From the NCBI GenBank assembly GCA_022376465.1, contig JACDTU010000007.1:62001-126000 (forward strand): a stretch of DNA of 64,000 nucleotides, given 5' to 3'. Of the stretch, positions 1-64,000 are shown in pieces (within the stretch, counting starts at the first letter, position 1; each line of letters opens with the position of its first letter). Made by a program: the position numbers and the translations under genes. Origin of the DNA: Cubamyces lactineus. Taxonomy: Eukaryota; Basidiomycota; Agaricomycetes; Polyporales; Polyporaceae. The notes below the pieces were generated by a model. The model was not told the DNA's origin. It ran no database searches and saw only the letters and a list, made by a program, of their open reading frames with translations.

Positions 1-1135
1 AGTTGGAGGACTTGGAGTCGGAGGTCGACTTGTTACCGGACTTCGAAGGTCCGGACTCGCGCGAGACCTCGGCCTTGCGCTCCCAGTAGCGGTTGTCGAT
101 CGACTGCGCGAGGTCGCGAAGGGCCACCAGGGTCTCGGGCTTGCCGACCTCGGAGATGCGGTCCTTGAGACGGTTCGGAAGTCCGTCGTAGAACCGGTAC
201 CGGAGCGGAGCATTACCCCAACGGACTTGAGTAGCGAGGCGGGTGAACTGAGTGATGTACTTAGCTATCCGCTGGTTGTCGCCCATCCGGAGGTTCATCA
301 GCTCATGCTCCGCAGCTCCGGAGGCGTCGTAAGGACCGAAGTTCACTCGGAGTTCCTCCTGGAAGTGGTCGTAGGATGTAAGGAAGATGGGGGGGTTGTC
401 CGAGTCGCCTTCGAGGAGGTAGGGCTCGAACCACTGTAGCGCGGTGCCCTTGAGGAAGGAGATGGCGTAGGTCACCTTCTTCTCATCGGAGTCGAAGGTT
501 CGGGGTCGGGCCTTGAAGACAAGTTCCAACTGCGTGAAGAAAGACCGGAGTTTGTTGGGGTCGGACCCGTCGAACTGGTCCGGCTCGCGGACGTTGTGCC
601 GCTCGTTGTTCGAAGGTTGGGTAACCGCCGGAGTTGGAGCGGTAGTACGTTCGAGGGTACGCGCGATGAGAGAGATCGCGGTCGCTAGTTGCGACTGAAC
701 CCGGTCTTCGGAGTCGGAGGAGTCCGAGCTTGAGCTAGTGTCGTCGTCTCCCGGCCCTTGTGGGTCGTTGTCCGGAGGGCCTGGCGGTCCTGGAGGGCCC
801 GGCGGACCTGGAGGACTAGGCGGACCCGGAGGCCCGCGGCTCGGACCTGAAGGCTGACCCTCGGAGAACGGGTTCCCCGGAGATGGCTCGCGGGGTACCT
901 GCGAGGCAGTCGCGGTAGAGATGACCAGAGGCTGAGGCGGGTCACCTTCGTCGTCCCCATCGGAGGACGCTTCGACGATTGTTCGAGCGAACTGCCCGCG
1001 GCGGCTCGGAGTAGCTTCTTCTTGCGTCGCTGAGTCGCCTCGGCGAGCTGTCCAGCCACTCCAGTTCTCGGCGGGGTCTTCTTGCTCTAGGGCGCGAGAT
1101 TGCGTCTGAGTGCGGACTACGGTTCGAGTGGACAT
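1..1135 (-). CDS. Gag polyprotein of element A, partial (runs off left edge)
   Basis: An ATG at 1135 opens a frame that stays open to position 1, about 378 codons. The first third is acidic and Pro/Gly/Ser-rich, with a Pro-Gly-Pro repeat tract encoded near 780-840. The rest matches the retrotransposon gag (capsid-like) family, including a stretch reading TYAISFLKGTALQWFEPYL and, further on, YITQFTRLATQVRWG. No CCHC zinc knuckle is reached before the edge. Gag would form the cytoplasmic virus-like particle. It differs clearly from the gag of element B, so A and B belong to different lineages. The start is the first in-frame ATG, 31 nt downstream of the LTR end. Confidence 0.85.
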   Translation of the reverse strand, partial: MSTRTVVRTQTQSRALEQEDPAENWSGWTARRGDSATQEEATPSRRGQFARTIVEASSDGDDEGDPPQPLVISTATASQVPREPSPGNPFSEGQPSGPSRGPPGPPSPPGPPGPPGPPGPPDNDPQGPGDDDTSSSSDSSDSEDRVQSQLATAISLIARTLERTTAPTPAVTQPSNNERHNVREPDQFDGSDPNKLRSFFTQLELVFKARPRTFDSDEKKVTYAISFLKGTALQWFEPYLLEGDSDNPPIFLTSYDHFQEELRVNFGPYDASGAAEHELMNLRMGDNQRIAKYITQFTRLATQVRWGNAPLRYRFYDGLPNRLKDRISEVGKPETLVALRDLAQSIDNRYWERKAEVSRESGPSKSGNKSTSDSKSSN

Positions 1136-1166
1136 ATTGAGTGAAACCCGGTGAGTTCGGAAATAC

Positions 1167-1859
1167 TGTTAGGACCGTGCCGTCCGGGGGTACAACTCCG
1201 GTGGTCGGGACTTGGACGGAGTTCGGGGTCGGAGTACGACCGGAGGTCGGACTAGCACTGGGGTGAGGACTTTCGCGAAACTATTAGTAACGCACGGGTT
1301 CCGACTCGGTGTCCTCTATTTGCGGACTTCGGAGTACGGACTTGACGGGACGAAGGTCGGACTTGGGAACGGGGTTGGGTCGAAGGGGTTGGTAGGAAGG
1401 GAACGAAGGTTGGTCGGACTAGAGGGTCGGGGTTGAGTGTCGGACTACGAGTTGAACCAGTAATGGGTATAACGAGATTTCCGAACTGAGTAGCTACTAC
1501 ATTCCGGGGCAGTATTTATACTAAGTCAGAAACCCGATAGAAACAATAAGAGATGTACGTGATAGGAAGGAGTAGAACGAAAGTACGAAGTAACTTGCCA
1601 AGGGTAAGATAACGTAGATAGCTCAGTAAGCAAAAGCCTCATGTAGGTAGCGCCATGAGGGGTTATCTGAGACATGTAAGTCATGGGGTCGGGGGAAGTC
1701 CGAAGTACGGAGTACGAAGTGCGGAGTACGGAGAACGGAGTCGGGGGTACGGGGTACGGAAGAGCGGAGTACGGAGGAACGGAGTACGTAACGCGGAGTA
1801 AGGAGCGGGGTACGGGGGTTCGGGGATCGGGCTTCGGGGTTACAGCACGGAGCGTAACA
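1167..1859 (-). repeat. 5' LTR of element A
   Basis: The 693-bp segment begins TGTTACG (at 1859, minus strand) and ends CCTAACA (at 1167), giving the TG..CA ends and short inverted terminal repeat expected of an LTR. A good TATA box (TATAAATAC on the minus strand) lies near 1513-1521. Positions about 1690-1800 are a degenerate tandem array of CGGAGTACGGAGT-like units. The boundaries are inferred from the terminal motifs, because the second LTR is outside the window. Confidence 0.6.
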
Positions 1860-2154
1860 AGGATCCCGAGTGGATCCTCTGGTCTTAAATACAGGAAGAG
1901 AGACATGGACACGTCAGCGCCACGTAGGCGCCACGTACCGTGAGGGTCCAGTATAACTACGTAGAGTCAGGGCTGGGAATACAGATGATGTGGCGATGAC
2001 GTGGCGGAAGGTGATAGGGTAGTAATACAACAGCCGTGTGAACCGGTGGGAAAGGGTGACGTGGCATGGGAAAGGATGACGTGGCATAACGGAGGCACGA
2101 GGGAGAGAGAGGAAAAGGAAACTGGGTGACCGTGACGTACTGAGCGTCGTAACA
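1860..2154 (-). repeat. 3' LTR of element B, truncated by insertion of element A
   Basis: The 295 bp match positions 9098-9392 without a difference I could find. On the minus strand it begins TGTTACGACG, directly after the polypurine tract, which fixes its 5' boundary. The remaining 121 bp present in the 5' LTR are missing here because element A starts at 1859. It carries three TGACGTGG motifs at 1997-2004, 2057-2064 and 2077-2084. Confidence 0.92.
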
Positions 2155-2165
2155 TTACCCCCTTC
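2155..2165 (-). other. Polypurine tract of element B
   Basis: The minus strand reads GAAGGGGGTAA immediately before the TG of the 3' LTR. This is the expected position and composition for the plus-strand DNA primer of an LTR retroelement. Confidence 0.8.
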
Positions 2166-2203
2166 ATATGCTTCTACGCTGTTCCATCAGCGGAATATCC
2201 AGC

Positions 2204-3238
2204 TCAACTCGTAAACCGCTCGTCCATGTCTTCTGGGCGCAGAGGGCACTCCCACGGGTGATGGCCAGGGGCGGTGGCGCGACACCAGACACATCGCCAG
2301 TCTCTGCACCGCAGGTACTCGTGGTCGGGCGACCCACAGACTAGGCAGCTGCGGCCAATAGGGTGGAGGGACGGCGGGGACTCAGGTCGGGCTGGCGAAG
2401 CGTCCATTGGGGCAGGCGAGGTGTCTCTTCGAGCTCTTACGTTACGCTCGTCGGGGGATGGATCACGGGGCCGACGGCTTCCTGCGGAGACTCTGGTGTG
2501 GAACAAGGGCAGATAGGTCCCTTGGCGTCGAGCTTCGCCGGGTACTCTTCTTGCCGCAGCTGGGAGTTCTCCGGGAGGTGGGGCCGCGTCGTTGATGACC
2601 GAGGCCAGTGGCGCCATCCTTGCACGGAATGCGGGGAGTTCAAATGTTTGTATGAGGAAGTTCCTCCACGTGCGCGTGGTCCGGACGAGCCGTCGAGTGG
2701 TGTTCAAAGAGTGTCTCGCCAACCTCCGTAACTCGTGGGCATGGTGCCCGACGTTTTCGAGGGCGCGCGCCTGCCGTTCTGCGATGTCGTAGTCCGAGAC
2801 TTGCCGTTGCTCCTCTTCTTCACCAAACGCCTCATGAAGAGCGTCTAGAGCGTCCTCTGCGATGTCAGCTGCGTCAACAAGGTTCCCTTCCAGTGCGTCC
2901 AGTTCCCGTTGCTCGTTGTAGAGGCATCGATACTCTCTAAGGAAGTACTGCAAGCCTCGCTCGGTGGCATTGACGACTGGGGTAGGGTTGGTGAGGAGCG
3001 CACGGAGCAACTGGTTGACGTCGGGGTGCCGGGAGTGGTCTACCAGATGAGAGTCTTCGACACCAACCGTGCTGAGGTCCGACGTCGAGGAGGCGGGCGA
3101 TGGTGACCTAGAGGTGTATTCCGGTGGGGGCGACGAGAGGCGTCTGGCGAGTGGGGGAGGAATGGGTAGCGGCTGTTGGTTTTCCTGATCGCTTGCATTG
3201 TCGTCAGCGACTTGGGTGCTATAGAGGGGGCGGCCCAT
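2204..3238 (-). CDS. Element B extra ORF 3: zinc-knuckle protein downstream of integrase
   Basis: The frame runs from the first ATG at 3238 (1 nt after the stop of the preceding small ORF) to 2204, 344 aa. It has a Pro/Ser-rich N-terminus, then a Glu/Ala/Arg-rich helical, probably coiled-coil middle. The C-terminus holds a CCHC knuckle (CLVCGSPDHEYLRC, C-x2-C-x4-H-x4-C) followed at once by a second cluster (CVWCRATAPGHHPWEC, C-x2-C-x6-H-x4-C). A zinc knuckle in this place is unusual, because the element's gag already has one. It could bind the element's RNA or DNA. It is neither integrase nor a recognised env; the function is unknown. An upstream in-frame TTG at 3286 gives a longer frame, but the ATG abutting the previous stop is preferred. 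Confidence 0.75.
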   Translation of the reverse strand: MGRPLYSTQVADDNASDQENQQPLPIPPPLARRLSSPPPEYTSRSPSPASSTSDLSTVGVEDSHLVDHSRHPDVNQLLRALLTNPTPVVNATERGLQYFLREYRCLYNEQRELDALEGNLVDAADIAEDALDALHEAFGEEEEQRQVSDYDIAERQARALENVGHHAHELRRLARHSLNTTRRLVRTTRTWRNFLIQTFELPAFRARMAPLASVINDAAPPPGELPAAARRVPGEARRQGTYLPLFHTRVSAGSRRPRDPSPDERNVRARRDTSPAPMDASPARPESPPSLHPIGRSCLVCGSPDHEYLRCRDWRCVWCRATAPGHHPWECPLRPEDMDERFTS

Positions 3239-3239
3239 T

Positions 3240-3428
3240 CTACTCGTCCCAGCTGGAGTTATTGAGGGTGCGGTCGGCCTGGTCAAGCTTGTCGTTTACG
3301 GGGTCGAGAGGGTCACGGTGTTCGAGAGCAATTTCGAGGATGTTGATGGAGAGGCGTAGGTGAGTGGCGATGAAGGCAAGGGCAAGGAGGTAGCCGAGGG
3401 TCATGCAGGTGAAGAGCGCGATGATCAT
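3240..3428 (-). CDS. Element B extra ORF 2: small single-pass membrane protein
   Basis: A 62-aa frame starts at an ATG 5 nt after the stop of extra ORF 1 and ends 1 nt before the ATG of extra ORF 3. Residues about 2-22 form one hydrophobic segment (MIIALFTCMTLGYLLALAF). The rest is polar and acidic. Codons strongly favour C in the third position, like the neighbouring pol gene, so the frame is probably translated. No known family recognised. The position (after integrase) and tight packing recall the env slot of retroviruses and errantiviruses, but at this size it is not a glycoprotein. Confidence 0.55.
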   Translation of the reverse strand: MIIALFTCMTLGYLLALAFIATHLRLSINILEIALEHRDPLDPVNDKLDQADRTLNNSSWDE

Positions 3429-3433
3429 GGGCT

Positions 3434-3592
3434 TCACGATCCCCACGCTGATCGAGATGGGTAGTCACGGCTGTGGAGAGTGTGCTCGATGATGCGGTTG
3501 AAGAGGTCACAGAGGATATACCAGAGAAAGAGGAGGGTGATAGCGAGGAGGGTGAGGCAGTAGATGGCGAAGAGGATGGCGAGAGAGAGCAT
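3434..3592 (-). CDS. Element B extra ORF 1: very small membrane protein
   Basis: A 52-aa frame opens with an ATG 6 nt after the pol stop. Residues about 2-27 are a long hydrophobic helix beginning MLSLAILFAIYCLTLLAITL. A short basic/polar tail follows. Almost every codon ends in C, matching pol and arguing against a chance ORF. With extra ORFs 2 and 3 it forms a compact block with gaps of only 6, 5 and 1 nt. No homologous family recognised. Confidence 0.5.
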   Translation of the reverse strand: MLSLAILFAIYCLTLLAITLLFLWYILCDLFNRIIEHTLHSRDYPSRSAWGS

Positions 3593-3598
3593 TGCAGA

Positions 3599-5476
3599 TT
3601 ACAGCAGCTTCTTCGCCCTTTTATACCGTTGGAGGATTTCTTTGGCGTTCGGAATTAGAGCGGACTCGGGTTCCCATGTGTTCTCGGCGCTGGAGTAGCC
3701 TTTCCACTTGATTTGGTAGCGGATTCCGCCTCGTGTGGTCTTGTGTCCGACGATCGCTTCGACCTCATATTCTTCTTCTCCGTCGATAAGGTCAGGTGGT
3801 GGCCTCGTGTAGTTCGGTCCGTGGGTGTCGTTTTCCTTGTATGGGGTGAGGAAGCATGCGTGGAACACGGGGTGTACCTTCCAGTGTTTCGGCAGCTCCA
3901 GCCGATAGGTCACGGGTCCAAGTACTTCGGTGATGACAAAGGGGCCTTCCCGTTTGGGTGCGAGTTTCCGGGATGCGTAAGCGAGCTTGAGGTTCTTCCC
4001 TTCGAGCCAGACCTTCTGTCCTTTCTTGAATTGGACGAACTTTCCCTTGAACCTGTCGCGTATGACGTGTCGGGCTAGCTCGTGGGCTGCTAGGGCTTCG
4101 TCTCGGGCCTTCTGGAGGTTCACTAGCCGTTCTTGTACTGTCGGGGTGTTGGTCTTGGGGTATGCGATAGGAATCAGTGTCGGTTCGTACCCCGTCATGA
4201 GGTAGAATGGTGATGCGTTCCGTGCTGAGTGGGTCCGTTGATTGTGTGCGACTTCTGCGTCGACAAGGTGTTCCACCCATTCGTCTGGTCGGCCTTCGCA
4301 GAATATCCTGAGGTAGACTTCCAGTTCTTGATTCACTCGTTCAGTTTGTCCGTCGGTCTGCGGGTGATATGCGGTAGACGGGGAAAGGGTGATGCCTAAG
4401 AGTCTTCCTAGTTCGCGAGTGACGTTGGATACGAATTGTGGCCCTCGGTCGGATATGATCTTGCTGGGTAGTCCAAAGTGTCGGTAGACATGCCGGTGGT
4501 AAAGCGCCGCTGTGCCGATTGCGTCGATCGTCTTCTTGCATGGTGCGAAAATCACCCCCTTCGTAAGGCCATGGTCGACCACGACCAGAATACTATCGTA
4601 GCCGTGGGATTCGGGGAGATCGGTGATGAGATCCATCGTGACGTTCTGGAATGGCCGAGTAACATCGTCAGCGGGGATTGGTTGTGGGGGCGGGGTGGTC
4701 GGGTGTGTGTTTGGCTTGTTCTGCTGGCATGTGGCACAGCCTTCGACGTATCGGGATACCATGGCATACATGCCGGGCCACCAGTATGACCGTCGTATCA
4801 GTTCTAGAGTCTTGAATTTCCCAGGGTGTCCGGCTGCCGGGGAGTCGTGGTGTTGACTGATCAGGTCTTGTCGCAGGGCTTCGTCGGCCGGTACGTAACA
4901 TCGGTTCTTGTAGAAGATTAAGCCATCTCGTTCTTGCCAATCGGTGAGTGCACTTCTGATCGGGGGTGGTCCGTCGTGTTGGATGGCAGCAAGTGCGTCG
5001 CAAAAGAGTCTGTCTTGCGTGGCCAAGTGTCGGAACCTCGGTGCCAGTCGGGTGTCCACTAGTCGTACGAAGAGGTTGTCAGGTAGCATGGTTCGTTCAG
5101 TATTGTCGTCTTCTGATCCTTGTCGGTGATCGGGTCTTCGGGATAGCGCATCCGATTGTACCATTGCCGTGCCGGGGGTGTGTACGAGTTGGATGTCGAA
5201 CTGGGAGAGAAAGAGGGCCCATCGTGCTTGTCGTCTGTTCAGTTGTTGCGGGTTGCGCCAGTAGGTGAGGTTCTTGTGGTCGGATAGGATCGTAACCGGG
5301 TGCCCTGATCCTTCGAGGTAGTGTCGCCAGGCCTTCAGGGCTCGAATGATGCCAAGTAGTTCTCGGTCATAGATTTCGTAGTTCCGTTCCGCTTCGGTGA
5401 ATCCTTCGGATAGGTACGCGCACGGGTGCAGGTCGCCGTTGGCATCCCGTGCCGGAGTACTGCCCCTGTGGCCCAT
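3599..5476 (-). pseudogene. Element B pol, 3' part: RNase H remainder, integrase, chromodomain (frame-shifted from the 5' part)
   Basis: This frame continues RNase H (acidic motif in [24 protein letters not shown]). It then encodes an HHCC zinc domain (H..H in [13 protein letters not shown] in [10 protein letters not shown]), the DDE integrase core ([10 protein letters not shown] for the first Asp; [10 protein letters not shown] for the second; the Glu further on), and a C-terminal chromodomain over roughly the last 55 residues ([28 protein letters not shown]). Chromodomains on chromovirus integrases direct insertion to modified chromatin. The frame is displaced by one base from the RT frame, because one base is missing around 5447-5454. 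The nominal start codon of this frame is therefore not a real start. Confidence 0.92.
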
Positions 5477-7446
5477 TGCGAAGCGTCGGATTCGACAACA
5501 AAGGGTTTGCTAACGTCGGGCATTTGCAGCACGGGGGCCGTCGCGAATCGTTGCTTCAGCATGTCGAAGGCCTTCTGGCATTCCGTTGTCCATTCCCATT
5601 TAGCGTCTTTCTTGGTGAGCGCGTTGAGCGGTCGCGCGATCTCGGAGAAGTGGTCGATGAATCGTCGGTAAAAGTTGCCGAATCCAAGGAATGATCGAAC
5701 GTCCTTGACGGTTGTCGGTTCTGGCCAGTCGAGTATTCCCTTTATCTTGATAGGGTCCATGGAGATCCGGTTCTCGCTGATGATCATTCCAAGATACTCC
5801 ACTTCTGGTGCGTCGAATACGCATTTCTCTAGCTTGAGGTAGAGGTCGTGTTCTTTGAGTCGTTCCAGGACACGTAAGGTCCTTCTTCGGTGTTCGTCCA
5901 GGTCTGCCGAAAAGATCAGTATGTCGTCCATGTAAATCACTACCCATCCTTCGTCGATCATGTCTGCGAAGATCGCGTTCATCATAGCTTGGAAAGCCGA
6001 GGGGGAGTTCCGCAGTCCAAAGAACATGACCATTGGTTCGTATAGCCCTTTGCTGGTTCGGAAGGCGGCCTTCCATTGATCACCGTCCTTGATACGGACG
6101 TTGTTGTATCCCGATCGGAGGTCCAGTTTGGAGAAAACCTTCGCTCCGCGCAGCTTGTCGACCAATTCCGATATGAGCGGTAGTGGGTACTTGTTGGGGA
6201 CAGTTCCTTCGTTGAGGTATCGATAGTCTTGGCAGGGTCGTAGTGTTCCGTCCTTCTTGCCGACGAAGAAGAATGGGGATGCCATCGGCGAGTTCGAGGG
6301 TCGGATGTAGCCTTTTCGTAGGTTCTCCCGGATGAATTCCTCCTCGGCTTCGAGTTCCTTGGGCGTGAGTTGATATCGCTTGAAGTCCTTCGGGGTAAAG
6401 CCTTCCTTGAGTTCAATGGCCAGGTCCCAGGGTCGTGATGATGGGAATCGTTCGGATGCCTTCTTTTCAAAGATGGCGGCATATCCTCGGTACGGTTCGG
6501 GGAGCATTTCTTCGAAAGTCTTCTTCTCTTCCTGTGCTTGGTGCTGTTGTGCGAGTGCCATTGCGGGGTTGACCTTTGCTCGGATCCAGACATTGGCTGC
6601 AATTGCAAATCGAAGTCCTTGTGGGGCTCGTCGGATTCTTCCGATGGTGGGTCCGGGTCCAATCTTCGTGGGTTCGTAGTCGTGTTCCGTGGTGAGGGGG
6701 GATCCGGGTCGAGGCATATCTCCGTGCCATTCTGTCGCATGCGATGCTATCATGGCTTCGTGTTCTCCGCGAAGATAAGCTATCAGCAGATCTTGGTCGT
6801 TGGGTTCTTCTTCCGGGTGCACGTCGGAGAGGGTAACTCGTTCGATGTTCTCGTAGATTGGTTCTTGGGTCGATGCTTCCTCGGTCGCGTCTTCGTCTTC
6901 TTCATCTGTTTCTTCGTCCGGTTCTTCTTCAACTGGCTTGGGTCTTCCGGTGAAGGGGTCTTGATCTGGGAACCACATTGCACGCAGATGTTCCACAATT
7001 GTTCGGTTTACCCGGGCGGGGTCGATATCGAGGGTCCCTTTCGTGAAGTCGATGTTGGCATTGACGCGCTGCAGCCATGGCAGGCCCAGGATGATTGGTT
7101 CCTTTCCTAGCGACGTAATCAGGAACCGCACAATGTGTCGGTGGCGCCCAGCTTCAATTTCAAGGACTGCGCATTTCTTGATATCGCCTGCTTCATTCCT
7201 GGTTCCGTCAGCGTTGTATACTCGGATCGGGGCTTTCAGCGATTTGAGCGGGAAGTTGTGCTCTTTCGCAAACCTGTGGTCCATGAATACTTCTCCCGCT
7301 CCCGTGTCGATGAGGGCTTTCGTTTCGACGCTTAGGTCCGCGTGGATAGATAACGGAATTCTCATAGACTGTCGAGAAGTCTGCGCTACTATTACACGGC
7401 GGACCTTAGTACGCGGTCGTGACGTCGAGGCACGCCGGTTCTTCAA
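5335..7446 (-). CDS. Element B pol, 5' part: aspartic protease, reverse transcriptase, start of RNase H
   Basis: Domains in order: a retropepsin with the active site LIDTGAG (Asp near residue 47); an acidic linker around residues 170-220; then the RT with [13 protein letters not shown], the palm motif [10 protein letters not shown], and the catalytic YMDD at 5923-5934 (residues 505-508). It then enters RNase H ([14 protein letters not shown]), where the frame is lost by a one-base deletion and runs into about 40 unrelated residues before the stop. The frame has no ATG near its start. It is entered from gag by a -1 shift at GGGTTTT (7446-7452). It makes cDNA inside cytoplasmic particles. Confidence 0.92.
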
Positions 7447-8444
7447 AAACCCTCGTTGGAGAAGCTTGCGAGGATTTCCTTCGCGTCTTGGTCTTCCTCT
7501 AGCCCCTTCAGAGCGGTACGGATCCTTGCTGCGATAAGCTGCTTCTTGTCAGCCGCTTGGCCGTCGATGGATTTGATGTCTTCATCATCGTCGCTCTCGT
7601 CTTCTTCGACCTCGGTGATGCGGGCCTTGGCAGCTGGCTTCGTCTTCTTCCGGTCATTGGTTCTTCTGTTGGGGCACTGCCGCGCTAGATGCCCTATCTG
7701 GTGGCAATTGAAGCATCGTCCTTCTCGGTAGTGCTTCTCACGTTCTTCGGTCGTCATCTTGTCGACATCCATGGCGTCAGGGTCGCGTTCTTGCGGTCGG
7801 GGTCTGTACGGCTTGTACGTAGGTCGGAAGGTCGAGGTCTTCCCGTCGTATGCTCTTCCCAGGTGATACTGCTGTTCGAGAGTGGAGGCTCGGAGGTAGA
7901 GTTCGCTGGCGTCCTTCGGTAGGGGGTACATCCCGAAGATCTTCTCTCGAAGGGGACGGTTGAGTCCAGCATAGAAGAAGTCGGCAATGACTTCGAACTC
8001 TGTGATTCCGCATCGCGAGATGATCGACTTGAACTCGGCGATGTAGTCTTCGACTTTCTTGCTTCCTTGCTTCAGGTTTCGCAGCAGCACACGGGCGCTG
8101 GCCTTCTGGTCGATGTCGTCGAATGCTTCCAGTAGTTGCTTCTTGAAGTCGTCCCATGTTCCGTAGTTGGGTTCGATACGTTCTTCGCCTGGTCTTCGGT
8201 TCTTGTTCTGGTCGGCTGCCTGCCGTTCTACGTCTTCAATGAAGGTGCGGGCCCAGGTTCCGGCGGTGCCCCCGTTCATCAGCATAAGGCAGAAGACGAT
8301 CTTCATTTCGTCGGTGGCATAGGTCTTCTTGTTCATCGTGAGGTAGAGGGAGCATTTCTGCAACCACTCCACTACTTCGCCCCGCTTCCCTGAGAACTCT
8401 GGGGGCATCTTGAGCTTGATCTCGTTCGTCTTTTCTTCAGCCAT
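7443..8444 (-). CDS. Element B Gag with CCHC zinc knuckle
   Basis: The 333-aa frame starts MAEEKTNEIKLKMPPEFSGK. It holds a retrotransposon capsid region (FVGLNRPL-type helix seen as FFYAGLNRPLREKIFGMYP), a basic segment, and a zinc knuckle CFNCHQIGHLARQC (C-x2-C-x4-H-x4-C). An acidic C-terminal tail follows. It forms the particle and packages RNA. The frame stays open for about 176 codons upstream of this ATG, up to a TAG 3 nt inside the LTR boundary, without any ATG; see the leader entry. Confidence 0.9.
   Translation of the reverse strand: MAEEKTNEIKLKMPPEFSGKRGEVVEWLQKCSLYLTMNKKTYATDEMKIVFCLMLMNGGTAGTWARTFIEDVERQAADQNKNRRPGEERIEPNYGTWDDFKKQLLEAFDDIDQKASARVLLRNLKQGSKKVEDYIAEFKSIISRCGITEFEVIADFFYAGLNRPLREKIFGMYPLPKDASELYLRASTLEQQYHLGRAYDGKTSTFRPTYKPYRPRPQERDPDAMDVDKMTTEEREKHYREGRCFNCHQIGHLARQCPNRRTNDRKKTKPAAKARITEVEEDESDDDEDIKSIDGQAADKKQLIAARIRTALKGLEEDQDAKEILASFSNEGF
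7446..7452 (-). promoter_or_regulatory. Programmed -1 ribosomal frameshift site between gag and pol of element B
   Basis: The minus strand reads G GGT TTT followed directly by the gag stop TGA. This is an exact X-XXY-YYZ slippery heptamer placed in the gag frame. Slipping back one base continues into the protease/RT frame. A downstream stimulatory structure was not tested. Confidence 0.7.
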
Positions 8445-8976
8445 TGTGGCTTCGGTTCGGCCTTCGGGTTTGTTTGCAGTTCGGTTCGATTCTTCTTGAG
8501 GGGTCTTCCCTACGGGTTCTGGTGCGGCTTCGCTTCCCTCCGGGTCGTGGTCGTCGTTCGAAGTTCTTGCAGCGTTCTCGCTTTCTGGTTCACTCTCCTC
8601 GAGTATCTCCGCCTGAGCTGGTCTGGGAGTAGTGAAGTCTACCGGGGAAGGTTGTTCTGGTTCTGTTCTCGGTTCCGGGGTGGCCGCTGGTTCCTCCGGA
8701 AGTTCGTCTCCAAGTGATATTTCGCGGTAGCGTCTTCGGTAGTCGGGGTCGATGTCAAGGCAGTTCCGCCAGGTGAGAGGGACTTCGGTGAAGTGCCAGG
8801 ACTTGTTCTTCCAGAAGACTTGTTGCCCTTCGTAGTAGACTAGCTTGGCTTCCTTGTCAACCGCAAATTCTTTCGGTATCGACGCCGTGTTGTTCGGTTC
8901 GGGGCCGCTCTGTCTTGAGCGGGTGTCGTGTGTCGAGATCTGGGTAGATCGACGGGTTCTGGTGAGCTCGACCTAA
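8445..8976 (-). other. Element B leader with an ATG-less open frame in phase with gag
   Basis: Between the 5' LTR and the gag ATG the gag frame is open throughout and looks coding. It includes the stretches VYYEGQQVFWKNKSWHFTEV and DPDYRRRYREISLGDELP, then an acidic Pro/Glu-rich part. No in-frame ATG, GTG or TTG exists. The start may be a non-AUG codon (an ACG at 8886-8888 is one candidate), may be supplied by splicing, or may have been lost by mutation. The sequence directly after the LTR (TTAGGTCGAGCTCACC) lacks the usual TGG of a tRNA 3'-end primer site. Confidence 0.55.
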
Positions 8977-9392
8977 TGTTACGACGAGCCTAGATCAGTC
9001 ACACAAGCGACGTCCCAGGGATCGGACCAGAGGTCTCCAGTAGTTCGAGTCGAGTAGAGGTTCAGAGGAATAGGCAATGGATAACCAGGTCGAGCTGAGG
9101 ATCCCGAGTGGATCCTCTGGTCTTAAATACAGGAAGAGAGACATGGACACGTCAGCGCCACGTAGGCGCCACGTACCGTGAGGGTCCAGTATAACTACGT
9201 AGAGTCAGGGCTGGGAATACAGATGATGTGGCGATGACGTGGCGGAAGGTGATAGGGTAGTAATACAACAGCCGTGTGAACCGGTGGGAAAGGGTGACGT
9301 GGCATGGGAAAGGATGACGTGGCATAACGGAGGCACGAGGGAGAGAGAGGAAAAGGAAACTGGGTGACCGTGACGTACTGAGCGTCGTAACA
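8977..9392 (-). repeat. 5' LTR of element B, complete
   Basis: The 416-bp repeat begins TGTTACGACG (at 9392, minus strand) and ends CGTCGTAACA (at 8977), a perfect 10-bp terminal inverted repeat. Its first 295 bp equal the 3' LTR at 1860-2154. It carries three TGACGTGG motifs in the U3 part and a TATTTAA-type TATA element further in. Confidence 0.92.
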
Positions 9393-9410
9393 CCTTCCAG
9401 ACAGCCAGCC

Positions 9411-9980
9411 ATGTATCGCAGCTTCTACTTCATGCTGCTCCTGCACGACATCATGGGCCGTGTCGTCTGGATCGAGCACCACCCCTGCCGCATCACATCC
9501 ATCGCCTTCTCCGACGACTGCTCCCGCGCGCTCGCAGGCAACGACATCGGCGAGCTGTTCGTCTACGACCTCTCCCAGCTCATCCCTGTCGCTTCCCCCC
9601 CTCCCCCTCCTCTCCCTCTTCCAGAATGGACGCTCAGGACGCCAAGCATGGGCTGGATCCAACTTGTTTCTTTCACCAACGACTGCCGCGGCATCATCAC
9701 CAACAGAAGCCATGCGTTTCTGTCTCCTCAACAGCGGCCTCTGCGCATACGCTCCCATCCTGCCACTCCCGCTCCCTCCGCCGCTTACTTCCTTGAGGAT
9801 GGATGGCTTTGGCGTATTGACCTTGACTCACATCCACGTCGCCTCTGCTGGATTCCCCTGCCGTTCCGACCTCTCGAGCATTGGAACGATTCACAAGGCT
9901 CCTGGTCCCCCAATGCACACATCATAGCAATCAGAACACAAGAATCCCGTCTGCTGATCTTGGACGCTTTACATTGCTGA
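9411..9980 (+). pseudogene. WD40-repeat protein fragment next to the element B insertion
   Basis: A 189-aa frame shows WD40-like strands (CRITSIAFSDDCSRALAGND, then GELFVYDLS; later HIIAIRTQESRLLILD). The Pro run SPPPPPLPLP lies between two blades. It starts 18 nt after the LTR end, and its frame is open back to the LTR. It therefore looks like the 3' end of a larger WD40 gene (for example the C-terminus of a NACHT-WD40 protein) whose 5' part lies on the other side of the retrotransposon, off the window. It could instead be a short expressed frame; there are only about 2-3 blades, too few for a propeller. Confidence 0.5.
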
Positions 9981-12900
9981 ACCTGACTACGAGTCGTTTA
10001 GCTGAAACCCCCCATCATATGTGTACTCACCTTCTGGCTCCCTTCTGCTCATGCGCGGATCCCATCAGACGTCCACCTCGTTGTGGTGTTCGGTCATCTT
10101 CTCCACTCTATCAGCCGGATCGTGCACATCTTTTGTAAGCATACCTTCAGTGCTCTCTCGATGTCACTCTCCAATCGACAGGGTTATCGTCTCGGGCCTT
10201 TCCATGCTGCTCCTCATCCAGCATTCAAAATAGGCGTCCACCCCTCTGCTCATCTGGCTGATGGTTGACCTATACAGGCCACTATCGAGGTGTTTCCATT
10301 GAATATGTTTGTCAATTCACTACAGGTCTTCTACTCTGCCGATTTTCTGTTTGTGTATATGTACTGACCGTATTCTCCTTGACATTTGAACAACGTTTAC
10401 ATCCGACAAACATGTCCGTCCTCGGAAATCCTCCAAATTGCTCCACACTGATATCGCATTGGTCCAATCGTTGTGGTTAAGTCGTTCTGACGCAGATCAT
10501 AACACAGAAACTGGACGCAACATCGAGATCGTGCGGTGCAGCTCTGGTCCCGACATTAGATGCAATGGCGGCGAAAATAGGTCTAGGCCGCCGCAACCTT
10601 CAAGTTCTAGCATCCATTGCTGACATATGTTTCCACGTCTGCGCATCCATCCATGCAACTCCATGGTGTAGATGTGCTCGCCATGATGTACGGTGCACAC
10701 CTGATGCCTGTGGGACTCGTTGTAGCCTGGTCAGAATGCATTGATCATACGAGAGCGTCACGACACAAGACACGATACGCACCGGAGGCCTGCGAAGAAG
10801 CGCCCGCTCCCGTCCCGGACTGACAAACACCACGAGGGCAGCGTGTCCGCGTCGCCTCCATCTCAATACACCATATCGTATATCGTCCATCCGCGACTAT
10901 TTCCACGCCAGCTCCTACAATCCGGCCCCGGCCGTCACTCCCAAAGTCTTACTCGCCATCCTCGCCGTCCCCAAACGGGATACCTGTGTCGCTGCTCCAT
11001 AGCCGGAGCCATCTCAACCTCTGCATAATCTGCCTGTGTCAGCGTTGGCAGATCAACCATGTGTTGAACTTCCAGGTTATCGGCTGTGCCGGACCGGGAA
11101 TGTGGACCTTGTGGCTGTGGCGCCTACAACGCGCACAGCATGGACTTTCTTCCTTCCTTTTACGGACTGCTTAGCATACGTACTGTAGTTGGACATTTGG
11201 ACATTCCCTCCATCTTTCCGTTGCGTTCTACACTGCTACGGATCCTTCCAGAGGGTTCTATACCTATGACACCATATGTTGCGATACTCGCACCATGGTC
11301 TTACTCATCGTACATAGCGATCACATGCCTCCTTTCTTCGCTTACTCATGGCACTCCTCTCTCAGTATATAAGGAGGACATTCTTCGCCCCTACTCTTCA
11401 GTCGTTCGCTCACAGACTGAAGAGTAAGTTTCTTCACTACCTATGCCTACATATGCAGTTGCTTACCAAGTACTTGTAGCTCTCTTGTGTCGCTTACAGG
11501 TACTTATACTATGCAATATAGTCGTTCGCTCACAGACTGAAGACTTTCTTGTGTCGCTTACAGGTCGCTCCCAGCCTTCTAGGTTCAGAAGTTCATCACC
11601 ATGCGCTCTCAGTAGGGAAGTGAGCCCGAGAGAGGAGGTGAAGTCGTCGCACGTGTGTGTGTGTGTGGCTGAATCGCTGTAGTTGCGTGGAGACGAATGA
11701 GTTATGACCGGTGAGAGTGCGTGCCGCGAGCGAGCGCGGCTGCACTCGCGATGGGATGTAGGGGTCTTCGAGAGCTCTAGGCACGAGACAGCATGTACAC
11801 ATCAGTCGGAGGTAGGGGAGATGGATCCGAAGGTGCCGGAGATGAGCATGGCGGTGTCTGAATCCTACGAATCTGCTCTCTTCTTCAATGTGGACACACT
11901 GAGGTTTTCGTACAGCCGTAGAATGAGAGGGGCAGCGAGTTGGTGGCGGAGCGACACCAGTCCGAGCACATACAATTTGGCCTACGCGCTGCCCTCGGGG
12001 GCAGATGCCACGAGCGTGCTCCTTACCGCTCTGGATGGCGGTAGATGGGTTTTGGGATGGCGGTAGGCCCTATGATTCGGTCTATTTAGAGCCCCTGCGG
12101 TTAGTTAGCAAAACGTTTGATCAGTAGAGCAGAAGACGTGCCAAGTTCCCCTGGATACGAGAAGGGGCTTACTCCGCGAGTATGTCCATAGTTCGAAGAC
12201 GCCCAAAGTGGGTTCTCGTCATCGTCATCAGCAAGCTGAATGCAAAACATGGCCATATGGGCTGAAATGGGCGTATACGCAGGATACCCAATCACAGCGA
12301 AGAGGATGATGAGAATATACCGCGAGCTCGTTCAGACCCTCTATACGACCATAGATGAGATAGACACGACGACGTCACGGTTCACTACGACAAGGACAGC
12401 CTACTTATAGAGAAGCCTTGATCGAGTGGGATAATGAGCAGGCGTGAGAGAGTGGGTTGATATTCGCAAGGTCTCCAGCAGAGAGGCGAGAAGCATTGTG
12501 CGAGCCAAGACAAGGGGCGATGAGTGCGTTGAGGTATGGAGCTGAGGAGCGGACAGCAGTCGGATGGAGAACTACTGAAGCGACGGGGCCTCGCGAGAAC
12601 AAGCGATGCTGCGGAAGGGCTGGGCACGGATGATCGCCGTCGGGACGAAACTTGTGCACTCGATTGTTCAAGTTGCACATGTGTATACCGGCGAGGCAGC
12701 CATATGTGGGATCATGAGGCGCCTAGAGGCATCGAGGAGCCCGAGGCTCACCGTGACCAATTGGCGAAGTCTTGCGCAACATCTCGTTCAGAGATTCTAT
12801 ACGCAATATGAGCGACTTGAGAGCTTCCGTTGATTCCCCATATTTCTATGAGTTTTAATTGTCAGTGCTAGCGAAGGAAGGCAGACGCATCGCGTCCTTC

Positions 12901-13669
12901 GCCCTTCCTACGATACTCGCCTTGCATTTATCTAGGGCGGTGAGAAGCGCCCCAACCGCCGCCTGCAGCGGTGGAAACGTTTACGACGAGCCCGCCAGGC
13001 AGACACGACTGTCGCCGTATGAACGTGTGAACCGCTTGCCATGGAATTTTGGTCCTACCACGAGGGTAAAAAGCTAGACTCCGATTCCGTGGATATCAGT
13101 GACAACTTCCATGTAGCGTCATGCGCTTGACCTCTATCAGCTCACCTTCGCTGCTCGGTCATGCCCGCAACTTGCTCAACTCACACCAACCGTACGCGTT
13201 CACCCGGTTGCCGATGAAACACGCAATATTAATCTTGCCATTCCATTGGTGCAAGGACCGCTAGAAACGCCTGCCAGTGCTGATGAGTGAACACTGAGCT
13301 TGACGAGACCAGTGCACATGTACAGAAGCGCAGGGGTGCAAGGTATGCATGAGGGCGCATCCTGGAGAACAATGATGGTCGCCGATGCGCAGTCAATATT
13401 TGTGGATGTTGTAGCATACCTTCCTGTCTTTGCTGCACTAGCCTACTGCTAAGACCAGAACAATAACATGGACACGCACATGTCGGTCGCGGGATGACAT
13501 AGTGACAAATATTACGTAAGCAACCGTAAAACGTACCAACTTCACCATGCGCGCCATGTTGCACCCGTTCAACACATCCTCCGCCGCTTCTCGAGTAATA
13601 TCTCGCAGAACGTTGCGCTTTGCTATCCTGTTAGCACTTGGCTCGCGCTGCTGCCTCCCTCTCGTTCCC
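9981..13669. other. Gene-poor stretch
   Basis: No frame here shows codon bias, a recognisable domain or consistent introns. The one structured spot is 11366-11543: a TATATAA box, a 12-bp perfect inverted repeat and splice-like signals (described separately). A short frame near 12250-12415 could be an exon relic, but I cannot assign it. Confidence 0.6.
11366..11543 (+). promoter_or_regulatory. TATA box, hairpin and partial direct repeat
   Basis: TATATAA at 11366-11372 is followed by the inverted repeat TACTCTTCAGTC (11392-11403) / GACTGAAGAGTA (11415-11426) around an 11-nt loop. The second arm runs into GTAAGT, a perfect donor. TTACAG-type acceptors follow near 11495 and 11560. The loop plus second arm recurs at 11521-11543. 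This may be the 5' end of a transcript with an intron, perhaps non-coding, as no ORF follows. Confidence 0.3.
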
Positions 13670-15164
13670 ATGCATCTGAAACGCCGCAGAGCAGACGCCA
13701 TCGACCCGGCTGAGCTCACCCCTTTCCTGTCCGCTTCTGGTCTCTCCAGGCTCAAGGAGCTTGACAAAGACGACGCCGCCCGCGTACTGGCCCAACTTCA
13801 GGTCCTCACAGACGTCTCCGACCGCGAAATCAAGAAAGCGAGAGCCACTTTACCTTCCTTCTCCGCCGCGACCTGGCAAGACCTAGCGGGCCAGTATGGA
13901 CTACCAACAAAGTACAACGCGCGGAAGCTCCATCAGCACCGTGTCTCTATGTGTTACTTACCTCCATCGTTTCACACCGAGCTATTTGTATCATCCTGGA
14001 GAGCAGCCGATGTGTACATGGACAAGATCTATCAGAAGCGGGAGGCGGCTAGAGTGCGTGTGCTTGAGCCTGTACGTACGTCCTTCGATAACGCTTGGTA
14101 AACTGCAAGACATGACGGTGCTGGTGTATCAGTACATTCTCCCATTGATCGCTCTATTCCATGGACGCGTCGTGGATAAACCTGAAGATCCGATGCCCGA
14201 TACCGAGGAGACTTCAGGTGGCGAGGTTGAGCACGAGGTATGTCTGTATATGCATAACTCTCCGTCGTGGTAGCCACCAATGTCTCGGCGGCCACACGCC
14301 TTTTCAGGTCTTCGCTATCGGCGATGCTCTCTTCTTCGTGATCGAAGTCAAGCTCCTCGCACCCCAAGAAGAGCGAAACGCTGCCCAGTTGTTCATGGAA
14401 CTGTTGTGTAGGCCTTCAAAGGGTGCTCACGAGTCCAGCCCATCTCACGTGTGTCTTCCATTTCTGCAGCTGCCGCCAGAAGCAATCAAGACACGCGGAG
14501 AAAGGTCCGTGTCTATGGCCTCCTCACCGATCTCAGCCGCTTTGCATTCTTCTCGTACGATCCCGTAAGACAACGATTCGCCTTCGATGAGGAATTTGTC
14601 GCCGATGGCCCACGAGAACAGTTCCTCACTCGCATGATACCCGGTGCGCCGTTCACTGCAGCTACCAAGGTCAATTCATGCTCATGATCGCTTGGGTATG
14701 CAGTAACGAACAAGATATTCAGTGTGTTACTCGCCGGATACATTGAAGTGCTACAGACAACCCCAGAGGACGAGGTACGCAAAGCCCAGCACATGAATAG
14801 AACAACGAGACCGACTGTAAAACAGTCCGCCGATGGAGACGGAGATTCTAGGCTGGCATTGCAGCTCGCATATGAAGCGAAAGCATGCCTAACGGAGGGC
14901 GCCAGTGACTGTGCTGCGCTCGAAGCGCGCGGCAGGGAGGGCTTGAGGAAGCTAGAACAGAGGTGGGACTATCCGTATGTTTCCTTGTTAGTACGGCTAT
15001 GTTCACACCTGTCGCACAGCGTACTAGCCGTCCCTCGCGGCACGGACGCGTACATGGACGTGCAGGAGCCGAAATCGGCGGAGGAGCTCGCAAGCCTAGC
15101 CGCAAGGTTGGTCCGAGAATGGCACGAGAAGAGAGCCCGCCCGTCTTCTCTGTCGGGTTCATGA
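13670..15164 (+). CDS. Conserved fungal protein of unknown function with an ExK motif, six exons
   Basis: Exons 13670-13940, 14007-14071, 14133-14237, 14308-14407, 14470-14643 and 14704-15164 join in phase to 391 aa. All introns are 60-70 nt with GT..AG. An optional 45-nt in-frame intron (14975-15019) could shorten it by 15 aa. The N-terminus (AELTPFLSASGLSRLKELD) is helical. The middle reads AIGDALFFVIEVKLL: D153, E160 and K162 fit D-x6-E-x-K, as in PD-(D/E)xK nuclease folds. Then VRVYGLLTDLSRFAFFSYDP and FSVLLAGYIEVLQ follow. I remember this type as lineage-specific in mushroom-forming fungi, but cannot name a domain. An upstream in-frame ATG at 13547 would add 41 residues. Confidence 0.7.
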
Positions 15165-15705
15165 CCGACATGACTCGTGGTATTGTTGTACATGAACTGC
15201 TCCTTGTGTATTTGTATGCTCAGGCTGATTGCTTCGGAGTCATGTCGCCCGAATCATCACCAGACGCACATACTTGGAGACTCGGCCACGGCTATCGTGA
15301 GGACATGCGTCGAGCTTGGCAGATCTCTGTACTCTATCCTCAGCCGGCCGGCGCGCCCATGCATATGCGACATCTCAGGCTTCAAAGTCTGCCATTGGCT
15401 TACCAGTATCGATGCTGTTACTAACTCGTGCACGTTCCGTCGGGGCCGACTTGTTATTCCTTGCTGTCGAGTCGATACTACGCATCTCGGTACTCTGCTG
15501 TCTCGATGTCTGCGAACTCAGGATCACACGTTGAAGACTAGGCGCCATTGTAGAGCCCTGACCACTCACGCCACCGACTCGGGTTCGGAGGCTCTCGCTG
15601 AAGCACAGCCTGATACAACGTAGTATGTACTTGATAAGACAAAAATCATCTGGTCAGACGCTCACACTTGCATGGAGCTAGCCCACAGCACAGGATCACC
15701 GTTAA
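15165..15705. other. Intergenic, nothing recognised
   Basis: No coding frame, RNA gene or repeat could be supported here. Confidence 0.5.
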
Positions 15706-16547
15706 TCAATCGTGCGCGAACACGGACGGTAAATGAAGCATTGGGTCCCTCATCGCCTGCAAGAACTGCGGTGAGAAATGCTGCTGGTCGAACGTGAACT
15801 CCTGGCTCGGCAACCCAGGCGCCCGGCGCCCATCTCCGCGCCCGCCCCTGCTGCTGCTGGTGCAACAGCTTGTACCACCCCAGTACTGCCGGGCGCCGTC
15901 ACCCCGCCCGCGCTGGGTGGCAAAGGGGCTGAGACGTGCGCGCTCGCGACGCCGACGTCCGCCGGTGGTTGGTCCATGACGGGCCACCACGAGTCGTACC
16001 CGGGCGTGACATATCCCGTGAAGGGCGCTGCTCCGTCGTGGTGGAGCTGTCCGTGGTGCCGGTGAGACTGTGGTTGTGGTTGTCGCCGTAGCTGTGGCTG
16101 ATGGTGCTGGTGAGTAGGATGGCGGGTGTGGCTGTGGCGGAGGGTATGCCTGTGCTGTAGCGTGCTGTGTTTGGGCCCGCGAAGAGGGCGCGACGTGTAT
16201 CCGGATGAGGATGGGATTGGGCATGAGCTGGACGTGCATGAGTCTGACCAAGGTGCTGTGCGATGGCGGGGACAGCAGGAGGGATTGATGAGTGGTGCAC
16301 GGGCGGAACGCCCAGAGACGGCTGGATCGACGAAGGCGCCATCCGAAGAACGGCAGGTGCGCTTGCTTGGGAAGGAACAATGGGGCCATCGTAGACCTGA
16401 TCGTGCTCGAACGCGACCTGCGCAGGACGCTTCTGACGACGATTTGCCCCACGCCCCGTCGCATTCGCAGAAGCGTGCGCCTCGTCGGCGCGAGTGAGCG
16501 CGTAGAGTCGGATTTCCGTACTGACCTTCTTCCACCATGTTCAACAC
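15706..16547 (-). CDS. Possible low-complexity protein (frames not resolved)
   Basis: All three minus frames are open over long stretches because of GC-rich, repetitive sequence. The most protein-like pieces change frame. One is a segment with YALTRADEAHASANATGRG near the 5' end. A second, near 15960-16030, reads FTGYVTPGYDSWWPVMDQPP. The third is the C-terminus FTFDQQHFSPQFLQAMRDP ending at 15706. Two unrecognised introns would connect them. It would be a Pro/His/Ser/Thr-rich protein of the sort seen in transcription regulators, without a DNA-binding domain that I can see. The exact structure is uncertain and it may be non-coding. Confidence 0.3.
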
Positions 16548-17092
16548 CGCGACCTCATGACATGCCCCAGGCTTCTGCCTAACGTCATCCTACACTCCGG
16601 AAGAGAAGTATATAGCCGACGTGCAACTATGCGAGTGCTCATATGATGTGAGCAGACACTTTCAGCACTTCGTTTGCTCCACTTGGCGCTACATCTTCCG
16701 TCTCAACGTACAGGTGTGCTCGATCGTGCCCCCCTTGGGTGACAAGCTATCAAAGGGCAGCCGCTCTACATCGATTGAGCGCTCGACAACTATGGCTGTT
16801 GTACCGGTACGCAACATGTACCAAAACTCCTTGCTGAACGACAGGAAGCGTGACCAGTCGAGCAGACGTCGGACTCCATGTTTACCACAAACTCGGACTC
16901 GCTTGCATACACAGGTTACCCTAGATGACAAGGTCCCTGTGCTTAGGGCCCCCGGTATGGCTCGTCGTCAGCAGACCTTCAAGCAGCGCAGGAGCTGTCA
17001 ACGAAAAGCGCTTCACGTCCGTGAAAGCGAAGAGTAGGACGCTGGTTCTGAGAGGAGTTGCCCAGCTTCCTCGAATATCCCACAACTACTGC

Positions 17093-17100
17093 TATATAGA
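17093..17100 (+). promoter_or_regulatory. TATA box of peptide-precursor gene 1
   Basis: TATATAGA lies about 149 bp upstream of the ATG at 17242. The 16548-17092 stretch upstream shows no gene. Confidence 0.45.
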
Positions 17101-17241
17101 TGGTCGTTAACTTCAGCTCTTGGCAGGCAGCCAGTCCCTCTTCGTAGTGGGTCATCGGTCTACAGGAACACCGACGCGTCCCTGCTAAATTCCCTCCCCT
17201 ATCCCTTGTCGTGAGTCAGCAAGCACACCACGCACGCCGCC

Positions 17242-18540
17242 ATGGTTGCCATTCGTACCTACGCCTTCTCTGTGCTACTCCTGCACGTTCTCGCTGCGAT
17301 CACGGTGACGGTATGTACGATCCCATATGCATTTGCCGATACACTCGCCGATCGATAACTAAATCACATTAATGTATTCATGGATTAGTTGTCGGCCGCA
17401 GTGACCTCGGACGATGTTGTCCGCGCCCGACTAGCATTGGAGCAACAAGACCTGAAATTTCGCAAGACAGACGCGCATACATACGAGATGCTCATCGATC
17501 AGGACGAAGAGCGCCGCATCGTCGAGCTGCTCGGGCCCGACTACCTCAACGTTGGGCTAGTCTCCACAAGGGTTACAGGCCCGCCTCGCCACTGCCCTGT
17601 CTGTGGAAAGGCAACCGAGTTTGTCGATTGGTGGGTTCCGTGTTCCTTCGCGAACGAGTTTACTCTGAAGCGTAGCTAATCGCCTTTCACGCATGTTCAG
17701 GGTCTTCACTGCACTCGCTCGGGGAATCCATTCGCCCGAGTTCATTGTTGAGTCTCTCAAGCTAGGAAACTCGCCAAAGAAGCTTGAGCACGACGTCTAC
17801 TGCTCTAGCTGCGGACGCTTAACCAATTTCCGCGACGCGACTGGCGAAGAGGGGGGTGCACCATACCTTGCTCTTGCTACGGTACGCCCGCCATCTCTCC
17901 TTCCGGAATGCGCGTTCCTCGTTAAACACGGGTACTTGTAGCCGTATGATCAGGCTACGCGCACGTTCGGCGAGAACGCGTACAAACGGGATGCCACGAA
18001 TCAACCAGCAAAGGTAGTTCCCATCACCCGATGTCTATGCAATGGTTATAATGCTAAATTTGCGCAATCCAGCGCGCTGAATCTGATGACACAGACACCG
18101 ACATAATCAACGAAGCGTCCGATCTGCATAGTCGTGACCATGTCGGTTGGTTCTCTGAGTGGATCCCGCCACGAGACGTGCCCGAAAGCGCTGCAAAGAG
18201 CCTCTTCGCGGAAACCTTGCAGCCAGCCAACGAAGATGCGGAGCCATCTCTTGGAGGCCCAGGTGCATGGCACTATCCGTGGGGGAGAAAGCGCGACGAC
18301 GAGGAACCAGTAGTCTCTCCTGCCAAGACTATCGGTTGGCACCCACTTTGGGACAGGAAGCGCGACGAGCCGGAGTCGGTTTCTGTGTGGATAGGTCGAT
18401 GGATCCAGAAGCGGGGCGAAGGGACCGAAAACATGGTCTCAGAGCTCATCGGCGAAAATAACAAGCGCGACGACAACTCCGTTGACACACCGGACCGATG
18501 GGGTACAGCGTGGCTCAACGTTGGGAAATCGGGGGAATGA
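17242..18540 (+). CDS. Secreted repeat-peptide precursor 1 (Kex2-type sites, five W-x3-W units)
   Basis: Exons 17242-17310, 17389-17630, 17701-17881, 17942-18013 and 18073-18540 join in phase to 343 aa. Residues 1-23 form a signal peptide (MVAIRTYAFSVLLLHVLAAI). Residues about 35-165 form a domain shared with the next gene, with CPVC and, about 45 residues on, CSSC; it may bind zinc. The C-terminal part has W-x3-W at residues 214-218, 254-258, 277-281, 294-298 and 331-335. Three of the five are followed within two residues by Lys-Arg. The residues around the tryptophans differ in every unit. The likely role is a secreted precursor cut by Kex2 in the Golgi into several different short peptides. 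Mature peptides and any modification are inference. No modifying enzyme is recognised nearby. Confidence 0.85.
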
Positions 18541-19838
18541 AGTTCTTGCTTCGGTAATCTCCTTTCTGAGTCGGGAGCAGCCATCAATTTCTTAGGTAGG
18601 ATGCGAGAAGCGCAGACTCTGGGGTAGACGAGCATGCGCGGTGTACGATAGATATCTTGTGCGCTTGTAGCATAAGCTAGAGAGTAATCCCTAGCTTGTA
18701 TTGTTTGAGACTCTGAGTCACACGAACAATTGAAATTGATGCTCGCCCCCTGCCAGTGCTGCTTGCGACTTCCGAGCCTATCATACTACTAGTAGTATGC
18801 CTCCCTCCTCACCGATGTCTGCAGCTTGCATCCGCGAGCCTCAAACTTGTGTCAGTGTGCATGGTATCATGACTACCATATAGGGAATGACACCCGGATG
18901 AACGACGACGCTGCGCGCTAAGCTTTCTGATGCGCCGTTTTGTCAGGGCCTACAGGATCGCCATGGACAATGGACAGCAGACCGTACCTCGATACTCGAA
19001 CATGATGCCACTTGGGAGCTCAACTTCATCCTCAGATGCTGCACTGGAATTCAACCAGATCCTATCACAGCCTATGCTTTTGGTCACTGGTGAGCCGTGA
19101 CGGATGCGGAGTTCTGTTGGCCTTCAGGCCGACTTGTTGAGAGATGATAGTGAAAGGGCGAACGCGCCTGACGAAGGCGTCCCGACGTTCTCCAAACGCA
19201 ACGAGGTCGCCTCCTACTTATTTCTGACCACAGAGTTGACTCGTGAGGCGCGACGGAACCCCGAGCCTGGACGCTATGCCGTTGGATGATAACACAAAAT
19301 GTTGTGCATCTGATTCTGTCACATCATGGCTAGAGAAGGCCGTCACTTTCGTAAGTACCTGAGTCTCGTGGAGCTCAAGTCAACGTCCTCGTTTCATGTC
19401 CTGAACTGCGATCTTTTTCTCCGTAGACAATCCCTCGCACGAACGGGTAGGTCATCTAGCACTCGGCCAGCACGTATACGTACTAAAACTTATCATGTCT
19501 CGGCAGACTCTGCAGGCATTTCGTCATAGGGGCCGACAGCCGACAGATCCACCATGGTAGCATACGGCTGTACGGTCGCATTGGGCCGCCCACGGGGAAG
19601 GACCGGTGACACTGATAACCAGATACTCCATGAGCCCACTCATAGTCAGTAGGTTCGTGTTGTCTGTGGACTTCCCAGCATGCTGCCCGGCGGCCATCGC
19701 CAGCCGTTCAAGCCCAACCATCAGACCTATGATCTGATAGGAATAGCGCTGCTCGAAGTCGGCGAAAATAGCAACCAAAACGCCTGCTCTGAGAGTGGCC
19801 GCTGAATGCCTTTGAGTAGATATAGAGATGGCTGGCAC
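18541..19838. other. Spacer between the two precursor genes
   Basis: About 1.3 kb without a convincing gene. I looked for a third, decayed copy of the precursor family (CxxC domain, KR-flanked units) and saw none. Confidence 0.5.
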
Positions 19839-19845
19839 TATAAAG
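19839..19845 (+). promoter_or_regulatory. TATA box of peptide-precursor gene 2
   Basis: TATAAAG lies 110 bp upstream of the ATG at 19949, a normal distance for a fungal promoter. Confidence 0.5.
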
Positions 19846-19948
19846 ACGGCCATGGACAGCAAAGATCTGGCAAGCGGCTAGTCGCTCTCGCAGAGTTCCT
19901 GTTCTCCTGCCAAACGTCCAATCTCTTCCCTCTTGCGGCGTAACGGCC

Positions 19949-21292
19949 ATGGCTGCCATTCGTACATACGCTTTTGGCGTGCTCCTCCTGCACATACTCG
20001 CCGCTCTGCTGACGGTAAGCACAAGTCACTTCCCCACTGGCCATAATGGAGATCTTACCGCCTTCGTATCCGCCCCGTTCACAGTCATCAGCAGCGGTGA
20101 CCGATGGCCTTGCTGGTGCCCGCGCCCGTCTCGCTCTGCAAGAGCCGAAGTACCGGCAGATTAGCCCGCACTCCTACGAGATGCTCATAGACGCGGATGA
20201 AGAACGCCGCATCGTCGAGCTGCTCGGGCCAGAGTACCTCGATGTCGGACTCGTCGCTACGAGGGTCACAGGTCCGCCGCGGGCCTGTCCCGTATGCGGG
20301 AAGCAAACCGAGTTCGTCGACTGGTGGGTTCCCCTTCTCTTGTCGGCGGGCTCGGGTAGTCGGTTCATGACGCTGATTGTCCTTCTTATACAGGGTCTTC
20401 ACTGCGCTTGCTCGTGGGATCCACTCGCCCGAGTTCATCCTCGAGTCGCTCAGACAGGGAAACCCGCCGCGAAAGCGTGTGCACGACGTATATTGCTCCG
20501 GGTGCGGACACCTCACTCAGTTCCAGGACTCCACTGGTGAGGAGGGCGGCGCGCCTTACCTCGCTTTGGCGACGGTGAGTACATGGACGACACATCTCCT
20601 ACGTCGGCGCTTGCTTGGATGTCTGGGATAGTACGCTGACTTGCGGTTTGCAGCCGTATGACCGGGTCAGGCGGACGTTTGGGGAGAGCGTCTACAAGCG
20701 GGGCCATGACGTTCCGCACAAGAAGCGCGACGAGTCGACGTATGGCTGGGACACCATCAGCTGCATCGCTAAACGCGACGACTTCGAGCGCGAGACGAAG
20801 AGACACTCGCCCGATTTGTCGAGTCGCGACGAGGTCCCAGAAGAGAAGCGCGACGAGTCGACGTACGGTTGGGATACCATCAGCTGTTTGACCAAGCGCG
20901 ACGACCTCGAGAACCGATCCCCGGAAGAGGTGCCCGACAAGAAGCGCAACGAAGAAACCTATGGCTGGGACACTATCAGTTGCCTCACTAAACGCGCTGA
21001 CCTCGAGCGCGAGGCCCGTGACGAGGTCGTGGACAAGAAGCGCGACGAGACGACCTATGGTTGGGACACCATCAGTTGCCTCACTAAACGCGCTGACCTC
21101 GTCGACGAAGTCGCGGACAAAAAACGCGACGAAGAGACCTACGGCTGGGACACTATCAGTTGCCTGACCAAACGAACCGACCTCGAGCGCGAAGCCAGCG
21201 AGGCCCTCCACAAGCGCGAGGAAGAAACCTATGGTTGGGACACCATCAGCTGCCTCACCAAGCGTAGTGACCTGGAGGGCGAGGCGAAGTGA
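19949..21292 (+). CDS. Secreted repeat-peptide precursor 2 (six KR-flanked YGWDTISC units)
   Basis: Exons 19949-20014, 20085-20323, 20394-20574 and 20654-21292 join in phase to 374 aa. Intron positions and phases match the first three introns of the paralog at 17242. Residues 1-22 are a signal peptide. Residues about 30-162 are the conserved domain with CPVC and CSGC. The last 212 residues are a repeat array. The core YGWDTISC begins at residues 192, 233, 265, 297, 325 and 355, each followed by Leu/Ile-Thr/Ala-Lys-Arg. Acidic spacers end in Lys-Arg before the next core. Cutting at both sites would release six copies of nearly one peptide of about 12-13 residues. The layout matches Kex2-processed repeat precursors, including fungal ribosomal peptides of the ustiloxin/phomopsin type. 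Secretion and cleavage are strongly implied; cyclisation is speculative. Confidence 0.9.
20750..21268 (+). repeat. Coding tandem array of six peptide units
   Basis: Six in-frame repeats, 84-123 nt apart, lie inside the last exon of precursor 2. The 8-residue core is invariant at the protein level, while synonymous sites (for example TAT/TAC, GGC/GGT, AGC/AGT) vary. This indicates selection on the peptide, not just recent DNA duplication. Confidence 0.9.
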
Positions 21293-22006
21293 TCTGTGTA
21301 GGATGGGATTGGACTTAGTGTCGAGATCATGGTCGGGCTCTGGATAAGCCTCGCCTTGCAGAAGTACCTTGAATCGTGTCTCATGGATGCAGCAAACAAA
21401 CGACTCTGTACATTACCCTATATCTCGTTTCATGTCAGCTCACATACATACTCACATCGCATGTCTGTCACTCACCCACATGCATGTACATGCTGGATTT
21501 GCATCGACTTGTACGTGTCTCTCGACGGCATCGGGTACACATGCATTACCTGTGACATTGTGTCTCACGCAAGATATTATTCTGCAATGCAGCAGCCATG
21601 CTGATCCAAGTCCAAGCCCAAACCTATACCGAAAGCGAAACGGTCTCTACAAGCGCTACAAATACAACCAGACGCGGTCCCTCCAGTATTCCCTCGAGCC
21701 AACAAACGCTCGCGCATGTCATTGGTCCCGATGCAGCTACACAGCAGAGTACAGCTAGCAGAAGCGCCTCTGAATCCCCGGCTACGGCGGCAGCCGTGGC
21801 CAGCATACGAGATGTCGATAGTCCGCAGTAATGGAAGGCGAAAGGGGAGGAAGATGGTCGCGGTAACACTGGGGACGGGAACAGCAGCAGTAGCAAAACA
21901 AACCGAATAATCAATAGCGAGAGATAATTTAGGCGGCTTGCCTGTGGGAGTCACGATGAGAGTGTGAGCACGCAGTGACATCGTCAGTTGGGAAGCGGAC
22001 ACGTAC
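21293..22006. other. Downstream region of precursor 2
   Basis: No independent gene supported. It may contain the last exon and 3' UTR of the minus-strand Ser/Thr-rich gene. Confidence 0.4.
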
Positions 22007-23279
22007 GCCATTCCACCATACCCCATAGCAGCACCTGACTCTGCGAGCTTGCGCTGTCTGAAAGCCTGTGCAACCGGTCAACACAGAACAGACGCCGGAT
22101 ATAAAACTGATCATGACAAACCCTGCGATACTTTGTACGCTCGTACGTGACCAACCCGACAACTATGAGGGCGATAACGGAAATACCCGCGAAGATACCG
22201 AGACCGATGGGAAGCACCTGGATATGCGTTCCAGGCAGCACGAAGGCCGGAGCGCTCGACTGGGCGGTGTCCGCTGCGGACGTCGCGCTGGTAGCAGTAC
22301 CATTCGACAAGTCGCCGGCAGCAGTGCCAGTACCACTCGGTGCAGGAGTAGCAGTCGCCGGCGGGTTCGCATCCGTCTCAGTGGCAACGGCGGACGCGTC
22401 AATCGTGGAGAATCCCTACGCGAAATATCAGACTTGTATGCTTACAGCCCCCACGCAGTATGAGAACTCACAGCGGCAGAGACAGCACCTCCAGAAGAGG
22501 CGGTAGCGGTCGCAGTGGCAGATGCTCCGGAGTCCGTCGCCGACGCGGTATCTGTGGCACCCGTGGAAAGAGCTGAACCTGGGATTTGGGAGACGCCCTG
22601 TACACGAGGAGGGGTAGCCATGGTCAGCACGCGGATCCCTTGCGTGCGAACGTCATTCAACTCACATTCACACCAATTGCCCCGGTGGTTGTCGCGGGCG
22701 CGGACGCGTTGCTATCGGTCGGAGAGGCTGCGGGTAACCGTCAACATCAAAGTAGCGGGATTGTGGCTGCGATGCAGAATAGACGCCGAACGTACCAGAT
22801 GCAGCGCTGTCTGTGGCCGAGGCGGTATCGGTGCTCGACGCGCTCCCGTCGGTAGCAGACGCGGACGAGCTGTCTGTCGAGGTGCCAGAGTCGGACGAAC
22901 CAGAGTCAGAGCCGCCCGATCCCGCGTTGTTGCCGCTGCTCGTCATGGCTACGCTGCACGACTTTGTCTCGCGCACGAGCGGCTCTCCATTGTCTCCAGT
23001 GATAGGGTCAAGCTGGATCGTGCATGTCTGGAGCATGGGTCCCACAGCGCTGCGTGCTGTTCAGCAACTAGCCCTGAGGCCCACATACGGTCTAGCCACT
23101 CACGTCTGGATCGTGTTCGACGTCTGAAGAGTGACTGAGTGGTCGAGGTTGTCTCCATCCCGGGCGACGCGCACGGAGGTGTTGATTGTGCGCTTTTGCG
23201 GGGCGAGAGGCGCAGAGTGTACGACACCCAGGAAGAGGAGGAGAAGAGCAAGAGTCGCAGACTTTGAGTGACCGAGCAT
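22007..23279 (-). CDS. Secreted or cell-surface Ser/Thr-rich single-pass membrane protein
   Basis: Exons 23104-23279, 22796-23049, 22666-22727, 22472-22597 and 22122-22415 (minus) join in phase, with a last exon beginning at 22065. A signal peptide (ALLLLFLGVVHSAPLAP) is followed by a compact N-terminal domain with two Cys (QTCTIQLDP; TKSCSVAM). A long Ser/Thr/Ala-rich stalk, probably O-glycosylated, comes next, then one transmembrane helix (IGLGIFAGISVIALIVVGLV) and a short basic cytoplasmic tail. The design resembles fungal wall-stress sensors (Mid2/Wsc type), but I see no WSC domain. The 3' end is uncertain. The frame reaches GYGGMA near 22007, where a GTACGT donor may start another intron; without splicing it stays open to 21577. 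Confidence 0.7.
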
Positions 23280-23923
23280 GATGGAAACCGAGACTAGCGG
23301 GTCGATGAAGTACAGAGTGCTGAAGAGATTGGAAGCCGGCTCCCTGAGGTCGACAGAACGTTCAACGACGACGAAGGTGGAAGAGGAAAAGGAATGGAAT
23401 GGCCCCCAGGGCAGACAAGCAGCGACCCGACGACGATGGCGGGGGAAAAGGTGAAAGACGCACGGCCGTCTGCCCGCTCTTTCACTCTATGTCTCCAGAT
23501 TCTCCAGGTCCAGGCGCGTCTCCGCAGCCACGCCCTTTCCCACCCGTTTCGCACTCCGAAAGTCAACGCGTAAGCGGACATCAGCAAAGCGCTATCGGAG
23601 TGCGAACACGCAGAGGCCGAGGGAACGGCATGGGAGAGCAGCAACGATCAGCATTTCTGGTCCTCGCTGTGGCAACGCCTTTCGACCTGCACCGCTCCGA
23701 TCATCGACCCAAGATGCCGCGGTCCCGTCCAAAACGCCTCCGTTTCCACAACGCCGGTCATACCCTGTCTAAACATATTCGACAACATTACACACGCTAG
23801 CACACACGCCATATACAAACACTATGCCAGGGATGTTTCGTCGCCACGCACTCCAGACTTTGTCCTCCCCGCAGTAGCGCAGATCTGAGAACCTCTACTG
23901 CTTTCAGCACTTCCGTACTCGCG

Positions 23924-26900
23924 CTACCGCATCCCTCCCTCGACAGCCTTGTACAATTTACCATCCCGCACTCGATGCTGTCGTCGCAGATCGAAGAATA
24001 GGCCGATAACGTGCGCGACGACCTGGGTACCCCAATGTTCGAACGCCATCGACGCCAGCACGTTCATCACGACTGCCAACAGCAGTGTCGCCCGTGCCGA
24101 GATAGGCAGCGCCATCAGCTCCAACACCTGGCTGATGGCCCCCGGCGGGCTGAGCAGCACCAGCAGGTTGAACACTGACAGACAGACCATCGACAGCATA
24201 AACCAGCCTGGCAGACACAGCGCGACCACGACAATGACGCGACACAGACAGCTCGTCAGTACCTGGAACCGCGATGTCCCCAGAGAGAAGCGCCAACGCA
24301 CCGTTCGTCCACATCTGCTTCCTGTACGGCGGACCGATGCTGAACACCGCCGCGACGAGGATGTACTGGAAACACGACACCAAAAATAGCGCCGAGTTCT
24401 CGTAGTTGGTCGCCTCGAGCTTGCCGTCGTCCGCACTCGGGTCCTTCTCAGCCGGGGGCGTGTACCTGCACCATTCGCACATCATGTCAACCCGCCATTC
24501 CGTGTCGCCCTGTCCGTGTCTGCCTGCCTGTCTGCTTGCCCACTGCCACAGGCAACACACACTGCTCAATGACCGATGACTCACCATTCCTGTGACCGGA
24601 CCCAGAAGAACGCCCAGAACTGGATGGCAGATGTGATGACAATCTGCCCAACGAGGCTTGCCAGCACCTTCTTCGACACCAGACTTGCCGTCGGTCGTTT
24701 AGGGTGTATACGGGGGTAGGGGAGCGTCCTCCCCACTGCATCCGCCCGTCAGTACATCTTCGCCGCAGAGAAAGTGTCGGACTTACTGGTGACCGCGATG
24801 GGGATGATGATGAACAGATCAATATACAGGAACTGTGATATACATTGATGGGGAGAGTTAGCTCACAATTTGGCGGATAGAGCTGACCGCAGCACTGCAT
24901 AAATTGAAGGCATACCTGGAAGTCACCCAAGGAGGATGCAAACGAATACAACAACGTTATCGTCGTGAACTGGATCAACGAATAAAGGGCCCTAATCACC
25001 GCAACTCGTCAGCCAACGCACCACACTACACCATACATGTGCCATCCGTGTTCGCAGTGCAGAGAGGATACTCACATGTACTTGAAGCAGCTGAAGCTCG
25101 TCACCAAGGCCGCACGGCCTTCCTTGATGACCTCGAGCACGCAGCTGATGTCGGGTGTACGACTCGTAAACGGCGCAGCGACGGAGGCCTCTGCTTCAGA
25201 GAGCGAGAGACCGACGTCCGCTGCCTTCAGTGCAGCGCAGTCGTTCGCACCGTCTCCACACATCAAGACGGTGTAGCCGAGCGCTTGGAGGCGCTCGACG
25301 ACCTCGTTCTTCTCGTCTGGTGACATCCGTGCGTAAATTTGCGTTTTGACGAGCATCTGTGTAGCGCATTGTCGTCAATGTGTTCTTTACTGTTACAATG
25401 TCCGATGAGGGTGTAGGTGCTTACCCTCTGCATGGTCTCGAGCGGTGCATGGTTCATGATCCATCGGAAGACGTCTCCCGTCACAGCGAGCGTGTAGTCG
25501 TGGCTCTCTAGTTCCTCAACCTCTACTAAGCGTTGTGCAGGGGCAGGCAGCGGCTTCAAGCTGTAATCATCGAGCTTCCATGTAGGCTCCTCCATGCTTG
25601 ACCACTCGAGCTTTGACAGCGGCGAGAACGCATTTCCTACAGCATAGCTATTCAGCCACATAGTCGAAGTCAAGACGCGGGCTGTACGCGATCCAGGAGC
25701 TTACCTCGAACGAACGTTGGCGCGAAGACGTGCGCAGCGGGATTGATCAGCCCGCACTCGCGCGCGACGCTGACAGCCGTGAGCGGGTTGTCGCCCGTGA
25801 TCATCCGGCATGCGAAGTGCGCGGCGCGCAACGTCTGGATCGCGGGTGTCGTACCCGGCTTCAGCTTGTTCTCGAAGATGATCAGCCCGAGGAACTGCAG
25901 GTTATACTCGGCTTGTTCGCTGTATGCACCATGATGTCATGACATAATTTAGAGAGGGAATCATAGAGACAAAGTGGGACAGCGGGACAGACCGTTTCAT
26001 TTTTTGCGCCTTGAGCCAAGAGAGGCCTTCGATGCTCTTTCCTGCCATCGCTATCACACGGTAGCCGCGCTTAGTGTAGTACGAGAGCAGATCATCGTAG
26101 TCAGAAGGGACTGACGGACACCCAAGAACGTAAGTGACAGATTCAGAGAGAGGGGTGGGAGGAACGAGCCATACGCACAAGTGCTTTTGTCACAGATATC
26201 CGCCATGACCTCGGGTGCGCCCTTGACGTAGACCTCCATGCTAGTGCTCTTGAGCCTCTTGACGATCACGCTCATCCGCCGGAGCGCAGACACAAACTCG
26301 AACGTCCTGATCACACCCAACTCCAAGAAGTGTGCATGCTTTCGTGAAACACTTCAGCACATCGCATTCACTAACAACGAGATTCAAACATCCTCACCTT
26401 TCCTGCACCCTTGAGCGCATCCTCAATCCTGAAGCGAGCGCTTCCAGGGGGGCGTACAACCGTCTGCACAAGCGCCGCAGGCCTATCACCTACCGCCTTG
26501 TTCTTCACCACGCCCGCACCAGCCACATGGCCCTCCTCCAGTGTCCAATTCGTAAACTCGAACATCTTTACGTCCAACGGGTCCCCAATCACCTCCCCGT
26601 CCACCTGCTTCAGCGAATGACACGTCGCGAGCGCATGCAAGAAGCTCGGCTTCTCCTTGCCCGCAGGCGGCGCGGGAAGGTCGTGAATGTCCTCGAGGAG
26701 CTCGCCGAAGCGCCCGCTAGCGTGCCGCTCGGGCGCGCGCACGCCGAGGATGTCGAGCCCGTCCTCGGTGAGCGTGCCCGTCTTGTCGAAGCAGCAGACG
26801 TTGATCTGGCCTGCGACGTTCACACGGCTCGGCGAGATGCAGAAGATGCCGAGCGCGCGCAGGCGTCCGATTGCGAAGCTCGTCCCGATAGAGAGCGTTG

Positions 26901-29485
26901 CGGGCAGCGCGGGCGGGACGACGACGGTGATGAGGTCGAGCGCGCGGAGGAGAATGGTGTGCCACCGGACCTGGAGACAGGGCAGGACGTCGTCAGCGCG
27001 ATGCAAACACGCTAGTTTACGGTACGCGTTACCCCGAGCCGCACGAATTGTACGGCGCTTGCACAGAAGCCAAGTCCGGCGACACCTGCGAGGACACCGA
27101 TGAACCGCATTGAGTCTCTGTAGAACTTGAATCCGGTTGGCTTTGGGAATAGCATTGAGCGCACCAAAGCGCCTTTCGTAGTGTAGAAACCTCAAAGTGA
27201 CCGGGCCGTCAATGTGCTTTCTTCACTGGTACCGAAAACGGCTTACCGGTGCGTACAACAAGCCCTAGAGCTGGGGCGGCTGGGCTGCCATCCAACGTCG
27301 ACACCCCGCGGATGCGGACGACGCGCGTGCCAGCGTACAGAAAGCTCTTCGCCATGTCGCCCGCAACGTCCGTGCAGTTCCGCCACTTCGCGAGGTCGTC
27401 GTTCTTGATCGGGATCTTGCTGACCGGGACGCTCTCGCCGGTGAGCATGCTCTCGTTCACGATCGCGTCGCCCGAGAGGAGGAACATGTCCGCCGGGAGC
27501 GTGGCGAGTGGCGGGTCGATCAGGTCGACGACGTCCCCGGTGACGAGCGCAGAGGAGTCGCATTCCAGCCCTGGGGAGAAGGGATGAGCGCGAGAAAGTA
27601 ATCAGGAGGAACGATGGAACGTACAAGCGCCGTCGCGATACACCTTGACTTTGCAAACGAACCGCGACATTTCCCGCATACGAGCAATAGTCTTATGCCA
27701 GCCAAACAGGCTTGAACGCACGCATGAATGGCTAGGTGGCGTATTACTTACCTGCTTTGTCTCGACCAGTGTGGTAACGATACTGATAGCGGAAATGAGT
27801 GCAATGCAGAACGCGTAGTAGTAGTAGTCGTCCAATGACCACAGGACGATACTCGCAATTTGGAATACGTAGAAAGGATGGATGACCTAGAGCATTTGGT
27901 AGCAGTTCGTGAGGTCAAGGTGCTCGCTAGGTATAGGTGATATGTACCTCGTCTATTAGCAAGGATAGGGTAGATTTCCCCTCGATGTCGATGAGATTAG
28001 GTCCGAACAAGGCGATGCGTTGTGACTGAACATCTTTTCGAAGACCGTTCTGCACGCTCCCAATACCAGACCAGGACGAATCTCTCCAGTCCCTGCGTAG
28101 CAATGAATTTCCGGCGAGTTGCTATTGCGGTAAGCGCAAGGAGGGCTGACCTTATCATGCTGAACAACCCAGTACGAGGATCCAGTGCAAAGCGGTTGTA
28201 GCGATAGTCGATGTAAATTAGAGTACCAAGGGTTTCTCCCTCACTTCGCGCAACTCTTGCTGTTGGCAGAAGCTGAGATGGATCGGGAATAGTAGAGAAT
28301 ACTGTCGTCAGAGGGTATGGATATGCAATTCTGCATATGGGGAACAACGCAATATCTCTGTAGGCGGTCTACGAGATGCTGAGCATTGCCAAGGTAAGAG
28401 TCTGTCGTGTATATGCCTACCTCGACGACAACGAAACCATGTTGCATGTTGATGAAAGCACGCTCCCGAGTAACCCAGCGCAGCCAGAGTTGAGGGAACC
28501 AGCGCCCAAGAAGACCGAGTATGCCAAAGCTCAGCACACAGCAAGCCCGCCAGAGCCATTGTCGCCATGGAACAGGTTCATAACCTACCATGCGGATATG
28601 CGCATCTTCGTCTGCAATGTAGAGCGTCTGTCGGCTAGGAGGGCCAGGTGGTGGAGGCGAGAGAGGTTCGAGCTCGCCCATCTCTATGCGCGCTTCAGAC
28701 CCGAATATAGGATCCCCAGTGAGTAGCGGCAGCGTTGGTCCAGGTGAGGGTGGTAGAGAGCCATAGTCCATCTCGCTGCCGGAATGAGCCAAACTTGCGA
28801 TATCTGCCTCTTCCTCCGAGTCTTCTTCGTTGGACGTATAGCCCCATCGCTCGTCGCCCTCGTCTTCCGTGTCGACTGCATAGTCCGAACTCACGTCGGA
28901 GCGTCTGCTGCTATGTCGTCGTAGGAGACGAGAGCGCGAGGCACGACTGGACATGGACGGGCGGCGACTACGAGGTGGCGACTCCGTCACAGGAGCACTA
29001 CGACCGAAGATGCTTGCTATGTTTTCGAATACATTCCCGCGTGTAGTATGTGGTGATTGGGATTTCCTCCTCCGTCGTGGAGGCCGCCCTCTGTCCTGGT
29101 CTTCGTCGCCCGACAGATCAGAGTGGTCGGACCACTGGCCATTTGCCAAGTCTTCTTCCTGATCCTGGCCATCGTAGCTCGGCCTTCTGCTCCTGCTCCA
29201 TGCCCTCCCGTCCTGGCTGATATTGTCCGAGCTGCGCCGTCGGCTGCGTGATCCTCTGGAAAACCCGCTGTTACGACGACCATGGTCGTGTAGAGACATA
29301 CGTGACACGCTGCTCGGATTGACAGAATGCCCAGGGCCGTCGAACACAGCATCGACATCTTGACCATATTGCGAATCTCTTCGGGACCTGTGTGCGTTGG
29401 CGAGGGCCTGCTGTATGTCGATTGCGGACGCGCCTTCGGTGTAGTCGTGGACATCCACGCCAGGCGAGGACGAAGAGGCAGACAT
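23924..29485 (-). CDS. YPK9: P5B-type cation/polyamine-transporting P-type ATPase (YPK9/ATP13A2-like)
   Basis: A large gene with more than ten introns. The first exon (from 29485) encodes a disordered, Ser/Arg-rich N-terminus of about 290 residues, then [13 protein letters not shown] and membrane segments of the P5 type. The P5B signature [11 protein letters not shown] is present. Other P-type motifs are the actuator TGES (in [14 protein letters not shown]), the phosphorylation site [10 protein letters not shown], the nucleotide-binding KGAPE, and the hinge [17 protein letters not shown]. Hydrophobic C-terminal helices follow. The gene ends at 23924 after [11 protein letters not shown]. All catalytic motifs are intact. 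By family it sits in the vacuolar/lysosomal membrane and exports polyamines or metal ions from the organelle lumen to the cytosol. It is longer at the N-terminus than yeast Ypk9, as is usual in basidiomycetes. Confidence 0.92.
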
Positions 29486-29940
29486 GGTGTATGCAGAGAA
29501 GGAGAGTCAGAGTAGAAGCAAAGCGAACTTTCAACACAAGCTGTACATAGCGCGACTTGGGAGGAGGGTGTGGAAGACGAAGCCAGGCGGAGGAAAAGCG
29601 CTACTAGTACTACGAGAGCCCGGTCCGACAGTAATCGAATCGGGCGCTACACATCGAGCGCTCAGCTTCGCCTGCCACACCGGCCCACACCGTGACACTG
29701 ACTGCAGCCTGAGGGACACGAGCACACCGGGTTGTACCAATCATCTTCAATTCTCACTAAACAACAACGAGTACGAGGATCTTTTTTCTTCATGGTATCG
29801 GTATCCGCGCACTGGATCATTGACCCGCAAGCCTAGCTCCCCCCCCCCAGTACTGGAACCATACTCAACACTGGGGCACTGCACTTGTAACAAACCGAGT
29901 TCAGTGAGATCCTCGGTGCTGCACATATTGTTGGCGTATT

Positions 29941-30356
29941 CCTTGAGCTGTCCAGCAGAGGACCCCAAAGCCCTCGCCGTGAAGGCAGCCGAGCGTCGCA
30001 TCGTCCTTCAAGAGGCAATCAACAGAATGGAGCTCGCCGCTGCGCTCGACCACAAGAACTCAACTAAGGTCCTGACACTGGCACGCCGTATGAAGGACCA
30101 AGGTGTCCAGCCTGACATTACAACCTACTACAGATACCTGCTTGATGCATGTGCCCAGCAGATGCTGAACGTCGAGGCTCGCGCTGTTTTCGACCACACG
30201 CTCGCTATGGGAATCCGTAGCAGAGAAATAATCAGCATCTCGCTCGGAGAAAGGCGGCTCATTAGGCTAAGCATGGCTGAGGATACTGTCGGAGCTAGAC
30301 GGAGGAAGGAGCCCGTCGGTTCTGCGATCCCTTCGGGGAAACACTGGCGGCAGTGA
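29941..30356 (+). pseudogene. Pentatricopeptide-repeat (PPR) protein fragment
   Basis: From about 29941 the frame encodes AVKAAERRIVLQEAINRMEL and then a clear PPR unit (ARRMKDQGVQPDITTYYRYL, with the next helix ACAQQMLNVEARAVFDHTLAM). Only one to two units remain, followed by low-quality sequence to the stop at 30356. An acceptor-like CCAG precedes it. A working PPR protein, which binds organelle RNA, has many units. This is most likely a duplicated fragment or a gene remnant. Confidence 0.45.
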
Positions 30357-32180
30357 TGCCTGCGGCGAGCACTGCGAGGAGGACGAATGACCGCATCGAT
30401 GGTAGTTGAATTGCGAGTGAAGTGACGAGTAGCTTAGGGGTGCGTGAAGCTCGATGAACTTAAATGAGAAGCGGGAGGGTACTGGAGAGGATATACCGTG
30501 CGTCCCCACGATTTATAGTGAGTGAGGCTCAGGTAGGTCCGAAAGGCAAGGACTGGCAGTGAGAAGCTGCCACGTTTTCTCCGGTGTGCCACTTGTCCAT
30601 AGCTACCCATGCGCCGCGACGGCACGCTAGAGACTCAACATGCACGCGTTGAGTGCACCGATGCGGTCTCCGGATCGAGTCTCTTCTGACTCTTGGTTTG
30701 GCATCGGCGAGCGATGTCTGAGTCGCTCCGCTTGCGTCGCTATTGATGGCTATGTATAGCGTCGAGCGACGATTTCGCTCCCAGCATCCGCCAGATGTAG
30801 TCACTCTCCCATTGTATGGAGACATGAACCGATAAAGCTCCACTACTCAGAACTGTCACCTAGACGTACATTCACAGACTTTCTCATGTGTACCTTGCTC
30901 GAGTCATGGTGCACTGTATAACGATCAGGTATCCTTACTGCCCGAGGTGGACTACCCTCCATCGCCTAGAAGAAATGAAGCGAGTTTCACATAGTTCTCG
31001 CAGGTCTAAAGCACTCAACCCTTCAAGAAAGCGAGAGAAGGGTTACTAGTGATCAAGGCGCTCGTATGAGGCATCTCATGAGCGCGGTAGACTGAATGCT
31101 GGTTGTGTTCTCTGTTCGCTGAACTATGGGATATCGCGTCACACGTGACCGTGTCAGAACAAGTCCCGCCGGCCCGGGCTACGATGCATCCGAGTCGCGT
31201 CCAGGAACAGCCTGAGTAACAGTGAGTTGTCCTTTTTGGCCGTGACGGCTCGGTGTGCATGCCTCCCTCTGCTTCACTTACAGTCCGATCTGCCAACCGC
31301 TCGTGCACTGGGGCATCATTTCGCCCGGTGATGGGATGGAACCGATGGGTTGGATAAGTGGATCAAGTGAGGAAGCTGCCAGTGCCAACACCGGACGTAC
31401 GGCGTTTTCAATTGCTTATGCGTTGACGGGCTTATACAAATGCAAGTGTTAAACTTGTCGTTCATGCATGAACGACGGATCGTAATCGGTACGAGCCGAG
31501 CAGGTACGTCCATTGTTTTGACTGATTGTATGCAGAGAGACTGACTGTCTCCCTCTTTGGTTCGCTCTAGGATATCAGTACTGCGCAAAATGCCTACATC
31601 CCGGGCCTCTACACTGCCGCCTCTATCTATGACGCGGTATTTTGTATCGTGACTTCGTTCACGCTGGTTCTGTCTTCGGTCTCAGTAGGCACTACAGTGC
31701 AACTTGAATGTCCGGTCGAGTAGCTTGCAAACACGTGGCAGGACCTCGGCCCATCTCTGAGTTACTTTTGGATTCACCGAAGCCTCCCGCACTCGCGTTC
31801 GTCGGACGTTCTTACCACCGCCAGTTATCAGATCACAAAGTCAAGGGGCATTGAACGGTTACGGTATGTCCTCTCTCAATACTCCCGCGTTTCATGTCGG
31901 CATTCCACGCTGGCACAGCCACGAAGAGTACGAATATGCACGGCATGCCGTCACGCGCCAATCGGTGACCCCTCACGACTCACCACGAACTTCCGCCGCG
32001 TCAAATAGGTGAAACAGCCTAGTACCCGTCCATCGTTTACGGTAACCCGTGCCATGATCTTTCCGCGCCGTATTGAGCATGGCACCGACTGCCACGGGCA
32101 TCCTACTACAGGGCTATGAGTACGCATCCAACGCGAACCGAAGCACTGCGCGGGATGCCTGCTAGGCTCTGTGTGTGCCC
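30357..32180. other. Gene-poor stretch before the carboxylesterases
   Basis: No coding frame supported. Its right end (about 31910-31960) shares a segment with 35030-35070 (AGTACGAAT.TxCACGGCA), so the two carboxylesterase genes were duplicated with part of their upstream DNA. Confidence 0.5.
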
Positions 32181-32186
32181 TATAAA
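32181..32186 (+). promoter_or_regulatory. TATA box of carboxylesterase gene 1
   Basis: TATAAA lies 93 bp upstream of the ATG at 32274. A pyrimidine-rich tract (CTCCCTCCCTCTCTCTCCCC) lies between. Confidence 0.5.
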
Positions 32187-32273
32187 CGCAGAAGATACGG
32201 ACACGACAATCTTCAGTTCAGCCATCCTACCTCCCTCCCTCTCTCTCCCCCCTGGGCGCGCCCCTGTTCCGCT

Positions 32274-34834
32274 ATGCGTACACCGTCCAGAATCGCCTGG
32301 TCGTCCTTTGCACTGGCTATTGCAGGTGTCTCGGCGTCGGTGAATCCGACCGTTACTCTGGACGGGGCGAGTGTCATCGGGACCTCGAACAACTCCGTCA
32401 CCAGCTTCTTCGGTATCCCGTTCGCTGAACCGCCGTAAGTGTGTACCCTTCAGACATAGTGTATCGTGCGACTAACGCACGCTTGATGCAGAATCAACGA
32501 GCTCCGCCTGAGGCTCCCAAAACCAATAATCTCGTATAATGGGACCATCAACGCCACACTCCCGGCGACACAGTGCCTCCAACTTCCGCCAGGCCTACGC
32601 AGCGACCTTCCTGCCAACATTTTGCAGGTGATGGCTGAGTACTTTGGAGCAGATACCAGCCCATCTATGGTCCCCCAGAGCGAGGACTGTGCGTATGGCA
32701 TGCCCAGAGAGAGCGCGCCTGTGACGTGCTGACATCGTCCTAGGTTTGTCAATCAGCGTACAAGTCCCTGCCGACACGAGCCCCGATGACAAGCTTCCAG
32801 TACTTGTAGTGAGTGGTTTGTCGACTCGGAGGGTGTTGATGCGCGCCTAACCACTGAATGCCTTACCGCAGCAATTCTTCGGAGGTACGTCACACCTAGA
32901 CCGTGGCTGATGCGCGTCAACTCCTAACGTTTCGATGAATTTGCTCCCATGCTTTTGGTAGGCGGATTCACTTACGGCTCAACCGCACAGTAGGTCTTCA
33001 TACATCATGACGTTCGTAATAACTGTGCAAAGTGTCTACGTCTAGAAATCCAGGTGACGCTATCGTGCGGCGATCCGTCGAGATGGGTCAACCCATCATC
33101 TACGCGAACATGAATTACCGGTAGGCACTATTTCGCTGACTGGGTAGTCGGTGTTGTGGTCTGACATCGTCGACACTTATAGGGTGGGAGGTCAGTCACG
33201 GCCAAAGCTGTGGCACCTAAGCTATGTCTGATCGAGTTGTTAGCTTTTGGTTTTCTCGGAGGCAAGGAAGTGAAGAAAGCTGGGGTAGGAAACTTGGGTC
33301 TTCAGGATCGTGAGTAAACGCCACCTCTTGTGCCGACCTATCACCTCCTGACATCCATGCAGAACGCGTTGCACTGCGCTGGATCCAAAAGTACATCTCA
33401 ATCTTCGGAGGCGATCCAGAAAAAGTCACAGTGTACGCTCCTCGTGCACATGCTGGCCGTGTTTGCCATTGAAAAGTTGATTATTTCGGTGCTTTATAGC
33501 TGGGGGCAGAGTGCAGGTGCAATCTCTATAGGTCTCCAGATGGTTGCGAATGACGGCGACATCGAAGGCCTTTTCCGCGGTGCGGTCATGAGCTCAGGCT
33601 CTCCGCTCCCCACGGGAGACACCGAGCTGCAACAACCGTCTTACGATACCGTGGTTCAACATGCGGGGTGTGTAGGAGCAGCGGACACGCTGGAGTGTTT
33701 AAGAGGAGTCTCTGCGGACACCCTCATGGCTGCTGCTGCTGCCGTCCCGAACTTGTTCGACTATTCTGTAGGTTTCGGTGTTCAGTATAGGCTGCATATC
33801 GCTTATACGAGATACCGGACTTTGCTTTGTAGGGTCTCACACAGATGTGGGCACCGCGCGCAGATGGTGTGTTCTTGGAGGCACCTGCGCAGCACCTGGT
33901 CCTTTCTGGCAAGGTAGCCAATGTGCCCTTCATCAGCGGTACACTGATCTTCCCGCATTTGTCCCGCAAAGTGAAGCTTACGCGCGGATAGGGGATTCTC
34001 TGGACGAAGGCACAATCTTCGCTACAGGCAGCTTCAACGTCACGTACGTCTCCGCAATCTATGGTGGCCATGTCACGATTCTGATTGGTTACATTTTCAG
34101 CACGGACGAAGAGTTCCAAGACTTCATCCATGACTATTTCTTTTCAAACACGTCCAAGACGACACTTGCGCCACTCTTCGACTTGTATCCGAACGACCCC
34201 GCGGCAGGCTCTCCCTTTGGTACAGGTGATGCGAACCAGCTCGCGCCGCAGTACAAGCGTATGGCCGCCATCCAAGGGGACATCGTCTTCCAGGCACCAA
34301 GGCGTTTCTTCCTGGAGCAGCGGTCTCTCAAGCAGCCTACGTGGTCTTTCAGTACGTCTCCAGAGTCGACTCATGGATAAGCCCATAGCTAACACAGCTG
34401 TGTGCACGCAGTAAGCGAGAGGGACGGCGTCCCTGGGCTTGGATACGTACGTCTTTGCAGTTTGACTCGAAACATTACATCATGGCGCTTACATCTTGCG
34501 CCGGTTGTAGCCCCATGGCAGCGACTTCGGTCCTGCGCGGATGGGCAACGACTTCACAGACTACGTAATCCGGTTCACGAACTTCCTCGACCCCAATGGC
34601 GCATCGAATGGCACAACCGAGTGGCTCGGGACGCAGCCTTACGACCCCGCCGACCTCAACAGCGCCGCCATCGACCCGTTGAATCGCACAATCGAGTGGC
34701 CACAGTATGACCCTATCAACCGGAGAATTCTGCGGCTCTTGGACGGTGAGCAGCCACTGACGATTGGGCAAGATACGGACAGGTTGGAGGCGATGGCAGG
34801 GCTCACGGCATATACCATGGCTCAGCCGTTCTGA
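32274..34834 (+). CDS. Type-B carboxylesterase/lipase, copy 1
   Basis: A multi-exon gene (first exons 32274-32434, 32492-32688, 32744-32808, the 13-nt exon 32872-32884, 32962-32989). A signal peptide (FALAIAGVSAS) leads into an alpha/beta-hydrolase of the cholinesterase/Candida lipase family. Visible motifs are FFGIPFAEPP, SEDCLSISV, the oxyanion loop FFGGGFTYG, the nucleophile GQSAG (Ser), LDEGTIFATGSFN (Glu), and PHGSDF (His), so the triad is complete. It ends ...LTAYTMAQPF. It should be secreted and hydrolyse esters or lipids; the substrate cannot be told. It is about 80% similar by eye to the copy at 35410 and contains an Asn/Thr-rich insertion (TEWLGTQPYDPADLNSA) that the second copy lacks. 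Confidence 0.9.
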
Positions 34835-35332
34835 AGCGCGCGGTCAGGAACTGCGCGTGCGGAAGTCAGGAGTATCCTTGTTCGTTGGTCTCTGTGGCAC
34901 AAGGACACAACCATGTGGACGCTCTCCATACAGCCTCTAACAACCACGGGTTCTCGATGTAGTATGTGCTGCGCAAGTAGCCAACCGTATCACATCCGCA
35001 TTTGATGTCCCGGCATCCCTCCTCGGCACAGCCACGACGAGTACGAATGTACACGGCAAGCACAAAGCCCCAGTGCCGACATTTCTTCAGAGTCCAACGA
35101 CTTCCGTCACGTCATGCCAGTGAGACAAGCTGGTGTTTGACCTCGCATCAATTACAGTTCAATACTCCGCCCATCACTTGCAGGAATTTGTCCTGTGATG
35201 GCCGCGGCGCGGTATAGGACTCAAGAGACTCGTAGCACCGACTACAACGGAGACTCTACCAATGAGGCTATGAACGACCACGCAACTCGAGCCGAAGCGT
35301 TGCGCAGGCCTCCGGTCGGGCTTTGTGGACAT
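34835..35332. other. Intergenic between the tandem carboxylesterases
   Basis: No gene. It contains the duplicated upstream segment mentioned for copy 1. Confidence 0.5.
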
Positions 35333-35340
35333 TATATATA
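35333..35340 (+). promoter_or_regulatory. TATA box of carboxylesterase gene 2
   Basis: TATATATA lies 77 bp upstream of the ATG at 35410. Confidence 0.5.
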
Positions 35341-35409
35341 GCCAGGAAGGTCGGGAAAAGTGTATACAACTAGGCCGCGCAAGGCTCCCCCTCACGTTTC
35401 CACACCAAC

Positions 35410-37878
35410 ATGCATAAACCATGTCGTATCGCCCTGTCGTCTCTTGCACTCGCAATCGCAAGCGTTTCGGCATCGTCAAATCCAACTGTTACTCTAGACC
35501 AAGCCACTGTCATCGGGATCTCGGATGATTCTGTGACGAGCTTCTTTGGCATTCCATTCGCTGAGCCTCCGTAAGTGTGCATGCACCTCTTGCGTACGGC
35601 TCAACTCGCGCCTAACGGTTGTACAAAAGAGTCAACGAACTCCGTCTGAGGCTCCCGAAGCCGATCACTTCGTACAACGGGACCATAAATGCTACACTCC
35701 CGGCGACACAGTGTCTCCAGCTCATTCCAGGTCTACGCAGTGATCTCCCTACCAACATCGTACAGGCCATGGCGGAATACTTCTCGACAGATTTTGCCTC
35801 ATCCAACATACCTCAAAGCGAAGACTGTACGTGTCGTGGACCGCAATCTGTGTACTTCCGACATGCTGATGCTAGCGTAGGTTTGTCGATCAGCGTGCAG
35901 GTTCCAGATGGAGCAAACGCCGGCGACAAGCTTCCGGTCCTCGTGGTGAGTGGTCTATCTAGGTACTCGACAGTTACCCTCTCAACTGAACACCATCACT
36001 CAGCAATTCTTCGGAGGTACGTTCGGCCTGGGATTTAGTCGATGTAATCCAGCTCATGATTCTCGAATAACTGATCAGGAGGCTTCACTTTCGGCTCAAC
36101 CGCACTGTAAGCCGTTGCGAAATGCTCTGCCGTAAACGTCCACGTCATGTGTCTGGTTCTAGGACTCCCGGAGACGGCATTGTTCGACGTTCCATGGAGA
36201 TGGGCCAGCCGATCGTCTACGCGAATATGAACTACCGGTGAGCTACAATCTGCTGGTATAATCAAGTTTGATGCTGCGGCTTGACATCGTTTGGTTCAGA
36301 AACGGAGGTCAGCTTTGGCGGGACCCCTAAGCGTATAAGGCAGAACCTCTGACCAAACGTTCTATAGCCCTTGGGTTCCTCGGAGGAAGGGAAGTGAAAG
36401 AAGCTGGGGTCGGCAACTTGGGTCTTCAAGATCGTGAGTAGACGTTGCAGCGTACTGCGAGAAATTCAACGCATCTGACATGCCTGCAGAGCGGACGGCA
36501 CTGCGCTGGGTCCAGAAGTATATCTCAATCTTCGGAGGAGACCCGGACAAAGTCACACTGTCAGCTTCTCACATTTACCACTCTATCATGGTCATATGGG
36601 GACTGACCCTCGGTGCTCTCTAGCTGGGGGGAGAGTGCTGGCGCAATCTCCATAGGCCTTCAGATGGTCACGAATGGCGGAAACAACGAAGGTCTCTTCC
36701 GCGGTGCGATCATGAACTCGGGATCACCGCTTCCCACTGGAGATATCGAGCTGCAGCAGCCGTCCTACGATACCGTAGTCCAACACGCAGGGTGCGCAGA
36801 AGCAGCGGACACGTTGGAGTGTCTGAGAGCAGTTTCCGCGGAGACCCTCATGGCGGCGGCGGCGGCGGTCCCGAACTTGTTTGACTATCCCGTAGGTCTT
36901 GATCTACCGATGAAAGGTGTCACTCATATATGATACCGGGTTTTTATGTTCAGGGACTTGCAGAGGCGTGGGCTCCACGCGCGGATGGCGTGTTTTTGGA
37001 AGCTCCTCCTCAGCACTTGGTCCTCGCTGGCAAGGTGGCCCATGTGCCCTTCATCAGCGGTATGTCGACCTTCACCAGCGGATGCTTCACGTTACCTGGA
37101 AGCTCATGCGTTGTTAGGGGATTGTTTGGATGAAGGTACCATTTTTGCTACCGGGAGCTTTAACGTCACGTAAGCCTTCGCTCTGTCGTTGTCGTGTAGT
37201 TGGTCTTACTGGTGGACCCCTTAGCACGGACGAGGAGTTCCGAGATTTTATCCGTGAGCACTTTTTTTCGGCCACGCCTGAGGCGCTCCTCGCACCACTC
37301 TTCGACCTGTATCCCAATGACCCCACGGCGGGCTCGCCCTTTGGCACGGGTGACGCCAACCAACTCTCGCCGCAGTTCAAACGTATGGCCGCCATTCAAG
37401 GCGACCTGGTCTTTCAAGCCCCCAGGCGTTTCTTCCTAGACCAACGATCGCTCAAGCAGCCTACGTGGTCTTTCAGTACGTCCTTATAGCTCATAAATTA
37501 GACCACAATTGACGCCGCTATGCACTCGCAGTGAGCGAGAGGGGCAAAGTCACTGGGCTAGGATACGTGCGTGTCAACATGTCAACTCGACAGGCTACAT
37601 GTCGAAGCTCACATCTGCTCCCCATCTAGCCTCACGGCAGCGACTTCGCCCCTATACTGACGGGCGACGACCTCACGGACTACGTGATACAGTTCACGGC
37701 CACCCTCAATCCCAACGGTGCATCTAATCGCACGATACACTGGCCGCAGTATGACCCCGTTAACCGGAGTATGCTGATACTTGTCGATGGCGATAAGCCT
37801 CTGAAAGTCGGGCGCGACACGGATAGGTTGGAGGCAATGGCGGGGCTCACAGCGTACAGCATTGCCCGTCCATTCTGA
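35410..37878 (+). CDS. Type-B carboxylesterase/lipase, copy 2
   Basis: Tandem paralog of the gene at 32274 with the same exon plan, including the 13-nt exon (36004-36016). A signal peptide (LALAIASVSAS) and the family motifs are kept: SFFGIPFAEPP, FFGGGFTFG, GESAG (Ser), LDEGTIFATGSFN (Glu), PHGSDF (His). The nucleophile elbow differs by one residue from copy 1 (GES versus GQS). It ends ...LTAYSIARPF. Predicted as a secreted serine esterase/lipase. I did not verify every splice junction, but no frame break was seen in the conserved parts. Confidence 0.9.
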
Positions 37879-38121
37879 AGTGCGAGACTGAAGAAGAATC
37901 AAGATATCGTTTATTCGTTAGCGGTAGATAATACTCCATAATCAACACACACTCGTCATATCACACCAGCCTGAATGCATCGACCACGGCAAAAAGGACA
38001 CGGGGTCCGGGATTGGATGGCTGACAATGAGCGCAAGTCGCAGTATAGCTGGTTCGTGTAAAGATCATAGCATTAGTCGCCGACTACTATACACTGTCCG
38101 AGGGGAATGAGGAAGCAGGAA

Positions 38122-39133
38122 TCAACCCAGGTATCTCCAGATGAGGTAGAAACAGAAGAACGTAAAGACCGCGCCTGCAAAGAAAATGTACATATCCTGC
38201 GTACTGTAAGTCGCGTCAGCAACGATTCAAACACACGTCTGGATCGAATTATGGGAACGTACCTTCGCCGCTCAATCCAACCAATAACGTCCCTGCTGAG
38301 ACCCAGAGTATTTGCCGCATCGAGGAGTCGTTTCTGGGTGCCCTTCAAGACGTTCCGCTGATCCACTAAGTCATCGAGCACCGCCCGGCCCTGAGCGATG
38401 AAGTCGTCCAGCCGCGAGTCGGTGTTCTGGATGAACGAATGCTCGCGTAGGGCGTGCTGTTCCCGCAATGCACCGTTCATGGGCATGGGTGTTGCCCCGC
38501 GGAAAGGCGACTCCGAGATCTCTTCCGCAGGAGGCTGTTGTGGGCCTGCCATGAAACGCCTTCGCGCATCGCCCGGTGCTGGGGAGAGTGGTGTTGTTGA
38601 GGATGATGCTCCAGACATGAGTTCCGCGCGCGCGGTTGCTTCGTGCTGAGGGGTACTTGAGACGAGGAAATCAGAGAAAAATGAGTATACGTACCTCTGA
38701 CTTTATCCTCTCAAATTGGGCGCGAAGGTCCGCATAGTCCGCACGGAACTTTTGTACGCGCCTACGGGACGCATAACGAGTCAGTCACCGTTCATTGCTT
38801 CTGAAAATCTACTAATACGGTGGAGAATGAGGGCGGGATTGAGCTCTGAACATACGCACATCATCGCCTTCTCCTGCTTCGCCTTGATAATTTCCCGCTT
38901 GGCCATGGAATCGTAGTCCTCCACCGTTCTGTGCATTGCGGCCAAAGATGCCGATATCTGCCCTGTCGCAGAGACACACCAACCTTGCGTCTCAGCTCTC
39001 GTCCCTCTTAGACCCGCGACACTCTCATGGACAGACCTAGCAACGATGCGGACTTCTCGCCATTTCGCAGCCTTTCCAGGTCGGCCTGGATGGAATTTGT
39101 CTGTCGCACGCCGAGTGTGTATAGTGAGTTCAT
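38122..39133 (-). CDS. BOS1: Golgi/ER v-SNARE of the membrin (BOS1) family
   Basis: The gene starts with MNSLYTLGVRQTNSIQADLE at 39133. It continues through an N-terminal helical region (AAMHRTVEDYDSMAKREIIK), a Ser/Pro-rich linker (SGASSSTTPLSPAPG), and the SNARE motif (HSFIQNTDSRLDDFIAQGRA; VLKGTQKRLLDAANTLGLSR). A single C-terminal membrane anchor (YIFFAGAVFTFFCFYLIWRY) comes right before the stop at 38122. Bos1 is on ER-to-Golgi vesicles and pairs with Sec22, Bet1 and Sed5. The tail-anchored layout and length fit the family. Several short introns interrupt it. Confidence 0.88.
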
Positions 39134-39380
39134 AGTAGTCAGATAGGGAGCGAGCGAAGGGGTATATGGGCAGTTAACGTAGATGATGGTCGAACTAGAA
39201 GATGTGTAGGTTCGTACAAGGCGAGCGTGTCAGTGCCGTCACTGCGCGCACAGCCGGGCGCTAAGCGACTTGCTCTTGACCACGACCCTCGGGCGATGTC
39301 TACAAACGTATCTCGCGACACAGCGAGCTAGCTACCAGCTTATCCCGCGCGATCTACTGTTTCTTTGTTGAGCCTGGACG

Positions 39381-40604
39381 ATGAGCAGCTCTCAGGCTGC
39401 GCAACCAATCGTGCGCGGCGTCGTGCAGCTTCCGGCCAACTCCACGCGCGTCGTTGATGCAGATGAAGAGGTGCGTGGACGCTCGGAATCCTACAACCAT
39501 TTCATATGTTCTGATGCCAGTATATTCTTAGGTATTTCTGTTGTACACAGACCTGGCCGCGCGCAAGGCTGCTGATGGTTCCAACGGGTTCCGCGGGCTG
39601 GGCCATATCGACTCACACGAAGATACGCTCACAATCACTCTCAATCTCGGCGTGCCAGCCAAACCCGGCGGGGACCTCGGCGATGCTGCAGGTCAGGATA
39701 AACCTGGAAGAGGCGTACATAAGAAGAGAGTGCGAAGCAATCGAAACGCCGTAGAACAGACGCTTGAGGTCGAGATATTGCAAGACAAGACCGCGCTCCG
39801 GTCTCGGAAAGGGGATACGGGCAGCGTTGTGTGGCATGCGAGGTGGGCGCCGTAGCTGGTCCACAGTCACTCTTGTTCGACACCAACGCTGCATGCCTAT
39901 CGTCTGCGTTAGTGTGGATTTCGCACAAGCTGTTCTCCAACAACTGCATGCGAAGAACACAGCCGGCCTGCTGAATCCAGAGCAGCTTGCCGCCTCTCAT
40001 GTGATAGAACTGGGGTATGTAACTCGCGCTGTCCTATTGGCCTGAGCAGTAACTCAGAGATTGACATATATTCAGTGCAGGAACTGGCCTTCTCGCAGTG
40101 GTCTTGGCTCCTTTCACGCGTCATTATACCGTCACCGATATTGATGACCTCGTCCCTCTCATTCGGAAGAATATCGCGCGGAACCATGCCAATCCCCCGG
40201 GCGCCCCTTCTAAGCGGAGAAGTTCATTCTCACCTCCAAGCTCCTCGAAAATTACCGCCGTACCTCTCGACTGGATTGAGATACGCAACGCCTCGGCCAC
40301 TCTCCGAAGAAAGTTGGTGCCTGCGGAGCCAGCTGACCTACTTCTGGTGGTCGACTGTATCTACCACCCCTCGTTGATACCGCCGCTTCTATCTACGATT
40401 GATTACCTCGCAGTGCCGGGGCGTACCGCGGTAGTTGTCGTGGTAGAGCTTCGAGCAGAGGATGTGGTGAGAGAGTTTTTGCAAGGTTGGCTGGATTTGT
40501 CGCCGGCGGGCGAGTGGGAGATATGGAGCGTCAGCGGGTTTTTGAAGGGTCCATACGCTATCTGGATAGGATGGAAACATACAAGTGCCGAGGGAATATC
40601 ATAA
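39381..40604 (+). CDS. Protein-lysine methyltransferase of the Methyltransf_16 family, RKM5-like
   Basis: Exons 39381-39470, 39532-39842, 39913-40014 and 40076-40604 join in phase to 343 aa. The S-adenosylmethionine-binding motif I is VIELGAGTGLLAVVLAP. Upstream, KGDTGSVVWHASVDFAQ is typical of ribosomal lysine methyltransferase 5, and LLVVDCIYHPSLIPPLL is the post-I region of this family. Yeast Rkm5 methylates ribosomal protein L1. A close alternative is another member (EFM/METTL21 type). The start is the first ATG of the exon. It lies about 250 bp from the divergent BOS1 start, so the promoter may be shared. Confidence 0.82.
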
Positions 40605-40695
40605 CATACGTGCCTGCTCTCTAATTTGGCCAGTCCAGCGTGAGCGATACAACAACGGCGAATCCATGTGTTCGTAGATGAGAGAGATACAGCAT

Positions 40696-41615
40696 CTATC
40701 GCTTGCCCTTTGAGCCGCCCTTCGTCCTAGATGACTTCCCGCCGGCGCGCTCAGCCTTTTCGAGCTTGCGCTTGCGCTGTTTTGTTCGCTCTGCCTTCCG
40801 TGCTGCGCTGGTCTGGTACTTGATATCTTTCGCCTTGGTCGCAGTCTTCGCTTTCGCTTTCGCTCTTGAGGCGTCTGGCCGGGATTTGGCCTCGGCGGAT
40901 GGCGCAGATTTCGGCTTCGTACGAGGTGGGATGCTCGCCCTTTGCAAAACTTCGTCATCTGCATTTGGGGGTTCGTGGGTATGTGCCGAGGGCTTCTCCC
41001 CGTGTATCAGGCTGTCCGGGTCGAACTCTTCTACGACGGTGACAGTGGCTAGCTGTTCCTCGTCTTCGTATTCCTCTTGCTCCTCTGCTGCCTTTCCCTT
41101 GCCTTTCGAATCACTGGACTCTCCCAAACCGTCCCATTCGCTGTCACTGTCGTCGTCTGTGCATCATCATAAGGCATGGTTGAACCATACATGACGTTGA
41201 GAAAACTCACCAACTATCCCTCCATATGCTCGTTCAGCTTCCTCCGCATTTTTGGCTGCTTGTTCAGCCAGCATGCGTCGATGCTAACAGAGTTCGCCCG
41301 TGAGAACAGACGAGACGTGATACCAGCAGTGGACGTACCTCTCGTCGAGCTTCTAACCTCTCCTGCTTCTCACGTTCCTTCGCTTTTTGCTTGGCTGCCT
41401 CCTTCTTCTGCAGTTTGCGTTTGTGAAAGCCAGTCAAAAACTCCCTATGAATCAGAGCAATGAGTAACTAGAGTCAGGCTGCTAGGCAAGATGTGAACTA
41501 ACCTCCGCGCCTGATCATTGAACACGACCTCCTTGATTTGCTCTCTTTTGGCCTTCTTTTTGGCTGCAACTATGTTGTGCGACTTTGTTAGCGCCGCGAG
41601 GTTGGAAGGTGCCAT
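40696..41615 (-). CDS. RRP17: Ribosome-biogenesis protein RRP17/NOL12
   Basis: It starts MAPSNLAALTKSHNIVAAKK at 41615 and carries the family core across an intron: FNDQARR then EFLTGFHKRKLQKKEAAKQK, then an Arg/Glu-rich coiled region (MLAEQAAKNAEEAERAYGG). The last exon (to 40696) is acidic, then Lys/Arg/Ala-rich (SRAKAKAKTATKAKDIKY) and ends in a basic tail. RRP17/NOL12 is a nucleolar 5'-3' exonuclease-type factor in pre-rRNA processing. Convergent with the methyltransferase gene; stops are about 90 bp apart. Confidence 0.85.
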
Positions 41616-43180
41616 GACACGGCCGAGAGTTTGTATCAAGTGCAAGTGCAGCGCGAGCAGTGAGAGTGAGTGGCAATTGTGGCAGATCGCGCCCTCTACT
41701 ATGGGCGCTTGAATGAAAGTAAGATCGGCCACGTGGTGAATAAACGCCCGAATTGTGTGTCCACAGCGCCGCCGCCCGCAGCAAGTTCGTTCACCTTCGC
41801 ATTTTGCCACCAACACCGCGCCCTCCGCCGGGAACGCCGACTCTTTCCACCTCGCTGAACTCGTTGATGGCGTTACCAGTTACTTGAGATGAAATAACGC
41901 TAGCTTACCCATGCACCCGCTGCATTCGAGGAAGCCGCGACCGCTACGAGTCGCCGGATGAGCCATATGCTGCGGAGGGAACTTGCTCACGGTCGCCTGC
42001 CTGTGTTCACAGCGATTCTTCTTCGCCTCATTCTATTCTCATCTTGGCCTCTATGTGCTTCCGCTATGCATCGCTGCCGTCACACGACCTGCAGCATGTC
42101 AGTGGCAGGCCCAACGGCTTGACTCCCGGGCTGATTCATAGCAGTCCACGCTCCCAGCGCAATCGGCTTATACATCCGCTCTATATGCGGCTATTCATAG
42201 CATACGAGTTCAATGAAGCTCCGCTCAGCAGCCACTACATCTTCAAGAACGAGTGAGTACGCCTTGATCCTCTGAGCATCTTATCATCATTTATGAATCT
42301 GGCGGATGTCGTCCTCGCTACATCCCTTAGTATCCATGACAAATTTATTACGGTCTCATCGATACCTGCAATTCGTACATGCTGCGCATGGGACAATTGC
42401 CTCATCAAAGCATCCGTACACGGAACATTTTGCTCAGGGGAAGCTTCCTATCTCATACTACGGAAGCTTGCGTGACCCAGCCTCCGGGTTAGTCGACAAA
42501 CGACCTCTTCCATTCCAGTGCTGTGGAGATAGTTCGTCATCTCGAGTGAGCAACCAGGCCACCGCCGAGCAGGCCAACTCGGTGTGGCGTCAAACTCTGA
42601 AACCCCAAGAGTACGTATCTCCACCGGTATTACCAACACAGGGATGATGTTAGGGTGGCGAACATTGCGTCCAGCCCAATTCACGATAGGTGTTAGCTGC
42701 TGATCCTGCGCTGTCACAACAGCTTCTTCATGCCCGGATGAAGTACTAAGTTCTCTAGCCCTCGGAGCAAGCGTGAGGGAATGTTGAGTACGACACATGC
42801 TCTGGTGAGAGACACCAACTGTATCTCGAATACGTGGTGCCGTCGTATCTAACTCGATTTAGATCACAGTCCCAGGGTCATTCGCATGGCTAGCGTGATG
42901 TAAACCCACTAGCATGGTCATGTCAAATAATGCGTCGATGGGCAGATGTCGAATAGCGCACAGGTGTGAAGCAAGATGCCATGGCGCCATTCAACATGAA
43001 AGCATGCTGCCTCAAAGGCCTGGTATTTGGCAGGAGCGTCTACAGTGATAAGGTACACTTCAGGGACGAGGACATCTGCACTGTTCAGGGAGTGGGGCCT
43101 TATCGCGCATGGCGCGGGGGGTACAAGAACCCTCGGGGCAGGAGTCCCACGTCCATCCGCTTATCCTCCTCCGCCCTACC
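41616..43180. other. Intergenic, nothing recognised
   Basis: About 1.5 kb. Some short frames (42044-42650) show no codon bias or domain. It probably holds the promoters of RRP17 and of the OPT transporter. Confidence 0.5.
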
Positions 43181-46100
43181 ATGGACCCCATCGTGACGGA
43201 CGAGCGCAGTACCTCAAGCTCCAGCTCTATCCAGGAGAAGGAAAAGATCGACGTCGAGAGAGCCGGTAGGTAACAACGACTGTCCACCGATGTTCGCTAC
43301 TAAGCTGCGCGTCCCGTTGTAGCGGTCAAAGTACAAGATGTAGTAGCGGACTTCGACGACCCAAACATCGACAAGGATGCAATTCTCCTTGGTACGTGCA
43401 TCGGCATCGACAGCCTCACAGAGTCTGACCGCATCCCCGGCAGAGGACGACTCGCCATATCCGGAGGTCCGTTCTGCCGTCGCAAATACGGATGACCCTT
43501 CCATGCCCGTCTCGTCGCTGCGGGTCTGGGTCATCGGCATCATATGGGCTATCATCATACCGGGCATGAACCAGTTCTTCTTCTTCCGCTTCCCCAGTGT
43601 CACTGTTGGAGGCGTAGGTGGCACCGACCATTCAAACCATTCAACGCTTGCTCATGAGTGTTCGCAGATCGTGGCACAACTTATCTCGTTTCCCGTCGGC
43701 CGGCTCTGGGCGCGGGTTGTTCCCAATGTCAAGATCTTCGGTGTCTCGCTCAACCCGGGCCCATTCACCGTCAAGGAACACGTCCTCATTACGATCATGG
43801 CTAGTGTCGGATCTGGGTCAGCGTACGCGGTGGGTTGTCCAGCTCTCAGAACGATATTGTGTGCGCCTTCCTCAACTCCGACTAGACAGATATTGTCGCA
43901 GTGCAGCGGGTATACTACAATCAAATCTATAATTTCGGCTGTGAGTATGTCTCTCGCTCACTCAACGCTCGCCTGACATATACTGTCGCAGACCAATGGA
44001 TGGTGGTCATGAGTACACAACTTGTGAGTCCCGCCAGCAGCACGAACTTTGATCTTCGAATTTCATACTGTCAACTTTAGATTGGGTTCTCGATTGGAGG
44101 CATTGCCCGTCGGTTCCTCGTGCAGCCGCCCTCTATGAGTAAGCGCGTTCCCTGGTCCGCGTATAGTAGCGTGAGCGACTGACGGTCTGAGCCTGATTCC
44201 TCCAGTCTGGCCCGCCAACCTCGTGACATGCGCCCTCTTCAACACCTTGCACTCCCAGGTGTATGCCGGTATGGGTAATCGTGGCGGAATCAGCCGCGAA
44301 CGGTTCTTCTTCTACGCCTTTCTCGGCTCGACGTGCTGGTACTTCTTCCCCGGGTACATATTCCAGGCCCTCTCGTTCTTCAACTGGGTCTGCTGGATTG
44401 CCCCGAACAACGTGGTCGTCAACCAGCTCTTTGGCTACAGCAGTGGGCTTGTGAGATCGCCGACTCCTACGAGTATGCTCAGCGTTACTCACAACACGTT
44501 CAGGGGATGTCACTTGTCACCTTCGACTGGGCGCAGGTATGTCGTATTCGAGCTCCGACATGGACGAGTACTTATCCTCGCACCAGATCGCTTACATTGG
44601 ATCCCCTCTTGCAACGCCATGGTGGGCAGAAGCCAATGTCGCCGTGGGCTTTGTATTCTTCTTCTGTACGTACCAGTACCGTCTCATGTTGCCCTTGTCT
44701 TATAATCTGCAGGGATCGTCACGCCCATTCTATACTACACGAATGCCTGGTATAGCAAGTTCATGCCGTCAGTGTTCACGCTAAGTTGTTAGTAGAGGTT
44801 CCTCTCACGCATGTCATCCAGGATCTCTTCGCGTACATCGTTTGACCGCTTCGGCCAAACTTACGACGTCTCGCGGATCATCAACGAAGACGCCAGCCTC
44901 AACGTCGCAAAATACGAGGCCTACAGCCCCTTGTTCCTCTCCACGACATTCGCGCTCTCCTATGGCCTTTCATTCGCGTCGATCACGGCGACGCTCACTC
45001 ATACGTTCCTGTACTTCCGCAAGCAGATCTGGGTGCAGTCCAGGCGCTCGATGAGCGAACAACCCGATATCCACGCACGGCTCATGTCGAAGTATCCCCA
45101 GGTTCCCGAATGGTGGTATGCCATCATCTTCCGTAAGTAGTTCTACGTTACCTTTCCTCGTAACAAATACTGATGCACACCGCCCAATAGTCAGCATGTT
45201 CGTCTTTGGCATCATCTCCATCGAGGTGTGGAACACACAATTCCCTGTCTGGGCATTCGTGCTCGCTTTAATCATCTGTAAGCGTCCTTCAAGTTCGCTT
45301 TCATTCTCTGCCGTAGATATCTGATATATGCCTCCCAGCATTCGTGTATACTATCCCTATCGGCATGATCCAAGCCATCACGAACCAGCAGATCGGTCTG
45401 AAGTACGTCTCGTGCTCGCTGCGTTGCTGTACCTACTAACTTCGTTGCATAGTGTTATCACCGAGCTGATCATCGGCTATGCTCTGCCCGGACGCCCCAT
45501 TGCGATGATGATGTTCAAGACCTGGGGATACATCACCATGGCGCAGGCGCTGACTTTCACGTCCGACTTCAAGCTCGGCCACTACATGAAGATTCCACCG
45601 CGGCCCATGTTCTGGTCGCAGGTCGTCGCGACCGTTGTCGCCGGAACGGTGCAGCTCGGCGTCCAGGCATGGATGTTCACTAACATCGACGGCCTATGCT
45701 CTCCTGATCAACCTAATGGCTTCATTGTACGTGATAATCCGTGTTTCCATGTTCATATATTAATTATGTGTCGTAGTGCCCTTCCACGCAAGTGTTTGGC
45801 ACTGCTTCGATCATTTGGGGTGTCATCGGGCCAGCACGTCAATTCTCTCCTGGCCAGATCTACTAGTAAGTGATCGTATATCCCCAAGCGCGTTGTCACA
45901 CAACTCAACCCGCGTTCCAGTGGCCTCGTGTTCTTCTTCATCATTGGCATCGGTTGTCCTATCGCCGGATACCTGATCACGCTCAAGTGGCCGAACTCCT
46001 TCATGAAATACGTCAACTTCCCGGTCATCTTCAGCGGCACGGGTCTCATCCCGCCAGCGACGGCGTTCAACTACGTCCCCTGGTCGATCGTTGGATTCGT

Positions 46101-46412
46101 CTTCAACTACGTCATCCGTCGGCGTCACTTCTCGTGGTGGACCAAGTACAACTGTACGTATTCGCCCAGTCCGCCATGGTCGGGGATAGCGAGCTAACTC
46201 TTCACCCGGATATAGACGTCCTGTCCGCGGCGCTCGACTCTGGCGTGGCTGTAGCCGCAATCCTCATCTTTTTCATCCTGCAGTACCCGGACAACAACGG
46301 TATCGGGAAGAACACGATCCAGACATGGTGGGGCAACACTGTCTCGTTCAACAACGCAGATGGTGCTGCCGCTCCGCTCATCACCCTTGCGCCCGGGGGT
46401 TCCTTCGGGTAA
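43181..46412 (+). CDS. Oligopeptide transporter of the OPT family
   Basis: A multi-exon membrane protein beginning MDPIVTDERSTSSSSSIQEK, with more than a dozen hydrophobic segments. The family signature NPGPFTVKEHVLI is present. Other conserved parts are AQLISFPVGRLWARVVPN, IGGIARRFLVQPPSMIWPAN, KLGHYMKIPPRPMFWSQVVA, TGLIPPATAFNYVPWSIVGF and the C-terminal SGVAVAAILIFFILQYPD. The last coding exon ends at 46412. OPT proteins import small peptides, glutathione or peptide-like molecules with protons across the plasma membrane. The gene appears complete. The N-terminal exons are short and split by introns of 50-70 nt. Confidence 0.93.
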
Positions 46413-49400
46413 GCGATTTTCCGCTGAGCGGCAGCCAAACGCGATGCTGAACAGCTGTATAGCCCGACCAAGTGGTAGGCAGCCCCTGTCAACAATCAAG
46501 GCTGGGAAATTCAGTACACGGTGTACGTTATGTGACGATTGATGATTTTGTACAATACGTTCTTGGATACGATGGTTCGCTGACTGTACTGTTGTACACT
46601 GACCACCTGCAAGAATTTGTCAGAATTGCTAGAGGCACAACTTACTGGACGACTTGCATGCTATGTGTTGCGCCCCATTGCCCATGGGGTGAATGACCTC
46701 GGGCTCAGAGCGAAATGAGGGGCAAACGTGGTCAGTTCAAGTGCTGCCCACGGTTTTTGGTATACCTGTTGATTACACTGTTATTGCAATCAGCTACTGC
46801 TACAATCGGTGTGGGGATTTGGGCGTCGGAAGTGTCAGAGCAAGAAACCCAGCTCTAGCACAGATTTATGCTGCTGTGTAGTATCGTATAATTGAGGGCA
46901 TACCCTCACGAGTGCATGAAACCGGGCATCCGATGGATCGCCGTTCTGAGGGATCAAAAGTCAGCTTACCCTAATCCTATCATAGGTTAATGTACTTACC
47001 TGATTTTTCCCTGCACTTGTCGAATCCTTGGTCCTGAATTGCACGCTTGCACCCTCTTCCAACGCGCGCCATAGTCTGCTTGGCATCGAACCCGGCTGGA
47101 CCTGGTCACCAACTGCCGTGGAGAAGTATTGCACCAAGAAGACGGATGGCTGGAGGCTCCAGGGTAGGAGGTATCACACATATGCCAGGATGGAATGGAC
47201 CCATTGCGGGCACGCCGGCGGTCCGAGTGGGAGGCTCGATTCGCGATGATAGTGTGCGTGCCATAGACTTGAGAGGTTGATTTGCCTTCTCAGAGGGCAC
47301 AGCCAAGTGGGCCGGTCAGCTGCAATGATGAACGTCCATCGTTCGATGGGCGGAGGTCGACGGGAGACGTGAGCTGTCAGAAGTGGTAGCTGGTGAGTGA
47401 GGCTTCAAGGAGCTTCAGCACAATTATTTATACCTCACGGGCACAGGACTCTTTAACAGGGGTCACATGCCCGGATTGACGAAGATAAAGAGTTACACTA
47501 ACCTGAAGAGTCCGTGGCATCAATAGTTCTCGAGCTGTCAAAGACCGACCGCAGAGACCACACGCATCGACCGTACAGGTCTCTAAAAGCTAGGAGCCAT
47601 CATTGGATGCTCCATGTGTCTATGAGCGCGGCAACTCCTAGCTTCTGACACTTATCATGGGTCGGATCCTTAAGGCTTGCATACGTATTACGAATGCACT
47701 TTGCGCCTGAATTGCTATGACCATTACTGACACTGGACCGAGCGTTGTGCTGAAGTATTGACAGCCAAAACGCATGGGCTCAGGTAGTTGATCAGCTATT
47801 CACAATTAGAATGCCGGAAGTGCAGGGTCGACATGCCTAATATTATGGCCCTTCTCCCACTGGTGAGCCTGCGGCGAATCCCGGGCGTTGAGTACCCTCG
47901 CGTTCTCCACTTAGGTTCTCAGCCACCCACGTGGTTTCCACGCGAAGTTCAGTGTTCGCCAGCGCTCATATATGCCTCCTCTTCGAATTCACCGCGGCTC
48001 TGCCGTTCAATATCCCTGGTATGTGCGAACTAACGAACCACAGCCTCAGATTAGCACTACTGGAGTAATTGGCTGCAACTCCTTATGCAAAGCAACTGAT
48101 CACGAGAAATTCCACGTGAGAGCTCAGCATCATACCGCCTCTGAATTCGTGAGCTCCCGCCAATGCTCCTCAGGCTTCTACACATGTAAGAGTCTTTGTC
48201 CTTATGCACGCACTCGGGATTCTCTATGCTGATCATACATACCCTTGACTCCAGAAAGCACACGTGAACACCATCTCTGCCAAGTGCACCGGGATATTGG
48301 CGAGGTGGTCCTCAGCCATAGCAGAACGCTGCACGGAGCACATAATGTCTTCGCAGCTAGTGGAGCACACATATGACCCCACCTCTCCGTATTCTCGACC
48401 GCCTCTTGAGCAGATGAACAGTGCTCTCTGAACGCACACGGCAGCTTCCTTGGCGCGCTCGACGGCGGATCTCCTCGCTCTTCACTCTTCCTTACTTGCC
48501 TATCGTCAAACAACTAGGACCCCATCTCACGAGGCGCAAGCCCTTCGACATCCGAGTTGTCCCGCTCTAAAGTTTTATCAGCACCGGCATCGCGCACCTC
48601 ATCGGCTAAACGGACAAACGCCTCTCGACACTCCCTTACTGGACCATCACGGCGTGCGGCTGCATGAACGCGAACGCGCTCCCGCTGTTGGTCTTGCAGG
48701 ATATGCTCGCCCAGGGAGTCGAATTACCGGGCGAAATGCTCAGCCGCGCGAAGGTATGCATGCCCTCGAACCAGATCGTGAGCAAACGTCTACCTTCGAA
48801 CTTGCTCCGAGAGTTTTAGCCTGTAACGAAAGCGAAAATTAGATTGGCCCTGTGAGGCAGGCTCGTCCCTGGACGGGGACGCCTCGGCAATCTGGACCTA
48901 GTGAGCGCATGAACGACCTTGAAGAACCTAAGCATACTCAGCCTGAACAGCACAGGAGTAGAGAAGCCAGTCCAGACAGCACAGACGTACCGCACGTTTG
49001 TCAGCACCTTGCGTCACCCTTGGAAGCCGTCCGGGCCTGGCCTTGAGACGATGGAAGATGCAGCCAACCGAGCAGATATAATTTCAGCAGCAGCTGGACG
49101 CTTGTTGACTGGAAGGCTCGGTGTTTAGTGTCGGGACGGACTTTATACTAAACGCTAACGTCACTCATCAAGACTCAATGGTTTGTATGGTGTTGAGTAG
49201 ATATGAAGTACCTCCCTCCACAACCGTCTGAAACAATCCAACCATGAATCTTCTGTATTGTGCTATTGCGGTCAATTCATTCCTCACAGCGGTGTCTGCT
49301 CCACGTACGAAATGAAATGCTCGACTCGGGCTTTCGCCGAGAGGAAGCGCCGATATGCTGCGCGCGGGGAAGGGCACGTGGCGCGGTTGCTGTGATGAAG

Positions 49401-49510
49401 ATGGAGGAGACTTGGCCGGTCGTTGTCTGTCCTCCATCGCTCATCGTTCCTTTCCTCTCCTCCACCACCGCCGCCTCTCCCTCGCCACCCACTCTCCTTC
49501 ATCTGCCGCC
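46413..49510. other. Gene-poor stretch with one possible transporter relic
   Basis: No intact gene. At 48480-48770 one plus frame recalls a membrane-transport (auxin-efflux-type) protein, but it holds two stop codons; see the separate entry. The rest shows neither coding bias nor repeats. Confidence 0.5.
48480..48770 (+). pseudogene. Possible relic of an auxin-efflux-carrier-like transporter
   Basis: One frame reads VKQLGPHLTRRKPFDIRVV, a stop, GIAHLIG, a second stop, then CGCMNANALPLLVLQDMLAQ. The order and the NANALPLLVLQ motif resemble fungal Mem_trans proteins. With two stops and no recognisable flanks it cannot be functional. Low certainty. Confidence 0.25.
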
Positions 49511-50958
49511 ATGCTCCCGGCGCTGCTCATACCCGCCGCGCTCGTTCTCTCCTTCTGGGCGGGCCCAGCCGTGCGAGCCGGCGACGCCAAGTTCGGCCAG
49601 TCCTGCAATCGGGACCACCAGAAGCTGCAGGAGGGCACGTACCAGTTCCAGACCGACTGCGACGCCATGACGTTCTGCGCGGAGAACTCGACGTGCGCAC
49701 ACAAGGGCTGCCGCTCGGACGAGTTCCCGTTTGGGTACCCGAAGAATGCGAAGCTGCCCAACAAGTGCCCAAAGGGCTTCTTCTGCCCGGACGAGCAGGA
49801 TCTCTGCCAGCCCCTCATTCCTGTCGGCAGCCCGTGTCAGTTTAACCGCGATGGTGAGTGATCGTTTGTGCGCTGTGCGAAGTATATGGGTGCCGATGGA
49901 TCGGGAAGATGAGTGCGAGGGACCGCCCAACTTCAAGGAGTTGGCAGACACCTCTGGGTTCGGCCTGAACGTGAACGGCTCTGTCTGCTTGAACAACATT
50001 TGCATGTAAGTCTCCGCATCTAGTTTTCGTTTTCGAAGAAAGTAACACTGTGAACAGGTGGGCGAACGTCACGGTTGGCCAGCCATGTGTAGTGCAAAAC
50101 ACTGCCTACACAGCATACGGCCCAGACGGCGAATTCATTGACATCGTATCAAGGTACGTTTTGACTCGTCAACTACCCTCTATCTGGCTGGGGGCCTACA
50201 GGAATCGATGTGACCCTATGCGGCTACCCAGTCATCATTCTATCTCCACTGCTACACGTTGACCAATGCGATTGTAGGGGAAACTGCCGTGTGGGTCTCT
50301 ATTGCGACGCGCAGACGCACCTTTGCGTCCAGAACAAGGCAATTGGCGAGACATGCGACGCCGATAAGGAGTGCGAGACATACAACTGTCTCGATTCTGG
50401 AGTGTGCGGAGACAGAGCCGACACTCCGCGCCAAGTCGGAAAGTGGGTATATGTTGTTGTCGGTGTCTGCATTTTTGGAGGTGAGTCTCGGAGTAGTTGA
50501 TATTCCATACTTGTGATGCTGATCCAATCTCATAGGCATGGCCGGCACGCTCGTTGGGCTCTACTTTATCCATAGAAAGGACCGTAACCAAGAGCGCGAG
50601 AAACGACTTCAGTACTGGCGTGAGCAAGTACGTCCGAAAATAGTCATTTGTCCGCAGCGACGTTGGGCTAATTTTGTTGCTCCAGAACGCATTCCGTCAG
50701 AACATCATGCAGATGCAGGAGACGGCCAGGAACTCGCTCATGAGCTTCACACCTGGCGGCAGCCCTCGGAGCACCATGTACGGCCGCGACCAAGTGCAGT
50801 CGGAGGACTCGCAAGTGCCGATGTTGCACGCGGCGAGCAAGTCGAGCGCCCTCCGGTACTACGTTTCGGACGACAGCTCGCAGATCGACGACCGGAGCGA
50901 CGAGGACCTGATGATGCGCCGTCGGGACCACGGTCCTTCACATGGCGAACGGTTCTAA
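49511..50958 (+). CDS. Cysteine-rich type I membrane protein
   Basis: The signal peptide (LLIPAALVLSFWAGPAVRA) is followed by an extracellular part with many cysteines in short loops (SCNRDHQ, DCDAMTFCAENSTCAHKGC, CPKGFFCPDEQDLCQ, QCDCRGNCRVGLYCD, CDADKECETYNCLDSGVCG). One transmembrane segment follows (WVYVVVGVCIFGGMAGTLVG), then a cytoplasmic tail of about 100 residues that is Gln/Arg/Ser/Asp-rich. There are five or more exons; the last ends at 50958. The Cys spacing suggests dickkopf- or EGF-like disulfide modules. It appears to be a conserved fungal surface protein; the function is unknown. Confidence 0.8.
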
Positions 50959-51730
50959 TATGGTCACCCTACTACAGCCCTAGACGTGCGCACGGCGGTC
51001 CCTGGATAGACTTTGGATGATTTACCTGCTTTCATAGTAGGACCGCTCCTCCACTTTACCTCCTCCCCCTCCCCACGGCGCGAGCGCCAACCACATGCAC
51101 TAGCCTTTCCCAGCTTTGCTCCTTGGGTCGTTTGCGAAACGACATCGACTTGATGAAACACTCGGACACATTCGTGCACATTTTCTTGTTTCCGTCTCCT
51201 GGTCACACCGCCTAGCTGTAGCGTATGGTTGAAGTAATCCGACTGGCGCTGCGTCCTCCTAGTCTCGTCGTTCGTTTGTTGGCAGTGTATCGCAGTAATT
51301 ATACCACCTGCTTGTACATCCAGTACCGCGAGAGCTCGCCGTGTGCGGCGTTTGTGCGATTTGGAGCGTCTGACGGACGGGGGTGGACTTGGACCAGAAA
51401 TAGCAACATGGCCGAGGCGGGTGGCGTCGTTGCCTCTGAGGCTTGAGCGCAGCTGCCGATTCCGTCCTCTGAGAAAGTATCACATCGCGGCCTCTGTACG
51501 ACCACCACGCCCGGCCTCTTTACCCGCTCTGCTGCTCCCTGCGCTCTCGAATCGCTCTGCGCTTGACGACCACCTACGACGGCCCAGAACGCTGCATTTC
51601 TCGTAACATTCTTCGTTTCACCTTGACTTGCGTCCAACGCTTGAAATAGCGCCCCACGAGCACTCCGCAACAGCGAGGACCAGCACCGGCGCACACTGCA
51701 TCATAGCCTTAGCGAGAACGCTCTCCCGGG
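50959..51730. other. Intergenic, nothing recognised
   Basis: 3' UTR of the Cys-rich protein gene and the upstream region of the next gene; no coding frame supported. Confidence 0.4.
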
Positions 51731-52909
51731 ATGCCCAGTACCCCAGAACCCTTGCCGTCGATACCACCCTCACCGACGCCCCCCAAGGACATTGCGCACG
51801 CATGGCACGACGACGATCCGGACGAAGATGAGGAGGAGCCCTCTGGATCGGACTCGAAAGTCTACCTCAGTGCTGCTAGTGCGAAACGTAAAGGTAAGGA
51901 GAAGGCCGTGTCGCGCGGGCGGAGTCCAGGGCGAGGTGGGAGCGATGATGATGAGGAGGAGGAGAACGGTGCGGTAGAAGGATATCCGCCCACGAAGGAG
52001 GAGGAGGCCGAGTCTCGCAAGATAGAAGAGGTACGTACTATTTCTTTCTTGCAGCTACAACTCATTCGGTTTGCGGTATACTATATACTGAAATATGACA
52101 TAGAACCTACGTCGGTGGGAGATCGCAGAAAGGCAACGGCGGAAAGCAGCGCGCGAGTCTACCGCCTCGACCGCTCCCTCGCTCCTCAGCGAGCTACGCT
52201 CAAGTCTCTTCCGCCGCGATTCGTCGCGCAAGGTGCCTCTAGGGGGCGTCGGCACACACCATGCGCTACGCACGGACGACCGCGATGCAGACCCAGACCC
52301 AGCCGACGACGGCGTGCCCCTAGAAGACATGCGGACGCCCACGGGCGAGGCGTTCTCGGCTCCGCCCACGCCCGAGCCAGAGAACCCATTCGACACGCCC
52401 ATGGCGTCGCGCACGTCGCTCAATATTCCCGCCGACTCTGCCATCATGACCGAGTCCGACTCGATACCCGCAGACTTCGCTGAGGGCGCTGAGGGCGCCG
52501 CGAAGCGAAAGAAGGGAAAGGGTCCAAACCGGCCTATGCTGGAGGCGTCGACGTCTTTTGCCCCGGTAAACGCGACTGCGACTGCGACTGCGAAGAAGCA
52601 GCCGCCTCCCCCGCCTCAACCGCTAGACATTCCTCCCCCACGATCACCGCCGCCTCGAACGGGCACACCGCAGGCGGGCAAGCCACCCGAACCTATACCG
52701 CCCCCGGTCCCTGAGCCTGCGCCCCGAGAACCAGAGCCGATACCTGACGGCCCCCCGGTGCGATGGTGGCATGAGTGGTTGTGCGGCTGCGGAGAGGGAC
52801 CGGATCGGGGTGGTGACCACCAGGTGCGTCCTGCGTTTCTGTAGTGCATATGTATACTGATAGTGTCTCGGCTTTGGCGTAGGCCGGACGCACGAATCCC
52901 TTCGAGTGA
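51731..52909 (+). CDS. Intrinsically disordered Pro/Glu/Ser-rich protein of unknown function
   Basis: Exons 51731-52030, 52104-52823 and 52883-52909 join in phase to 348 aa. The start MPSTPEPLPSIPPSPTPP is Pro-rich, followed by an acidic stretch (DDDPDEDEEEPSGSD). A helical Arg-rich piece follows (NLRRWEIAERQRRKAARES), then Ser/Arg, then a Pro-rich region, and a short conserved-looking end (VRWWHEWLCGCGEGPDRGG) finishing with NPFE. The tiny last exon encodes nine codons including the stop. A linker or scaffold type protein is possible; no domain recognised. Confidence 0.7.
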
Positions 52910-53877
52910 TAGTGTCTATATGTTTATGATCACCGCATGACACACCTGCTGTTCCCGTTCGCCTTCACCTTCACCTTCAGCAGCCATACCTTTGCCTCAC
53001 TTGCTGTGGACTCGCGACCGTATACATGCGTACTTCTGTGTCCATTCGCTCATTTTTTGCATGCACGATACACCTTGTTTGGACGTCCTTTTTCTTGGCG
53101 GTTGTTCTAACGGCACAGGACTCTCATCCCATATTTGATATTATATAATGTAGCATGGATGTTGCATGACTCCTTCGAACGAGTGCTTGACCGGGATCCG
53201 AGTCTTCGACGTGCGTTCGACAATGGAGTCGAGTCGCGCTCTAAATGCTTCACGCCAACAATCCATGTAAGGTGCCTAATTTTCCCTTACGTGTAAATGT
53301 TACATTGGCAAAGACTGACATATTCATGCTTGCAGGTCCATTCAAGTTGATGTCGCTTTGCTGTTTCCCTCCGAGATGTTCATGTCATGACGCCGATCCC
53401 AACCCTCCTGCACGGCATATCATGCAACCTCTTGGCAATGCACTTCGAGCGTTGGGGACCGTTTCAGACAACCAACGCTCAGTATGCTTCCAACGTTCTG
53501 CGCTCAGCCTGCCCCCATTACGCCCCGCTGCCTCAGCGCGAAAGTCACTCCAGATAGGGATTCATGGTATGCTGGCCAGCTCTACATTGTAAAGTTAGCA
53601 TCCGACGTTCCCTCAATAGCCATACGCGACACCCGGCGTGCATATGACGTACAGTAACATACGGTCGTGCTACTCCAGAACAGCACATGGTTCGGCAAGT
53701 CCTCTATCCCACGTTATGCCCCTAAACTTTCGCCGAACATGGAAAGCGGGTTCGGTCCTGGGAAATCACTCCGTGGGGTAAAAAAAAAAAAAAAAAGTAA
53801 GGCGCCGCCTGGGAGCACGGGCCGAGAGGCCGCACGTCAACGTATGTTCACCTTTACTCAGGAAATTGCGGCGGTAC
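52910..53877. other. Intergenic with a 17-nt A tract
   Basis: No gene supported. The A tract at 53780-53796 and the piece at 53821-53841 are shared with the sequence 3' of the second four-helix-bundle gene and may belong to a last exon. Confidence 0.4.
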
Positions 53878-54743
53878 TCACAGCGCAGATATGGCAGCAG
53901 GGATGTCGATATCTACGTGAAGGCGGGAGATGGACTTGTAATCGTGTTGGTATATGGTGGGCGAGAGGCTCGGCAGGGCGGCGACCGTTACGGTAGGTGT
54001 CGGAGGTGATGAATACTGCTCTGCGACCATCGAGGACAGCGACTCGAGGCTGTCTCGGAGCTCTCTATGTTGTCTGACCATCAGCCGTCGACTGGTGACG
54101 CCGTCTTTGATCTATAGCCTGGTGAGTACGCGGCAAATCCCTGTACGCTAGCACCTCCCAATTCACTCACCTGGAATACAGTAATGGCTTGTGCCAGGTT
54201 CCTTCGGTGCTCTACGATCGCCGCGGCATGCCCATCGCGGTTCAGTAAGCGGTGCCATACATCCCTCTTAATGAGATTCCGCATGGTTGTAGAGATCCTC
54301 AGGAGTTCACTGCACGGATCGTCAACCACCTAGTATGCTGTGTATCTCCCAGTAACACGCACTTGTGAAAGTCCACAATATCCGTCCTGAAGGAGTCGTC
54401 AATTTCGTCCGTCCTCAAGTCTTCCGTAGCTTGCAAGAGCGCCTCCACGATCTGCGCTGCGGAGACTGCAAGATCTCTAGCATCGTCGCGATTCCGCTTG
54501 ACCGCCTACCCACATGAACTGACGAGTTAGTCACTGCGCGGACCCACATCGTCAAAACAAGGCTTCGACCGTAACGCCTACCTCGGCATATTCGATGATC
54601 TGCATCACCGTCCCCACTGCCGCCTGCAAACCGGGCACAGGCGTCCCGATCTGGTTCAGAAGTTGCAAGGATGTCTTTAACGCAGTCAAGTTCGGGCGGC
54701 AGCGAGATGCATAGGTCGGCAGTCGGCGCGATATGAGGTTCAT
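53878..54743 (-). CDS. MLKL-like four-helix-bundle domain protein, copy 1
   Basis: Begins at 54743 (MNLISRRLPTYASRCRPNL), chosen because the paralog aligns from the same Met. Four exons encode PVPGLQAAVGTVMQIIEYAE, then VKRNRDDARDLAVSAAQIVE, then LRISTTMRNLIKRDVWHRLL, then KDGVTSRRLMVRQHRELRDS. This sequence of helices fits the MLKL N-terminal-like bundle that many basidiomycete NLR (STAND) proteins carry as their N-terminal effector. Here no NTPase, kinase or repeat domain follows. The frame ends at 53878 after AAISAL, where a GTGAGT donor could lead to one more small exon. A possible role is a stand-alone membrane-acting or regulatory partner in programmed cell death; this is inference. Confidence 0.65.
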
Positions 54744-55716
54744 CAGAGCTTCGCGCGCGCGCGTACAGTGGTCGGTGCGGCCAGCTAGGCGTTCAGAGTA
54801 GGCCAAAGAGGGCGCATGCGGGCGACGAGGTGTTGCTGAGGACGCTTTGCAATCCTAGGATGCTCGGGTCGCACTGCACTCTTCTGCCATGTGTCGAATA
54901 GGACTTCGTGTTCGCGTTCCCTACCGATACTAGAGCGCTCAGTGCTCGGGAGGATCTCACGCACGCATCCTGGCACTGGTATGTGGGTCCCTTGGGGAAT
55001 ACATCGCACGAGCGGTGCATATATGTGGCCTACAGGCCCTATGGTAGTGGATGTAGCGAGCGTAAGGACTTGCAAACTTATAGGGAGTCGTATGTAAAGG
55101 AGGGGGTCGCGGGTGATAGTAGTAGATTGCTGTAGCCTAGAAGTGAGAGGATAGAATGGATGATCTTGAATGGTACACAAGGGAAGGACGACTCGGGGGA
55201 AGGAACTTGAACGGACCGCGCCGGCCATTGAGTGGCTGGGAACTGGGTATCAGACCTCACCGCCTACGCTCCCAGGCCTGATGCCCCTTGCTGCGAGAGC
55301 CTAGAGGGGTACACGCGCGCGGCAGACACTGGCGTAACTTCAGAAATATATACGTTCTTACGTCCTACATTTATTAGGGACAGTATTAGAGCGTTATTCA
55401 AATATCAGAGGGGACTGTGCTATCGAACACCGAGTTGTCAATGGCTAAATGTATATACATGAGTGTAGATAAACAACGGCTACGGCGAGGTGTTGTATAG
55501 AATCCGGTCATGAATCAAGATCGAAACGCAGTGGTTGTGGTTGTGGCGGTTATGGCGGCTGTGGGTCCGATTCTTCCGATTCCTCCGATTCTTGGTGGGA
55601 TGGTGGGAACCGGGTGATTGCCTTTGGAAAAAAAAAAGGAGGTTGCGCCTAAGCCGAGGAGCATAGCCGAGTGGCCGTACGTCAACATCAGTTCTCTAGC
55701 ATTCTTATTACAGTAC
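54744..55716. other. Spacer between the two four-helix-bundle genes
   Basis: No gene supported except the possible extra 3' exon of copy 2 near 55500-55690, which is partly conserved with the DNA 3' of copy 1. Confidence 0.4.
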
Positions 55717-56564
55717 TCACATGGTAGACGTGGGGGCAAGGAAATCTATTGCTATGTGAACATGATCTAGCGCGGTGGTCCGGTAGAAGGTGGGCCAGAA
55801 GCTCGGATTTTCGGCAGCAGGGAGCCCAGGTGGAGGAGGTGCCACTTGCTCTGCGACCTTCAACGTATATAGTGACCTCAGCCCATCTTGAAGCTCTCTA
55901 TGTTGTCTGACCATCAGCCGGCGGCTGGTTATTCCGTCCTTGATCTCCAATTCAGTGAGTACGGATCGAGTTGTACATCCATCTGCAGCAACGCCTACCT
56001 GGAATAAAGTCACGGCATGTGCGAGATTTCTGCGATGTTCTGCGACCGCAGTGGTGTGCTCATTCCGTTTCAAAACCCTTCGCCAAATTGCTTGTTCAGT
56101 GAGGCTCTTCAAAGTCATGGATATCCTCAGGAGCTCGCTGTACGTGCCAGTCAGCCGCGGGGACAATCGTCACCTGCCAAGCAGCACGCACCTGTGGAAG
56201 TCCACGACATCTTTCCGGAACGCATCATCAATCTCTTCCGTCTTCAGGTCCTCTGTAGATTGCAAGAGCGCCTGTACGATTTGGGCGGCTGACGTTGCGA
56301 GTTCCTCTGCATCCTTGCGGTTCTGCTTGACCGCCTACCAACCGAACGCGACGACTTAGCAGTTGCATCCACCGACCACTAACGAACGAGTGCGCCGCCC
56401 ACCTCGGCATATTCAACGATTTGCAGAACCGTCCCCACTGCGGCTTGCAGACCGGGCACGGAGGTCCCCGCCGAATTCACAATTTGCAAGGTTGTCTTCA
56501 AGGCAGACAAACTGGGGCGGCATCGAGAGGCGTGGGTCGGCAGTCGGCGCAATACAGACTTCAT
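55717..56564 (-). CDS. MLKL-like four-helix-bundle domain protein, copy 2
   Basis: Starts at 56564 (MKSVLRRLPTHASRCRPSL); exon 1 ends at 56403. Later exons encode VKQNRKDAEELATSAAQIVQ, LLRISMTLKSLTEQAIWRRV and KDGITSRRLMVRQHRELQDG, matching copy 1 helix for helix with the same intron positions. The C-terminus (FLAPTSTM) also lies at a GTGAGT donor. A further exon could add a segment with VDVRPLG, which is conserved 3' of copy 1, and then a basic, His/Asn/Arg-rich tail. Predicted size is about 220-290 aa. Same interpretation as copy 1. Confidence 0.65.
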
Positions 56565-58056
56565 GGTGATCTCAAGCGTTGACGGCGATCGGTAGAGTCG
56601 GCTATTGGTCGGGAGGGGGCAAAGGAGCTCCAACGGCGACTGCGTGCTGAGGGGAGTTGCTTCCCGAGGACAGTGCCTTCCTAGGACACCCGGGCTTCAT
56701 AGCCCCATTGACATGCATTGCTTTACAATGCCCCTACCCATTGTCGTCTGCAGACCCGACGCAGACGACGTCGTAGTCTAGCTCGGTAGTTGTGGGATAT
56801 CTTCAACTTCACGTCAGCCTCCAGTTTGGTAGGCGGAAGACAGTCGTCTCCACTGAAGGTGTTCGACGGGTAGTCAGTGTAAGGTGCAAGCTAGGTGTGT
56901 AAATGGATAGCCAACGCGATGCGAGGCGCATGAAGACCTTGCATACATACACTGATCAGTGAATTCAGGTAGATGTCCGGGTGCTAGGGGGCATTAGTGG
57001 ATGGAGGGGCGTTGCCCGCACGACTTCCCTCTGCCGAGCGTGGAACGCTGAGCGTCGGACACAATCTCTGTCCTCGTGTTCGTATTCTCAGCGCTCAACT
57101 GGGTTTTACGCACGCTCCAGCGTCCCCCGCTCAGAGAGGCGCAGACCTCCGCTGCACGCAACCACAAAGAGGGTATTCAGCTGGGATATGTGAGCCCCGT
57201 GGGGAATGTGGCAGACACGCGGCGTTCCAGAAAACATACGTTCCTGCGCCGCGTTCACATTCGGGGGGTGACGGTCACGCGGCAGAGCGGTCGAGCGACG
57301 TGCCGGCGTCGTCGAATTGTCGCGACGTAGAGCGCCGAAGAGAACTGTGGGTCCAGACGCTTGCGTGTCCAGGGCCGTCCCTGAGAGCGCAATATGCTCG
57401 GTACTCTACTAGTAGTAGTATCGGCTTCTAGCCAGACATAGACACATGGGACGTACGTCTCCTCGGAGACAGGCCCTGAGGAATGCGGTAGAAGTCAATC
57501 ATATCGCCATCGCGAGTATGGCATCGATCTGCACCGAGCCCCGGGGCTTGATCTAGAGTGGACGAACCTCCGCATCCGACGTCTTCGAGCAATGGATCTA
57601 CAACGCAGCGCATCGTTCAATTGCGAATTGCGAAGCCGGCCGACTGCTGCACTCCCGAGCTCTCCGGGTCGACCAGTAAGTTCGAGCCCGCTGGGATCAA
57701 GCGCTGATGCTGCTCTCCGACGATTCCTGCGGTCTTAGAGCTACCTGATAAAGCGCTAGGGTGGCCGCGTAACATCTGCTGACGAGCTCCGCGGCAAGAG
57801 GTACGAAGTCCGTGATAAGTCCGTGTGTCCTGGGGGTGAGTGCATTGAACGGAGGGAGTGCGGCCTATGGTCTGAGGTCATATGTCCATGAGTCAAGCTG
57901 CGCACCCTGGTGCGAACCGTGTGTCGATCCCCCAGAGGGTACAGCAGCAGCCAAACTGAGCGAACCCTTAGCGACAGCAGCACGGGGAAGCGTGTCTCGA
58001 AGCGCGCCGCGAGCCAGATGGACGGAGGAGGGAACCGAAGACGGCGCCCTTCTTTT
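56565..58056. other. Intergenic, nothing recognised
   Basis: About 1.5 kb without a supportable gene or RNA. Confidence 0.5.
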
Positions 58057-59748
58057 TCATTTGCCGCATCCGGGGCAACAGTGGACGACGTCGTGGACAA
58101 ACACATCGCAATCTGTACAGAAGTCGTTATGGCATTCCTGGCACCGATACCGCCCGAGCGGACTGAGGCCTTCCCCAGACGCGCCCGCCATTGTCAATGG
58201 CGTTTCCTTGAAGGCGACGGAACATCCGTAACACCGCTGGCTGGGATTGGGAGTGTCGTCCAGCGTCATCCTGCAGTGCGCCAAATAGGTTAGAGGGAAT
58301 CTTCTTCCAGACACCGTGTCTCAGCCGCAAAAACTCACACAGCTTGGTATGGCTTGACAGGGAAGAGGTGATGGTAGCTCCGTGCGAGATGCGGCGAGCT
58401 GACGATCATGAGGCCACAGATATCGCAGTCGGTCGGGACATCGCAGACCTTGGCGAGGCATCGAGGGCACAAGAATCCTTCGCTCTTCATCTGTGAGTGA
58501 CACACGCACAGAGATGGCGGAGAGGTGTCAGGGAGACGCATCGGGAAGCCCATGATCATGAGGTCGGCTGCAGGGTTCGCAGCTGGGGCACCGTTGGCTC
58601 GTGCCACGGCGCGTTGTGCAGGGGGAGGAATCAGCTCGAATAGCAGATCTTTGAAATGCCCTTCATTCATGGCAACACCGAATTGGCCTGCGGGAAACGT
58701 CACATGAGAAGCCCAAATCAGAATAATTCGTAGAGCATGTACCGCCTGTTTTTTGGCAGAGCTCGCGACAAATCTTCATTTCTGCCGCAAGCGCTACGAT
58801 AGAAATGCGTATACGGTCCTTCACACAGTCCTCCAGTGTGTCATGAATGTTGCCGGGATCACAGGTGGTCAACGACCCGAAGATGATCAGGATTTCGCGA
58901 GAGGAATGCGTAGGTAAGTGGCTAATGCGGAAGGTGTTAGCTGGTTATGCCATGACCAGTAAAATGCATAGACCTCATGCTACTGCGCGCCATATCAATC
59001 GCATTTTGCAGACTTGGCTCACCGTTGGGCTCCAACTTGTGCCGTTCGGAGATGGCTTTGAGCACGTCTTGAGGGTTTCCTAAAGCATACCATGAGATAC
59101 CACCCACGCTAGGAATGTCGTTGCAGAGACATACCCGACATCTCTCCGACTCTTTCACCCAGACCTCCCCTCATGCCCACGACCCCAATCTGACCTAAGG
59201 GGTTCTGGTCAAACCACTCGGTCACAAACTCTCGCGCATATTGCAACATCAAGTCAAAGCGCGTCGGCCGCATGTCACGGTCCATCATAGCGGAGGACAG
59301 GTCAAGTACAAGGACAAGGTGGCGGATGATTGTTCTGCGGATAGCGGCCGCTGGAGCTTGGAGTCTAGTGGAAGCTCAGTTGGGTCAATCAGCCCAGCTT
59401 ACAATGTCCTCACCTACGTCGTCGACCTCTCGCTATAAGGTCTTGCACGGCGCCTTGTATGCTGCCGGCCTCATCTTCTTGCACGGTGTCCCAAGAACGA
59501 GTGTATGAGGCTTCCCATGCGTACGGTTGCTGCAGAACGCGTCAAGGAACTGCCTTACATTTCGCCAGTTACGATGTACTAACTTCTTTAGCCTTGCCCT
59601 TTCCCTTATCCTTCTTCCGTCTGTCTATAGCTTTGCCCTTGCCCTTGTTCTTCGCGCGGTGGTCTTCTTCGCCATGGTCGAAGATGGACACGTCGGAATC
59701 CGAGTCGTCCGCAAAGTCATCGCCAATTCTCCTTCCAGCGGGTGGCAT
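58057..59748 (-). CDS. SSL1: TFIIH core subunit SSL1 (p44/GTF2H2)
   Basis: Starts at 59748 ([20 protein letters not shown]); an upstream in-frame Met at 59907 would add 53 residues that look like 5' UTR. After a charged N-terminus comes [19 protein letters not shown]. The vWA-like domain follows ([40 protein letters not shown]), then [20 protein letters not shown]. The C-terminal zinc region contains [26 protein letters not shown] and the C4-type RING ([18 protein letters not shown], ending CCPGCGK). Ssl1 is in the TFIIH core, activates the helicase Rad3/XPD and works in transcription initiation and nucleotide-excision repair. All metal-binding motifs are present. It has many short introns. 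Confidence 0.93.
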
Positions 59749-60208
59749 AATGCTCAGGCCTCTCAGAGAGCTAGTGTATGTTGAGGATAGGCGAGAGACA
59801 GCAGTCTGAGTAAATGCGAAAGTAAGCCTGGCCGCACAAGCGAGAAGGCGCGACAAAGCCAAGCGCCTAAGACGCGCCTCATTCCATACCGGGCCGAACT
59901 CCGACATGTATTCTACTCAACGCCGAGGGCCTATTGTTCGCTCACTCTTTGATCAGTGACTGCTTCGCTGTGTATATACCGACCGCGCTTCATTCACAGC
60001 TCTATGCACAGTTTTTTTAGGTAGCGCTAGAGGCTGTGCTTATGTTCTCGGTGCATGGCGCCTACGACGACATAAGCCATGGCGTAGTCATCCAGTGCAG
60101 ATGCCCACTTTTGGTAAGCTCCTCGCCATAAACGTCGTATTTTCTTCACAAACGCTGCTGCGTCATGACAGGCCTCCATCGTTATGTATGACGTCAGGAT
60201 ATATTCAC

Positions 60209-60215
60209 TATATAA
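60209..60215 (+). promoter_or_regulatory. TATA box of the alcohol dehydrogenase gene
   Basis: TATATAA lies 85 bp upstream of the ATG at 60294, within the 545-bp divergent region shared with SSL1. Confidence 0.5.
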
Positions 60216-60293
60216 CTTGGAGATCTTGGGTCGCTCGAGATCCCCAACTCTTAACGCCTCCCTCCTCCGTCTCTAGACCTTCCAGTCGCTACC

Positions 60294-61533
60294 ATGTCCA
60301 GTGACAAGATACAATTCAAGGGCTACGCGTTGACGGGTACGCGATCCGTGTATTTTTGAGGCGCGCTGCTGATACTCGCCAGTAGATCCTTCGAAGTGGC
60401 ATGATCTCAAGGTCATCGAGTTCAAGCCCAAGACCTTCGCGCCGGAGGACGTCGAGATCGCGATCACTCATTGCGGTGTCTGCGGCTCAGACGTTCACAC
60501 ACTCACCCAGGGTTGGGGCGAGTCGAAGCTCCCCCTGGTCGTTGGCCATGAGATCGTCGGCACCGTCACCCGTGTCGGAGACAAGGTCACTGAATTCAAG
60601 ACCGGAGACCGCGTTGGCGTGGGTGCGCAACGAGGAAGCTGCTTGCAGTGCCGTGAGTGCACAGATGACTATGAGAACTACTGTCTCAAAGGTATCGATA
60701 CATATGTACGTCCTTTCCTCTGGCTGGCATGAAATATATCGTCAAACGTCATCATGGACCCTTGCATCTACAGAACTCCCAGTACCCGGACGGCGTCGTC
60801 ACTCAAGGTGGCTACTCCACCGCTATCCGCGCCCATGAGCGCTTCGTCTTCCCTATCCCCGATGAAATCGAGTCTCGTCATGCTGCTTCGATGATGTGTG
60901 CAGGATTAACCGTCTACTCGCCCTTAAAGACTCATGGCGCAGGCCCCGGCAAGAAGGTCGGGATCATGGGAATTGGTGGGCTCGGGCACTATGCTATTCT
61001 TTGGGCCAAAGCGATGGGCGCCGAAGTGTATGCTTTCACTCACGACGAAAGCAAAGTCGAGGACATCAAGAAGATGGGTGCCGACCACGTGATAAACACA
61101 GGCAAGAAGGTACAGTGGCTTAGTACACGCTCTATACGCTGTTTTAACGCCCGCCTAGGACTTTGCAAAGAATCTCACTCGCACGCTCGACATTTTGCTG
61201 TCTACGCGGGATGTGTTCGGAGATTCTACACCGCTTGGTGAATATCTCTCCATGCTGTACGTTCATGGCCGCTTCGTCACCGTAGGCATCCCGGACGCGG
61301 ACGACACACTTCCGGCGATCCATGCTTTCGACCTTGTACCGAACGGGTGCCTCCTGGGCGGCAGCAAGATTGGGAGCAAGAAGGAGTGTCTCGAGATGCT
61401 CGAGCTAGCGCGCTCGAAAGACATCAAGCCCTGGATCGAAGAATTGCCGATGCGCGAAGTCGGTAAGGCGCTACAGAACCTGAAGGACAACAAAGTCCGC
61501 TACCGCTACGTGGTTAAACAGGACCTCGTCTGA
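60294..61533 (+). CDS. Zinc-type NADP-dependent alcohol dehydrogenase (ADH6/cinnamyl-alcohol type)
   Basis: Begins MSSDKIQFKGYALT. The catalytic zinc site is seen as HCGVCGSDVHTL (Cys) and GHEIVG (His-Glu). The structural zinc loop is shortened/altered around GSCLQCRECTDDYENYC. The Rossmann motif GIMGIGGLGHYAILWAKAMG marks the cofactor site. SMMCAGLTVYSPL and the C-terminal YRYVVKQDLV are typical of the ADH6/7 branch of medium-chain dehydrogenases. It interconverts aldehydes (including aromatic ones) and alcohols, in the cytosol. Four or five exons; the last ends at 61533. All key residues visible. Confidence 0.9.
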
Positions 61534-62882
61534 ACTTGTAAGTTCTCCGCCCTCTTTACTACAGCATGGTTGCTGAAATGATTCCTAACAGCGTGGCATA
61601 TGCATGTAACTGTTTGTACATCAGTTATGGGGCGATAGTAGGACACGACCGATGTCATGGTACTCGGAATGAATTGTTGAAGATTGTGCGTAAAGAGCCT
61701 GCGTTCGTCTCAAGCGCCAATCCAATGCAACGCAATGCATCTGTTGCTCGGGGCTAGAGCTAGAGTTACTCACGTGTACGTGAGTCCTATCGGACAGGCT
61801 CAGGGTCATCTCGTCTACGATCTCGGACGCTTTGCAAGGGAAGACTTCGCGACCAACACAAAGCGACGTTGGCTCCAAATCTCCCAACTGCCTTGGTTGA
61901 ATTGGCTAGAAAGAAGCATACTTCGTCGAGACGTTTGGCGGGGATCGAACAGGATTGCTCAGTGCGTCTCTGTGCCTCAGACATTGACGAGCGGTTCATG
62001 TTCTTGCGGGAATGATGAAGGGGCTGTCGATGGACCCACCACCGGTAAGCGGGCCCGAGTTGTCAAAGAGGACTTGACAGTGCCTTGGCAGAGTTTATTG
62101 TCGCCGACGCCTGTAGCTGTGCAATATGCTCCAGCACGACTTCGATCAGATGAAGCGCGTCAACTGAAGTTTTAGCTCAAGAGTCTAGGGTGAAATGAAC
62201 GTGCATGAGCCGCCACTCGCAAGAGAGTTGGGTTGACGAGGGCAGGATATTGACTGGTAGATTGGAGCGTCCCCCGGCCTGTGATGCATTTCTCAACTGT
62301 AATGATGCCTCCGCTTCGTCATCGGCATGATGCTTCGATGACGTGCCCCCGAACGAGATGCTTGGTTCTGTGCACATCCTGTGAGACCAACGCGTTGCTA
62401 GAAGCGAGCTGCCCTCCTATGAGGACCTACGTTGATGTCCGGCTGCTGACACGATGTGTCCGCACCGGACAGACGAGGCTTCGGCTGCAGATTGGCTCCG
62501 CGTTTACATAACAAGCGCAGAAAGAGAGGGCCGATTCGCCATTTCCAGCAGCTCGTCGGGCATCTGCGATTCGAGAAAGAGCGGGATGCACAGCAATTCA
62601 CTTGAAAGCACGGAGACTACATGCCAGATGCGTACGTAGGACATGAAAGCACAGTCGGACGGGCGATCCAATCGTCGATCTGGAAGTGAGAGCGAGAACA
62701 GCAACCGAAAGCTATATACGACGGGCCTATGGGAGGCTTGCTGATGGAAGAAGCTGCGAAGAACGAGAGCCAGTCAATGAGCTGAGAGACACCAGGAATA
62801 AACGCGCCCGCGGTGGCTCACAACGGACTTTTGTGGGCGCCAAGATGGGTATTCTGCGCTACCGCGGCGGCCTCCGACCCCG
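61534..62882. other. Intergenic, nothing recognised
   Basis: No coding frame, RNA gene or repeat supported. Confidence 0.5.
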
Positions 62883-63339
62883 CTACTCCTCTCCTTCGGC
62901 GTCATCTGTCGCAGGACCGATCCAGGGCGTCGGGTCATGGATCATGGCAAGATATTGTTCCTCTGTTATTTGACAGAATCTGATGGACCCCTCCTTCCAC
63001 CCTTGCAAGAGGAGCTCCAGTTTGCCTAGGTTCGGCACGTCGCTGAGGTTCCTGAATGGGACCTCGGACAACGGCCAGCCTTCGATGCGGACGCGGTAGC
63101 GCGTCACGACGTTCTTCATGTACGACCGGCGGCTCCACGACATCGTCGCGGTGTTGTCGTGCGTGATAGCGCCTATTGAACAGTCAGCGATGGGGAGCTC
63201 GCGCATACGGACCAGGAACGAAGAGGGAGGGAGACTCGCATAGCTGCTCCTTGATGAGCCGCCGGAGCTCAGCGCGGGCATCTGTCATGCGCTCGCTGTA
63301 CGTCGGCTTGGGGTTGATGCGGAAGGTGATTTGTGCCAT
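62883..63339 (-). CDS. Small lineage-specific protein of unknown function
   Basis: Two exons. The first, from the ATG at 63339, encodes MAQITFRINPKPTYSERMTD and ARAELRRLIKEQL. The second, ending at 62883, encodes ITHDNTATMSWSRRSYMKNV, VTRYRVRIEGWPLSEVPFRN and LSDVPNLGKLELLLQGWKEG. The splice donor is uncertain; a 40-nt intron fits the phase. The pattern (aromatic/basic helix, then a VVEGWP-type strand, then a Leu-rich helix) resembles proteins repeated many times in mushroom genomes, which I cannot name. About 140-150 aa, no signal peptide. Confidence 0.6.
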
Positions 63340-64000
63340 TCTGAGCAGGAGAGGCGGAGTTTGGGCTGGAGGGGGAGCGGGGGATAAGATGCCGCTCCGA
63401 TTCTCGCACGCGGACTTATACAGAGAGCCGTGAGCCTGCGAGTGAGCGGGATGGTGTGCCCTGGCGGCGTGGGCGAGGGCGAGGCGAGAGCGAAGCGATG
63501 ATCCCCGCAACGAGTGCGGCATTCATGTGCACCACAGTCGGCAAACGCGCACGCCCGTGGCGGACCGTCGCGATTCTGGCAGGGACCCAGCCATATTCCG
63601 AAGGACGAATCCGGCATATACAGGAAGGTCCGTCGCCTGGAGGTATCTAGCCCTGGGCGCATGTGTGATCATGTCCGCTTCCCTGTGTGCGAATCGCGAG
63701 CAGATCTCTGCGCCGTCCTGAGAGTTTGGATGGCGAAGGGCCCTGCTCTAGGCAAACGGGGGTCGGCCATGCGGAACTGATGCAGGGACGGTGGCCAAAG
63801 GGGGTGAAGCATCGAGGCATCCTCGATGTTCGCGGGTGGGGTGCATCTGATAACAATGTTCTTGCCTTTCTGACCGGGCTTGTGTGGAGAGATCTCGGAC
63901 GGCAGCGCAGGAGCGCAATATAGTCTCGCAGGGAAAGGGTGTCAGGTGTGTTCGAAAGCTGCCGACGTGCCGTAAGGAGGGTAAGTGCCCGTACAAAGCG
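63340..64000. other. Right end of the window, nothing recognised
   Basis: No gene supported; it includes the upstream region of the small minus-strand gene. Confidence 0.4.

Follow-up and report, generated by a model that had tools for sequence, protein, structure and literature searches.

Two adjacent genes on one contig of Cubamyces lactineus (Polyporales), located in a window of 64,000 nucleotides, are likely to represent a sub-family of the secreted KEX2-processed repeat proteins (KEPs) in which a conserved leader domain precedes linear tryptophan-containing peptides. The family looks like a new sub-family of fungal peptide precursors whose class is already known. The sequence-only reading of this region had proposed a candidate new system, which goes too far, since KEPs are already an established class (PMC7329392, PMC9769878 and PMC6339444).

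The model of gene 1 comprises five exons and 343 amino acids, and its public version is truncated to 145 amino acids; several other genes of the family are also cut short in public annotation. Truncated relatives include P0011-P0015, P0017 and P0030. Gene 2 was modeled with four exons and 374 amino acids and is identical across this entire length to the NCBI protein C8Q73DRAFT_468890 (hypothetical protein; here P0001). All introns of both genes are of the GT-AG type. The following features were assigned:

17242..17310, + strand: gene 1 exon 1, encoding a hydrophobic N-terminus that by eye is probably a signal peptide and resembles the starts of gene 2 and paralog C
17389..18013, + strand: gene 1 exons 2, 3 and 4 of the gene model (17389-17630, 17701-17881, 17942-18013) with the introns between them, conserved CPVCG...CSSCG domain and linker
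18073..18540, + strand: gene 1 exon 5, coding for the cargo half; the five W-x3-W units lie here, together with four KR sites out of six
19949..20014, + strand: gene 2 exon 1, encoding a start identical to that of P0001 and judged by eye to be a probable signal peptide
20085..20574, + strand: gene 2 exons 2 and 3 (20085-20323, 20394-20574) with the intron between them, conserved CPVCG...CSGCG domain
20654..21292, + strand: gene 2 exon 4, running from the end of the domain through the linker and the KR-bounded array with its spacer peptides to the stop codon
20729..21265, + strand: array of gene 2, in which five spacers separate six units of 16 residues, [DNE]E[STE]TYGWDTISC[LI][TA]KR

The two proteins share 64% identity over 225 aligned residues (E 1e-88), and introns 1-3 match in place and phase (0, 2, 0); a fourth intron is present in gene 1 and lacking in gene 2. 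A shared CxxC...CxxC domain and three shared intron positions, as already noticed by the sequence-only reading, are thereby confirmed. In both genes this N-terminal domain contains two CxxCG knuckles within about 130 residues and is the best conserved part of the precursors. Precomputed matches to PF26731.1 exist for P0001 and for P0018, the truncated gene 1, and 31 of the 38 distinct proteins found as relatives carry a precomputed PF26731 match. Purifying selection acts on the domain, with dN/dS values of 0.11 between genes 1 and 2 and 0.13 between gene 1 and paralog C. For the cargo, a dN/dS of 0.34 was obtained between gene 1 and paralog C from 149 alignable codons, with silent sites near saturation and an uncertain alignment. 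The knuckles, which may bind zinc, are shared with the Zn_ribbon_NUD and zf_Tbcl_2 domains, to which weak and partial matches were found (at E<=0.01 in six and two of 16 members, respectively; best Zn_ribbon_NUD E-value 3.7e-05). The Zn_ribbon_NUD cut-off of 24.8 bits was missed by far by both gene 1 (16.4 bits) and gene 2 (12.9 bits). The Pfam profile search yielded no match of the domain to a catalytic family. Literature searches using the domain, its Pfam number and six core-peptide strings found no paper, while supplementary KEP tables may list members.

C-terminal to the domain, gene 2 contains 14 KR sites. The differences among its six units are mostly silent (pS 0.69, pN 0.07, pN/pS 0.10), and in paralog H a pS of 0.56 and a pN of 0.06 were obtained over nine units, the units of both having been chosen by an exact TYGWDTISC or WRPLW, with none of either kind missed by eye. 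TYGWDTISC is also kept in five units of P0002, in which the spacers vary, and KR is retained around every unit in both proteins. Gene 2 has further dibasic pairs within the domain or adjoining it (RR 63, KR 129, RR 168), so that cutting cannot be assumed at every such pair.

Gene 1 differs from this arrangement. It contains six KR sites C-terminal to the domain, one of which spans the intron before exon 5, and the tandem-repeat listing showed no clean repeat. The claim that both genes hold KR-bounded repeat peptides therefore stands for the six units of gene 2, but not for gene 1 in the sense of a clean tandem repeat. Instead, the gene 1 cargo consists of five degenerate W-x3-W units, which were located by counting from the gene model:

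18148..18162, + strand: W unit 1, WFSEW, no adjoining KR
18268..18294, + strand: W unit 2, WHYPWGRKR
18337..18363, + strand: W unit 3, WHPLWDRKR
18388..18414, + strand: W unit 4, WIGRWIQKR
18499..18513, + strand: W unit 5, WGTAW, no adjoining KR

Since x2-KR directly follows only three of these five units, part of the gene 1 cargo may stay unreleased.

Besides genes 1 and 2, five more loci were found on the same contig, giving seven in the genome, and further relatives occur in other polypores and, devoid of an array, in Serendipita. The cargo was counted in 20 sequences, namely 17 of the 38 proteins and own-genome models of gene 1, paralog C and paralog H. Of the 21 proteins left out, P0036 and P0037 have no array and the rest are fragmentary or truncated entries, including P0003 and P0018, for which model C and gene 1, respectively, stood in. 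P0036 and P0037 were added to the same 20 sequences when W units were examined. Trp occupies position -3 of KR/RR at 68 of the 134 sites having that position, compared to a mean of 2.8 and a maximum of 9 in 1000 shuffles, which leaves about half of the sites without Trp there, many of them spacer ends. Cys is found at -3 in 11 of 134 sites, and of 122 sites, 43 carry a Trp further upstream at -7 and 18 carry one at -8. At least one W-x(3-8)-W-x2-dibasic unit is present in 16 of the 20 sequences. The cargos are mostly variants of one frame, W...W-x2-dibasic, and that of gene 2 is a derived W-x4-C-x2-KR form in which Cys replaces the second Trp. As this form fits the family frame W-x(3-8)-W-x2-KR and is common to an ortholog, the cargos of the two genes are not unrelated, and their description as "entirely different" or "swapped" is not supported as it stands. 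The evidence nonetheless favors a family in which the N-domain stays constant and the peptides between KR sites diversify, given the purifying selection on the domain and the differing peptides of the seven C. lactineus loci and their relatives. What had been named as evidence against such a family, homologs without KR-flanked repeats, is present in part: P0036 and P0037 possess the domain without a hydrophobic start and without a KR array, and P0017 has no array as annotated. The domain is thus not always tied to an array.

Repeats separated by dibasic sites, one criterion for KEPs, occur six times in gene 2 and more loosely in gene 1, with three W units bordered by KR. The N-termini of the full-length members aligned are hydrophobic and by eye look like signal peptides, and the precursor would accordingly be directed into the secretory pathway. 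There, the N-terminal domain would fold as a constant pro-region or leader, while the C-terminal half, probably unfolded, would be cut after Lys-Arg by Kex2-type proteases and Kex1 would trim the basic residues. Kex2-type proteases contain a P_proprotein domain, and a match to this domain is present on C12 of the genome. The predicted gene 2 product is a short linear Trp peptide of approximately DEETYGWDTISCLT in six copies, and gene 1 would yield differing W-x3-W peptides. Varying by locus and species, largely on the frame W-x(3-8)-W-x2-KR, the peptides most likely work extracellularly, either among hyphae or where the fungus meets other organisms. KEP peptides have been detected in other Agaricomycetes, and C. 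cinerea KEPs were expressed in Pichia pastoris; in the same study six kep knockouts were without phenotype and the synthetic peptides showed no activity against bacteria (PMC9769878), so that an antibacterial role gets no support from there. KEPs are common in fungi, but the function is known for few of them, and arrays that change so fast are hard to compare. The constant domain offers a handle, as it can be used to search for members whose peptides can then be aligned across polypores; frame and predicted product masses are directly testable in culture fluid.

Rather than serving as a leader, the secreted domain might itself be the functional product, the C-terminal half staying attached as an uncut tail with several W-x(3-8)-W binding motifs. 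The strong conservation of the domain (dN/dS 0.11-0.13), its occurrence without an array in P0036 and P0037 and the missing adjoining KR at two of five gene 1 W units and at several in paralogs E and G would agree with this. However, an uncut tail would need neither a fixed Trp spacing at 68 of 134 dibasic sites nor KR kept around each unit of gene 2 and P0002, which makes this explanation unlikely. It is even less likely that W-x2-KR mainly serves to be recognized by the protease that processes the precursor and that the peptides have no selected function. Position -3 to the dibasic pair is indeed the strongest single upstream position, but a second Trp is common at -7 or -8, and the whole TYGWDTISC is identical in six units of gene 2 and five of P0002. 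A function as mating pheromones is the least probable of all and can almost be dismissed. Basidiomycete lipopeptide pheromones carry a C-terminal CaaX box, which is absent here, the protein ends being GKSGE and EGEAK. In addition, all STE3 receptor matches of the genome are located on C14, and KR is mostly followed by acidic residues and not by runs of XA/XP, the STE13 dipeptides expected of ascomycete alpha-type pheromones, with one DA in gene 1. In favor of this reading, ascomycete alpha-type pheromones are KEPs as well (PMC6339444).

The precursors might also be RiPP substrates, with the domain recruiting or performing a side-chain modification (Trp-Trp, or a Trp-Cys crosslink in gene 2) before release by Kex2. 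The constant fused domain and the paired fixed residues with variable residues between them (W...W, W...C, WCxxC...W) would suit such a scheme, and Trp-Cys bridges are known in Amanita peptides. Dikaritin or ustiloxin-type RiPP precursors are likewise secreted and contain Kex2-bounded repeats. Unlike there, the contig (C41) yielded no UstYa (DUF3328) match, all nine of the genome being placed on C1, C23 and C40, and the most fixed residue is Trp and not Tyr in most members. The missing UstYa match suggests that the peptides are probably linear. Moreover, the domain matches no catalytic family, and among ten window frames scanned, a set excluding some nearest the genes, five had a Pfam match, none of these being a known RiPP tailoring enzyme. 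Agaricomycetes KEP peptides have so far been linear and minimally modified (parts of PMC9769878), and we regard the RiPP reading as quite improbable. The same low probability applies to the idea that domain and peptides act on each other as a self-contained precursor-plus-handler system. Here, the W-x3-W peptide would derive from the domain protein's own tail, comparable to the single WGKWWLDD present in P0036 and in P0037, and would have been amplified into Kex2-bounded arrays upon secretion in the polypore lineage. The domain would still bind or chemically modify the peptide in cis prior to release, and the Trp-Cys pair of gene 2 would permit a thioether bridge. If the domain guides processing or modification, a leader-domain logic would be added to the KEP class.

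In the BURP-domain peptide cyclases of plants, core peptides containing Trp are likewise fused to a conserved domain with cysteines, a likeness without any relation seen to the present family. The KEP sub-family assignment agrees with the dibasic-bounded repeated short peptides of Agaricomycetes KEPs and their variation from taxon to taxon, and the probable signal peptide would match theirs (parts of PMC9769878, PMC7329392 and PMC6339444), and neighboring Trp residues are typical of common KEP types (parts of PMC7329392). In contrast to these, the present family has a cysteine domain before the array, the W...W-x2-KR frame and several loci on a single contig; word searches of PMC7329392 and PMC6339444 (main text) and parts of PMC9769878 showed no such domain, supplementary tables aside. 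The C. cinerea protein 365456 also joins a secreted Kex2-flanked peptide to a folded domain, but with one peptide, no array and a C-terminal glycoside hydrolase as domain (parts of PMC9769878). In the KEP peptides QYKAPSW and SGVAADW, described in the same study (PMC9769878), the sequence ends with Trp and STE13 motifs occur, whereas the peptides of this family have two residues after Trp and a second Trp upstream.

The two neighbouring genes of the window, each encoding a CxxC...CxxC N-terminal domain followed by a C-terminal half of peptides bounded by KR (the cargo), lie on contig C41 (1,844,538 bases) of the 36.3 Mb genome of Cubamyces lactineus, a member of the order Polyporales.

17242-18540: gene 1, five exons, 343 amino acids, GT-AG introns
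19949-21292: gene 2, four exons, 374 amino acids, GT-AG introns, identical protein in the database

The encoded proteins are 64% identical across 225 aligned residues. Introns 1-3 agree in position, as the sequence-only reading had proposed, and in phase; gene 1 has a fourth intron. For gene 1, the public annotation (P0018, 145 amino acids) departs from our model inside exon 3 and lacks the cargo. Public models of gene 1, paralog C (P0003) and paralog G (P0008) are truncated or start late, hiding cargo or a putative signal peptide (identified by eye).

The constancy of the N-terminal domain was borne out: the four cysteines of the two knuckles and an HDVYC stretch are invariant across 16 aligned members, and selection on the domain is purifying (dN/dS 0.11 for gene 1 vs gene 2, 0.13 for gene 1 vs C). 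Zinc-ribbon and treble-clef profiles matched it weakly. Comparison of a model of one relative's domain (pLDDT 72.5, pTM 0.66) with solved structures gave no clear match, which for a model of such moderate quality is not evidence of a new fold.

The precursor layout of both genes agrees with that of KEX2-processed repeat proteins (KEPs) as given in PMC9769878. The family is real and under selection, and is probably a sub-family of this known class. Of the supposed new peptide system, the family with its constant domain is supported; the novelty of the class is not. The sub-family was not described in the papers found by our literature search, which covered texts other than supplementary KEP lists. 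Most likely, predicted processing by Kex2 and Kex1 would yield linear peptides; a P_proprotein match on contig C12 is compatible with a Kex2-type protease in the genome, and genome matches to UstYa occurred only on contigs other than C41. PMC7329392 reports a nearby DUF3328 gene for 6.1% of basidiomycete KEPs. PMC9769878 describes the detection of KEP peptides in Coprinopsis, Lentinula and Pleurotus; in that study, knockouts of six kep genes had no phenotype, and the KEP peptides tested had no antibacterial activity.

Regarding the cargo, gene 2 contains six 16-residue units, [DNE]E[STE]TYGWDTISC[LI][TA]KR, alternating with mostly acidic spacers. Most of the codon differences between them are silent (pooled pS 0.69, pN 0.07, ratio 0.10), with the nine residues TYGWDTISC constant by choice since units were selected on this exact match (by eye, no degenerate unit was thereby omitted); the high pS indicates old units, each of which was kept. 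The closest relative, P0002 (Cubamyces sp. BRFM 1775), has five units with the identical nine residues and different spacers. The term repeat peptides, applied earlier to both genes, fits gene 1 only loosely: a tandem repeat search reported none there, and its cargo comprises five W-x3-W units (WFSEW, WHYPW, WHPLW, WIGRW, WGTAW), three of which stand two residues ahead of a KR.

For the KR/RR sites that follow the domain, upstream residues were counted across 20 sequences (17 out of 38 family proteins, together with our gene models for gene 1, C and H). Position -3 is Trp at 68 of 134 sites, Cys at 11 and Tyr at 2, while 1000 shuffles gave Trp there 2.8 times on average and 9 at most; Trp also occupies -7 at 43 and -8 at 18 of 122 sites. 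At least one W...W-x2 unit precedes KR, RR or KK in 16 of the 20 sequences, the exceptions being gene 2 and P0002 (Cys at -3), P0016 (a single Trp at -3) and P0017 (zero dibasic sites as annotated). The two Trp are spaced by 3 (43 cases), 4 (5), 5 (7) or 8 residues (11), the last form, WCxxC-x4-W, being found in Lentinus, Polyporus, T. gibbosa and Earliella. P0026, P0031 and P0029, from Lentinus, Polyporus and Trametes gibbosa relatives, contain WCQRC-type units in which two Cys are combined with two Trp. Paralog D and P0004 each carry one W-x4-Y-x2-KR unit alongside a W-x3-W unit.

A tree built on the domain (24 rows, many other forks open) pairs gene 2 with P0002 (100/95), then with P0004 (88/84), and this grouping is nested within clades of W...W cargo. 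The Cys form of gene 2 is therefore best read, from these sequences, as derived from the W...W frame. The cargo, previously described as entirely different and swapped, has probably diverged on a single frame. Trp-rich cores per se are not new, because neighbouring Trps are noted as typical of common KEP types (PMC7329392); the main interest lies in the constant domain together with the shared Trp frame, more than in any swapping.

A six-frame genome search, whose counts are lower bounds, located further family loci, each of them on C41:

near 386 kb: C, cargo WHYPW, WGVIW, WGSRW and two WGGAGRW units
near 389 kb: D, lacking the domain part with the first CxxC
440 kb and 417 kb: F and E, resembling the 5' and 3' parts of a single gene
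near 442 kb: G, five W...W units, KR at three
near 445 kb: H, nine WRPLWT[RK][KR]R units

Including genes 1 and 2, the genome thus holds at least seven loci, of which two are damaged. F and E look like one paralog interrupted by a recent LTR element with ends in stretches L030 and L031 (C41 about 417.9-439.9 kb): its LTRs match each other at 433 of 435 positions (2 differ), the element's ends are about 22 kb apart, and CCCTG stands on both sides.

Beyond this genome, three protein searches at E<=1 returned 10, 25 and 24 proteins (38 distinct identifiers), each scoring about 8000 candidates, and the taxonomic range is a lower bound. The proteins with a named source come from the polypores Cubamyces, Trametes, Lenzites, Daedaleopsis, Earliella, Lentinus, Fomes, Polyporus and Dichomitus, and from Serendipita (Sebacinales). 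A prokaryote scan confirmed no member. Of the 38 proteins, 31 carry a precomputed PF26731.1 annotation, and no paper mentioning this Pfam number was found. P0037 (Serendipita) and P0036 contain the domain but neither a hydrophobic N-terminus nor an array; they share a WGKWWLDD tail akin to the W-x3-W-L-E units of Earliella, a likeness of few residues to which a second structure model lent no support. Since several relatives are mis-annotated, array loss is indistinguishable from annotation error.

The window has 67 reading frames of at least 150 amino acids; of ten scanned, five had matches (P5-ATPase, esterase, lysine methyltransferase and, twice, OPT transporter). Downstream of gene 2, at a distance of about 22 kb, an OPT oligopeptide transporter gene occupies 43347-45870. 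An LTR retrotransposon occupies 1860-9392, with gag-pol-like reading frames at 2204-8972 on the minus strand (by eye); these frames lie between two stretches that share 84% and 88% identity with the LTR of the F/E element.
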